A DNA stretch of 40,836 nt from Bacillota bacterium. Lineage in GTDB: Bacteria; Bacillota; Dethiobacteria; DTU022; UBA8154. Shown here one piece after another: positions 1 through 40,836 of the stretch (positions are counted from its first letter, which is position 1; each line of letters opens with the position of its first letter). Location: positions 1 through 40,836 of the forward strand of contig JAAYRR010000032.1 in assembly GCA_012518675.1 (NCBI GenBank). The letters are read 5' to 3'. Under the pieces are notes generated by a model. That model did no database searches, was not told where the DNA came from, and saw only the letters and a list, made by a program, of their open reading frames with translations. The position numbers and the translations under genes were made by a program.

Positions 1-696
1 CGCCTGCCGGGGATCACCGGGGCCACCGGCCAGGACCAGCCCGTCCGGTTTAAGGCCTACAATGTCCTGTATAGGGAACCCGGCCGGGACGACGGTTAGG
101 CGGTAGCCTCCTTGGTGCAGCAGGTGCAGCAGCTTCAGCTGCAGGCCCAAATCCAAAACAACAAGGTGGGGGACACTGTGGTCATAGCTGTAGACCTTTG
201 GGGTGGTAACTGCAGAAACCAGATCCAGATCGGAAAGCAGGGGTGCTTTCCTTGTTTTTTCTAAAAGGATATTTTCAGGTGTATCTGCAGTGGTGATAAT
301 TCCCCGCAGGCTGCCTTTTTCCCGGATTAAACGTGCCAGGGCTCTGGTGTCGACCCCATCCATGGCGATAATGTTTTGTTCCTGCAGGTAGTCCCCCAAG
401 GACTTTACCGTTCGCCAGTTGCTGGGTGTCGGGCAGATTTCGCGCGCAATAAAGCCCCTTAAAAAGGGGCTGCGGGAGGCAAAATCTTCCTCATTAATAC
501 CATAATTACCCATTAGCGGGAAGGTCATCGTTAGGATGTGGCCGCAGGAGGCAGGATCGGTGATAATTTCCTGATAGCCAGTCATGCTTGTATTAAAAAC
601 AATTTCGCCAAGGGCTTCGCCCGCGGCTCCCCGGGAGATGCCTTTAAAAAGGGAACCGTCCTCCAGAACGAGCTTGGCTTTCAGAGTTGCACACAT
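1..696 (-). CDS. carA: Carbamoyl-phosphate synthase small subunit (partial, N-terminal part)
   Basis: Translating the minus strand from ATG at 696 gives an open frame of 232 codons running off the window edge; it is absent from the ORF track because it has no stop here. The start MCATLKAKLVLEDGS, the TGYQEIITDPA segment, the GVDTRALARLIREKG segment and the GGPGDP beginning of the class I glutaminase domain are typical of CarA. The protein supplies ammonia from glutamine for carbamoyl phosphate in pyrimidine and arginine synthesis. GGAGG lies 7 nt before the ATG. The catalytic Cys and His of the glutaminase lie beyond the window. The PyrR-type leader upstream indicates a pyrimidine role. carB is expected next but is not seen. 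Confidence 0.95.
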   Translation of the reverse strand, partial: MCATLKAKLVLEDGSLFKGISRGAAGEALGEIVFNTSMTGYQEIITDPASCGHILTMTFPLMGNYGINEEDFASRSPFLRGFIAREICPTPSNWRTVKSLGDYLQEQNIIAMDGVDTRALARLIREKGSLRGIITTADTPENILLEKTRKAPLLSDLDLVSAVTTPKVYSYDHSVPHLVVLDLGLQLKLLHLLHQGGYRLTVVPAGFPIQDIVGLKPDGLVLAGGPGDPRQA

Positions 697-734
697 TAAA
701 AAACCTCCTGACGCCGGAGTCGGCCCAGGAGGTT
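697..734 (-). terminator. Terminator-like hairpin overlapping the carA ribosome-binding site
   Basis: On the carA sense strand AACCTCCTG pairs with CAGGAGGTT (9 bp, with a further GC-rich pairing inside the loop) and is followed at once by six T and then AATG. The 3' arm is the carA Shine-Dalgarno sequence. The hairpin could therefore terminate transcription, block translation, or both. An upstream AGGTTA element can pair with the TAACCT arm, giving an alternative structure. Confidence 0.8.
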
Positions 735-772
735 AAAAGCCACCATTACATACGTAACCTGTTAACTCCTTT

Positions 773-790
773 CCAGCCTCTCCGGACTGG
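773..790 (-). promoter_or_regulatory. PyrR-binding loop in carA leader
   Basis: The sense strand reads CCAG TCCGGAGAGG CTGG and contains AGTCCGGAGAGGCT, matching the conserved PyrR anti-antiterminator loop (ARUCCNGNGAGGYU). Flanking CCTTT/AAAGG extends the stem. It lies about 40 nt upstream of the RBS-sequestering hairpin. The expected logic, known from other Firmicutes, is that PyrR-UMP stabilises this loop and lets the downstream hairpin form. Confidence 0.88.
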
Positions 791-817
791 TTTAAAGGAT
801 CTTATTACGTTCATCCT

Positions 818-846
818 ATTTTAGCAATTGCCGGTTTGGATGTCAA
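818..846 (-). promoter_or_regulatory. Sigma-A promoter of carA
   Basis: On the minus strand TTGACA (846-841) and TAAAAT (823-818) are separated by 17 nt, with an extended TGC before the -10. Predicted transcription starts near 811, giving a leader of about 115 nt that contains the PyrR loop. Confidence 0.85.
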
Positions 847-1023
847 TAAAAATATGCGCACTAAAAGAATTATTTCCTCCGGTAAAATTATATGATAAGA
901 TGTTAAAGGGCTGTATCGCCCGGCCTATGCTCATTTTTATTGGTTTTTACCTCCCCTGTACGGTTGTAAAACATCTTGTTATAAAACTAAGGCTACAAAA
1001 AGCATATTTTCCGGGGTGGTTTA

Positions 1024-1467
1024 ATGATCCAGCTCATTGGGGACGAGGTCGGCAAGCAATTACCTTATATTCTGGAGGAATCCAACCAAAGGTTGCGCCT
1101 TTTTGCAATCGGTGCCCGGGATTCGTCACTGCAGTCTTGGGTCTTGGGTAAGCGGCTGGCGGAAATTCTTTTTAAAAGTTATGCCTGTGAAGTTGAATGG
1201 GAACGGGAAGAAATTTTTGGCCTGTGGCTACTTTATGTGCCCCAACTTGATCTTTGGGGGACCGGGGATACTAAGGAAGAAGCTGTGGAAGATCTGGTTG
1301 CGGCAGCAGAAGACTACCGGGAAGTTTACCTGCAGTGTATTTCTTTCTATTTGAGCGCCGGGCGTGAAAAGCACCTGCCCTATGTGCTGCGCCTGGTACT
1401 GGCCGGGGATGACAAGGAAAAGATTAAAGCATTTTTGGGGTTACATAAACAGAAAGGCCGGGTATGA
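1024..1467 (+). CDS. HicB-like small protein of unknown function
   Basis: This is a 147-aa protein. The stretch LWGTGDTKEEAVEDLVAAAEDYREVY resembles the HicB/UPF0150 partial RNase-H-like fold, in which a glycine-containing strand is followed by EEA..DL helices. No HicA toxin is adjacent. ATG follows GGGGTGG by about 4 nt. The stop (1465-1467) lies 1 nt before the TTG start of the next gene, so translation is probably coupled. The assignment is to a fold only, and an unrelated fold is possible. Confidence 0.6.
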   Translation: MIQLIGDEVGKQLPYILEESNQRLRLFAIGARDSSLQSWVLGKRLAEILFKSYACEVEWEREEIFGLWLLYVPQLDLWGTGDTKEEAVEDLVAAAEDYREVYLQCISFYLSAGREKHLPYVLRLVLAGDDKEKIKAFLGLHKQKGRV

Positions 1468-1468
1468 A

Positions 1469-2182
1469 TTGAACCGCCTTGCACGCAAACGGTTATTGGC
1501 TACTGTAAAAAGAACCATGATCAAATACGCGATGCTGCAGGCCGGGGACCGGGTGGCTTTGGGTGTTTCCGGGGGCCGGGACAGCAGTGCCCTGCTTTAT
1601 ATCTTTTCCCGGATACAGTCCCAGGTTCCTTTTAAATTTTCCCTGCAGGCTGTTTACATCGATCTGGGTTGGGAAATGGATACTTCTCCTTTGGAAAACA
1701 TTTGTTCCCGCCTGCAGGTGCCCCTGCATCGCGAAAAGACATTGATCAGGAAAATTGTTTTTGATAAGCGCCGGGAAAAGAACCCTTGTTCCCTGTGCGC
1801 CAAACTACGGCGGGGAGCCCTCCACCAGGCTGCCCGGGACTTGGGTTGTAACCGGGTGGCCTTGGGGCACCATCTTGACGATCTGCTCCAGACCTATTTT
1901 TTAAACCTTATTTTTACAGGCAGAATGAAAACCTTTAAACCCACTACTTATCTTAACCGCCAGGATCTTTACCTGATCCGGCCATTAATTTACCTGCCCC
2001 AAAAAACGCTTTTTTCTTTGGCGCAGCAGGAAAACCTGCCGGCGATCAAAAATACCTGCCCGATGGCCGGGGAAACAAAAAGGCAGGAAATGAAGGAACT
2101 GGTAGATTGTATGGTGGCCCGCTATCCTTTTTTTTATGACAGGTTTATTACAGCGTTGGAAAAAAGCAGTTTCTGGCCTTGA
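1469..2182 (+). CDS. TtcA-family PP-loop ATPase (tRNA 2-thiocytidine-type tRNA thiolation protein)
   Basis: The PP-loop SGGRDSSALL near residue 34, CSLCAKLRRGAL (CxxC pair) and ALGHHLDDLLQT are hallmarks of TtcA proteins, which adenylate a tRNA base and use an Fe-S cluster held by CxxC plus a later Cys to insert sulfur. A candidate third Cys is in NTCPMAGE. The ORF track opens at 1364 inside the previous gene. TTG at 1469 is preferred because homology begins shortly after it and it directly follows the upstream stop; ATG at 1517 is a shorter alternative. Length is about 237 aa, shorter than E. coli TtcA. The exact modified base in this family branch is unknown. Confidence 0.8.
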   Translation: MNRLARKRLLATVKRTMIKYAMLQAGDRVALGVSGGRDSSALLYIFSRIQSQVPFKFSLQAVYIDLGWEMDTSPLENICSRLQVPLHREKTLIRKIVFDKRREKNPCSLCAKLRRGALHQAARDLGCNRVALGHHLDDLLQTYFLNLIFTGRMKTFKPTTYLNRQDLYLIRPLIYLPQKTLFSLAQQENLPAIKNTCPMAGETKRQEMKELVDCMVARYPFFYDRFITALEKSSFWP

Positions 2183-2274
2183 TTGTCGCCCCCTTGGCCG
2201 GTATGGCGGGAGTGAAGATAAAATAAGGTGAACATAGTGTAAATATATACCCAGGGAAAGGAGCAGTCAGCATC

Positions 2275-3006
2275 TTGTCACCAGAAAAATTGTGCCGGGA
2301 ATTAGTGGACTGGTTAAAGGATATGGTTTTTTCTTCAGGGGGCCGGGGGGGTATCTACGGTTTGAGCGGCGGCCTTGATTCTGCTGTGGTGGCGCTGTTG
2401 TGCAAAAGGGCTTTCGGTGCCGACTGCCTGGCGTTGATGATGCCCTGTTTCGGTCCAAAAACGGAACTGGAACATGCTGTTCTTCTTGCTGAAAAATTTG
2501 CAATACCTTATAAAATTGTAAATTTGGAAGGGGTCTTTACACAGCTGCTGCAGGCCTTAGAGGGGGAAAAAGGGCAAAAAGACCCCCAGAGCATGGCGGC
2601 GGTGAACATCAAACCCCGCCTGCGCATGACCTCCCTTTATTACTGGTCTGCACGTAAACATTATCGGGTGATCGGCACTGGCAATAAAAGTGAGATCCTT
2701 ACCGGCTATTTTACCAAACACGGTGATTCCGGGGTAGACTTGGAGCCGCTAGGCGATCTTTTAAAAGAAGAAGTGTGGACGCTGGCCGACTACTTGGGTG
2801 TTCCCCGGGAAATAACGGCTAAAAAACCCACAGCCGGCCTCTGGAAAGGGCAGACAGATGAGGTTGAAATGGGTTTTTCTTACAAAGAACTGGACAGCTG
2901 TTTAAGAGGGGAACAAACAGAACCTGCCCTGCAGGAAAAAATTGCTGCCTTGCAGCAGGCCAGTGCCCATAAACGGACAATGCCGCCAATTTTTTTGCGG
3001 AAATAG
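2275..3006 (+). CDS. nadE: NAD+ synthase, NH3-dependent
   Basis: This 243-aa protein makes NAD from deamido-NAD, ATP and ammonia in the cytoplasm. YGLSGGLDSAVVALL is the N-type ATP pyrophosphatase P-loop, GTGNKSEILTGYFTKHGDSGVDLEPLGDL is the NadE signature, and the KR..PP C-terminal segment fits. There is no nitrilase/glutaminase domain, so it is the short ammonia-using form. The start is TTG with AAAGGAG about 11 nt upstream. It lies 92 nt after the TtcA-like gene on the same strand. Confidence 0.92.
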   Translation: MSPEKLCRELVDWLKDMVFSSGGRGGIYGLSGGLDSAVVALLCKRAFGADCLALMMPCFGPKTELEHAVLLAEKFAIPYKIVNLEGVFTQLLQALEGEKGQKDPQSMAAVNIKPRLRMTSLYYWSARKHYRVIGTGNKSEILTGYFTKHGDSGVDLEPLGDLLKEEVWTLADYLGVPREITAKKPTAGLWKGQTDEVEMGFSYKELDSCLRGEQTEPALQEKIAALQQASAHKRTMPPIFLRK

Positions 3007-3065
3007 TTTTGAAGAATTAAACAACGGGGCCGGCTAATCGCGCCGTTGCCCCACAGGGGGCTGCT

Positions 3066-3085
3066 GCCCCCGGAAAACCGGGGGC
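3066..3085. terminator. GC-rich hairpin after nadE
   Basis: A perfect inverted repeat, GCCCCCGG AAAA CCGGGGGC, lies 60 nt after the nadE stop. No T-run follows, so termination is only a possibility. Confidence 0.4.
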
Positions 3086-3191
3086 AAACTGTATTAGCCT
3101 TGGGAAAGGGCTTGGGAAATTTAAAAGGGTTTGCTGCCGTCCCCGGGGCTAAGCAGGCCGCGCCGCCCTTTACCGCAAAGGGGATGGTCGC

Positions 3192-3214
3192 AAAAAGGGG
3201 TGCAGGCCCCTTTT
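3192..3214 (-). terminator. Rho-independent terminator of galT
   Basis: Reading the minus strand, AAAAGGGG CCTGCA CCCCTTTTT forms an 8-bp stem with a 6-nt loop, ending in five T. It begins 16 nt after the galT stop. Confidence 0.75.
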
Positions 3215-3229
3215 GCCTGGAAAAACCGC

Positions 3230-4279
3230 CTATTTTTCTCCTTTCCCCCAAAGCTCCCGCAGCTCTGCACATTGGGTTTCCGGACGGATGACGGTCACGG
3301 GTTCCTGCAGGCTCATCTGCATGGCGTTAATGTCCGACGGTTTTTCCTGCGGGTTCAAATAGGTCCGGGGAACAAAGCGGGCATGCAGGGAAAAATATTT
3401 TTCTGCCTCCCCTACAGGGGCAAAAAACAGCCCCATATTAAAACTGGCGATGCCCATTTCCTCAAAATAGGCAAACAGGCGCTGTAGGCCGGCTACCAGA
3501 TCTTGCAGCGTATCCTCCTGGCAATCAGCGATCGTCTTGACTTCGGGGAAAACAACCATAAATTCCCCCAAAAGACCCTGGGGGACAAAAGGGGTTAACC
3601 AGTGTCCCGCCCCTGTGCTGCCGATAAAGCGTTTCCCTAATTTTTTCTCTACAGCGCAAAGTTCCTGCCAGTAATTTTTGCCATGTTCCCTGTAAAAATT
3701 TTGGCTGTGTTCCAAGGTTTTGCGGTAAAGATTACCCGGAAAGCCCGTAACGATAATCTGCAGGTGAGGGTGGACAAGCCCCCCTCCGGAGGGAGGCATA
3801 TAGTTCCAGATGATTAGTTGGTAAGGCAGGCGGCCGTTTTCCCGGGCGGCGGCCCGGCGGGCAAAATCCAGGCCGGCAACCAGGGCGTCCTTTAAAAGTG
3901 GGGTTGTCATTTTTTCCAAGGGAACAATATGCGCCCTGCTCATTACAGCCAAAGCGCTGTATTGATCGTAAGGGGCGATATTGGGAATAATCGTCGTCTG
4001 GCCTCTTTTAAGCCGGCCTTCCGGTATAAACTGCGGGGGATATTGGGGGGTAACCTTTGCCAAATTTTCCGGGCAGAAAGGGCAGCGGCTGCGGTTTTCA
4101 GGGGTATCCCAGGCCAAAAAATCTTCCTTTTGCATCCTAATCACGCCAAAATGAGCCAGCCTGCCGCTTTCACCCGTCAAGGGATCGGTGCGTATTTCCG
4201 TTTCGATCTTTTGGGGGCGGAAGTCCTCCCGGGGATCCAGCAGGTCTGTATAAACTACCTCTTTATTAAATTTTAGCAT
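3230..4279 (-). CDS. galT: Galactose-1-phosphate uridylyltransferase family protein (HIT superfamily)
   Basis: The protein has about 349 aa. RCPFCPENLAKVTP matches the N-terminal GalT metal-site Cys pair. GGGLVHPHLQIIVTG is the HPHxQ active-site motif that carries the uridylyl or adenylyl group in this family. The family moves a nucleotidyl group onto galactose-1-phosphate (Leloir pathway), but distant members act on other sugar phosphates or as ADP-dependent phosphorylases. No galK or galE is nearby, so the substrate is open. ATG at 4279 is preferred because GGAAAGG lies 9 nt before it; the track start 4300 has no usable RBS. The gene stands alone with its own terminator. Confidence 0.82.
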   Translation of the reverse strand: MLKFNKEVVYTDLLDPREDFRPQKIETEIRTDPLTGESGRLAHFGVIRMQKEDFLAWDTPENRSRCPFCPENLAKVTPQYPPQFIPEGRLKRGQTTIIPNIAPYDQYSALAVMSRAHIVPLEKMTTPLLKDALVAGLDFARRAAARENGRLPYQLIIWNYMPPSGGGLVHPHLQIIVTGFPGNLYRKTLEHSQNFYREHGKNYWQELCAVEKKLGKRFIGSTGAGHWLTPFVPQGLLGEFMVVFPEVKTIADCQEDTLQDLVAGLQRLFAYFEEMGIASFNMGLFFAPVGEAEKYFSLHARFVPRTYLNPQEKPSDINAMQMSLQEPVTVIRPETQCAELRELWGKGEK

Positions 4280-4359
4280 GGCATTCATCCTTTCCAGCAT
4301 AAACCTTCGAAGCCAAGAGTCAAGACTCTTTATTATTTTAATATTCTTTACAAAGGGCG

Positions 4360-4397
4360 GGATTCCTGTTGGAATCCGCGCCGGTTTGGAATATAAT
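4360..4397 (+). promoter_or_regulatory. Sigma-A-like promoter with overlapping dyad, upstream of tig
   Basis: TTGGAA (4369-4374), a 17-nt spacer and TATAAT (4392-4397) form a good promoter directed at tig. The -35 lies within GGATTCC TGTT GGAATCC (4360-4377), a perfect inverted repeat that could be an operator. Confidence 0.55.
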
Positions 4398-4528
4398 ATA
4401 AGTATACAGGCAAATGCAGCAGCAATAAAGGCTGGGAACAGCGTTTTGTTTTCAGCCGGGGGATTGCACGAACCGGGTATTAGTCCTTAATTGCTTGCAA
4501 ATGGGAGTAAAATCTCTAATCTTGCTTA

Positions 4529-4557
4529 TTGCCTGCCGGGGTTGGATGTGCTAAAAT
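4529..4557 (+). promoter_or_regulatory. Second sigma-A promoter of tig-clpP-clpX
   Basis: TTGCCT, a 17-nt spacer and TAAAAT, with extended TGC before the -10. Predicted start is near 4565, leaving a leader of about 220 nt. Confidence 0.65.
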
Positions 4558-4695
4558 GTAATAAAGTTCTGGAAATATTGCTGTATATTTTTAGCAGTCG
4601 CCTTGGCGACATCTTTTATTTCTTGGGCTTGAAATTATCGTGGCCTTGTGGTAAATAAAAGTTGGGGCCGGGAAATAGGTGTCTAGCCAGGCCGC

Positions 4696-4720
4696 GCCGG
4701 CAGCCTTTATAACTGCCGGC
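4696..4720 (+). other. Hairpin in tig leader
   Basis: GCCGGCAG and CTGCCGGC pair around a 9-nt loop, with a smaller hairpin (GTCGCC/GGCGAC, 4597-4610) upstream. No T-run follows either. The rest of the 4280-4782 gap is AT-rich promoter DNA with no gene seen. Confidence 0.5.
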
Positions 4721-4782
4721 CGGGCGATCCGGCAACACCAAAGGCCAAGTTTCTGCTAAATTCATGGAGGTGGGCATAATAA

Positions 4783-6201
4783 GTGTACAGGTGGGAAAAA
4801 ATAGACAACAATAAAGTCCGTATGGAAATTGAAATTCCCGATACAGAAGTCAATGCTGCCCTGGATCAGGCTTATCGCAAGGTTGTAAAGGGGATTAACC
4901 TGCCGGGTTTCCGTAAGGGAAAGGTGCCGCGCAGGGTGTTGGAATCACGTTTTGGACCAGAAATTCTTTATGAAGAAGCATTGGAAATACTGGTTAACCC
5001 CGGCTACAGCAAAGCGGTAAAGGAATGTCAGTTGGAACCGATCGACCAGCCCGAATTTGAGCTGGTGCAGATTGAAAAAGATAAACCGCTTATCTTTAAG
5101 GTTACCGTTGACGTCAAGCCTGAAGTTGAGCTGTGTGATTATAAAGGAATTACTGTTGAACATGTCAGGGAAGAGGTTACCCCTGAAGATATGGAACGGT
5201 ACCTGGAATCCCTGCTTGAACAACATGCCCGCCTGGTTACTGTGGAGGATGCAGAACTGCAGGAAAAAGATCTGGCCGTGTTAGATTTTGAGGGTAAAAT
5301 TGACGGTAACCCCTTTGAAGGCGGTGTATCAGAAAACTATTCCCTGGAGATCGGATCGCATACTTTTATCCCGGGTTTTGAGGAACAGCTTTTGGGCGCC
5401 CGCAAGGATGAAAAAAGGGAAGTGAAGGCCACTTTCCCGGAAGATTATTTTCGTGAAGAACTGGCGGGTAAGGAGGCGGTTTTTGAAGTATTGATCAAAG
5501 AAATTAAAAGGCCGCAGCTACCGGAGTTAAACGACGATTTTGTCCAGGAGCTGACAGAGGAGTTTTCCACGTTGGAGGAATTCAAAGCTGATGTGGAACA
5601 GAAACTCAAAACGTCGCTGGAACACAGGCAAAAGGTGGCGTTGGAAAGTAAAATAATCGAAAAAGCTGCTGAAAATTCCAAGGTGGATGTGCCGGAAGTG
5701 TTAATTGAAAGAGAACTGGAGGCTTCCTTAGCAGAATTTGAATATTATCTGCGTATGCAGGGCCTTGATTTGGAAAGATACGGGGAACTGCTGGAGGGGG
5801 GCCTGGAAGAACTAAAAAAAGAACGCCGGGTAGATGCTACCAAACATGCCCGGGCAAATCTGGTTCTGGATGCCATTATCAAGCAGGAAGGCATTACGGC
5901 TTCTGAAGAAGAAATTGAAAAACAGATCCGGGAGATTGCTGACCGGCAGGAGGTTGACGTAGCCGGTATTAAGGAACAGTTTTCCAAACAGGGGCGTCTG
6001 GATATTATGGCGCATGAAATTCGTTACCGTAAAGTGATTGACCTGTTGGTTAAACATGCAAACGTGATCGAGGTTGAAAAGGCTGCTGCAGAAGAAGAGG
6101 CAACAGATGAAAAGGATACAGTAGCGGCCCGCGAAACAGAGGCAGATGCGCAGGCAGGGGCTTTCCCGGCTGAGAATAGTCCTGAAAAGCCGGAGGCCTG
6201 A
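4783..6201 (+). CDS. tig: Trigger factor (ribosome-associated chaperone / prolyl isomerase)
   Basis: The protein has 472 aa. GFRKGKVPRRVLE near residue 45 is the ribosome-binding signature of the N-terminal domain. The central FKBP-type domain (about 150-245) includes LDFEGKIDGNPFEGG and IPGFEEQLLGA. The rest is the helical C-terminal chaperone domain. It binds nascent chains at the ribosome exit tunnel. The start is GTG with GGAGGTG about 12 nt upstream. The last 40 residues are a low-complexity Glu/Ala tail beyond the usual end. It heads the tig-clpP-clpX set. Confidence 0.96.
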   Translation: MYRWEKIDNNKVRMEIEIPDTEVNAALDQAYRKVVKGINLPGFRKGKVPRRVLESRFGPEILYEEALEILVNPGYSKAVKECQLEPIDQPEFELVQIEKDKPLIFKVTVDVKPEVELCDYKGITVEHVREEVTPEDMERYLESLLEQHARLVTVEDAELQEKDLAVLDFEGKIDGNPFEGGVSENYSLEIGSHTFIPGFEEQLLGARKDEKREVKATFPEDYFREELAGKEAVFEVLIKEIKRPQLPELNDDFVQELTEEFSTLEEFKADVEQKLKTSLEHRQKVALESKIIEKAAENSKVDVPEVLIERELEASLAEFEYYLRMQGLDLERYGELLEGGLEELKKERRVDATKHARANLVLDAIIKQEGITASEEEIEKQIREIADRQEVDVAGIKEQFSKQGRLDIMAHEIRYRKVIDLLVKHANVIEVEKAAAEEEATDEKDTVAARETEADAQAGAFPAENSPEKPEA

Positions 6202-6290
6202 CTGCCAACAGCCCGGCAAACAAATAGTTAGTTGTAAAACGGAATAGGGCAGGCTATAATATGGTTACTATTTCCAGAAGGGATGGAAAA

Positions 6291-6908
6291 ATGGAAGCGA
6301 ATAAAAATCTGATGCAGTTGGTTCCAATGGTCGTTGAACAAACAAGCCGTGGGGAAAGAGCGTACGATATTTACTCCCGGCTGTTAAAAGACAGGATTAT
6401 TTTTATTGGCACACCCGTTAACGATGTAATTGCCAATCTGATTATTGCCCAATTGCTGTTTTTGGAATCGGAAGATCCTGATAAAGATATTAACCTTTAT
6501 ATCAATACACCAGGCGGGGAAGTTTATTCCGGGATGGCTATCTATGATACCATTCAATATATCAAACCGGATGTTTCGACAATTTGTGTCGGTCTGGCTG
6601 CCAGTTTGGGAGCAGTCCTCTTGGCAGCAGGGACCAAAGGAAAACGTTTTGCACTCCCCAATTCACGCATTATGGTGCACCAACCCTTAGGGGGCGCCCG
6701 GGGGCAGGCTGTAGATATTGAAATTCATGCCCGGGAAATTTTACGCATCAGGGAAAGCCTGAACAGGATTCTTTCCCGGCATACCGGGCAGCCGGAAGAG
6801 CGTATCGCCAAGGATACGGATCGGGATTTTTTCATGTCTGCTGAGGCAGCGGTTGAATATGGCCTGGTGGATGCTGTCTTGGAGAAAAGGGAACTCGCAA
6901 AGAGGTGA
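6291..6908 (+). CDS. clpP: ATP-dependent Clp protease proteolytic subunit
   Basis: The protein has 205 aa. [30 protein letters not shown] is the ClpP N-terminus. The catalytic Ser is in [14 protein letters not shown], the His in [11 protein letters not shown] and the Asp in [14 protein letters not shown]. It forms the barrel peptidase that works with ClpX, whose gene starts 6 nt downstream. The track start 6261 lacks a good RBS; ATG at 6291 has AAGGG 8-9 nt upstream. ATG at 6312 is also possible. Confidence 0.96.
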
Positions 6909-6914
6909 GAAAAG

Positions 6915-8177
6915 ATGTTTAAGTTCAGTGATGAAAAGGGTCAGCTCAAGTGTTCCTTTTGTAGTAAAAGCCAGGAACAGGTCCGTAAACTGGTGGCCGG
7001 CCCGGGCGTTTATATCTGTGACGAATGCATTGAGCTTTGTAACGAAATCATCGAAGAAGAGTTGGGTGATGATTTTGAATTGAACCTGGTGGACTTGCCT
7101 AAACCGGCAGAAATACACGAAGTTCTCAATAAATATGTGATCGGGCAGGATGATGCCAAAAAAACACTGTCTGTGGCTGTCTACAATCACTACAAGCGGG
7201 TTAATGCTTCACAAAAGGTTGATGATGTCGAATTACAAAAGAGTAATATCGTCCTCATCGGGCCGACAGGGGTGGGAAAAACACTGCTGGCCCAAACCCT
7301 GGCACGTCTTCTTAACGTTCCCTTTGCTATTGCCGATGCCACATCGCTTACAGAGGCCGGCTACGTGGGGGAGGATGTGGAAAACATCCTTTTGAAATTG
7401 ATCCAATCAGCCGACTACGATCTGGAAAAGGCGGAAAAAGGGATCGTTTATATCGACGAATTTGACAAGATTGCCCGCAAGAGTGAAAACCCCTCCATTA
7501 CCAGGGACGTTTCCGGTGAAGGGGTACAGCAGGCTCTTTTAAAGATACTGGAAGGGACAATGGCCAGCGTTCCCCCCCAAGGGGGGCGCAAGCATCCCCA
7601 TCAGGAATTTATGCAGATCGATACTACTAACATTCTATTTATTTGCGGCGGTGCTTTCGATGGCCTGGAAAAAATAATTCTTAAGCGCACCGGTGCCGGG
7701 GGAATGGGCTTTGGCGCCGATATCCGGCCCAAGCTTGACCTAAAAATAGGCGACATTTTGCGCAAGGTGCACCCGGAAGACCTGATCAAATATGGTCTGA
7801 TCCCGGAATGTGTCGGGCGTCTGCAGGTTGTTGCCGTCCTGGATCTCTTGGACCGGGATTCCCTGGTCAGGATTTTAACAGAGCCGGTGAATGCCCTTGT
7901 TAAACAGTATAAGAAAATGTTTGAACTGGACGGCGTACAGCTGGAATTTAAGGAAGGCTCTTTGGAGGCTATTGCCGACGAGGCCACACGGCACAAAACA
8001 GGTGCCCGCGGGTTGCGCAGTATCATGGAAGGGTTTTTGTTGGATATTATGTATGAAATACCCTCCCGGGAAGACATCGACAAATGTATTATCACCCCCG
8101 GGGTGGTTCGCAAGGAAGAAAAACCACGGCTTCTAACCTCTGGAAAAAGGCAAAAAAAAGAGGTTTCAGCGTCCTAG
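6915..8177 (+). CDS. clpX: ATP-dependent Clp protease ATP-binding subunit ClpX
   Basis: The protein has 420 aa. The N-terminal zinc-binding domain has CSFC and CDECIELC (residues about 13-41). The AAA+ domain has Walker A GPTGVGKT near 118, Walker [11 protein letters not shown], the pore-loop region GYVGEDVE and sensor 2 in [11 protein letters not shown]. It unfolds tagged proteins into ClpP. The RBS GAGGTGAG is close to the ATG. The C-terminal tail is basic and short. A strong terminator follows. Confidence 0.97.
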
Positions 8178-8183
8178 CCTGCT

Positions 8184-8216
8184 AGGGTGGCCGCCGACGG
8201 TGGCCACCCTTTTTTT
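8184..8216 (+). terminator. Rho-independent terminator after clpX
   Basis: GGGTGGCC and GGCCACCC pair around a 9-nt loop and are followed by seven T, directly after the clpX stop. Confidence 0.92.
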
Positions 8217-8299
8217 GCAGCAAGCCAATTTTTAAGGTTTTATCTGCCCGGGATGGTTTATTTACCTCTTTCTCAGGAAATAATAGTGATAGATCTATA

Positions 8300-8314
8300 T
8301 CAGGTTTAACCTGA
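8300..8314. promoter_or_regulatory. Perfect 15-bp palindrome upstream of lonB
   Basis: TCAGGTT T AACCTGA lies immediately before the lonB RBS. An outer TCTCAGG/CCTGAGA repeat overlaps it. It could be an operator or an RNA hairpin near the start. I could not place a convincing promoter between the clpX terminator and this site. Confidence 0.5.
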
Positions 8315-8330
8315 GAAGGAGGGAGGAGCA

Positions 8331-10040
8331 TTGTCCGGACTTTATGGTTGGACGGGTTTATTTGGTTTGCTGCAGATTGCCTTAGCGGTGATTATCGGTG
8401 TCTATTTTTGGAATCTTTTACGCAACCAAAGAGGAAACAAGGTCGCGGTGGAAAAGGAATCCTCTAAGGAAATGGAAGAACTGCACCGTTTACGGTCACT
8501 TTCCTTAACAGAACCCCTTGCAGAAAAGGTGCGCCCGGCTACTTTTACCCAGATTATCGGGCAGGAGGAAGGGTTGAAGGCCTTGCGGGCGGCACTTTGT
8601 GGTCCCAATCCACAACACGTTTTGCTCTACGGGCCGCCGGGGGTGGGAAAAACCGCAGCGGCGCGTCTGGTTTTGGGGGAAGCTAAAAATAACCGTTTTT
8701 CCCCCTTCACCCAAGAAGCCAAATTTGTGGAAGTTGATGCTACAACCCTGCGCTTTGACGAACGGGGCATCGCCGATCCACTGTTGGGTACCGTGCATGA
8801 CCCCATTTACCAGGGAGCCGGTCCTTTAGGGATGGCTGGTATACCCCAGCCCAAACCGGGGGCGGTCACCAAAGCCCATGGCGGTATTTTGTTTATCGAT
8901 GAAATCGGCGAACTGCACCCTGTGCAGATCAACAAGCTGCTCAAGGTGTTGGAAGACCGGATTGTTTTTCTGGAAAGCGCTTATTATAACAGTGAAGAGC
9001 GGAACATCCCCCGGCATATACACGAAATTTTTCAGAAGGGTTTGCCGGCAGATTTCCGCCTGATTGGCGCTACTACCAGGCAGCCTGAAGAATTGCCGCC
9101 GGCAATTCGATCCCGCTGCCTGGAAATATATTTTCGTATTCTCTCTCCCGCGGAGATTAGCACAATCGCTTTGAACGCTACCGCCCGGATAGGCTTTGAA
9201 ATTGATCCCAAAGCTTTGGAGGCGGTGTCTGCATTTGCTGTCAATGGACGGGATGCCGTGAATATGGTTCAGTTGGCGGCCGGGATTGCCCAAGTTGAAG
9301 GTAAAAAATTGCTTGATGTTGAGGATATGGAATGGGTAATTAACAATAGCAGGCTGCTGCCGCGGCTGGAAAGAAGGATTCCTGAGCAGCCCCAGATTGG
9401 CGTGGTGAACGGGCTGGCTGTTTACGGCCCCTATTTGGGGGCGCTTTTGGAAATAGAGGCTATTGTTACCCCGGTTGAACCGGGGAAAGGACGTTTGACG
9501 ATTACCGGTATTATTGAGGAGGAAGAGGTCGGTGCCCAGGGGCGGACGCTGCGGCGCAAGGGTGCCGCCCGGGCCTCGGTGGAAAATGTCCTCACTGTTT
9601 TGGGGCGGTTACTGGGAAAAAATATGCGCAACTATGATCTGCACCTTAATTTTCCCGGCGGTTTTCCCGTGGATGGCCCCTCGGCAGGGGTGGGCATTGC
9701 TGTTGCCATTTATTCTGCCCTGACAGGTCGTCCTGTTGATCATACTGTAGCCATGACCGGCGAGCTTTCGATCAGGGGGCTGGTCTGCCCTGTCGGCGGC
9801 GTGACAGTCAAAATTGACGCTGCCCGGGAGGCAGGTGCCCAGAAGGTTTTTATCCCCCAAAAAAATTGGCAGCAGATCTACAGTAATAGAGAAATAGAAG
9901 TAATTCCTGTCGGCCACCTGACGGAGATTTTGGAAAAGGCAATTGTTGAAAACACAAAACATGTACAGGTGCAACTCCGGCTGGAAAAGGAGCCCGGTAT
10001 GATAAACCCTCTTTCCTTTAATGCTAAAAGAGGGAATTAG
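8331..10040 (+). CDS. lonB: LonB-type membrane-anchored Lon protease (sporulation LonB family)
   Basis: The protein has 569 aa. Residues about 5-28 form one hydrophobic segment, suggesting membrane anchoring. The AAA+ domain has Walker [13 protein letters not shown] near 100 and Walker B GGILFIDEIGEL near 185. The Lon protease domain has the catalytic Ser in DGPSAGVGIA near 450 and the Lys in GGVTVKIDAAREAG near 493. It lacks the large LAN domain of LonA. In Bacillus the homologue next to lon is made in the forespore, which fits a spore former. The start is TTG with GGAGGGAGG just upstream. Confidence 0.92.
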   Translation: MSGLYGWTGLFGLLQIALAVIIGVYFWNLLRNQRGNKVAVEKESSKEMEELHRLRSLSLTEPLAEKVRPATFTQIIGQEEGLKALRAALCGPNPQHVLLYGPPGVGKTAAARLVLGEAKNNRFSPFTQEAKFVEVDATTLRFDERGIADPLLGTVHDPIYQGAGPLGMAGIPQPKPGAVTKAHGGILFIDEIGELHPVQINKLLKVLEDRIVFLESAYYNSEERNIPRHIHEIFQKGLPADFRLIGATTRQPEELPPAIRSRCLEIYFRILSPAEISTIALNATARIGFEIDPKALEAVSAFAVNGRDAVNMVQLAAGIAQVEGKKLLDVEDMEWVINNSRLLPRLERRIPEQPQIGVVNGLAVYGPYLGALLEIEAIVTPVEPGKGRLTITGIIEEEEVGAQGRTLRRKGAARASVENVLTVLGRLLGKNMRNYDLHLNFPGGFPVDGPSAGVGIAVAIYSALTGRPVDHTVAMTGELSIRGLVCPVGGVTVKIDAAREAGAQKVFIPQKNWQQIYSNREIEVIPVGHLTEILEKAIVENTKHVQVQLRLEKEPGMINPLSFNAKRGN

Positions 10041-10052
10041 ATTTAATTTATA

Positions 10053-10081
10053 GAATTAAAACAACGCCGGGCATTTAATTC
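10053..10081. other. AT-rich inverted repeat between lonB and lon
   Basis: GAATTAAA and TTTAATTC are separated by 13 nt in the 81-nt gap before lon. It could be an operator or a weak RNA hairpin. No CtsR or CIRCE consensus is seen. Confidence 0.35.
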
Positions 10082-10121
10082 TTTATCGCCGGGGAATTTT
10101 TGTTTGAGGGGAGGAAGAAAC

Positions 10122-12506
10122 ATGAATGTTAACGAACTACCAGTTTTGCCCCTGCGCGGCGTAATTGTTTTTCCGAACGTGGTTGTACACTTGGATGTGG
10201 GCAGGGAAGGTTCCATTAATGCCCTTGATGAAGCCATGTTAAGAGATAGTAAAATTCTGCTTGTTGCTCAGAAAAAAGCACAGATAGATGCCCCCCAACC
10301 CGGCGATCTTTACCGGGTGGGGACGGTTGTCAATATTAAACAGGTTTTGAAACTTCCGGGGGGTACACTGCGTGTTTTGGTCGAAGGGTTGAACCGCGCC
10401 CGGATCAAAGATATTTTGCAGACCGAGCCTTTTTATAAGGCTACCTATGAAAATCTGGAGGAAAGCGATTTTAAAAACGCAGAAACAGAGGCTTTGGCAC
10501 GCCATCTCCTATTACAATTTGAACAATATGTTAAGCTCAGTAAAAAAGTGCCTTCAGATGTTCTTTCGACTGTTACTGAAACAGAAGAACCGGGCCGGTT
10601 GGCTGATATTGCCGCGTCGCATCTAACTTTGAAAACTGAACAAAAACAGGACGTCCTGGAGGCGGTTTCTGTTAGGGACAGGCTGGAAACCCTGACCGCT
10701 ATTTTGGGTCGGGAAATGGAAGTATTGGAATTGGAAAGGAAAATAGGCTTGCGGGTACGCAAGCAGATGGAAAAAACCCAGAAGGAATATTATTTAAGGG
10801 AACAGATCAAGGCTATTCAGAAGGAGCTGGGGGAAAGGGACGGAAGAACGGCGGAAACAGATGAGTACCGCCAAAAAGTTGACGATGCCAAGCTGCCGCC
10901 GGAAGTTGAAAAAAGGGCGATCAAGGAGATAGAGCGTCTGGAGAAAATGCCGGCAGCAGCGGCAGAGGCCACTGTGATCCACACCTATTTGGACTGGTTG
11001 CTGGAACTGCCCTGGTCGCTGCAAACCGAAGATCGCCTCGATCTGCAGCTCGCGCAGGAAATCCTGGATGAAGATCATTACGGGCTGGCCAAGGTTAAGG
11101 ATCGCATTATTGAATACCTTGCCGTGCGCCGCCTGGCGGAAAAAATAAAAGGGCCCATCCTGTGTCTGATCGGGCCGCCGGGTGTGGGCAAGACTTCTCT
11201 GGCACGCTCCGTTGCCCGGGCTATGGAAAGAAATTTTGTGCGCATTTCCTTGGGCGGCGTGCGGGACGAAGCTGAAATCAGGGGCCACCGCCGGACTTAC
11301 GTAGGGGCCCTACCCGGCAGGATTATCCAGGGTATGCGTCAGGCCAAGTCGCGCAACCCCGTTTTTTTGCTTGATGAAGTGGATAAAATGTCTACGGACT
11401 TCCGGGGTGATCCTTCGTCTGCACTGCTGGAGGTGCTTGACCCGGAACAAAATAATGTTTTCAGCGATCATTATATTGAAGTTCCTTTTGACCTTTCACA
11501 GGTCATGTTTATTACAACAGCCAATAACCGTTTCAAAATACCGGCACCCTTACTGGACCGCATGGAATCAATTTTCCTGCCGGGGTATACCGAGGAAGAA
11601 AAAGTGCGTATTGCCCAGCGGCATCTGATTGCCAAGCAGTTGCAGGAACATGGCCTGACAGAAAAAAACCTACGTATTTCAGAAGGGACGCTCCGCCATA
11701 CAATCAGGGAATATACCAGAGAGGCGGGGGTACGTAATTTAGAGCGGGAAATTGCTAACATTTGCCGTAAAACTGCCAAGGAGGTTGTAAAAGATAAAAA
11801 TTACCGCCGGGCGGTTACGCGCAGCAACCTGCATAAATTCTTAGGACCTCCCCGTTTCCGTTATGGGCTGGCCGAGAAAAAAAGCGAAATCGGGGTGGCG
11901 ACCGGACTGGCCTGGACAGAAACAGGCGGCGAACTCTTGGCTATTGAAGCTACACCGATGAAAGGTCGGGGCAAGCTGATGCTTACCGGCAAACTGGGGG
12001 ATGTAATGCAGGAATCGGCCCAGGCCGCCTTAAGTTTTATCCGCTCGCGGGCAGAATCCTTAGGCCTGCAGGATAATTTCCATGCTGAAAATGATATTCA
12101 TATACACGTCCCGGAAGGGGCCATCCCCAAAGACGGGCCTTCTGCCGGGATCGCTCTGGCCACAGCCATGGTTTCTGCTTTAACTTCCACACCGGTAAAC
12201 CACCAGGTGGCCATGACCGGGGAGCTGACTTTAAGGGGCCGGGTGCTGCCGATCGGCGGCCTGAAGGAAAAAATTCTGACGGCTCACCGTGCCGGGATCA
12301 AAACAGTGATCATCCCCCGGGACAATGAAAAGGATCTGCCGGAAATCCCCAACAATGTGCGCCGGCGCATAGAATTTGTGCTTGTGGAACACATGGATCA
12401 GGTGTTTGAGAAAGCTTTGCTCAAGGAAGAACAGCTTAACCAGCCCGGCCAACCGGAAAAAAAAGAAAACAAAAAAGATAACGGAATTTTACGGGTAAGT
12501 TGTTGA
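10122..12506 (+). CDS. lon: ATP-dependent protease La (LonA)
   Basis: The protein has 794 aa. The N-terminal LAN domain begins [15 protein letters not shown] coiled-coil helical region (about 180-270) has [15 protein letters not shown]. The AAA+ domain has Walker [14 protein letters not shown] near 350 and Walker [13 protein letters not shown]. The protease domain has the catalytic Ser in [11 protein letters not shown] near 673 and the Lys in [14 protein letters not shown] near 716. ATG at 10122 follows GGGGAGG by 8 nt; the track start 10104 is an in-frame TTG ahead of that RBS. engB/ysxC, often next, is absent here. Confidence 0.97.
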
Positions 12507-12513
12507 TAACAAC

Positions 12514-12547
12514 AAAAAACCGCGCCGGTATCCGGTGCGGTTTTTTT
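12514..12547 (+). terminator. Rho-independent terminator after lon
   Basis: CCGCGCCGG and CCGGTGCGG pair around TAT, flanked by A6 and T7. Confidence 0.93.
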
Positions 12548-12565
12548 AATTCTAAGCGGCGGGGT

Positions 12566-12682
12566 TGTTCCTGCAATGCAATGGGGACGGTTCCTGCAAT
12601 GCAATGGAATGCAATGGGGAATGCAATGGGGACGGTTCCTGTTGCATTACAGAATGCAGTGGGGATTGTCCCCATTGCATTG
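12566..12682. repeat. Cluster of REP-like hairpins (GGGGACGGTTCC family)
   Basis: Two copies of TGCAATGGGGACGGTTCCTG and a diverged third (TGCAGTGGGG...CCCCATTGCA) are packed in 117 bp among repeated AATGCAATGG units. Each core can fold as TGCAA-AGG / CCT-TTGCA around GACGGTT. The same core flanks the Y1 transposase gene at 39943-40728, so these are its probable REP/MITE-like products. Confidence 0.85.
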
Positions 12683-12746
12683 TTAACTGTGCATAAATGA
12701 GGTTTTTGGGGCTGGGTAGCTTATGCACAGCAGAGTGGGCCGGCAC

Positions 12747-12804
12747 GGAACCCCGTCCCTGCCAATGTAATAATCCGAAACGGACGGGGTTGGAACCCCG
12801 CCCC
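12747..12804. repeat. Second GC-rich intergenic repeat (GGAACCCCGTCCC family)
   Basis: AACCCCGTCC and GGACGGGGTT form a 10-bp inverted repeat with a 23-nt loop. GGAACCCCGCCCCTAC follows as a direct, slightly diverged copy of the first arm. It is distinct from the neighbouring REP core. The rest of 12683-12916 shows no gene. Confidence 0.65.
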
Positions 12805-12916
12805 TACTGGAATATTGGGAAATATGGGATTACAAAGTTTTCGCTGCTAATGGAATAGGTATAATTGTTGTGTGGTGTATTATTTCTATTATGCGCAGCA
12901 AAGATTTGTCCCTATG

Positions 12917-12948
12917 GCACCGTGGCCATATCCGGTGCGGTTTTTTTA
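12917..12948 (+). terminator. Second terminator, partial copy of the lon terminator
   Basis: GCACCG and CGGTGC pair around a 10-nt loop, followed by GG and seven T. A 22-bp stretch (12929-12950) is identical to part of the lon terminator (12529-12550), suggesting local duplication. No plus-strand gene lies just upstream. Confidence 0.6.
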
Positions 12949-12964
12949 ATGGTGACGGTATGGG

Positions 12965-13519
12965 CTATTTTCGTGCGGTGGCCGGCAGCAGTCCGGCCCC
13001 GGCCAGCCGGCGTTTCACAACAATACTCAGTTGGCCGGCGGCAAACAACTTAACCAAATCCAAAGGCACAAATGGCAGGACGCCTATCAGTAACGCTTGT
13101 TGCAGATGCAAACCGGTGATATAAACAAGTTGCAGTGTACCCAAAGTATAACAGGTTAACAGGCAAATAAACATGCCCCCCAGCAGGGCCGGGTAGGAAT
13201 CCCTGTTTTCCACAAATTTGCCCAGAAAATAAGTGCCAAGTATAAACCCCCAAAGAAAGCCCCCGGTTGGTCCTAAAATGATCTGCAGCCCTCCCTGGGC
13301 GTTGTGAAAGACAGGCAGGCCGGCAGCACCCAACAAAATGTAAATAAACAGCGCTACGGCGCCCCAACATTTTCCCAGCAGTGCACCGGTCAGGAAAACA
13401 GCAAAGGTTTGCCCGGTCAGGGGGACGGGGCTAAAAGGCAGGGGGAAGGAAATTTGGGCCAATAAAGCTGTGATCGCCGCAAAAAGACTGCTCAGGATTA
13501 AAAATTTTGTACGCTGCAA
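12965..13519 (-). CDS. bioY: Biotin ECF transporter S component BioY
   Basis: This 184-aa, very hydrophobic protein has about six membrane segments. PFSPVPLTGQTFAVFLTGALLG and the GGLQIILGPTGGFLWGF loop match BioY, which binds biotin in the membrane and partners with a shared EcfAAT energy module (not in the window). The start is TTG with AAAGGAGGTGA 12 nt upstream. It lies 53 nt downstream of birA, so one transcript from the BirA-controlled promoter is likely. Confidence 0.93.
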   Translation of the reverse strand: MQRTKFLILSSLFAAITALLAQISFPLPFSPVPLTGQTFAVFLTGALLGKCWGAVALFIYILLGAAGLPVFHNAQGGLQIILGPTGGFLWGFILGTYFLGKFVENRDSYPALLGGMFICLLTCYTLGTLQLVYITGLHLQQALLIGVLPFVPLDLVKLFAAGQLSIVVKRRLAGAGLLPATARK

Positions 13520-13572
13520 GTTAGCTGTTCACCTCCTTTCCCCTAGGTCGTTGCTTGTCCCTTGTTTCAAGG

Positions 13573-14559
13573 TTATGGATGCAAGGAAACTTCCCCCGCC
13601 AGGAAACGGTGGTTTTTACCGTTTTTGTCCTCCACCAACAGCGCACCATCGCTGTCCAAATCTGCGGCCCGGCCTGCAAAAACCCCCTGTAGGGTACGGA
13701 CCGCCACCCGGTTCCCCAAGGTGATGTTATATTTTTTCCAGGTGTTTATAATCTGGTCTGTGCCGCCGTCTAAAAAAACCCGGTAAAGGCGATCTATTTC
13801 CTGCAGGATGCCGGCGGCTAATTTTTGCCTTGAAACTGCTATTTTATTATTTTGCAGGTACAAAGAGGTGGCGCTTTGCTGTAGCTCCGGGGGGAAATCC
13901 TTTTCTTGGCAGTTTACATTCAGGCCGATGCCGGTTATCAGGTAGTGCAGCAGATCGGACTCCGCTTTCATCTCGGTTAGAATGCCGCAAACTTTGCGCT
14001 GCCCAAGCAACAGATCGTTGGGCCATTTGATGCCCGGTTTAAGTGCCGGCAGGTGGGCTTTGATAACCCCGGCGACGGCGCCGGCGGCCAGCAGGGTAAA
14101 GAGCGGTGTTTGGGAGGGCGCTAAGGGAGGCCGAAACAGGATGGAGAGCAAGATCCCTTTCCCGGCAGGCGAGTCCCAGCCGCGGCCCAGGCGGCCCCGC
14201 CCCCCGGTTTGTTCTTCTGCCACCACGACGGTTCCCTCCGGCGCTCCCTTGCCGGCCAGTTCCTTTAAGATGTTGTTTGTAGAATCAACCCGGGGGTAGT
14301 GGTGGATCATCTGTGGTGAAACAGCAATAATCTGTGTTGCAGGCCCCGGAACAATTTCTACAGGATAAAGAAAGTCGGGGCTGCCGAGCAGGCGGTAGCC
14401 CAAGCGTGTACTGCCTTCTATCCGGTAGCCTGCCGCCTGCAGGGCCTGTACATTTTTCCAGACGGCAGTCCGGCTCACCTGAAAACGGGCGGCCATTTCC
14501 TCCCCGGAAAGGTAGTTCGGGCTTTGCACCCGAAGCAGTTTTAAAATTTCCCAGCGCAT
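13573..14559 (-). CDS. birA: Bifunctional biotin--protein ligase / biotin repressor
   Basis: The protein has about 328 aa. The N-terminal winged HTH (about 3-60: LSGEEMAARFQVSRTAVWKNVQALQAAGY) binds DNA. The ligase domain has TGGRGRLGRGW (biotinyl-AMP site) and KWPNDLL. The C-terminal SH3-like domain ends the protein. It attaches biotin to carboxylase carrier proteins and, as the biotinyl-AMP complex, represses biotin genes. ATG at 14559 has AAGGGGG 7 nt upstream and is preferred over the track start 14598. Autoregulation is expected from the operator at 14693-14724. Confidence 0.95.
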   Translation of the reverse strand: MRWEILKLLRVQSPNYLSGEEMAARFQVSRTAVWKNVQALQAAGYRIEGSTRLGYRLLGSPDFLYPVEIVPGPATQIIAVSPQMIHHYPRVDSTNNILKELAGKGAPEGTVVVAEEQTGGRGRLGRGWDSPAGKGILLSILFRPPLAPSQTPLFTLLAAGAVAGVIKAHLPALKPGIKWPNDLLLGQRKVCGILTEMKAESDLLHYLITGIGLNVNCQEKDFPPELQQSATSLYLQNNKIAVSRQKLAAGILQEIDRLYRVFLDGGTDQIINTWKKYNITLGNRVAVRTLQGVFAGRAADLDSDGALLVEDKNGKNHRFLAGEVSLHP

Positions 14560-14670
14560 ATCTGAACCCCCTTGGTACGGCGGGTGCCTGCCGTGCAACA
14601 GTTCGCAGCAGGGTTGCCTGCTGCAAGCTTAAAATTGCGGGCGCACCCGGACCACCGTAATCATGGCAGG

Positions 14671-14699
14671 ATTATAACAGGCGGGCACCAATTTGTCAA
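14671..14699 (-). promoter_or_regulatory. Consensus sigma-A promoter of birA-bioY
   Basis: On the minus strand TTGACA (14699-14694) and TATAAT (14676-14671) are perfect consensus hexamers separated by 17 nt, about 115 nt upstream of birA. Confidence 0.92.
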
Positions 14700-14724
14700 C
14701 CCCTTATGCTGCGTAGGTTAACAA
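14693..14724. promoter_or_regulatory. BirA operator
   Basis: TTGTCAACC and GGTTAACAA form a 9-bp dyad (one mismatch) with a 14-nt spacer, matching the known BirA box architecture (TTGTNAACC-N14-16-GGTTNACAA). One arm contains the -35 hexamer of the birA promoter, so binding would block RNA polymerase. Confidence 0.85.
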
Positions 14725-14847
14725 CCAGTTTTGAAGGACTTAAGCGGCCGGGTTTTTGGGAGCGGGGCAGGCGTTTATTTACGGACCGGGGTCTGTGGTT
14801 TAAAGTTTTTTTGTTTCCAATGTTGCCGCCGGCCGGCTTGTATTGCA

Positions 14848-14876
14848 GAAAACCGGGACTTGCCGTCCCGGTTTTC
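14848..14876 (-). terminator. Hairpin downstream of the DUF1540 gene
   Basis: GAAAACCGGGAC and GTCCCGGTTTTC form a perfect 12-bp stem with a 5-nt loop, 22 nt after the DUF1540 stop. The run of four T in either direction makes it a plausible bidirectional terminator. No gene is seen in 14725-14847. Confidence 0.7.
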
Positions 14877-14898
14877 CGCCCTAAAATTTGATATGAAA

Positions 14899-15144
14899 CT
14901 ATATTTTTTTTACACCGTCGATGCCAATTTTGTCTGAACCTTTTTCCACAAAGGTTTTACAACAGGTTTCCATACAGGATTGCACCGGTGTTGGGCTAAG
15001 GGTGCTGGCTTGGGGCGCATCTAAATCATCCGGCATAGAGGCGCCAATGGTATCGGCCGTGACCATAATTTCGTTGGCATGACACCGGTTGCCCTGTTCC
15101 CAGTAATGACAGTTATCCACGCTGCAATGAATGTGTTGATTCAT
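14899..15144 (-). CDS. DUF1540 domain protein
   Basis: This 81-aa protein contains HCSVDNCHYWEQGNRCHANEIMV and a later CMETCCKTF, the Cys-rich pattern of DUF1540 proteins. These are small, probably metal-binding proteins common in spore-forming Firmicutes and of unknown function. A GGGAGGTG ribosome-binding site lies 6 nt before the ATG. Cysteines are spaced CxxxxC, then C, then CxxxCC. Confidence 0.88.
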   Translation of the reverse strand: MNQHIHCSVDNCHYWEQGNRCHANEIMVTADTIGASMPDDLDAPQASTLSPTPVQSCMETCCKTFVEKGSDKIGIDGVKKI

Positions 15145-15329
15145 TATTTCACCTCCCGCATATAGTTTAGCCCCAAATTAAAACTTGATTCCCGGTTGAC
15201 AGTTTAACATTTTACCAGTTCAGAAGGTTAGGAGGCCGGGCAGGTTAAGAAGTTCCGGTTGGGAAGCCCCAAATGTTAAATTTTGTTTTTTTTAATTTTT
15301 TTAGCCGATCGGCGCCCCAGCGGCATAAG

Positions 15330-15358
15330 TTGACTTTATACAGGTAAAAATGTAATAT
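15330..15358 (+). promoter_or_regulatory. Sigma-A promoter of valS
   Basis: TTGACT, a 17-nt spacer and TAATAT. The leader to valS is only about 40 nt. No T-box motif (AGGGTGG..ACCGCG) is seen in 15145-15402. Confidence 0.7.
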
Positions 15359-15373
15359 AAGAGAGGTGATTTT

Positions 15374-15406
15374 GTGATTAAAAGGAAGGGAAGGAGATTA
15401 AAATGA
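15374..15406 (+). CDS. Possible 10-codon leader peptide upstream of valS
   Basis: GTG with AGAGAGGTG 5-6 nt upstream opens a frame encoding MIKRKGRRLK whose TGA overlaps the valS ATG (ATGA). It is rich in AGG/AGA and AAA codons. Translation could couple to valS, but a chance frame is equally possible. Confidence 0.25.
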   Translation: MIKRKGRRLK

Positions 15407-18054
15407 CTGTTAATCTTCCACCCGTTTATGAACCGCAAGAGGTAGAGGACAAGATCTACCAATTTTGGCTGGAAAATGATTATTTCAGGGCCGGCAGGGA
15501 AAAGGGGAAGGAAACCTATACGATTGTGATTCCCCCGCCGAATGTTACCGGTACCCTGCATATGGGGCATGCGTTAAATAATACAATTCAGGACGTGCTG
15601 ATCAGGTGGCGGCGGATGCAAGGGTATGACACCCTTTGGCTGCCGGGGACAGATCATGCCGGGATTGCCACACAGAATAAGGTAGAGGAACACTTGGCGC
15701 AAGAGGGTCTTTCCAGGTATGATGTGGGACGGGAAAAATTTTTGGAGAAGGCCTGGGAATGGAAAGATGAATACCATACCCGCATTTTGCAACAGCTTTA
15801 TAAACTGGGCGTTTCCTGCGACTGGTCGCGCGAACGTTTTACGCTGGACGAAGGCTGTTCGCGCGCGGTGCGCGCGGTGTTTGTTTCCCTTTATGAAAAG
15901 GGTTTGATCTACAGGGGGGACTATATGGTAAACTGGTGTCCCCGCTGTCATACGGCGATCTCGGATATCGAAGTGGAGCACGAAGAAAAACCTTCCACGT
16001 TAACGCATATACGCTATCCCGGCATAGGCTGGGAGGGGGATATTGTAGTGGCCACCACCAGGCCGGAAACAATGCTGGGTGATACGGCGGTGGCTGTGCA
16101 TCCGGAAGACACACGCTACCGGGCCTTGGTGGGTAAAAAAGTGCTGCTGCCGCTGATGAACAGGGAGATCCCCATTATTGCCGATGAATATGTCGATCCT
16201 GCTTTCGGTTCCGGGGCGGTAAAGATTACCCCGGCACATGATCCCAATGACTTTGCCATCGGCCAAAGACACGGGTTGGAAACGGTTCAGGCGATCGGGG
16301 AAAAAGGTTTGATGACCCCCGAGATGGGACCTTATGCCGGGTTGGAACGCTATGCGGCCCGCCGGCAAATTGTAGAGGATCTGGAAAAACAGGGTTTCCT
16401 GGAAAAAATTGAAGATTACGCACATGCCGTGGGGCACTGTCAACGCTGCAACACCGAAATTGAACCCTTAGTTTCCTTGCAGTGGTTTGTTAAAATGAAA
16501 CCGCTGGCCGGGCCGGCTATAAAGGCAGTGGAGGAGGAAAGGATACGTTTTGTCCCGGAACGTTTTACACGCACTTATTTGCACTGGATGGAAAATATCC
16601 GCGACTGGTGTATTTCCCGTCAAATTTGGTGGGGACACCGTATCCCGGCCTGGTACTGCCCTTGTGGGGAAGTGATTGTTGCCCGCGAAACCCCGTCCGT
16701 CTGCCCGGCCTGCGGCGGCACGGCTTTGGAACAGGATACGGATGTGCTGGATACTTGGTTTAGCTCTGCGCTCTGGCCCTTTTCCACCTTGGGTTGGCCG
16801 GATCAGACGGCCGATCTTGCACATTATTTTCCGACCAGCGCCTTGGTGACGGGCTATGATATTATTTCCTTTTGGGTAGCCCGCATGATTTTTATGTCCC
16901 TTTCCTTTATGGACAAGGTGCCTTTTTCCGAAGTGTCTGTGCACGGCCTGGTGCGTGATGCCCAGGGAAGAAAAATGAGCAAGTCGCTGGGGAACGGGAT
17001 CGATCCCTTGGAGGTAATTGCCGACTATGGTGCCGACACCCTGCGCTTTACCCTGATTACCGGCCAGGCTCCCGGTAATGATCAACGTTTTCGGCCCGAA
17101 AATGTAGAGGCCAGCCGCAATTTTTCCAATAAGATCTGGAATGCCTCCCGCTATGTTCTTTTGAATATAGAAGATTTTCAGCCGGAGGGACTGCCTCTGG
17201 TTTTAAACCGTCATGATCGTTGGATTTTGGACAGCTTTAACCGGGTACTGGCCAAAACAACCGCCCTCCTGCAGGCTTACGAACTGGGCGAGGCGGCCCG
17301 GGCAGTTTATGACTTTATCTGGGGAGATTTCTGTGACTGGTATATCGAATTAAGTAAAATATACCTTTATGGTGACGACGCGGCTGAGAAAAAAAGAGCC
17401 CGGGCCGTACTTTACCATGTTCTGGAAGGTTCATTGCGCCTTTTACACCCCTTTATGCCTTTTATTTCCGAGGAAATATGGCAACATCTGCCCCGCCCTG
17501 CTGTTCATACCGGAACAGCCCTGTGTGTCTCCCCTTGGCCGGGGTACAGCCCCGCACGGGAGGATCTGCAGGCCAGGCGGGAAATGGGGTTGATCCGGGC
17601 GGTGATCCGGGCGATCAGGAACTTGCGCAGCGAAGTGGGTCTGCCCCCGGGGCAGAAGACGCCGGTTGTTTTCAGGGTTCCGCCTCAACTGCAGTCGTTA
17701 ATTGATGAAGAACAGGTTTTTATCGAAAAATTGGCCTGGACGGAAGGAATCACCTTCCTGCCGGAGGGCGCAGCAAAACCCCCGCAGGCGTTGACAGCCC
17801 TGCTGGAGGAAATCGAGGTCTACCTGCCCCTGCAGGGTGTAGTCGATTTGGACCAGGAGATTGCCCGGCTGGAAAAAGAGCTGCAAGCTACGGAAAAGGA
17901 TCTGGCCAGGGCGGCCGGGAAAATTTCCAACGTTAACTTTATCCAAAAAGCGCCGCCGGAAATTGTAGAAAAAGAAAAAAATAAAAAAGAGGAATTGAGC
18001 AGCGTACGGGAAAAAATCTTCAGCCGGTTGGCAGAACTGAAAAAGCTAATTTAA
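15403..18054 (+). CDS. valS: Valyl-tRNA synthetase
   Basis: This 883-aa class I synthetase charges tRNA-Val. GTLHMGHALNN near residue 50 is the HIGH motif. The CP1 editing domain includes ATTRPETMLGDTAVAVHP. KMSKSLGNGIDPLEV near 523 is the KMSKS motif. A zinc-ribbon-like CPCGEVIV...CPACGG occurs in the middle. The last 70 residues form the ValRS coiled coil (IARLEKELQATEKDLARAAGK). The RBS GGAAGGAG lies 6 nt upstream. Confidence 0.97.
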   Translation: MTVNLPPVYEPQEVEDKIYQFWLENDYFRAGREKGKETYTIVIPPPNVTGTLHMGHALNNTIQDVLIRWRRMQGYDTLWLPGTDHAGIATQNKVEEHLAQEGLSRYDVGREKFLEKAWEWKDEYHTRILQQLYKLGVSCDWSRERFTLDEGCSRAVRAVFVSLYEKGLIYRGDYMVNWCPRCHTAISDIEVEHEEKPSTLTHIRYPGIGWEGDIVVATTRPETMLGDTAVAVHPEDTRYRALVGKKVLLPLMNREIPIIADEYVDPAFGSGAVKITPAHDPNDFAIGQRHGLETVQAIGEKGLMTPEMGPYAGLERYAARRQIVEDLEKQGFLEKIEDYAHAVGHCQRCNTEIEPLVSLQWFVKMKPLAGPAIKAVEEERIRFVPERFTRTYLHWMENIRDWCISRQIWWGHRIPAWYCPCGEVIVARETPSVCPACGGTALEQDTDVLDTWFSSALWPFSTLGWPDQTADLAHYFPTSALVTGYDIISFWVARMIFMSLSFMDKVPFSEVSVHGLVRDAQGRKMSKSLGNGIDPLEVIADYGADTLRFTLITGQAPGNDQRFRPENVEASRNFSNKIWNASRYVLLNIEDFQPEGLPLVLNRHDRWILDSFNRVLAKTTALLQAYELGEAARAVYDFIWGDFCDWYIELSKIYLYGDDAAEKKRARAVLYHVLEGSLRLLHPFMPFISEEIWQHLPRPAVHTGTALCVSPWPGYSPAREDLQARREMGLIRAVIRAIRNLRSEVGLPPGQKTPVVFRVPPQLQSLIDEEQVFIEKLAWTEGITFLPEGAAKPPQALTALLEEIEVYLPLQGVVDLDQEIARLEKELQATEKDLARAAGKISNVNFIQKAPPEIVEKEKNKKEELSSVREKIFSRLAELKKLI

Positions 18055-18071
18055 CCTGTTTTCAGGTTAAA
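18050..18071 (+). other. Hairpin at the valS stop
   Basis: TTTAACCTG and CAGGTTAAA pair around TTTT, overlapping the valS stop. The following sequence is only weakly T-rich, so it may be an attenuator or processing site between valS and folC. Confidence 0.5.
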
Positions 18072-18103
18072 ACAGCCATTTTGCAGCGCATGGGGGTGTA
18101 AAG

Positions 18104-19435
18104 TTGCATTATCAGGAGGCCTTGGCCTGGATTCATGGTATTAGCAGGTTTGGCATGAACCAGGGCTTGCAAAGAATTGAAAGGTTGTTAAGTTATCTTG
18201 GGGATCCCCATAAAAAGTTAAATTTTTTGCATATCGGCGGCACCAACGGCAAAGGCTCCACGGCTGCTTTTGCAGCCTCTGTTTTGGAGGCTGCCGGTTA
18301 CAGGGTGGGGCTTTATACCTCGCCATATTTAGAAAAATTTACCAACCGTATGGCTATTAACGGCCGGGATATTACCCCGGAAAAGCTTGTGGAACTGGTG
18401 AAAAAGGTAAAGCCCCTGGTGGAAAAGATCGCTGCCGATCCGGGTTGCGGGCAGCCGACTGAATTTGAAGTTGTGACCGCACTGGCGTTGACCTATTTTG
18501 CCTGGGAAAAGCCGGATCTGGTTGTTTTGGAGGTGGGTTTGGGGGGGCGGTTGGATGCCACCAATACTGTTTGCCCCCTGGTAACGGCGCTAAGTACAAT
18601 CAGCCTGGAACATACCCAGATACTGGGGGATACGGTCGAGGCTGTTGCCCGGGAAAAAGCAGGTATCATTAAAAATGGCGGGGTGGTGGTCACCCAGGCC
18701 CGGGGGGCGGCTTTGGAAATAATTGCCGCGGCCTGCCGCCAAAAAAAGGTTCCCCTTTACCGGTTGGGTAAGGAATTCAGTGTAGAAAAAACGGGCGGCA
18801 ATCTTGAAGGTCAAACCTTTCATTATCACGGTTTGTATCAACAGTTGCCGGATTTGCGGATCGGCCTGCTGGGTGATTACCAGGTTGATAATGCCGCGTT
18901 GGCACTGGCGTCCCTAGAACTGTTGACGACAAAAGGCTACATTGTTCCCCGGGAGGCTTTTTATCAGGGTCTGGCTCAAACCAGCTGGCCCGGCCGTCTG
19001 GAAATTATGCAGCGGGAACCGCTGGTGGTTGTGGACGGCGCCCATAATATCGAGGCTTTTCAAAACCTGCGGGCGGCGTTGCAAAAAAATTTTTCTTACC
19101 GCCGCTTGATCCTGGTGCTTGGTCTTTTGGATGACAAGGCCAGGGAAGAAATTTTGGCTGAAATTTTACCTGCAGCCGCAGTCTTGATTCTTACGGAACC
19201 CAACAGCCCGCGTGCAGCTGATTCCTCACTGCTGAAGAATATTGCCGAAAAAACATTTTCCGGACAAATTTATGTCCGGAAAAAAATATCCGAGGCCCTC
19301 CGGCTGTCTTTATCACTGGCCGAAACGCCTGATTTAGTGCTGATTGCCGGCTCCTTATATTTAATCAGTGACGCCCGCTGGTTTTTAAAGGAGACCCCCC
19401 CGGGAAAAATCGGAACTGAACAATCAACTGAATAA
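18104..19435 (+). CDS. folC: Folylpolyglutamate synthase / dihydrofolate synthase
   Basis: The protein has 443 aa. HIGGTNGKGSTAAFAASVLEAAG is the Mur-ligase/FolC P-loop near residue 47. FEVVTALALTYFA, VGLGGRLDATN and VDGAHNIEAF are FolC signatures. It adds glutamate to folates and, in many bacteria, to dihydropteroate. The start is TTG with GGGGGTG 6 nt upstream. The valS-folC order matches Bacillus. Confidence 0.95.
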   Translation: MHYQEALAWIHGISRFGMNQGLQRIERLLSYLGDPHKKLNFLHIGGTNGKGSTAAFAASVLEAAGYRVGLYTSPYLEKFTNRMAINGRDITPEKLVELVKKVKPLVEKIAADPGCGQPTEFEVVTALALTYFAWEKPDLVVLEVGLGGRLDATNTVCPLVTALSTISLEHTQILGDTVEAVAREKAGIIKNGGVVVTQARGAALEIIAAACRQKKVPLYRLGKEFSVEKTGGNLEGQTFHYHGLYQQLPDLRIGLLGDYQVDNAALALASLELLTTKGYIVPREAFYQGLAQTSWPGRLEIMQREPLVVVDGAHNIEAFQNLRAALQKNFSYRRLILVLGLLDDKAREEILAEILPAAAVLILTEPNSPRAADSSLLKNIAEKTFSGQIYVRKKISEALRLSLSLAETPDLVLIAGSLYLISDARWFLKETPPGKIGTEQSTE

Positions 19436-19463
19436 TTTGCCGGGTAAACATGCTGCTGCTTTA

Positions 19464-19483
19464 GGCCCTGTTTAACCAGGGCC
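19464..19483 (+). terminator. Hairpin after folC
   Basis: GGCCCTG and CAGGGCC pair around TTTAAC, 28 nt after the stop. A G-rich tract, not a T-run, follows, so it is at best a weak terminator. Confidence 0.4.
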
Positions 19484-19523
19484 GGGGGCGGGTAAGGGGG
19501 CCCGGGGAAGGGTCATGTTATTA

Positions 19524-19670
19524 TTATTCCTCTTCGTGCCTGTAGGCAACGAGCACTATTTCCTGTTCTTCGGAACGCCCGGCAAGGCTACTGAGGGCCT
19601 CTTCAGCCTCCTGTAATTTTTGAAGTTCTCTCTCAGTCAAATTTGCTACAGGATACTGTTTGCTTGTCAT
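19524..19670 (-). CDS. Small 48-aa protein of unknown function
   Basis: The minus strand has ATG at 19670 with AAGGAGG about 9 nt upstream, and a 48-codon frame (MTSKQYPVANLTERELQKLQ...) ending in HEEE and three consecutive TAA codons. It is too short for the ORF track. The centre is a charged helix rich in Glu and Leu; the C-terminus has EQEIVLVAYRHEE. Small proteins with an LTERELQKLQ..E..IVLVAY layout recur in Clostridia, as I recall, without known function. It is convergent with folC. Confidence 0.75.
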   Translation of the reverse strand: MTSKQYPVANLTERELQKLQEAEEALSSLAGRSEEQEIVLVAYRHEEE

Positions 19671-19779
19671 CTTGATTTTCCTCCTTTTTTATGTTACAAA
19701 TATTATTTGCCTACAGTTGAATTTTATGCAATCTATCTGCGAAATTTTTTAATTTTAGCTATCCACCGGCAGGAACGGC

Positions 19780-19800
19780 CAGCCTGCAAGCAGCAGGCTG
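19780..19800. other. Hairpin in the nrdJ upstream region
   Basis: CAGCCTGC and GCAGGCTG pair around AAGCA. I searched 19671-19900 by eye for a cobalamin riboswitch core and NrdR boxes and found neither convincingly. Confidence 0.4.
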
Positions 19801-19900
19801 CTTAAAGGATGTTTACGCAAATGGTTCCCGCCGGGAGGCTTGAGGGAAACCCTGCCAAGGTAAAAAAGAGTTTTCAGTTGGAAACGGGGGCAGGAAAGTT

Positions 19901-22213
19901 ATGTTTATACCGGAAAAATATGCTGAACTGGCCGGGCTGGTAAAAGAACAGCCTGCTACAAAAATATCCCTGCGGGAATTGCGGCAGTTTGCGGCAGGGT
20001 TGGAAACTGTAGAACCTGCGGAAAATGCTTTGCAGGTAGCTGCCAACCGCTATTTCCGCCGTAATGAAAAAGGGGAAGTTTGTGAGGACTGGCCGGGTAT
20101 GCTGGCACGGGTGGCGCAGGATTTGGCTACCGGGGAAGACGGCCGGGCAGATGAAAATTTGGCTTTCATTTTTGAAAAAGTGATGGCGGCCGGGCTATTT
20201 TTCCCCAACAGCCCCACCCTGATGAATGCCGGGACGCCGGTGCAGCAGCTGCAGGCCTGTTTTGTTTTGCCTGTTGAGGATTCCATGGAAAGCATTTTTG
20301 AAACGCTGCAACAGGCGGCGCTGATTCAGAAAAGCGGCGGAGGCATCGGTTATTTTTTTGGCAAGCTTCGTCATAAGGGGGCCACTGTCAGCAGTACCGG
20401 GGGGCAGGCCTCCGGGCCGCTTTCTTTTCTTTCCATTTATAACAAGGTTAGCTGTGAAATACGGCAGGGCGGGCGCCGGCGTGGTGCCAGCCTGGCGACG
20501 CTGAACTATAACCACCCCGATATCATGGAATTTATTGACAGTAAGCGCCGGGGTGAGGAACTAAATAACTTTAATCTTTCCGTGCGTGTGGACAACAGCT
20601 TTATGCAGGCTGTGGAAAAAGACGAAGCATATGACCTGCTCGATTCCCGCAACGGGGAATCGATCGGAAAGAGGCTTTCTGCCAGGCAGGTTTTTAACCG
20701 CTTGACAGAGAATGCGTACCTTAACGGGGAACCGGGCCTTTTATTTGCAGAGGCCCTCAATGATGAAAACCCCACGCCGCATCTGGGTAAAATAGAGGCT
20801 ACAAATCCTTGCGGTGAACAGCCACTTTTGCCTTATGAAAGCTGTAACTTAGGGAGCATTAACTTGGCGCGACTGCTTAAAAAAGAGGGCGGCCGGTTTG
20901 TTCCGGATTGGGGAAAAATTCATTTAGTGACCCGGATTGCAACTATTTTCCTGGATTGTGTCATCGATCGTAATAGGGCCCCCTTGCCCCGGATAGAAAA
21001 AGTCATGCAGGGAAACCGCAAGATTGGGTTGGGCATTATGGGTCTGGCTCAATATCTGATCCGGCAGGGGATCCCGTACAACTCTGAGGCGGGCTTTAAG
21101 GCAGCCGCAAAAGTGATGCAAGAAATTGCTGTGCAGTCCAAGGTGACTTCCCGGCAGCTGGCCCTTGAAAAGGGCACTTTTCCCAATTATGTGGGTTCGG
21201 TTTGGGAACAGTTGCAGTTGCCGCAGCGCAATGCCACGACAACAACTATTGCACCAACCGGCTCCCTTTCCATTTTTGCAAACGCCTCCCCCAGCGCGGA
21301 ACCGCTTTTCGGGGTGGGTTTTGCCCGCAATGTTTTGGAGGGGCGGCTTGTGCAGGTAGATCCTGTTTTTGAAGAGATGTGGCGGGAACGTTTTGGGGAA
21401 GAACTGCCCACGGCCCTTCAGGAGGCAATTGGTGCCCAGGGGCCGGAGGGGATTAGCGATCTGGAAGCAATCCCTGCAGATTTGCGCCGTCTCTTTCTTT
21501 GTGCACATGATATTACGCCCCTGGAACATATCCGGATGCAGGCTTCTTTGCAAAAATGGGTGGACAACGCTGTTTCCAAAACGATCAACGCCCCGGAAGA
21601 GGCTACCCTGGAAGAATGCCGGGAGGCCTTTATGCAGGCCTGGCGTCTGGGCGTCAAGGGTATAACCTACTACCGTGATGGTTCTCGGGAACAGCAGGTG
21701 ATTACCTCCACTGCCGTCCCGAAGAAAGACAAGGGGGCGGTGCCGCGGGGGCGGCCGGAAACCACCTACGGCCAGACTACCCGCAAACGCATCGGTTTTT
21801 GCGGGAAGCTTTATGTTACTGTAAACAAGGAAGTTATGGAAGATGGAACAGAACAGGTCTGTGAGGTTTTTACCTCTGTAGGCGAGGAAGGCTGCCCTCC
21901 TCTGTCTAACGCCCTGGCCAAAATTATCTCCATTTCCATTCGGGCCGGTGTAGATTTGGACGAAATCATTGAAAAACTGCGTGAAGAAAAATGTCCCTCC
22001 TGTATTATGCATCCGGAGACGACGGTTCTTTCGTGTACAGACTTTATCGGGCAGGAATTAGCAAAAGCCGCCCAAAGGAAAATTTCTTACCGCTTGAATC
22101 CTGCCGGGGGGCCGAAAAATATACGCATCTGCAGCGCCTGCAAAATTGGCTACATGATCCCCGATGCGCTATGCAGCTATTGTGATTACTGCGGCTATAC
22201 GGTCTGTGGATAA
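19901..22213 (+). CDS. nrdJ: Vitamin B12-dependent (class II) ribonucleotide reductase
   Basis: The protein has 770 aa. FPNSPTLMNAGTP, QKSGGGIGYFFGKLR and the active-site NPCGEQPLLPYESCNLGS near residue 301 (Asn, Cys, Glu radical machinery) identify a class II enzyme using adenosylcobalamin. A TSCPD domain follows the barrel (about 635-725). The extreme C-terminus has ICSACKIGYMIPDALCSYCDYCGYTVCG, a Cys-rich segment likely for thioredoxin-linked re-reduction or zinc. It makes dNTP precursors without oxygen. GGCAGGAAAG precedes the ATG. No class I or III enzyme is seen. Confidence 0.94.
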   Translation: MFIPEKYAELAGLVKEQPATKISLRELRQFAAGLETVEPAENALQVAANRYFRRNEKGEVCEDWPGMLARVAQDLATGEDGRADENLAFIFEKVMAAGLFFPNSPTLMNAGTPVQQLQACFVLPVEDSMESIFETLQQAALIQKSGGGIGYFFGKLRHKGATVSSTGGQASGPLSFLSIYNKVSCEIRQGGRRRGASLATLNYNHPDIMEFIDSKRRGEELNNFNLSVRVDNSFMQAVEKDEAYDLLDSRNGESIGKRLSARQVFNRLTENAYLNGEPGLLFAEALNDENPTPHLGKIEATNPCGEQPLLPYESCNLGSINLARLLKKEGGRFVPDWGKIHLVTRIATIFLDCVIDRNRAPLPRIEKVMQGNRKIGLGIMGLAQYLIRQGIPYNSEAGFKAAAKVMQEIAVQSKVTSRQLALEKGTFPNYVGSVWEQLQLPQRNATTTTIAPTGSLSIFANASPSAEPLFGVGFARNVLEGRLVQVDPVFEEMWRERFGEELPTALQEAIGAQGPEGISDLEAIPADLRRLFLCAHDITPLEHIRMQASLQKWVDNAVSKTINAPEEATLEECREAFMQAWRLGVKGITYYRDGSREQQVITSTAVPKKDKGAVPRGRPETTYGQTTRKRIGFCGKLYVTVNKEVMEDGTEQVCEVFTSVGEEGCPPLSNALAKIISISIRAGVDLDEIIEKLREEKCPSCIMHPETTVLSCTDFIGQELAKAAQRKISYRLNPAGGPKNIRICSACKIGYMIPDALCSYCDYCGYTVCG

Positions 22214-22279
22214 TTATAGGCCGTAAGGGGGGATTGTACCGCGGAGCATTACAGTTTAGGGCCTGTTTGCCCTTCGGGA

Positions 22280-22292
22280 CCGGCGAAGCCGG
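22280..22292 (+). other. Small GC hairpin upstream of the F420-ligase-like gene
   Basis: CCGGC GAA GCCGG lies in the 137-nt gap after nrdJ. No T-run follows. The function is unknown. Confidence 0.35.
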
Positions 22293-22350
22293 ACCTGAAC
22301 ACAGAAACTTTTTAACCAATAAGCAAGGCATCTGGAGGGGGAGTAAAAAA

Positions 22351-23523
22351 TTGAGTTTACCGGCATACGTTGGTCCCTGTGCGCTGGGAATTAAAATGGG
22401 TATTATCTTACCAGGCTGTGATTTGCCTGCATTGATCCTGGAATCACTGCAGGCATTGGAGAGTGACGGCCTGCTTGCATCCCGGGATGTGCTTTGCATT
22501 ACCGAATCAGTGTTGGCCCGCGCCCAAAATAATTTTGTAACAACAGCGGAGGTAGCCGACGAAGTTAAGAAAAAAATGTCACTTTTGCCGGATCAGAAGA
22601 TCGGGGTGGTTTTTCCCATTGCCAGCCGGAACCGTTTTAACCTTGTCCTGGAAGGGATCGCTGCGGCTGTACCGCAAGGGGAGGTGATCTTGCAGCTCTC
22701 TTACCCCTGCGATGAGGTGGGTAACCAGTTTATTCCGCCGGAGACAGCAGCTGAACTGGAGTCCCGAGAAAAGGACTTAATTACACTGCATGATCTTGAA
22801 AAAAGCTACGCCCACCCTGTTACCGGGATTGATTATTTGAAACTATACCATGAAACTATTGCCAAAACAGGGGCACAGCCGACCATATTTTTGTGCAATG
22901 ACCCTTTAAAAATTTTAGAATACCGGCCCGATGCTGTTTTGGCTGCCGACATTCATTCGCGGGAGGCAACCAGGCAGAAGTTGGTTGCCGGTGCGGCAAG
23001 GGTTTTTACCTTGCAAGACTTATTTAGCGATCACAACTATAAGGCCTGGTCGGAATGGGGGCTGCTGGGCAGCAACATGTCGGCCGGAAATATGATTAAA
23101 CTTGCACCCCGGGAGGCAGAACAATTTGTCAATGCGTTGCAGGAACAGGTTTCTGCAGAGCTGGGCAAAAAGATAGAGATCATCGTTAATGGTGACGGTG
23201 CCTATAAGGATCCCTGTAGCGGTATCTATGAACTGGCAGATCCACTTTCGGCCTTTGGAGCGACCTCCGGGGTAGACAGCCTGCGGCAGGGTTTTAAATA
23301 TAAATATCTGATCGATCTTTACCACCAGGAAGGGAAATCAAAACAGGAAATAGAGGCGCTGTTGGCTGAGGAGGCTGCTTTGGAAAGGGAGCCTGACAGC
23401 ATGGAGCTGGGCGGGACGACGCCCCGGCGCATGGAAGATGTCCTGGCCAGCCTCGCCGACCTGGTTAGCGGCTCGGCTGATGCCGGTACGCCGCTAGTGC
23501 TTATTAAAGGGATTATTTCTTGA
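22351..23523 (+). CDS. CofE-like coenzyme F420-0:L-glutamate ligase family protein
   Basis: The protein has about 390 aa. The opening YVGPCALGIKMGIILPGCDL and the spaced acidic and Asn segments (CITESVLARAQNNF, SNMSAGNMIKLAP, VNGDGAYKDP) resemble the F420_ligase (CofE) family, which adds glutamate to a phospho-deazaflavin using GTP. Gram-positive members of unknown substrate exist. No F420-dependent gene or biosynthetic neighbour is seen, so a different amidation substrate is possible. The start is placed at TTG 22351 because GGAGGGGG is 8-9 nt upstream and similarity begins there; the track start 22234 adds an unlikely 39-aa leader. The 3' end overlaps lnt by 30 bp. Confidence 0.65.
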   Translation: MSLPAYVGPCALGIKMGIILPGCDLPALILESLQALESDGLLASRDVLCITESVLARAQNNFVTTAEVADEVKKKMSLLPDQKIGVVFPIASRNRFNLVLEGIAAAVPQGEVILQLSYPCDEVGNQFIPPETAAELESREKDLITLHDLEKSYAHPVTGIDYLKLYHETIAKTGAQPTIFLCNDPLKILEYRPDAVLAADIHSREATRQKLVAGAARVFTLQDLFSDHNYKAWSEWGLLGSNMSAGNMIKLAPREAEQFVNALQEQVSAELGKKIEIIVNGDGAYKDPCSGIYELADPLSAFGATSGVDSLRQGFKYKYLIDLYHQEGKSKQEIEALLAEEAALEREPDSMELGGTTPRRMEDVLASLADLVSGSADAGTPLVLIKGIIS

Positions 23524-25086
23524 AATAATGCCGCTGCTCAATGAACAGCCGGCGCTAAAAAGGATTAGTACACAGGGATAAAGGAAATAGTTGCCCCAAA
23601 GCAGATAAAGAGTCTGACGACGGGGCATTTTTGTTTCCAACAGGGCCACCCCTTCCTTTGCAGCCGGCAGGCGCAGCAATTCACGGCCCAAGGGATCGTA
23701 AGAAACGGTATGGCCTGTATTGGCGATCTGGGTAACGCCTACCCCCGTTTCCAGGGCGCGGAAGGCCGCGGCTCGTGCATGCTGTTCCAAGCCGCTGCTG
23801 TCTTGAAACCAGGCATCGTTGGAAAGCACGAAAAGATGAGCGGCTCCCTGCCGTACTGTTTTGCGGGCGGGGTAGGGAAAGTAAGACTCAAAACAGATGA
23901 TCCCCCCCCAGGCGAAATCCCCACACCTAAAATTTTGGATGGCAGTGCCGGGTGTATAGGTCCCCAGGGCAATATTCAGGTTGAAAAGTCTGTTTAACAG
24001 TTTGGGGTTGGGGAAATATTCTGCAAAGGGGACCAGTCTGATTTTGTCATAGCGGCATGCATACCCATGTTTTAGGTTGCCACCTTTCCTTTGTAATAGA
24101 ATGGAGTTGAAGGTTTCTTGCCGCTCCTTTAAGATGGCACCTAAAAACAGGTCAGCCTCAGTTTCCTCTGCAAGGGCGGCCATTTCTGCGGCGGCAGTGG
24201 GCCGTTTTTGGGCTACGTTGGTGCTAAAAACTGTTTCAGGCCAGACTATCAGACTTAGGGGGGCATAAAGGGTATGTGCCCGGCGGCTTAAATCCAGGTA
24301 TTTTTGAAAGTTTTGGGGGGCCCGGGAGGGGTTAAGAATATCTTCCTGGGGGATGTTGCCTTGCACCAGGGCCAAGCGTAAGACGCTGCCATTTTCTTTT
24401 ATAGGAAAAAAAGAAGGCAGGTACACGCCGGCTCCCAAAAGGGCCAGAAAAATTAAAACGGCACTGATTATTTCCCTGTAAAGGCCGGGGGTTGTTTTTT
24501 CCCGGTAGCAGCGCCAAAGTAAAAAGCAAAGTGCCTGGGCTAAAACCATTAAAAAAGAAAGGCCCCAATAGCCGTACAGGGAAACACTTTGCAGCAGGGG
24601 GATGCTCTGTTGGGAATAGCCTAAAAAGCCGCCGGTATGGCCTAAAAAACCCAGTGAACGCAGGTATTCACTCAATACCCAGGCTGCCGGTAAAGACAGA
24701 GCCGGCAAAACTATATGCCTATCCTGCAGGATATAGGAGGCTGTCCAAGAAAAAAGCCCCCAAAAAAAAGCGGAATAAAAGGCGGCGGCTGCAACCGCTA
24801 AGAAACCAAAATAGCGCGGTAAAAAAAAGTTTACGGACAAGGCTATGTAGCCGTGAACATTCAGGAAAAAAAGAAAACCTGCTAAAAAACCACCATAAAA
24901 ACAATTTTTTCGGGACGGGGATTCTCTGGCGATATAAAAAAGGAGGGGCAATAAACAAACCCAGCCCAAGCACCCTTTTTGTAACGGTTTAAAGGCCAGC
25001 CCCGCCAGCAAGGCGGTAAGCAGCGGTAAAAGGTTGTAGCGGTGTTTTTTTAACCGGTTAAAAAATATTAAAAATGCTTTTTGCAA
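23494..25086 (-). CDS. lnt: Apolipoprotein N-acyltransferase
   Basis: The protein has about 530 aa with roughly seven N-terminal membrane segments and a nitrilase-type domain. The catalytic triad is visible: Glu in IVWPETVFS, Lys in YDKIRLVPFAEY and Cys in GGIICFESYFP. Lnt adds the third acyl chain to lipoproteins at the membrane. TTG at 25086 is chosen because AGGGGG is 7 nt upstream and the preceding 39 residues of the track ORF are hydrophilic and unlike Lnt. Lnt is classically Gram-negative but is also annotated in some Clostridia. The DctP lipoprotein at 35832 is one possible substrate. Confidence 0.9.
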   Translation of the reverse strand: MQKAFLIFFNRLKKHRYNLLPLLTALLAGLAFKPLQKGCLGWVCLLPLLFYIARESPSRKNCFYGGFLAGFLFFLNVHGYIALSVNFFLPRYFGFLAVAAAAFYSAFFWGLFSWTASYILQDRHIVLPALSLPAAWVLSEYLRSLGFLGHTGGFLGYSQQSIPLLQSVSLYGYWGLSFLMVLAQALCFLLWRCYREKTTPGLYREIISAVLIFLALLGAGVYLPSFFPIKENGSVLRLALVQGNIPQEDILNPSRAPQNFQKYLDLSRRAHTLYAPLSLIVWPETVFSTNVAQKRPTAAAEMAALAEETEADLFLGAILKERQETFNSILLQRKGGNLKHGYACRYDKIRLVPFAEYFPNPKLLNRLFNLNIALGTYTPGTAIQNFRCGDFAWGGIICFESYFPYPARKTVRQGAAHLFVLSNDAWFQDSSGLEQHARAAAFRALETGVGVTQIANTGHTVSYDPLGRELLRLPAAKEGVALLETKMPRRQTLYLLWGNYFLYPCVLILFSAGCSLSSGIISRNNPFNKH

Positions 25087-25279
25087 GGCGCTTCCCCCTT
25101 TAGTCAGTCTATCAAAAAAAACGGCGGGGGAAAAGCAGGGGATATTTTTCCCTTCCCTGCAGGGAATTAACTGATGATTTCTTTTTTCGTAAACGGGCTG
25201 CAAATTGGGGTGAGGACTGGTTCACCGGGAAAAAGGCACTAATTTGTGTTTTTTCTCCAATTCAACAGGCAAATAGTAA

Positions 25280-25308
25280 TTGACGGTTTTCAATAAATAT
25301 GCTTTAAT
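25280..25308 (+). promoter_or_regulatory. Promoter of the ferredoxin gene
   Basis: TTGACG, a 17-nt spacer and TTTAAT, about 55 nt upstream of the ATG in AT-rich DNA. Confidence 0.65.
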
Positions 25309-25364
25309 ATAAATTGGTTTGAGTTTTTATATTAAATTTATATCATTTACCGGGAGGGGAAAAT

Positions 25365-25544
25365 ATGCCAGCCAAAGTTGATCCGGAAAAGTGCTCTGGT
25401 TGTGGCAGCTGCGTGGATGTGTGTCCTACCGAAGCTATTACGCTTGAAGATGACGTAGCTGTGGTTGATCCTGAGGAGTGTACCGATTGTGGTTCTTGTG
25501 TTGACGAATGCCCTGAGGAGGCCATCGAGTTATTAGATGACTAA
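25365..25544 (+). CDS. 2[4Fe-4S] ferredoxin
   Basis: A 59-aa protein, just below the ORF-track cutoff. It has two CxxCxxCxxxCP motifs (CSGCGSCVDVCP and CTDCGSCVDECP), which bind two [4Fe-4S] clusters for low-potential electron transfer. It is very acidic. GGGAGGGG lies 6 nt before the ATG, and its own promoter and terminator make it monocistronic. It converges on the Mo/W oxidoreductase and could serve it, but this is inference. Confidence 0.95.
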   Translation: MPAKVDPEKCSGCGSCVDVCPTEAITLEDDVAVVDPEECTDCGSCVDECPEEAIELLDD

Positions 25545-25568
25545 GGAAGGGTAGAAGTTAGGGTTTAC

Positions 25569-25600
25569 AAAAAGTACGCCGTTGCGGCGTACTTTTTTTA
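25569..25600 (+). terminator. Rho-independent terminator of the ferredoxin gene
   Basis: AAGTACGCCG and CGGCGTACTT pair around TTG, flanked by A-run and T7. Confidence 0.95.
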
Positions 25601-25623
25601 AATTAAATAATTAATAGCAGTAA

Positions 25624-25663
25624 TGCCGGGCGGTGTGTAAGGTACGTTACCCACCGCCCGGCA
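25624..25663. other. Strong GC hairpin
   Basis: TGCCGGGCGGTG and CACCGCCCGGCA form a perfect 12-bp stem with a 16-nt loop. There is no T-run. It may be another REP-like or processing element. Confidence 0.55.
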
Positions 25664-25741
25664 GGGGCCCCATGCTGTTTTATCGCGACCATGCCCTAAA
25701 ATATGGCCGGCGGCTGTTATCCCGGGCAAGCCCCAGACGGC

Positions 25742-25788
25742 AAAATCGTCTGCAAGCTCCTCTGATGGGGGGCCTGCAGACGATTTTT
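25742..25788 (-). terminator. Hairpin downstream of the Mo/W oxidoreductase gene
   Basis: AAAATCGTCTGCA and TGCAGACGATTTT form a 13-bp stem with a 20-nt loop, T-rich on both strands. It lies about 50 nt after the minus-strand stop and is probably bidirectional. Confidence 0.75.
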
Positions 25789-25840
25789 AATAAGGTTGAC
25801 TGCTGGGGAAAAAGGTGTTACTGCAAGATTTTATTTTATG

Positions 25841-27907
25841 TTATGCCGTTGCATCAGCCTTTCTGATACTGCAGAGGATACCTTTAAACTGGGGGTAGCC
25901 CATGATCGGTTCACGGCACGCGGCATCTGTCAGGCGGTTGCAGTTGGCGTCTCCCGACCAGCCGTGGGGAACAAGAACTACCCCTTCCATGACCCTTTCA
26001 TCCACATGTGCTTTCATTTTAACCCAGCCCCGGTCTGTTTCCACAATCACATCGTCAGCATGTTCCACGCCATACTGTGCTGCTGTTTGGGGTCCCAGTT
26101 CGGCCAGGGGGTGCGGTTCTTCAAGACGCAGGGCTTCAATATTACGCAGCTGACTGTTGGTGGAATGCAATCTTCTTATGCCCGTGGCCAGAACCAAAGG
26201 ATACCGTTCTCCTAATTTTTCCCAAAGGGGGCCCTGAGGGCTCTTGGTAGGTTCCAGGTAAGTCGGCAGGGGATCATGGCCGGCTTCCTTAATGGCTTCG
26301 CTATAGATTTCAATCAGCCCGCTGGGTGTGTAGAAGGTTTTATCATCAACATGATAAACCTTGTCTGTGTAATAAACCCCGTCCTTCTGTTGTTTGAGGG
26401 TTTCTAAATCAATACCGCTCGGACTGATTTCATCGGCTACCAGTTCTTCTTCTGTCTCCCAGGGAAATTTGTCGCCGATACCGCAGGCCTTGGCCAGTTC
26501 ACGGAAAAAGTAAAGCGTGGACTTGCCTTCATACAGCGGCTCAATAGCTTTTTCCCGCAGCATCATATAGGGGAGACAATGGCACACGTTATAGTTGTAG
26601 GCCAGGGAGGCATATTCCAATTGGCTGGCAGCCGGCAGGACATAATGTGCCTCCTGGGCTGTCTCTGTCATGAACATTTCGTAGACAACCAGCAGTTCAA
26701 GTTTTCTGTACGCTTCTTTCAAGGCGTTGGAATCGGGCATGGTCACCAGGGGGTTGCCGCCGACAACAATTAACGACTTGATAGCGTCGGGCACCTGTTC
26801 ATGAAACATGTTTTGCACACCATAGGAGCTGGTTCTGCCCCAAATTTCATAAAAGAGGGGATATTCGTCAGCGCCTAAGGGCTTGCCTTCAGAGGGCAAG
26901 GTAAGGTTGGCCAGCTTCAAGCGGGGGCTGACCACCCATCCCCCGGGCACGTTGATATTTCCGGTGATGGATTGCAAAATGGCGATAGCCCGGTCTGTTT
27001 GCGTCCCATTGGCAGAGTGATCCTGGGTACAGGTGCCCTGGAAAATTCCCGCACCTTTGGTGGTTGCAAACAGGCGTGCCAGTTTGCGGATGTCATCCGC
27101 CGGTACATAGGTTATTTTTTCCGCCCATTCCGGGGTATATTGTTGCACGTGGGGCACCAGTTTATCAAAGCCCAATGTCCATTTCTTAACAAATTCAGCA
27201 TCGTAAAGGTTTTCATTGATAATGACATGGATCAGGGCCAGAGCTAAAGCCCCGTCGGTACCCGGCCGGATGGCCATATACATTTCTGCCTGATCGGCAA
27301 TGGGGATCCGCCGGGGATCGATAACAACCACTTTGGAACCTTTTTTCAGGTTTTCCTCCAGGGCCAGGGAAAGGGGGAAATCGGAAGCATCCGGGTTATG
27401 TCCCCAAAGAATATAAAGTGGCGAATCCATTTCTTCCACCGGATATTTGCCAAAAGTGATCTGCCGGCTGCGGATCCGCATGCGGTAGCAGATACTTTCC
27501 ACGGAAAAGAATTGCGAGGATTCCATAGCTGCCCGGAAGCGGTGTGTGAGTGTAACCATTTCCAAACTTTCCACACCGATAGAACCGCAGAAAAAGGCGT
27601 TGGCTTCGGGCCCATGCTCCTCTTTCAGTTGATTCAACTTGGCTGCTATTTCAGAGAGGGCTTGTTCCCAGCTGATTCTTTCAAATTTCCCGTTAACTTT
27701 TTTCAGGGGGTACTGCAGCCGATCGGGGTGGTACAGGTGGTCTGTCAGCACCTTAGCTTTGGGGCAAAGTTCACCCTTGTTGAGCGGGTGTTCTTTAATG
27801 CCCTGGATACCGACCACCTTGCCGTCTTCAACCGTTACTTCTGCACCGCAACTGTGATAACAAAGGTAACAACCCGTATTATACTTTTCTTGTTTAGTGG
27901 CAGACAT
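25841..27907 (-). CDS. Molybdopterin (bis-PGD, Mo or W) oxidoreductase, single subunit, acetylene-hydratase-like branch
   Basis: The protein has 688 aa. A [4Fe-4S] site is formed by C13-x2-C16-x3-C20-x27-C48, followed by the bisPGD domains (WGHNPDASDF, VVIDPRR, VVGGNPLVTMPD) and a C-terminal molybdopterin-binding barrel (PLVLATGIRR...VPHGW). A likely metal ligand is Cys140 in VESICYRMR, at the position where acetylene hydratase has its W-ligating Cys. There is no Tat signal and no partner electron-transfer or membrane subunit, so it is cytoplasmic. The residue after the second cluster Cys is Tyr, not the catalytic Asp of acetylene hydratase, so that exact reaction is unlikely. Candidate roles are a hydroxylase, transhydroxylase or reductase acting on the substrate of the adjacent pathway. 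The start is ATG 27907 (RBS AAGGAGG, 10 nt); TTG 27913 is possible. It is controlled by a sigma-54 promoter. Confidence 0.88.
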   Translation of the reverse strand: MSATKQEKYNTGCYLCYHSCGAEVTVEDGKVVGIQGIKEHPLNKGELCPKAKVLTDHLYHPDRLQYPLKKVNGKFERISWEQALSEIAAKLNQLKEEHGPEANAFFCGSIGVESLEMVTLTHRFRAAMESSQFFSVESICYRMRIRSRQITFGKYPVEEMDSPLYILWGHNPDASDFPLSLALEENLKKGSKVVVIDPRRIPIADQAEMYMAIRPGTDGALALALIHVIINENLYDAEFVKKWTLGFDKLVPHVQQYTPEWAEKITYVPADDIRKLARLFATTKGAGIFQGTCTQDHSANGTQTDRAIAILQSITGNINVPGGWVVSPRLKLANLTLPSEGKPLGADEYPLFYEIWGRTSSYGVQNMFHEQVPDAIKSLIVVGGNPLVTMPDSNALKEAYRKLELLVVYEMFMTETAQEAHYVLPAASQLEYASLAYNYNVCHCLPYMMLREKAIEPLYEGKSTLYFFRELAKACGIGDKFPWETEEELVADEISPSGIDLETLKQQKDGVYYTDKVYHVDDKTFYTPSGLIEIYSEAIKEAGHDPLPTYLEPTKSPQGPLWEKLGERYPLVLATGIRRLHSTNSQLRNIEALRLEEPHPLAELGPQTAAQYGVEHADDVIVETDRGWVKMKAHVDERVMEGVVLVPHGWSGDANCNRLTDAACREPIMGYPQFKGILCSIRKADATA

Positions 27908-28072
27908 AAACAAATTACCTCCTTAAAAAAAATAATAAATTTTTTCCTTGAAATAACCACGCATTTATTAATACCATCCACATACCGTCTTTACATTGTA
28001 CTCTGCTGATGCCGTTTTCTTTGCATTTTGGTTAACCTTTATTTTTTGGAAACTGTTCTCGCTATAAAATTA

Positions 28073-28089
28073 TTGCAATAACAGTGCCA
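28073..28089 (-). promoter_or_regulatory. Sigma-54 (-24/-12) promoter of the Mo/W oxidoreductase
   Basis: The minus strand reads TGGCAC TGTTA TTGCAA, an essentially perfect match to TGGCAC-N5-TTGCW. It lies about 165 nt upstream of the gene. The activator and its binding array lie further upstream. Confidence 0.93.
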
Positions 28090-28217
28090 ACCTGAAAGTG
28101 TTACGGGCTGGCCAGAGCTAAAATTGGCGCAATCTTGAAAAAAAGGAAGCAAATCAAACCTATTATGCTTTCAAGGAATTTTGGCGGGCCGCTAAAAGGA
28201 TAATTTTGTAAGCTGGT

Positions 28218-28280
28218 TGTAACAATAGTGTAACATATCTGTGACATAGCTGTTTAAATATGTTGCAATATAGTTACATA
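28218..28280. promoter_or_regulatory. Array of ~11-bp-phased TGTAACA half-sites (activator binding array A)
   Basis: TGTAACA (28218), TGTAACA (28229), TGTGACA (28240), TGTTTAA (28251) and TGTTGCA (28261) recur every 11, 11, 11 and 10 bp, followed by an inverted AGTTACA. They therefore fall on one face of the helix. The array lies about 130 bp upstream of the sigma-54 promoter and directly upstream of the activator's own -35, so it can serve both activation and autoregulation. Confidence 0.75.
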
Positions 28281-28294
28281 GCGGGGCCGCTAGA

Positions 28295-28323
28295 TTGAGG
28301 AAGCCGCCGGGGTATGGTAAAAT
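28295..28323 (+). promoter_or_regulatory. Sigma-A-like promoter of the sigma-54 activator gene
   Basis: TTGAGG, a 17-nt spacer and TAAAAT with extended TGG. Predicted start is near 28330, just before the RBS. Confidence 0.65.
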
Positions 28324-28347
28324 ATTATCAATACAAGGGGGATGAAG

Positions 28348-30300
28348 ATGCCTGATCTTTCCACTTCCACACAATTTAAAAAGGAAAATCTGGAAAAGGC
28401 CTGGGGACTTTTTATGTCTAAGGGGATTATTGATCCCAGTGTGCGATCAATTATCGCTCAATCCTGGCAGCGCAGCCGGCTCAAAGGGGTAAACCCCTAC
28501 AGTGAAAAAACTAAAAAACTGGAGCCAGATCTTTTCAAGGCAGAACTTGCTGCCAATGAAGACCTCCTGGCTACCGCTGTGCCTATTATTAAAAATCTTT
28601 ATAATTTTGTACAGGGTTCCTGTTTTTTAATTTCCCTGGCCAGCAATAACGGGATTATCTTAGAGGTTTTGGGGGACGAGGAAATTGTGGTCAAGTCTCA
28701 TGTTAAAAAAGGTGACATTTGGACGGAGGAATCTAATGGCACTAATTCTACATCCCTGTGCCTGACAACGCAAAAACCGATCCAGGTCTTTGCGGCAGAA
28801 CATTTCTGTAAGTCAGCTCACCAATGGACCTGTTCCTCCGCACCGATTTTTGATGAAAATAAAAAATTTATCGGTGTTTTGAGTATGGCCGGGGATTACA
28901 CCAAGGTACACCTGCACACCCTGGGCATGGTTGTGGCCAGCGCCAATGCTATCGAAAACAATATGCGCATCCAAAAATCTTTAAATGAAGCGACCATCGC
29001 TGATAATTTTAAGACGGCGATTATCGAATCTATTGACGAGGGCATCCTTGTATTAAATAGGGACCGGACAGTCGGCCACATCAACAGCAATGCCAAAGTT
29101 CTGCTGAAGATTCCGGCAGATAGAAAAGTAATTTCTCAGCCCATTGCTGCAATTCTGGGGGATATTCATCCGGTTACGCACAAAATTGAAAAATGTTTTC
29201 AGCAGCTGATCGATGACGAAATGCTTTTTTTGGAAGAAGAGGACTATATAATCAGCCACAGGTTGATCTATTCTTCTGATCAGAAAATTGTTGGTTTGGT
29301 GCTAATATTAAGGGGTTCAAGCAAGATGAAAAAACTGGTCAACAGCTATGTAGGCCCCCGGGCCACATACACTTTCACCAACCTGATCGGTAAAAGCAGT
29401 AAATTTTTAGCTGCTGTTAACCTGGCTCATGTCGCCGCGCAAAGTATTTCCAACGTTTTACTGGTTGGCGAAAGCGGCACCGGCAAAGAAATTTTTGCCC
29501 AGGCAATTCACAATGCCAGCGATCGGAAAACCGGTCCTTTTTTGGCAATAAACTGCGCTGCCCTGCCGCGTAATTTGGTGGAAAGCGAGCTGTTTGGTTA
29601 TGCCGAAGGCGCCTTTACCGGCGCTAAAAAGGGTGGAAACCCCGGTAAATTTGAACTGGCAGACGGCGGCACCCTTTTTTTGGATGAAATTGGCGAACTG
29701 CCGCTTGAATTTCAAGCCATCCTGTTAAGGGTTTTGCAAGATAAATTGATTACCCGCATCGGGGGCAAAAAATTAATTCCGGTAGATGTGAGAATCATTG
29801 CCGCTACCAATAAAAATTTGGAAGAGGAAATTGTCAAAGCAAACTTCCGCCAGGATCTGTATTACAGGCTTAATGTTTTAACCATCAACATTCCCCCCTT
29901 ACGGGAAAGGCCGGAGGATATTGCAGTCCTGGCCAACCATTTTTTAAACAAACTTAACCTTCGCCTTAATAAAAAGATAAAATATATTGATAAAGAGGTG
30001 ATGGAGCTTTTTACCCGCTACAGCTGGCCGGGCAACGCCCGGGAGCTACAAAATATTGTGGAACGTTCCCTGAATATCGCCACCAAAGATCATATTTCCA
30101 CAGCCGTTTTGCCCGGGGAAGTGAAGGCCCTGCAGCAAAAGGAAAATAATGCAGAATTAATGCCCTTGGAACAATATGAAAAAGAACTGATCCTGACCCT
30201 TCTAAATGAAAACCAGGGTAACAGGACGCGGGTGGCTAAAAGAATGGGAATTTCCAGGACTTCACTTTACAGAAAGTTAAATAAATATAAAATTTCCTGA
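28348..30300 (+). CDS. Sigma-54-dependent transcriptional activator (GAF-PAS-AAA+-Fis HTH, AcoR-like)
   Basis: The protein has 650 aa. The N-terminal region (about 60-200) is a GAF-like sensor of the AcoR type ([35 protein letters not shown]). A PAS-like domain follows ([25 protein letters not shown], about 212-320). The AAA+ domain has Walker A GESGTGKE near 374, the sigma-54-contact loop GAFTGA near 421, and Walker [14 protein letters not shown]. The C-terminus is a Fis-type HTH ([25 protein letters not shown]). There is no receiver domain, so it is ligand-responsive. ATG 28348 has AAGGGGG 6 nt upstream; 28342 overlaps the RBS. It should drive the two sigma-54 promoters flanking it. Confidence 0.95.
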
Positions 30301-30344
30301 TGGCCGGTGCCGGAAACAACTGCAGGGACGTACCGTGGTGGTTG

Positions 30345-30480
30345 GACCGCCGGCCGGGCAACACCCGCCTGCTGCAACAATATACTTAAACGCCCCTGAA
30401 CGCTCTCATCAAAGGGCATATTGCTACAGCTGTTTCGCCCTTGTAAATTAAGGGCCCTGCAGCAAAAAGAAAATGACTGG
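30345..30480 (+). pseudogene. Decayed fragment of a second copy of the activator's C-terminal region
   Basis: Read in frame, this stretch gives PGNTRLLQQYT*TPLNALIKGHIATAVSP with stops and a frameshift before ALQQKEND. It mirrors [29 protein letters not shown] and ALQQKEN of the intact activator just upstream. GGCCGGGCAAC and GCCCTGCAGCAAAA are shared at the DNA level. It is a relic of a tandem duplication or of a second regulator. Confidence 0.8.
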
Positions 30481-30647
30481 GCCAACCGCAGGGCCAACCG
30501 CAGTGGGGCAGCTATTGCCGGTTTACCTGCCAGAACAGGGCCAACTACAGGTTCAACTGCCAAGAAATACCTTGAGGTTATACTGTCCCTGCACGTTTCC
30601 CGTTTACCATCCCCAGAATATTTATTACCTGGCTACGCGCGCCAGCG
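30481..30647. other. Non-coding gap with short direct repeats
   Basis: GGGCCAACCGCA occurs twice in tandem near 30478-30502, then a variant GGGCCAACTACA. The track ORFs here are not credible genes. It separates the activator relic from the regulatory array of the catabolic operon. Confidence 0.5.
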
Positions 30648-30703
30648 TTGTAACAATATTGTACGTTATCTGACAGTTGTGTAACATTATGTTACACAAC
30701 TGT
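30648..30703. promoter_or_regulatory. Activator binding array B ending in a perfect 31-bp palindrome
   Basis: TGTAACA (30649), TGTACGT (30660) and TGACAGT (30671) are spaced 11 bp apart and align with array A (shared TTGTAACAATA, then TGTA, then TATCTG). From 30673 to 30703 ACAGTTGTGTAACAT, one T and its exact reverse complement form a 31-bp palindrome. It lies about 225-280 bp upstream of the sigma-54 promoter at 30929, a typical enhancer distance. Confidence 0.8.
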
Positions 30704-30928
30704 TGCTTTATTTGCGCAAAATTTTTTTAAAAAGTTATCGCAAAAATTTTTAAAAGCCCCGATGTATTCTGTAGGGACAAACACCCCTGCAGCAGATATT
30801 TACTGCGCTATTCCCATTATAAAAGGTTTCTACCTTGTGTTTGGCTCTAGGCGCGAACAGGCGGTATTTGTGAAAGTTTGATTATAAAAAGGGTTTTTTG
30901 TTCATATTAGGGCAAGTTTTTTTTAGGC

Positions 30929-30944
30929 TGGTATAATAATTGCA
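30929..30944 (+). promoter_or_regulatory. Sigma-54 promoter of the catabolic operon
   Basis: TGGTATAATAATTGCA has GG and GC separated by 10 nt, matching the -24/-12 pattern with TTGCA intact. Predicted start is near 30955, about 80 nt before the first gene. Confidence 0.82.
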
Positions 30945-31037
30945 AGTTCTTTAAATTAGAAGAATTATAATACTAAAATTAATAATGATTTCAGTGTCAA
31001 AGTTAAAATTTATTCAAGAGGGAGGTTTTAAAAAAAG

Positions 31038-31889
31038 ATGACTGTTTCAAAAATCGGTGTTCTTGGGGCCGGAACCATGGGAGGAGGTATTGCACAGGTT
31101 GCAGCCCAAGCCGGATTTCAGGTAGTTTTATGCGATCTTGAATTTTCCCTGGTTGAAAAGGCGGTTGCCCGCATGGAAGCCTTTTTAAGCCGCAGTGTAG
31201 AAAAGGGCAGGCTAACCGCAGAGCTTAAAGGGCAGGCTTTGAACAACATTACCAAAAGCGCTGCCGTGGCTGATTTTGCCGACGTCGATCTGGTTATTGA
31301 AGCTATTAGTGAAGATCTGGAATTAAAAAAAGAGGCCTTCGCACAGCTTGATCAGGTTTGTAAGGCCGAAGCTTTGCTGGTTACAAACACTTCTTCCATG
31401 TCTGTTACGGCCATAGCAGGGGCGACTAAAAGGCCGCAGCAGGTTGCCGGTATGCACTTTTTTAACCCGCCGGCGCTTATGAAATTGGTGGAGGTGATTC
31501 GCGGTTATGATACTACGGACGAAACCGTAAAAACCATCTTTGAAGTTGCCAAAAAGATGGGCAAGACCACGGTAGAGGTAAAGAAGGATTTCCCCGGCTT
31601 TATTGTAACCAGGGTCAATATGGCCCAGGTGATCGAGGCTGTGCGCCTGGTGGAAGAAGGGGTGGCCAGCCCGGAAGATATTGATACGGCAATGAAGCTG
31701 GGCCTTAACTGGCCGATGGGCCCCTTTGAGCTACAGGACTTCATGGGGGTGGATGTGACTTATTTCATTCTAAATTATCTGCAGGATGAATTTAAGGACA
31801 TGCGCTGGAACCCCCCTCAAACCCTGAAAGCGCTAATAAAATCCGGGCGTTTTGGGCGCAAAAATAAGTCCGGTTGGTTTGACTATTAA
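31038..31889 (+). CDS. 3-hydroxyacyl-CoA dehydrogenase (3-hydroxybutyryl-CoA dehydrogenase type)
   Basis: The 283-aa length is that of single-domain Hbd/PaaH enzymes. The Rossmann motif GVLGAGTMGGGIAQVAAQAGFQVVLCD binds NAD(H). GMHFFNPPALMKLVEVI carries the catalytic His, and NTSSMSVTAIA and FPGFIVTRVNMAQVIEAVRLVEEGVAS fit the family. It oxidises a 3-hydroxyacyl-CoA. It is first in the sigma-54 operon, with GGGAGG well placed upstream. The acyl chain or ring it accepts is unknown. Confidence 0.94.
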   Translation: MTVSKIGVLGAGTMGGGIAQVAAQAGFQVVLCDLEFSLVEKAVARMEAFLSRSVEKGRLTAELKGQALNNITKSAAVADFADVDLVIEAISEDLELKKEAFAQLDQVCKAEALLVTNTSSMSVTAIAGATKRPQQVAGMHFFNPPALMKLVEVIRGYDTTDETVKTIFEVAKKMGKTTVEVKKDFPGFIVTRVNMAQVIEAVRLVEEGVASPEDIDTAMKLGLNWPMGPFELQDFMGVDVTYFILNYLQDEFKDMRWNPPQTLKALIKSGRFGRKNKSGWFDY

Positions 31890-31917
31890 AAATTGAAGAA
31901 TCTGAGGGAGGAATATT

Positions 31918-32703
31918 TTGCAGATGTCTGAACAGGTACTTGTGCTGGAAAAACGGGCTGATTATGCAGTATTGACCTTAAACCGTCCCCCTTATAATCC
32001 CTTAAACGGACAAGTCTTTGCCGATCTGGGCAAAACGTTAACTGCGCTTGATTCTGACTTGGAAATGAAGGCTTTGGTTATTACAGGGTCAGGAACAAAG
32101 GCTTTTGCTGCCGGTGCAGATGTTACAGAAATTGCTGCCCATACCCCCCTGGAACAGTACACATTTTTGCGTTTAATACTTTCTACCTTAGAGCAGCTGG
32201 AAAACCTAAGGATGCCGACTGTCGCTGCTGTTAACGGCCTGGCCCTGGGCGGAGGGTGTGAATTGGCGCTGGCCTGTGACTTTCGCCTGGCAGCTGAAAA
32301 CGCCAAATTTGGGCAGCCGGAAATTAGCCTGGGGATTATGCCCGGGGGTGGCGGCACCCAGCGTTTGGCACGGCTAATCGGGTTGTCCCGGGCCAAAGAA
32401 CTCGTTCTTCTGGGGGAAACTATTGATGCGCCTACTGCTGAAAAATATGGGTTGGTCAACAGGGTGTTACCCGGCACGGAACTGATGGTGGAAGCGGAAA
32501 AAATGGCCGCCAAATTGGCCTCCCAACCGGTAATCGCTGCCGCAGTGATTAAAAAAGTAATGAACAGGGGGCAACAGTTGGATTTGGCCGCCGCGCTCGA
32601 ACTGGAAATTAGCAGTTTCATGGTGACCTTTACCAGCAAGGACGGCCAAGAAGGGCTGCATTCGTTTCTGGAAAAGCGGCAGCCGGAATTTAAAGGGAAA
32701 TAA
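31918..32703 (+). CDS. Enoyl-CoA hydratase/isomerase (crotonase family)
   Basis: The protein has 261 aa. AFAAGADVTEIAAH and NGLALGGGCELALACDFRLAAENAKFGQPEISLGIMPGGGGTQRL contain the oxyanion-hole segments and both catalytic glutamates of true hydratases. It adds water to a 2-enoyl-CoA, supplying the substrate for the dehydrogenase 28 nt upstream. TTG 31918 has GGGAGG 6 nt before it; ATG 31924 has a looser spacing of 12 nt. Confidence 0.93.
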   Translation: MQMSEQVLVLEKRADYAVLTLNRPPYNPLNGQVFADLGKTLTALDSDLEMKALVITGSGTKAFAAGADVTEIAAHTPLEQYTFLRLILSTLEQLENLRMPTVAAVNGLALGGGCELALACDFRLAAENAKFGQPEISLGIMPGGGGTQRLARLIGLSRAKELVLLGETIDAPTAEKYGLVNRVLPGTELMVEAEKMAAKLASQPVIAAAVIKKVMNRGQQLDLAAALELEISSFMVTFTSKDGQEGLHSFLEKRQPEFKGK

Positions 32704-32732
32704 TTTAGCAAAATAAAAGCAGGAAGGAGGAA

Positions 32733-34403
32733 ATGGTTTTGGCGTTATTCGTTCCCTACCCCAAGGAATTTGCAGAGGAATATAAAAGGAAAGGATATTG
32801 GGCGGGTCTTACCCTGGGGGAAGCTTTGGATGAAGTGGCAGCGGTTTTTCCCAATAAAGAGGCATTGGTTGCCGCAGACAGGCGTTTGAACTACACACAG
32901 CTCAAAGACGAGACAGATCGCCTGGCAGTAGGTTTTTTAGATTCTGGTTTAAAGCCGCGCGATCGTGTTATTGTGCAGCTGCCAAACATTGTCGAATTTG
33001 TATGTTGTTATTATGCTTTATTGAAAATAGGTGTGATTCCCGTAATGTGTCTCCCCCAGCACCGCTTTAGCGAAATTTCATACATTGCTGCACAATGTGA
33101 GGCGCGGGGGTATATCATTCCCGATGTATACAGGAGATTTGATTACCTAAAGTTTGCAGAGGAGATCAAGGAAGCGACACCCGCGCTGAAAAATGTCTAT
33201 GTCGCTGGGGAAAATTGTCCGGCAGGGTTTATTAACCTGCAGGAACTGATGCAAGCTGAAACAGACCCGGAACGGATCAGCACACTGTTAAAAGAAAACA
33301 GACCCGCTCCGATGGAGGCCGCTGTCTTTCTACTTTCCGGCGGGACAACGGGTTTACCCAAAGTTATCCCCCGCACCCATAACGATTACCTCTACACGAT
33401 GAAAGCAACGGCTTTACAGTCAGGGTTAAGTAAATATTCCAATTATTTGGCGATTGCACCCCTGGCCCATAACATGACGCTGTCCTGTCCAGGAATAGGC
33501 GGTACATTTATTAACGGCGGAAAAGTAATTCTTTCTCAATCAGTAGCTGTTAAGGACATGTGTGCAATTATTGAAAAAGAGAAGGTTACGATCGTTGGCC
33601 TGGTTCCAGCCCTGATTATCAGCTTATTAAATTATGAAAAAAAAGAGGAAAGCGATCTCTCCTCTCTGGTGAGCATTATCTCCGGGGGGTCCAAGTTAAA
33701 CCCCGAAGTGGCCAAAAGGGTGAAGCCGGAACTGGGCTGCAACTTAATTCAGCAATTTGGCATGGCTGAAGGTGTTCTGATGCAAACCGACGATCTGTCT
33801 GATGAGGAAAGGGTAATTTTTGAAACCATTGGCCGGCCAGTTTCCCCTGCTGATGAAATCAGGATTGTAGATGGTAACGGCTTGGATGTGCCTCCCGGTG
33901 AAGTGGGGGAAATGATCTGCCGGGGTGCTTATACGATCCGGGGCTATTATAAGGCACCGGAACATAACCGCACTGCTATTACTGCAGAGGGTTTTTTCCG
34001 GTCAGGCGACTTAATGCGCCTAGATGTAGAAAGTGGCTGTTACATTGTGGAGGGGCGGATTAAGGATATGATTAACCGCGGGGGGGAAAACATCAGCGCC
34101 GAAGAGCTCGACAACCTGATCTTATCCCATCCCAAGGTAGACAATGCTGCGGTGGTGGCCATGCCCGATCCGCTTTTAGGCGAAAAGTGTTGTGCTTATA
34201 TAACATTAAAAGAAAAACAAAGTTTAACACTGGAAGAGTTAAATTCCTTTCTGCTTAGCAAGCAGATTGCCAAATTTAAATTGCCGGAAAGGCTGGAAAT
34301 TGTCGCTGAACTGCCTTTGACAAATGTGGGTAAAGTTTCAAAAAGGGAACTTAAATTGGATATTGAAGCAAAAATAAAGCAAGAAAATGCTGCAAAAGAA
34401 TAA
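32733..34403 (+). CDS. Aryl-acid:CoA/AMP ligase related to EntE/DhbE
   Basis: The protein has 556 aa. YPKEFAEEYKRKGYWAGLTLGEAL, FLLSGGTTGLPKVIPRTHNDYLY, GRPVSPADEIRI, RGYYKAPEHN and GRIKDMINRGGENISAEELDNL follow the 2,3-dihydroxybenzoate-AMP ligase family closely, including the catalytic C-terminal Lys (TNVGKVSKREL). In the acyl pocket AHNMTLSCPG has Cys where 2,3-DHB enzymes have Ser (EntE Ser240); Cys is seen in salicylate-activating members. No carrier protein is present, so CoA is the likely acceptor. GGAGG is only 2 nt from ATG 32733, so TTG 32739 may be the real start. It activates the imported acid. Confidence 0.9.
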   Translation: MVLALFVPYPKEFAEEYKRKGYWAGLTLGEALDEVAAVFPNKEALVAADRRLNYTQLKDETDRLAVGFLDSGLKPRDRVIVQLPNIVEFVCCYYALLKIGVIPVMCLPQHRFSEISYIAAQCEARGYIIPDVYRRFDYLKFAEEIKEATPALKNVYVAGENCPAGFINLQELMQAETDPERISTLLKENRPAPMEAAVFLLSGGTTGLPKVIPRTHNDYLYTMKATALQSGLSKYSNYLAIAPLAHNMTLSCPGIGGTFINGGKVILSQSVAVKDMCAIIEKEKVTIVGLVPALIISLLNYEKKEESDLSSLVSIISGGSKLNPEVAKRVKPELGCNLIQQFGMAEGVLMQTDDLSDEERVIFETIGRPVSPADEIRIVDGNGLDVPPGEVGEMICRGAYTIRGYYKAPEHNRTAITAEGFFRSGDLMRLDVESGCYIVEGRIKDMINRGGENISAEELDNLILSHPKVDNAAVVAMPDPLLGEKCCAYITLKEKQSLTLEELNSFLLSKQIAKFKLPERLEIVAELPLTNVGKVSKRELKLDIEAKIKQENAAKE

Positions 34404-34466
34404 AAAGTTAAAGCAAGATGGAAAAATACATGAAAATAAAACTGTCTAAGAAAGGGGTTGTTCCCC

Positions 34467-35555
34467 ATGCTATTTTCTCCCGTAAATTATAAAAATCTTA
34501 GTTTAAAAAACAGGCTCGTCTGGCTGCCGGTTGTCAGTTGGCTGGCTGAGGAAGATGGTTTTGTAACCGATGCGCTGATTGATCGCTACCGCCGCCGGGC
34601 AGAAGGCGGCATCGGTATGGTCACCCTGGAAGCTACCGGTGTCCTGGATCGGAGAAGCCCCAGGCTGGTTAAAATTTGCGACGACAAATATATGCCCGGG
34701 CTGGAAAAACTTGTGCAGGCAGTGCATGATGCCGGCGCCAAAATTTCTGTGCAGCTGATCCACTATGCTAAAAAGTCTAAACGGACGGGGTGGAAGCAAC
34801 AGGTTGAAGATTTGAGCCTGGACGAAATTGAACAGGTCAAAAAGGATTATGAGGCGGCAGTGGTCAGGGCCAAAAAAGTAGGCTTTGATGTTGCTGAAAT
34901 TCACGTAGCACACAGTTATACCCTGGCCTCCTTTATTTCTCTTTTGAACAAGCGTAAAGATGAATACGGCCGCGATATTAACGGCAGGGCCAAGCTCGTT
35001 CTTGATATTTTGGAAAGGTGCCGGGATAAAGTAGGCGACGACTATGCGATCGGCGCCCGGATTAGCGGTGAAGAATTTGTGATGGGCGGCAATACTTTGA
35101 AGCAGACCAAGGTAATTTCACGGCTGATGGCTGAAAAGGGATTGGATTACCTCAGCGTTTCAGCCGGTGGGAAAGATGAGGACGGGGACTGGTATACAGG
35201 TTACAGTTCAACCCGGAGCATGCCCACCGCCAACCTGCCCTATGGGTGCCATGTCTACCTGGCCAAAGGCCTCCGGGACGAAGTGGCCCCCCTCGGGGTG
35301 CCGGTTATTGCTTCGGGGAAAATCAATACCCTGGAACTGGCGGAAGAAATTATTAAAGAGGAAAAAGCCGATCTGATCGGGGTCTGCCGTCCCTTGCTGG
35401 CCGACCCGGACTGGGCGCTGAAACTGAAGGAAAATAGGGAAGATGAACTGGTAAAGTGTACTTATTGTAACACCTGCCTGGTCAGGGATCAGCGCTTCGA
35501 AGCGGTGGAATGTATTGAAGCCGAAAAAGCGGCAAGAAGAGCAAAAAAGGAATAA
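34467..35555 (+). CDS. Old-yellow-enzyme-family FMN oxidoreductase (enoate/dienoyl-CoA reductase-like), lacking the FAD/NAD domain
   Basis: The protein has 362 aa. The TIM barrel starts LFSPVNYKNLSLKNRLVW and contains EIHVAHSYTLASFISLLNKRKDEYGRD, the substrate-site His pair of the family, and VPVIASGKINT for FMN phosphate binding. CTYCNTC with a further Cys 12 residues later matches the [4Fe-4S] site. Full-length 2,4-dienoyl-CoA or 2-enoate reductases have about 650 aa; here the protein stops after the Fe-S loop. It must take electrons from a separate partner. ATG 34467 follows AAAGGGG by 9 nt. It probably reduces a C=C bond of the acyl-CoA or ring. Confidence 0.9.
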   Translation: MLFSPVNYKNLSLKNRLVWLPVVSWLAEEDGFVTDALIDRYRRRAEGGIGMVTLEATGVLDRRSPRLVKICDDKYMPGLEKLVQAVHDAGAKISVQLIHYAKKSKRTGWKQQVEDLSLDEIEQVKKDYEAAVVRAKKVGFDVAEIHVAHSYTLASFISLLNKRKDEYGRDINGRAKLVLDILERCRDKVGDDYAIGARISGEEFVMGGNTLKQTKVISRLMAEKGLDYLSVSAGGKDEDGDWYTGYSSTRSMPTANLPYGCHVYLAKGLRDEVAPLGVPVIASGKINTLELAEEIIKEEKADLIGVCRPLLADPDWALKLKENREDELVKCTYCNTCLVRDQRFEAVECIEAEKAARRAKKE

Positions 35556-35571
35556 ATAAAACATTCCGATA

Positions 35572-35590
35572 ACCTGCGTTTGCAGGTCTT
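35572..35590 (+). terminator. Hairpin after the oxidoreductase gene
   Basis: ACCTGC and GCAGGT pair around GTTT, followed by CTTTATC. It is a weak-to-moderate terminator. Confidence 0.55.
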
Positions 35591-35617
35591 TATCTATATT
35601 TTCTAGCAGGGCGAATT

Positions 35618-35668
35618 AAAGGGAGGCGCCCAAGGTTTGGTTTTGGTTTGCCAATCGCGCCTCCCTTT
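35618..35668 (+). terminator. Long-stem hairpin between the catabolic genes and the TRAP genes
   Basis: AAAGGGAGGCGC and GCGCCTCCCTTT form a perfect 12-bp stem around a 27-nt loop. It could terminate or attenuate read-through, making the TRAP genes a partly separate unit. Confidence 0.7.
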
Positions 35669-35714
35669 CCCCCCACTTTTTTTAAAAGTAAAAAGTTGAG
35701 AAGATATTTTAAAG

Positions 35715-35769
35715 TTGTAACATTCTGAAACAGGTGCCACTAAATTAGAAAACCTTACAACCTTGTAAG
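35715..35769. promoter_or_regulatory. Candidate regulatory sites upstream of dctP
   Basis: CTTACAACCTTGTAAG (35754-35769) is a perfect 16-bp palindrome, and TTGTAACATTCTG (35715) resembles the half-sites of arrays A and B. A weak sigma-A-like TTGAGA-16-TAACAT overlaps (35696-35723). No good sigma-54 site is seen here. Confidence 0.45.
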
Positions 35770-35831
35770 TTATGAATCAGGAAAAAGGGCTGCTGGCTTT
35801 AATAAAAAAATTATTTAGGAGGGAACATCAA

Positions 35832-36878
35832 TTGAAAAACAAGGTGTTGGTAGCAGTTCTGGTGCTTGTACTTGGTGTGAGCATGATAATCATGGGTTGC
35901 GGACAGGGAAACGGTGTCCAGGAAAACGGTGTCCAGGGAAACGGCCCTGCCGGGGGAAAATTAATTTTTAAATTTGCCCACCATTGGGCCCCCCAAAGTG
36001 TTTCCGGCAGGGGTTTTCAGTACTTTGCCGATGCTGTCAAGGAAAAAAGTGACGGCCAGATAGAAATTGAAGTATACCCTGCGGATTCGCTGGTGGCAGG
36101 CGCAGAAATGTACGAAGCGATGCTGGATGATGTTGTTGATATCGGTTATGTAACCACTTCCCAGATATCCCCCCGGATCAGTGAGTTGAACATAATGGAA
36201 ATACCCGGTATCTACGATTCGAGCGGCGGTGATTTTGATTATTTTGCTTATGCTGCTGAAGTCAAGCCTTACTTAGATAAAATTTATGAAAAACACGGGC
36301 TTAAATTTTTATACGAAATTGACCAGGGGGATATGGTGGTATGTTCCACACAGCCCCTGCAAAAAATAAGTGACTTTAAAGGCAAAAGGATTCGGGATTA
36401 CGGCGTATGGGCCGGCCGGGCGCTGGAAACCCTTGATGTGGCGCCGATGACCATTCCCCCTGGGGATTGTGCCCTGTCGTTAGAAAGAAATGTTGTAGAT
36501 GGTGCTTTCGGCACCTGGGGTTTTTGTGACGGTTTTAAACTATACGAACTGGCCCCGCATATCACCTGGATGAATTTAGGGGGCATCAGTGCACATGTTT
36601 TCTTAAAACAGGAAACTTGGGAGGCGTTAACACCTGAACAACAGCAAATTTTACACGAAGCTGCGTCAGAGGCGATGCAAAAACATTCAGAATACCTGGC
36701 AGAAACAGAGCTGAGTTTTATTGAAACTTCTGAAGCAGAGGGTGCCACTCATTATCAAATAACAGATGAAATGCGAAGTGAAATGTTGGAAAGGTTTGAC
36801 ACTGTATTTGAACAAACCAGAGATGTTATCGGACCTTTAGGCGAAGAGCTTTTGGACAAGTTATTAAGCATGAGATAA
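35832..36878 (+). CDS. TRAP transporter solute-binding lipoprotein (DctP family)
   Basis: The protein has 348 aa. It has a basic N-terminus, a hydrophobic stretch and a lipobox-like IIMGC, so it is probably a lipid-anchored extracellular receptor. KLIFKFAHHWAPQSVSGRGFQYFADAVKEKSDGQIEIEVYPADSLVAG is the DctP N-terminal domain. The later AHVFLKQETWEALTPEQQQILHEAA also fits. TTG 35832 follows TAGGAGGG by 8-9 nt; the track start 35772 would bury the signal peptide. A duplicated GNGVQ linker follows the lipid Cys. DctP proteins usually bind carboxylates. Confidence 0.93.
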   Translation: MKNKVLVAVLVLVLGVSMIIMGCGQGNGVQENGVQGNGPAGGKLIFKFAHHWAPQSVSGRGFQYFADAVKEKSDGQIEIEVYPADSLVAGAEMYEAMLDDVVDIGYVTTSQISPRISELNIMEIPGIYDSSGGDFDYFAYAAEVKPYLDKIYEKHGLKFLYEIDQGDMVVCSTQPLQKISDFKGKRIRDYGVWAGRALETLDVAPMTIPPGDCALSLERNVVDGAFGTWGFCDGFKLYELAPHITWMNLGGISAHVFLKQETWEALTPEQQQILHEAASEAMQKHSEYLAETELSFIETSEAEGATHYQITDEMRSEMLERFDTVFEQTRDVIGPLGEELLDKLLSMR

Positions 36879-37222
36879 GCTGAACGATTCCCTTTGGTTT
36901 TTAAGCAAACAAAGCAGGGGAGGGTTTTCCCACAAGTATTATTGATATGAAGCCGGGTCAAGGCAAGGAAACCTGCCAAGAAGGAACCAACCAGGCAAGG
37001 GTTACAGCCGGCAGGGTTGCATACCTTCCGTATAATAATTACGGCAGTTTCTAATCTGACTACAGGTCAAAGGCCTTTCTTATCCCGTACTGTACTTTAG
37101 CCTTCCCCTGCAAACAAAAAATGTTGCCATATTGTCGGCTACAGCAATAAAAAAGCCCGGGTATGTAGGCAGGGCTCGCAATACCGGAACCTGCAACTTT
37201 GGGCTGGAAAGGGTCAATTAAA
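36879..37222. other. 344-bp gap between dctP and dctQ
   Basis: No gene is seen. TATAAT occurs near 37031 without a good -35. On the minus strand AGCCC/GGGCT followed by six T (about 37144-37168) looks like a weak terminator facing dctP. TRAP genes are usually contiguous, so this gap is unusual. Confidence 0.5.
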
Positions 37223-37702
37223 ATGCGACAGTTGAGTAAATTCATTGAAACAAGCAGCGAATACCTGGCTATTTTTTCAGGTTTCCTGGTTTTTGTCATG
37301 TGTATTCTTTCCACCTATGAAGCTATTTCCAGGACCGTCTTCAATGCCCCTACAAAATGGACGATTTCGATATCCGCCTTTTTAATGATCTATGCAATTC
37401 TTTTCAGTTCAGCCTACTGCTTTTTAAAAGAAGGCCATATCCGCATAGAGCTCTTGTTGGATAAGGTGGGGAAGGCTTGGAGCCGTTTTTTACTGATTAG
37501 CGGTTATCTGATCTGTGCAGCGGTTGTTGTTTTATTGTGTTGGAAGGGTTTAATACTAACAAGCAGATCGCTGGCAGGCGGTTGGTTGACCCAGACTGCA
37601 GTTCAAGTGCCGATTGGCTACGTCAACGCAGCCATCCCTTTAGGCTGTTTATTTATGATATTGGCACTTTTTGTTTTGATTTATAAAATAATTGGGGAAT
37701 AA
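37223..37702 (+). CDS. TRAP transporter small permease (DctQ family)
   Basis: The protein has 159 aa with four predicted membrane helices. FEAISRTVFNAPTKWTISISAFLMIYAILFSSAYCFLKEGHIRIELLLDKV fits the DctQ pattern (read as YEAISRTV here). It bridges the binding protein and DctM. ATG 37223 follows GGAAAGGG by about 9 nt; the track start 37199 is less well placed. Confidence 0.9.
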   Translation: MRQLSKFIETSSEYLAIFSGFLVFVMCILSTYEAISRTVFNAPTKWTISISAFLMIYAILFSSAYCFLKEGHIRIELLLDKVGKAWSRFLLISGYLICAAVVVLLCWKGLILTSRSLAGGWLTQTAVQVPIGYVNAAIPLGCLFMILALFVLIYKIIGE

Positions 37703-37727
37703 AACAGAGTCAGGAGGGTAGTTCTAG

Positions 37728-39149
37728 ATGTTTGAACTGGTTGTATTGGTAGCCTTACTGCTGTTTTTTGTCATCTTGGGTGTGCCGGTGGCCTTTGCCC
37801 TGGGCATAACTTCTGTAATAGGGATATCTGTTTTTTTATCACCGGCTCAACTTTCACAGATGGCCAATATATGTTATACACAGGCCTCTAGCTTAACCTT
37901 GATGGTGGCGCCGCTGTTTATCTTGATGTCTGAACTGATCAGCAGCGGTGGTTTGTCCAAAGATATTTTTGACGTTTTAAGCAGGTGGTTTAAAAAGTTC
38001 CCGGGGGGGCTGGCGATCAGCAACGTTTTTGCCTGTACGGTATTTGCTGCTTTATGCGGTTCCAGCCCTGTTACAGCGGTGACAATCGGTAAAATCAGTG
38101 TCCCGGAAATGATCAACAAAGGATATAACCGCGGCTTTAGCATCGGCTCCACGGTAGCCGGCGGCACGATCGGGATTTTAATTCCCCCCAGCTTGTCGCT
38201 GATTATCTACGGCGTAATTACTGAAACCTCCATCAGCAAGCTGTTTATGGCCGGTATAGTGCCCGGCCTGCTGCTTTCCTTGAGCTTTTGTATCTATATT
38301 TATCTTAAAGTTAAATTGAATCCTGCTATGGGGGGATTATCTGTTGAAGAGCCCCTGCCTGCTAAAAATTTGCCTACATTTAATGTGGCATCTTCCGGTA
38401 GTACGCCAGTGGATAATGTTGCTGCTGGCAAGCTGTCCGCGAAAAGTTTCTCTAATGGCGGTCCAGTTAGCGAAGGTTCAGATTTGGTAAGCCAGTCCTC
38501 CCTTGGCCGGGACCTGTTGATCATGGGGCCGCTCCTGTCGTTGATAATCGTTGTGCTGGGTTCCATGTTTTTGGGATATGTGACGCCTACCGAAGCGGCC
38601 GGGGTGGGTGCCTTTGGGGCATTTTTAATTGTTGTAGCCATGGGAAGGTTAACCTGGCCGTTATTTTTAAACGTACTTAAAGAAACTGCCAAAACCAGCG
38701 CCATGCTTTTATTTCTAATAATTTTTGGGTTGGTATTTTCTTATATGGCCAGCTCTTTAGGTATACCGCGGGAAATATCCGGTATATTGGTAGGTATTAG
38801 CACCAGCAAATGGGTTATTCTAACATTTGTACTGCTCTTTTGGGTGGCCGGAGGTTGTATCCTGGACCCCACAGGCTTAATAGTAATATCCATGCCCATC
38901 TTATACCCGCCTTTGCTGGCTTTGGGGTTCGAACCGATCTGGATCGGCATTATTTCCACACTTACAATTTGTATTGGCATGATTACCCCGCCGGTAGGCC
39001 TGAATTTATATGTTGTTAAGGGTATTACTGACGCCTCCTTTGAAGAAATTGTAGCCGGTTCGATGCCCTTCCTGCTGGTAATTGTAGTTGTCATGCTGAT
39101 TCTGATTGCTTTCCCGCAAATTGTGATGTTTGTACCCAATGCGATGTAG
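37728..39149 (+). CDS. TRAP transporter large permease (DctM family) with an extra hydrophilic loop
   Basis: The protein has 473 aa with about 12 membrane segments. GVPVAFALGITSV, CGSSPVTAVTIGKISVPEM, GGTIGILIPPSLSLIIYG and GMITPPVGLNLYV are DctM signatures. It is the Na+- or H+-coupled translocation subunit. It is longer than the usual ~425 aa because of a Ser/Gly/Asn-rich insert of about 40-50 residues after KVKLNPAMGG (about 203-260), in a loop between helices. GGAGGG lies 10-11 nt before the ATG, 25 nt after dctQ. Confidence 0.94.
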   Translation: MFELVVLVALLLFFVILGVPVAFALGITSVIGISVFLSPAQLSQMANICYTQASSLTLMVAPLFILMSELISSGGLSKDIFDVLSRWFKKFPGGLAISNVFACTVFAALCGSSPVTAVTIGKISVPEMINKGYNRGFSIGSTVAGGTIGILIPPSLSLIIYGVITETSISKLFMAGIVPGLLLSLSFCIYIYLKVKLNPAMGGLSVEEPLPAKNLPTFNVASSGSTPVDNVAAGKLSAKSFSNGGPVSEGSDLVSQSSLGRDLLIMGPLLSLIIVVLGSMFLGYVTPTEAAGVGAFGAFLIVVAMGRLTWPLFLNVLKETAKTSAMLLFLIIFGLVFSYMASSLGIPREISGILVGISTSKWVILTFVLLFWVAGGCILDPTGLIVISMPILYPPLLALGFEPIWIGIISTLTICIGMITPPVGLNLYVVKGITDASFEEIVAGSMPFLLVIVVVMLILIAFPQIVMFVPNAM

Positions 39150-39278
39150 TTGAAATGCAACTGGATGGTAGAACAGGGCTCTTTTACATTTTCACATGGC
39201 AGCTTAAACGATTAAACCTGTAAGTTGTATTATTGACCTTTGCCGGCCGCCGGTACGGCGTTCTTTCAGAACGGATAC

Positions 39279-39326
39279 AAACCGGGGCTGGCATAATAAA
39301 CATATATTTACCCCGGTTTCTATTTG
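39279..39326 (+). terminator. Probable terminator of the TRAP genes
   Basis: AAACCGGGG and CCCCGGTTT pair around a 23-nt AT-rich loop, followed by CTATTTG. It lies 130 nt after dctM. Confidence 0.55.
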
Positions 39327-39340
39327 TAAAGTCCTTCTAG

Positions 39341-39379
39341 CCCGTCTGAAAGCCTAACAGTTATGCGCTTTCAGACGGG
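39341..39379. other. Second strong hairpin after the TRAP genes
   Basis: CCCGTCTGAAAG and CTTTCAGACGGG form a perfect 12-bp stem with a 15-nt loop. GTTTATA follows, so it may be a back-up terminator. Confidence 0.55.
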
Positions 39380-39669
39380 GTTTATACCAAAATCTAAAAT
39401 ATAAAAGTAAAGCGCTTTTAGGCACCTTAAATTGACAAATTTAAATAAAAAGATTTGCCCGGCAGCAGCACTGCTTCACAGGGTAAGCTGGGGGCAATCT
39501 GCAGTGCACAGTGCAAATTTTCAGCCTGCGGTGCGCCAATGGTTTTTGTAAATGTTACCTTAAAAGCATGATTTTTATTCGGCGAAGATGTCACCCCTGT
39601 GGCGACATTTTATCAGAACAAATTCAACATGACATTATCATAGAATAACTACATTTTGGTCTGCAGCGG

Positions 39670-39698
39670 TTGACAGGCTCGCTAAGAGTGGCTATAAT
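39670..39698 (+). promoter_or_regulatory. Consensus sigma-A promoter of tRNA-Ala
   Basis: TTGACA, a 17-nt spacer and TATAAT, 20 nt before the tRNA. Confidence 0.95.
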
Positions 39699-39717
39699 AT
39701 AAAAGGAAAATAAATGT

Positions 39718-39792
39718 GGGGCTGTGGCGCAGGGGGAGCGCGCCTCCTTGGCATGGAGGAGGCCGCGGGTTCGAATCCCGCCAGCTCCACCA
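39718..39792 (+). tRNA. tRNA-Ala (anticodon GGC), CCA encoded
   Basis: GGGGCTG pairs with CAGCTCC to make the acceptor stem, including the G3:U70 wobble that specifies alanine. The anticodon stem CCTCC/GGAGG holds loop TTGGCAT with anticodon GGC. The T-arm is GCGGG-TTCGAAT-CCCGC. CCA is encoded at the 3' end. Confidence 0.98.
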
Positions 39793-39819
39793 TATTAAGT
39801 AAGCGAAATTGATGCAATC

Positions 39820-39847
39820 AAGACCCGCCGTAAGTGGCGGGTCTTTT
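39820..39847 (+). terminator. Terminator of tRNA-Ala
   Basis: AAGACCCGCC and GGCGGGTCTT pair around a 6-nt loop, ending in four T. Confidence 0.88.
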
Positions 39848-39876
39848 GTGTGCCGGGGCGTGCAACGGGGGCGGCG

Positions 39877-39902
39877 TGCAATAGGGACGGTTCCTGTTGC
39901 AT
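39877..39902 (+). repeat. Left REP hairpin of the RAYT gene
   Basis: TGCAATAGG GACGGTT CCTGTTGCA folds as an 8-9 bp stem with one mismatch. It shares GGGACGGTTCCTG with the lon-bioY cluster. Confidence 0.88.
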
Positions 39903-39942
39903 CATAATCGATTGCATGTTAAAATTTCCTGGAGGTGATTTT

Positions 39943-40728
39943 ATGCCAAGAAGTGCACGCATGGAAAGTCCAACAGGTTATTATCATGCAATGATGAGAG
40001 GAAATAACCGCGAGGCAATTTTTTATAAAAACTCGGAAAAGAAATATTTTCTTGAGCTTTTAAAACAGCAGGTGGATAATGAAAATATTTCCTTGTCGGC
40101 CTATTGCCTGATGGACAACCATGTACACCTTTTAATTTATGCCAACCTTCAAAAAATGTCAGAGGCACTAAAGTGGATCAATATCAAATTTGCCGGCAAG
40201 TATAATTATAAGTATCAAAGGGTAGGACACGTATTCCAAGGCAGATTTAAAAGCGAAATAATTGATACGGAGGAATATTTTCTTCAGGTAATACGGTATA
40301 TACATAATAATCCTATTAAAGCTAAAATAACTGCAAAAGCACAGTCCTATGAATGGAGCAGTTATAATAGCTACATTGGGAATAAAAATTCCATAATAAA
40401 GGCTGCAGAAATGCAAAAGGTTATTGCTCTTTTCTCAAATTCAATAAAGAACTTTGTAAATTTTCATTTTGAAGAAGATGACAGCGAGTTTTTAGAAATC
40501 AAGGAAGATCTACTAAAAGAAAGGGAGGAAAAAGCTCAACAGATTATTAAACGACACCTTCTGGAAAGGTATGCAAGCACAGACCTGGAAGGCTTGTTGG
40601 GTTTAGAAAAAGATATTAAAGAAAATATCATAAAAGAAATGATTTCCAAGACACGTTTGACCCATAGAAGAATAGCAGAACTTATGAATGTTAGTAGGGG
40701 TATGGTCCACAATATTGCAAAAAAATAA
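39943..40728 (+). CDS. REP-associated tyrosine transposase (Y1_Tnp / IS200-like HUH family) with C-terminal HTH
   Basis: The protein has 261 aa. MPRSARMESPTGYYHAMMRGNNREAIF is the usual RAYT start. YCLMDNHVHLLI is the HUH metal motif. The catalytic Tyr is in VIRYIHNNPIKAKI. The last 40 residues (LTHRRIAELMNVSRGMVHNIAKK) look like a helix-turn-helix. RAYTs nick and join single-stranded REP hairpins and are usually domesticated single-copy genes. GGAGGTG lies 5-6 nt before ATG 39943; the track start 39850 runs through the left REP. Its AT-rich codon use differs from the neighbouring genes, suggesting transfer. Confidence 0.93.
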   Translation: MPRSARMESPTGYYHAMMRGNNREAIFYKNSEKKYFLELLKQQVDNENISLSAYCLMDNHVHLLIYANLQKMSEALKWINIKFAGKYNYKYQRVGHVFQGRFKSEIIDTEEYFLQVIRYIHNNPIKAKITAKAQSYEWSSYNSYIGNKNSIIKAAEMQKVIALFSNSIKNFVNFHFEEDDSEFLEIKEDLLKEREEKAQQIIKRHLLERYASTDLEGLLGLEKDIKENIIKEMISKTRLTHRRIAELMNVSRGMVHNIAKK

Positions 40729-40807
40729 TGCTTATATATAGCGGTTATTGGATAAATAAGAAGAAGATCGTTTTGGTTAGTCAGAGGCCTATTTTATAAA
40801 CCTTTGG

Positions 40808-40835
40808 ATGCAGCAGGAACCGTCCCCGTTGCATT
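40808..40835 (-). repeat. Right REP hairpin of the RAYT gene
   Basis: Read on the minus strand it is AATGCAACGGGGACGGTTCC followed by TGCTGCAT, inverted relative to the left copy. It has the same core, with a slightly different stem. Confidence 0.88.
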
Positions 40836-40836
40836 C

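Follow-up and report, generated by a model that had tools for sequence, protein, structure and literature searches.

A phased array of TGTNACA-like half-sites as the probable enhancer of a neighbouring sigma-54 activator in a Bacillota bacterium

Introduction

What does a regular run of near-identical heptamers do in the intergenic region next to a sigma-54 activator gene? Such a run lies in the window, by which we mean the whole stretch of DNA that was analysed (40,836 nucleotides, one contig of a 1.93-Mb assembly with 157 contigs), where an initial annotation had described five TGTxxCA-like units within 28218-28280. Here, we ask how far this array extends, which promoter it could serve and which regulator is likely to bind it. 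Our answer is that the array probably serves as the UAS (enhancer) for the product of the sigma-54 activator gene at 28342-30300.

Results

The array contains the following units and dyads (window coordinates).

28207-28278, unstranded: phased half-site array of seven TGTNACA-like units, from left to right 28207 TGTAAGC, 28218 TGTAACA, 28229 TGTAACA, 28240 TGTGACA, 28251 TGTTTAA, 28261 TGTTGCA and 28272 AGTTACA
28207-28224, 28218-28235, 28229-28246 and 28261-28278: TGT-N12-ACA dyads without an outer mismatch
28240-28257: N12 dyad with two mismatches
28251-28267: sole N11 dyad of the array, with one mismatch

The five units noted initially are real and all begin with TGT, four of them being exact TGTxxCA, but the one at 28251 is without the CA end. 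The array is also longer than described, since the flanking units at 28207 and 28272 are in register with the five and bring the total to seven. The steps between the units (11, 11, 11, 11, 10 and 11 bp) bear out the proposed helical phasing of about 11 bp. We scored chains of TGTNACA at 10- or 11-bp steps against 2000 dinucleotide shuffles of the 428-bp intergenic region. The array reached a score of 15 versus a shuffle mean of 2.7 and a maximum of 8, and thus withstood the comparison with shuffled sequence that the initial annotation had proposed. A motif-free test, in which any 7-mer could form five units at 10- or 11-bp steps, picked out the array as well (z 6.1, 0 of 100 shuffles; z 6-7 over two runs). 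A genome-wide motif search had also been suggested; across the 1.93-Mb assembly, a run of three perfect units spaced at 11 bp turned up a single time. Over both strands of the window, the two top-scoring chains are the array and a second cluster at 30649-30707, which flank one activator gene. On either side of the array lies a copy of GCGGG(G)CCGCTA (28184-28194 and 28281-28292); the window holds no other copy on the plus strand and one further copy on the minus strand.

The units had been called direct repeats. They do repeat, but TGTNACA is nearly self-complementary, and therefore the same letters can also be read as overlapping inverted TGT-N12-ACA dyads. With 11-bp steps these dyads are 18 bp long, and four of them provide the inverted TGT/ACA half-sites with a 10-12 bp spacer that are expected of a UAS. 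Any unit could form either side of a dyad, which would allow two alternative registers of three dyads each.

The genes and promoters around the array, together with further half-sites, are arranged as follows.

25841-27913, minus strand: molybdopterin oxidoreductase gene, 690 aa, formate-dehydrogenase-alpha-like, below the NCBIfam cut-off; predicted target
28073-28090, minus strand: sigma-54 promoter TTGGCACTGTTATTGCAA of this divergent gene, with the GG of the -24 element at 28087-28088
28295-28323, plus strand: sigma-A-type promoter of the activator, TTGAGG-N17-TAAAAT, with an extended -10
28342-30300, plus strand: sigma-54 activator gene, 652 aa; predicted binder of the array
30649-30707, unstranded: second half-site cluster, upstream of the promoter at 30928-30945
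30649-30665: N11 dyad TGTAACAATATTGTACG of the second cluster
30680-30696: N11 dyad TGTAACATTATGTTACA of the second cluster, a perfect palindrome
30928-30945, plus strand: sigma-54 promoter CTGGTATAATAATTGCAA of a beta-oxidation-type operon
31038-35555, plus strand: this operon, a predicted target, with 3-hydroxyacyl-CoA dehydrogenase, enoyl-CoA hydratase, acyl-AMP ligase and an OYE-family flavoenzyme
35716-35732, unstranded: further TGT-N11-ACA dyad TGTAACATTCTGAAACA, upstream of TRAP-transporter genes (dctP)

The activator consists of an AAA+ domain with GAFTGA, a lid and a C-terminal Fis-type HTH_8 domain; its best full-length NCBIfam match is DhaR, below the cut-off. A sigma-54 gene is present in the genome. 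The array had been placed upstream of the activator, and it does adjoin that gene, but the perfect sigma-54 promoter of the divergent gene had been overlooked. Only two perfect matches to TGGYAYN5TTGCA occur in the window, within the promoters 28090..28073 (match at 28089..28074, minus strand) and 30928-30945 (match at 30929-30944, plus strand). One lies on each side of the activator gene, both are directed outward from it, and a TGTAACA cluster lies upstream of each, which is why a UAS of the activator is the best reading of the array. Counted from the GG of the divergent promoter, the array occupies about 117-191 bp on the upstream side (its centre at about 155 bp), within the 100-250 bp reported for UAS sites in Clostridiales (PMC6615313). 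The promoter of the molybdopterin oxidoreductase gene is the likely main target, and both promoter context and gene order support the sigma-54 activator as the predicted binder, as had been proposed.

A pair of N11 dyads at a distance of 31 bp describes the second cluster better than a phased array of the 28207-28278 kind does. With the array excluded, near-perfect TGTNACA pairs occur at six independent places in the genome, two of which fall within 7.5 kb around the activator (chance ~2e-4). A 12-mer common to both clusters was dropped as evidence, because 31 of 300 shuffles (10%) reach such a match and it is thus not significant alone. Within the second cluster, 30671-30705 forms a long inverted repeat with a TTGTGTAACATTATGTTACACAA core that was also flagged by a terminator scan, and here a UAS reading and a hairpin reading overlap. 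The dyad at 35716-35732 is placed after a terminator-like inverted repeat, and no sigma-54 promoter was seen downstream of it.

An alignment of orthologous intergenic regions had been proposed as a further check, and its outcome is mixed. The nearest activator orthologues (L107 and L108) are about 61% identical, and in both the activator gene is transcribed away from an operon with the same gene set (dehydrogenase, hydratase, OYE, ligase). Their intergenic regions contain a sigma-54 promoter and, upstream of it, a conserved block TGTAACAT...TGGACAGTGTAACATTAATGGACAA with TGTAACA half-sites; by eye, they also contain a sequence resembling the activator's sigma-A promoter (TTGAAA-N17-TAARCT). 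The TGTAACA half-site is thus conserved, but the five-unit array is absent. Lack of conservation in close relatives had been named as grounds for refutation; at only about 61% identity, this does not strictly apply. From the same genus there is one further genome, G001, with a completeness of 87%, and it yielded no activator orthologue (best E 7e-79).

In two other relatives (L008 and L109), the gene after that of the activator encodes a molybdopterin oxidoreductase with 45-53% identity to the one in the window, and at 52-98 bp past the activator gene come three CGT-N11-ACG dyads that overlap one another, each exactly 15 bp from the next. Since the relatives split the targets between them, the window joins both target types around one activator. 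The recognition helix is near-identical in the window, L107 and L108 and carries an Arg-to-Lys change in L008 and L109, a substitution that would fit the TGT versus CGT half-sites. The CGT-N11-ACG dyads precede the sigma-54 promoter of the oxidoreductase, another form of chained dyads.

Beside homologous activators, TGT-N11-ACA occurs 14 times versus 1.6 expected in 19 sigma-54 promoter regions, and 27 times versus 2.5 expected in an enlarged set of 34. N12 dyads are rare in this promoter set (7 versus 2.7 expected). Homologous activators thus mostly have the 17-bp TGT-N11-ACA dyad, and the 11-bp array is an atypical variant. Its N12 spacing departs from the N11 spacing of the activator's own relatives, and we therefore assign it, as a variant, to the broad TGT-N10-12-ACA type of UAS.

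The array had also been considered unusual, and it is: among 36 sigma-54 promoter regions by homologous activators, strongly significant phased arrays (z above 4.5) are found only on the two flanks of the window's activator, at L217 and at L238. L217 and its counterpart in a second species, L218, carry five units at exact 11-bp steps (TGTCATA, TGTCATC, TGTAACC, TGTGACA, TGTTACA), about 94-144 bp upstream of the sigma-54 promoter TTGGCATGATTTTTGCTA. The operon under this promoter includes an aldehyde-ferredoxin-oxidoreductase-like gene (identified by eye from its sequence), and an activator homologue is encoded a short way downstream, in the same orientation. The two species resemble each other too closely for phylogenetic footprinting of the array. 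At L238-L240, eight TGANACA units precede the sigma-54 promoter TTGGCAAGGTAWTTGCAT at the following positions (reverse-complement coordinates).

L238, 11002-11082: eight-unit TGANACA array
L239, 11468-11548: eight-unit TGANACA array
L240, 11208-11288: eight-unit TGANACA array

Their step pattern (11-11-11-10-11-10-10) is identical across three species in two genera, and the unit cores are identical at 43-47 of 48 positions (90-98%) versus 10-15 of 25 (40-60%) in the spacers. Given how few of the 36 regions have such an array, together with L217/L218 and the conservation at L238-L240, we conclude that the phased array is rare and recurrent, with selection acting on it in one case. We discounted a sigma-54-like match near L186, since this 18-mer recurs, exact or with one base changed, at L197, L199 and L200, apparently inside a conserved gene.

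Discussion

Several points speak against reading the array as a UAS of the activator: its dyads are N12 and not N11, the second cluster consists of N11 dyads instead, the two nearest orthologues with the same operon are without the array, and the units of the array fit the WalR/VicR box. According to this last point, dimers of an OmpR-family regulator (WalR/VicR or PhoP/PhoB-like) would bind the 11-bp TGTWAH-N5-TGTWAH repeats and control the activator or the divergent gene. Positions 28218-28234 match this box perfectly and also fit the extended VicR form TGTWAHA-N4-TGTWAHA (PMC4168254). WalRK is encoded in the genome, and the walR promoter, which the genome pattern search recovered as a TGTNACA pair at C55, carries TGTAATATTGCTGTAAC. 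Additionally, three-unit arrays of TGTNACA letters occur in 23 of 399 genomes of the phylum, many with a sigma-A -10, and some adjoin genes resembling a response regulator and a kinase. Nonetheless, we regard this explanation as unlikely. In walR and many such promoters the -10 follows 16 nt after the last unit, but at the array neither strand shows a sigma-A -10 at that distance of about 16 nt (the arrangement of walR and L166), and the good 11-bp sites lie at least 60 bp upstream of the activator's -35. An OmpR-family box would also leave unexplained why a perfect sigma-54 promoter stands at enhancer distance, why TGTAACA dyads accompany the second such promoter and why the sites cluster around the activator gene. 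Exact matches to the WalR consensus in the genome are mostly intragenic. As for a Pho box, no PstB above the curated cut-off was found in the assembly. Elsewhere in the phylum, the genomes G185, G214, G220 and G245 contain several 11-bp TGTNACA arrays each (L197-L203, L214), some just upstream of gene pairs of about 231 and 472 aa, the sizes of a response regulator and a kinase; these arrays look like a putative regulon of one OmpR-family regulator.

Alternatively, the site could be composite, with the activator on the dyad at 28251-28267, the only N11 dyad of the array, and a second regulator on 28218-28246, where the 11-bp repeats are strongest. We consider this quite improbable given that all seven units keep one phase and that the unbroken five-unit array of L217/L218 shows the 11-bp form at a sigma-54 promoter. 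The AT-rich intergenic region (37% GC) and the degeneration of the units toward the right would suit chance periodicity or a non-regulatory repeat, but we give this hardly any credence: the shuffles and the motif-free test reject chance, and the two best chains of the window would have to flank one activator gene by accident. Replication iterons were rejected, since the neighbours are a sigma-54 activator and metabolic genes, without a replication initiator gene or origin, and the label "iteron" captures a likeness of shape only.

As UAS of the activator, the array could work as follows. Dimers of the Fis-type HTH would bind neighbouring TGT/ACA half-site pairs, all on one face of the DNA, so that about three dimers might sit side by side at steps of about 22 bp, enough to seed one AAA+ hexamer. 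DNA looping would then bring the activator ring to the sigma-54 RNA polymerase at 28090..28073 and switch on the molybdopterin oxidoreductase gene. The second cluster may act likewise, via the promoter at 30928-30945, on the beta-oxidation-type operon at 31038, and the activator might also exert feedback on its own sigma-A promoter. Cooperative oligomer loading on the array, as the initial annotation had hinted, is plausible from the arrangement of the half-sites.

Food for a broader, and for now tentative, idea is that some Bacillota sigma-54 activators may use continuous phased arrays of five to nine units with conserved steps as one-piece, hexamer-templating enhancers that can be filled in alternative dimer registers, the 11-bp half-site letters being shared with OmpR-type boxes and distinguished only by the neighbouring promoter. 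What is known of how sigma-54 activators pass from dimer to active hexamer on DNA comes mostly from discrete sites, NorR being an example. With one continuous natural array that offers a half-site per turn, and whose exact steps are conserved in L238-L240, the influence of half-site number and phase becomes directly testable. TGTNACA repeats at 11 bp can stem from either of two unrelated families of regulators, and a motif search for WalR-like regulons should therefore consider the promoter type as well.

The array can be compared with several known systems. The UAS of Fis-type activators with TGT-N10-12-ACA (NifA, FhlA, PrdR and other Clostridiales groups; PMC6615313) has the same TGT/ACA half-sites, and these systems also share an HTH_8 activator with GAFTGA, encoded by an adjacent gene, and a position 100-250 bp from a -24/-12 promoter. 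Unlike their separate dyads, the window has six or seven phased half-sites that form overlapping 18-bp dyads. It had been assumed that most sigma-54 activators use one or two dyads, but this does not hold strictly: of 263 activators surveyed in Clostridiales, 198 had multiple UAS sites (PMC6615313). In the case of NorR, the higher-order oligomer assembles on the three enhancer sites upstream of norVW, which provide the scaffold (PMC2941729). Divergent genes and several enhancer sites are common to both systems, and by analogy the array could have a scaffold role; NorR, however, has three discrete sites, whereas the half-sites of the window recur every 10-11 bp and could be paired in two registers. 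The WalR/VicR box (consensus TGTWAH-N5-TGTWAH; PMC4168254) has the same unit letters and the same 11-bp period, but it is a two-unit consensus with a sigma-A -10 at a fixed distance in this lineage, whereas the array has seven units and a sigma-54 promoter instead. Similar in form are the arrays of L217/L218 and L238-L240, with five or eight half-sites at 10-11 bp steps and a sigma-54 promoter downstream. They differ from the window in their target operons (aldehyde ferredoxin oxidoreductase-like in L217/L218, an Fe-S protein gene in L238-L240), and the units of L238-L240 are TGANACA.
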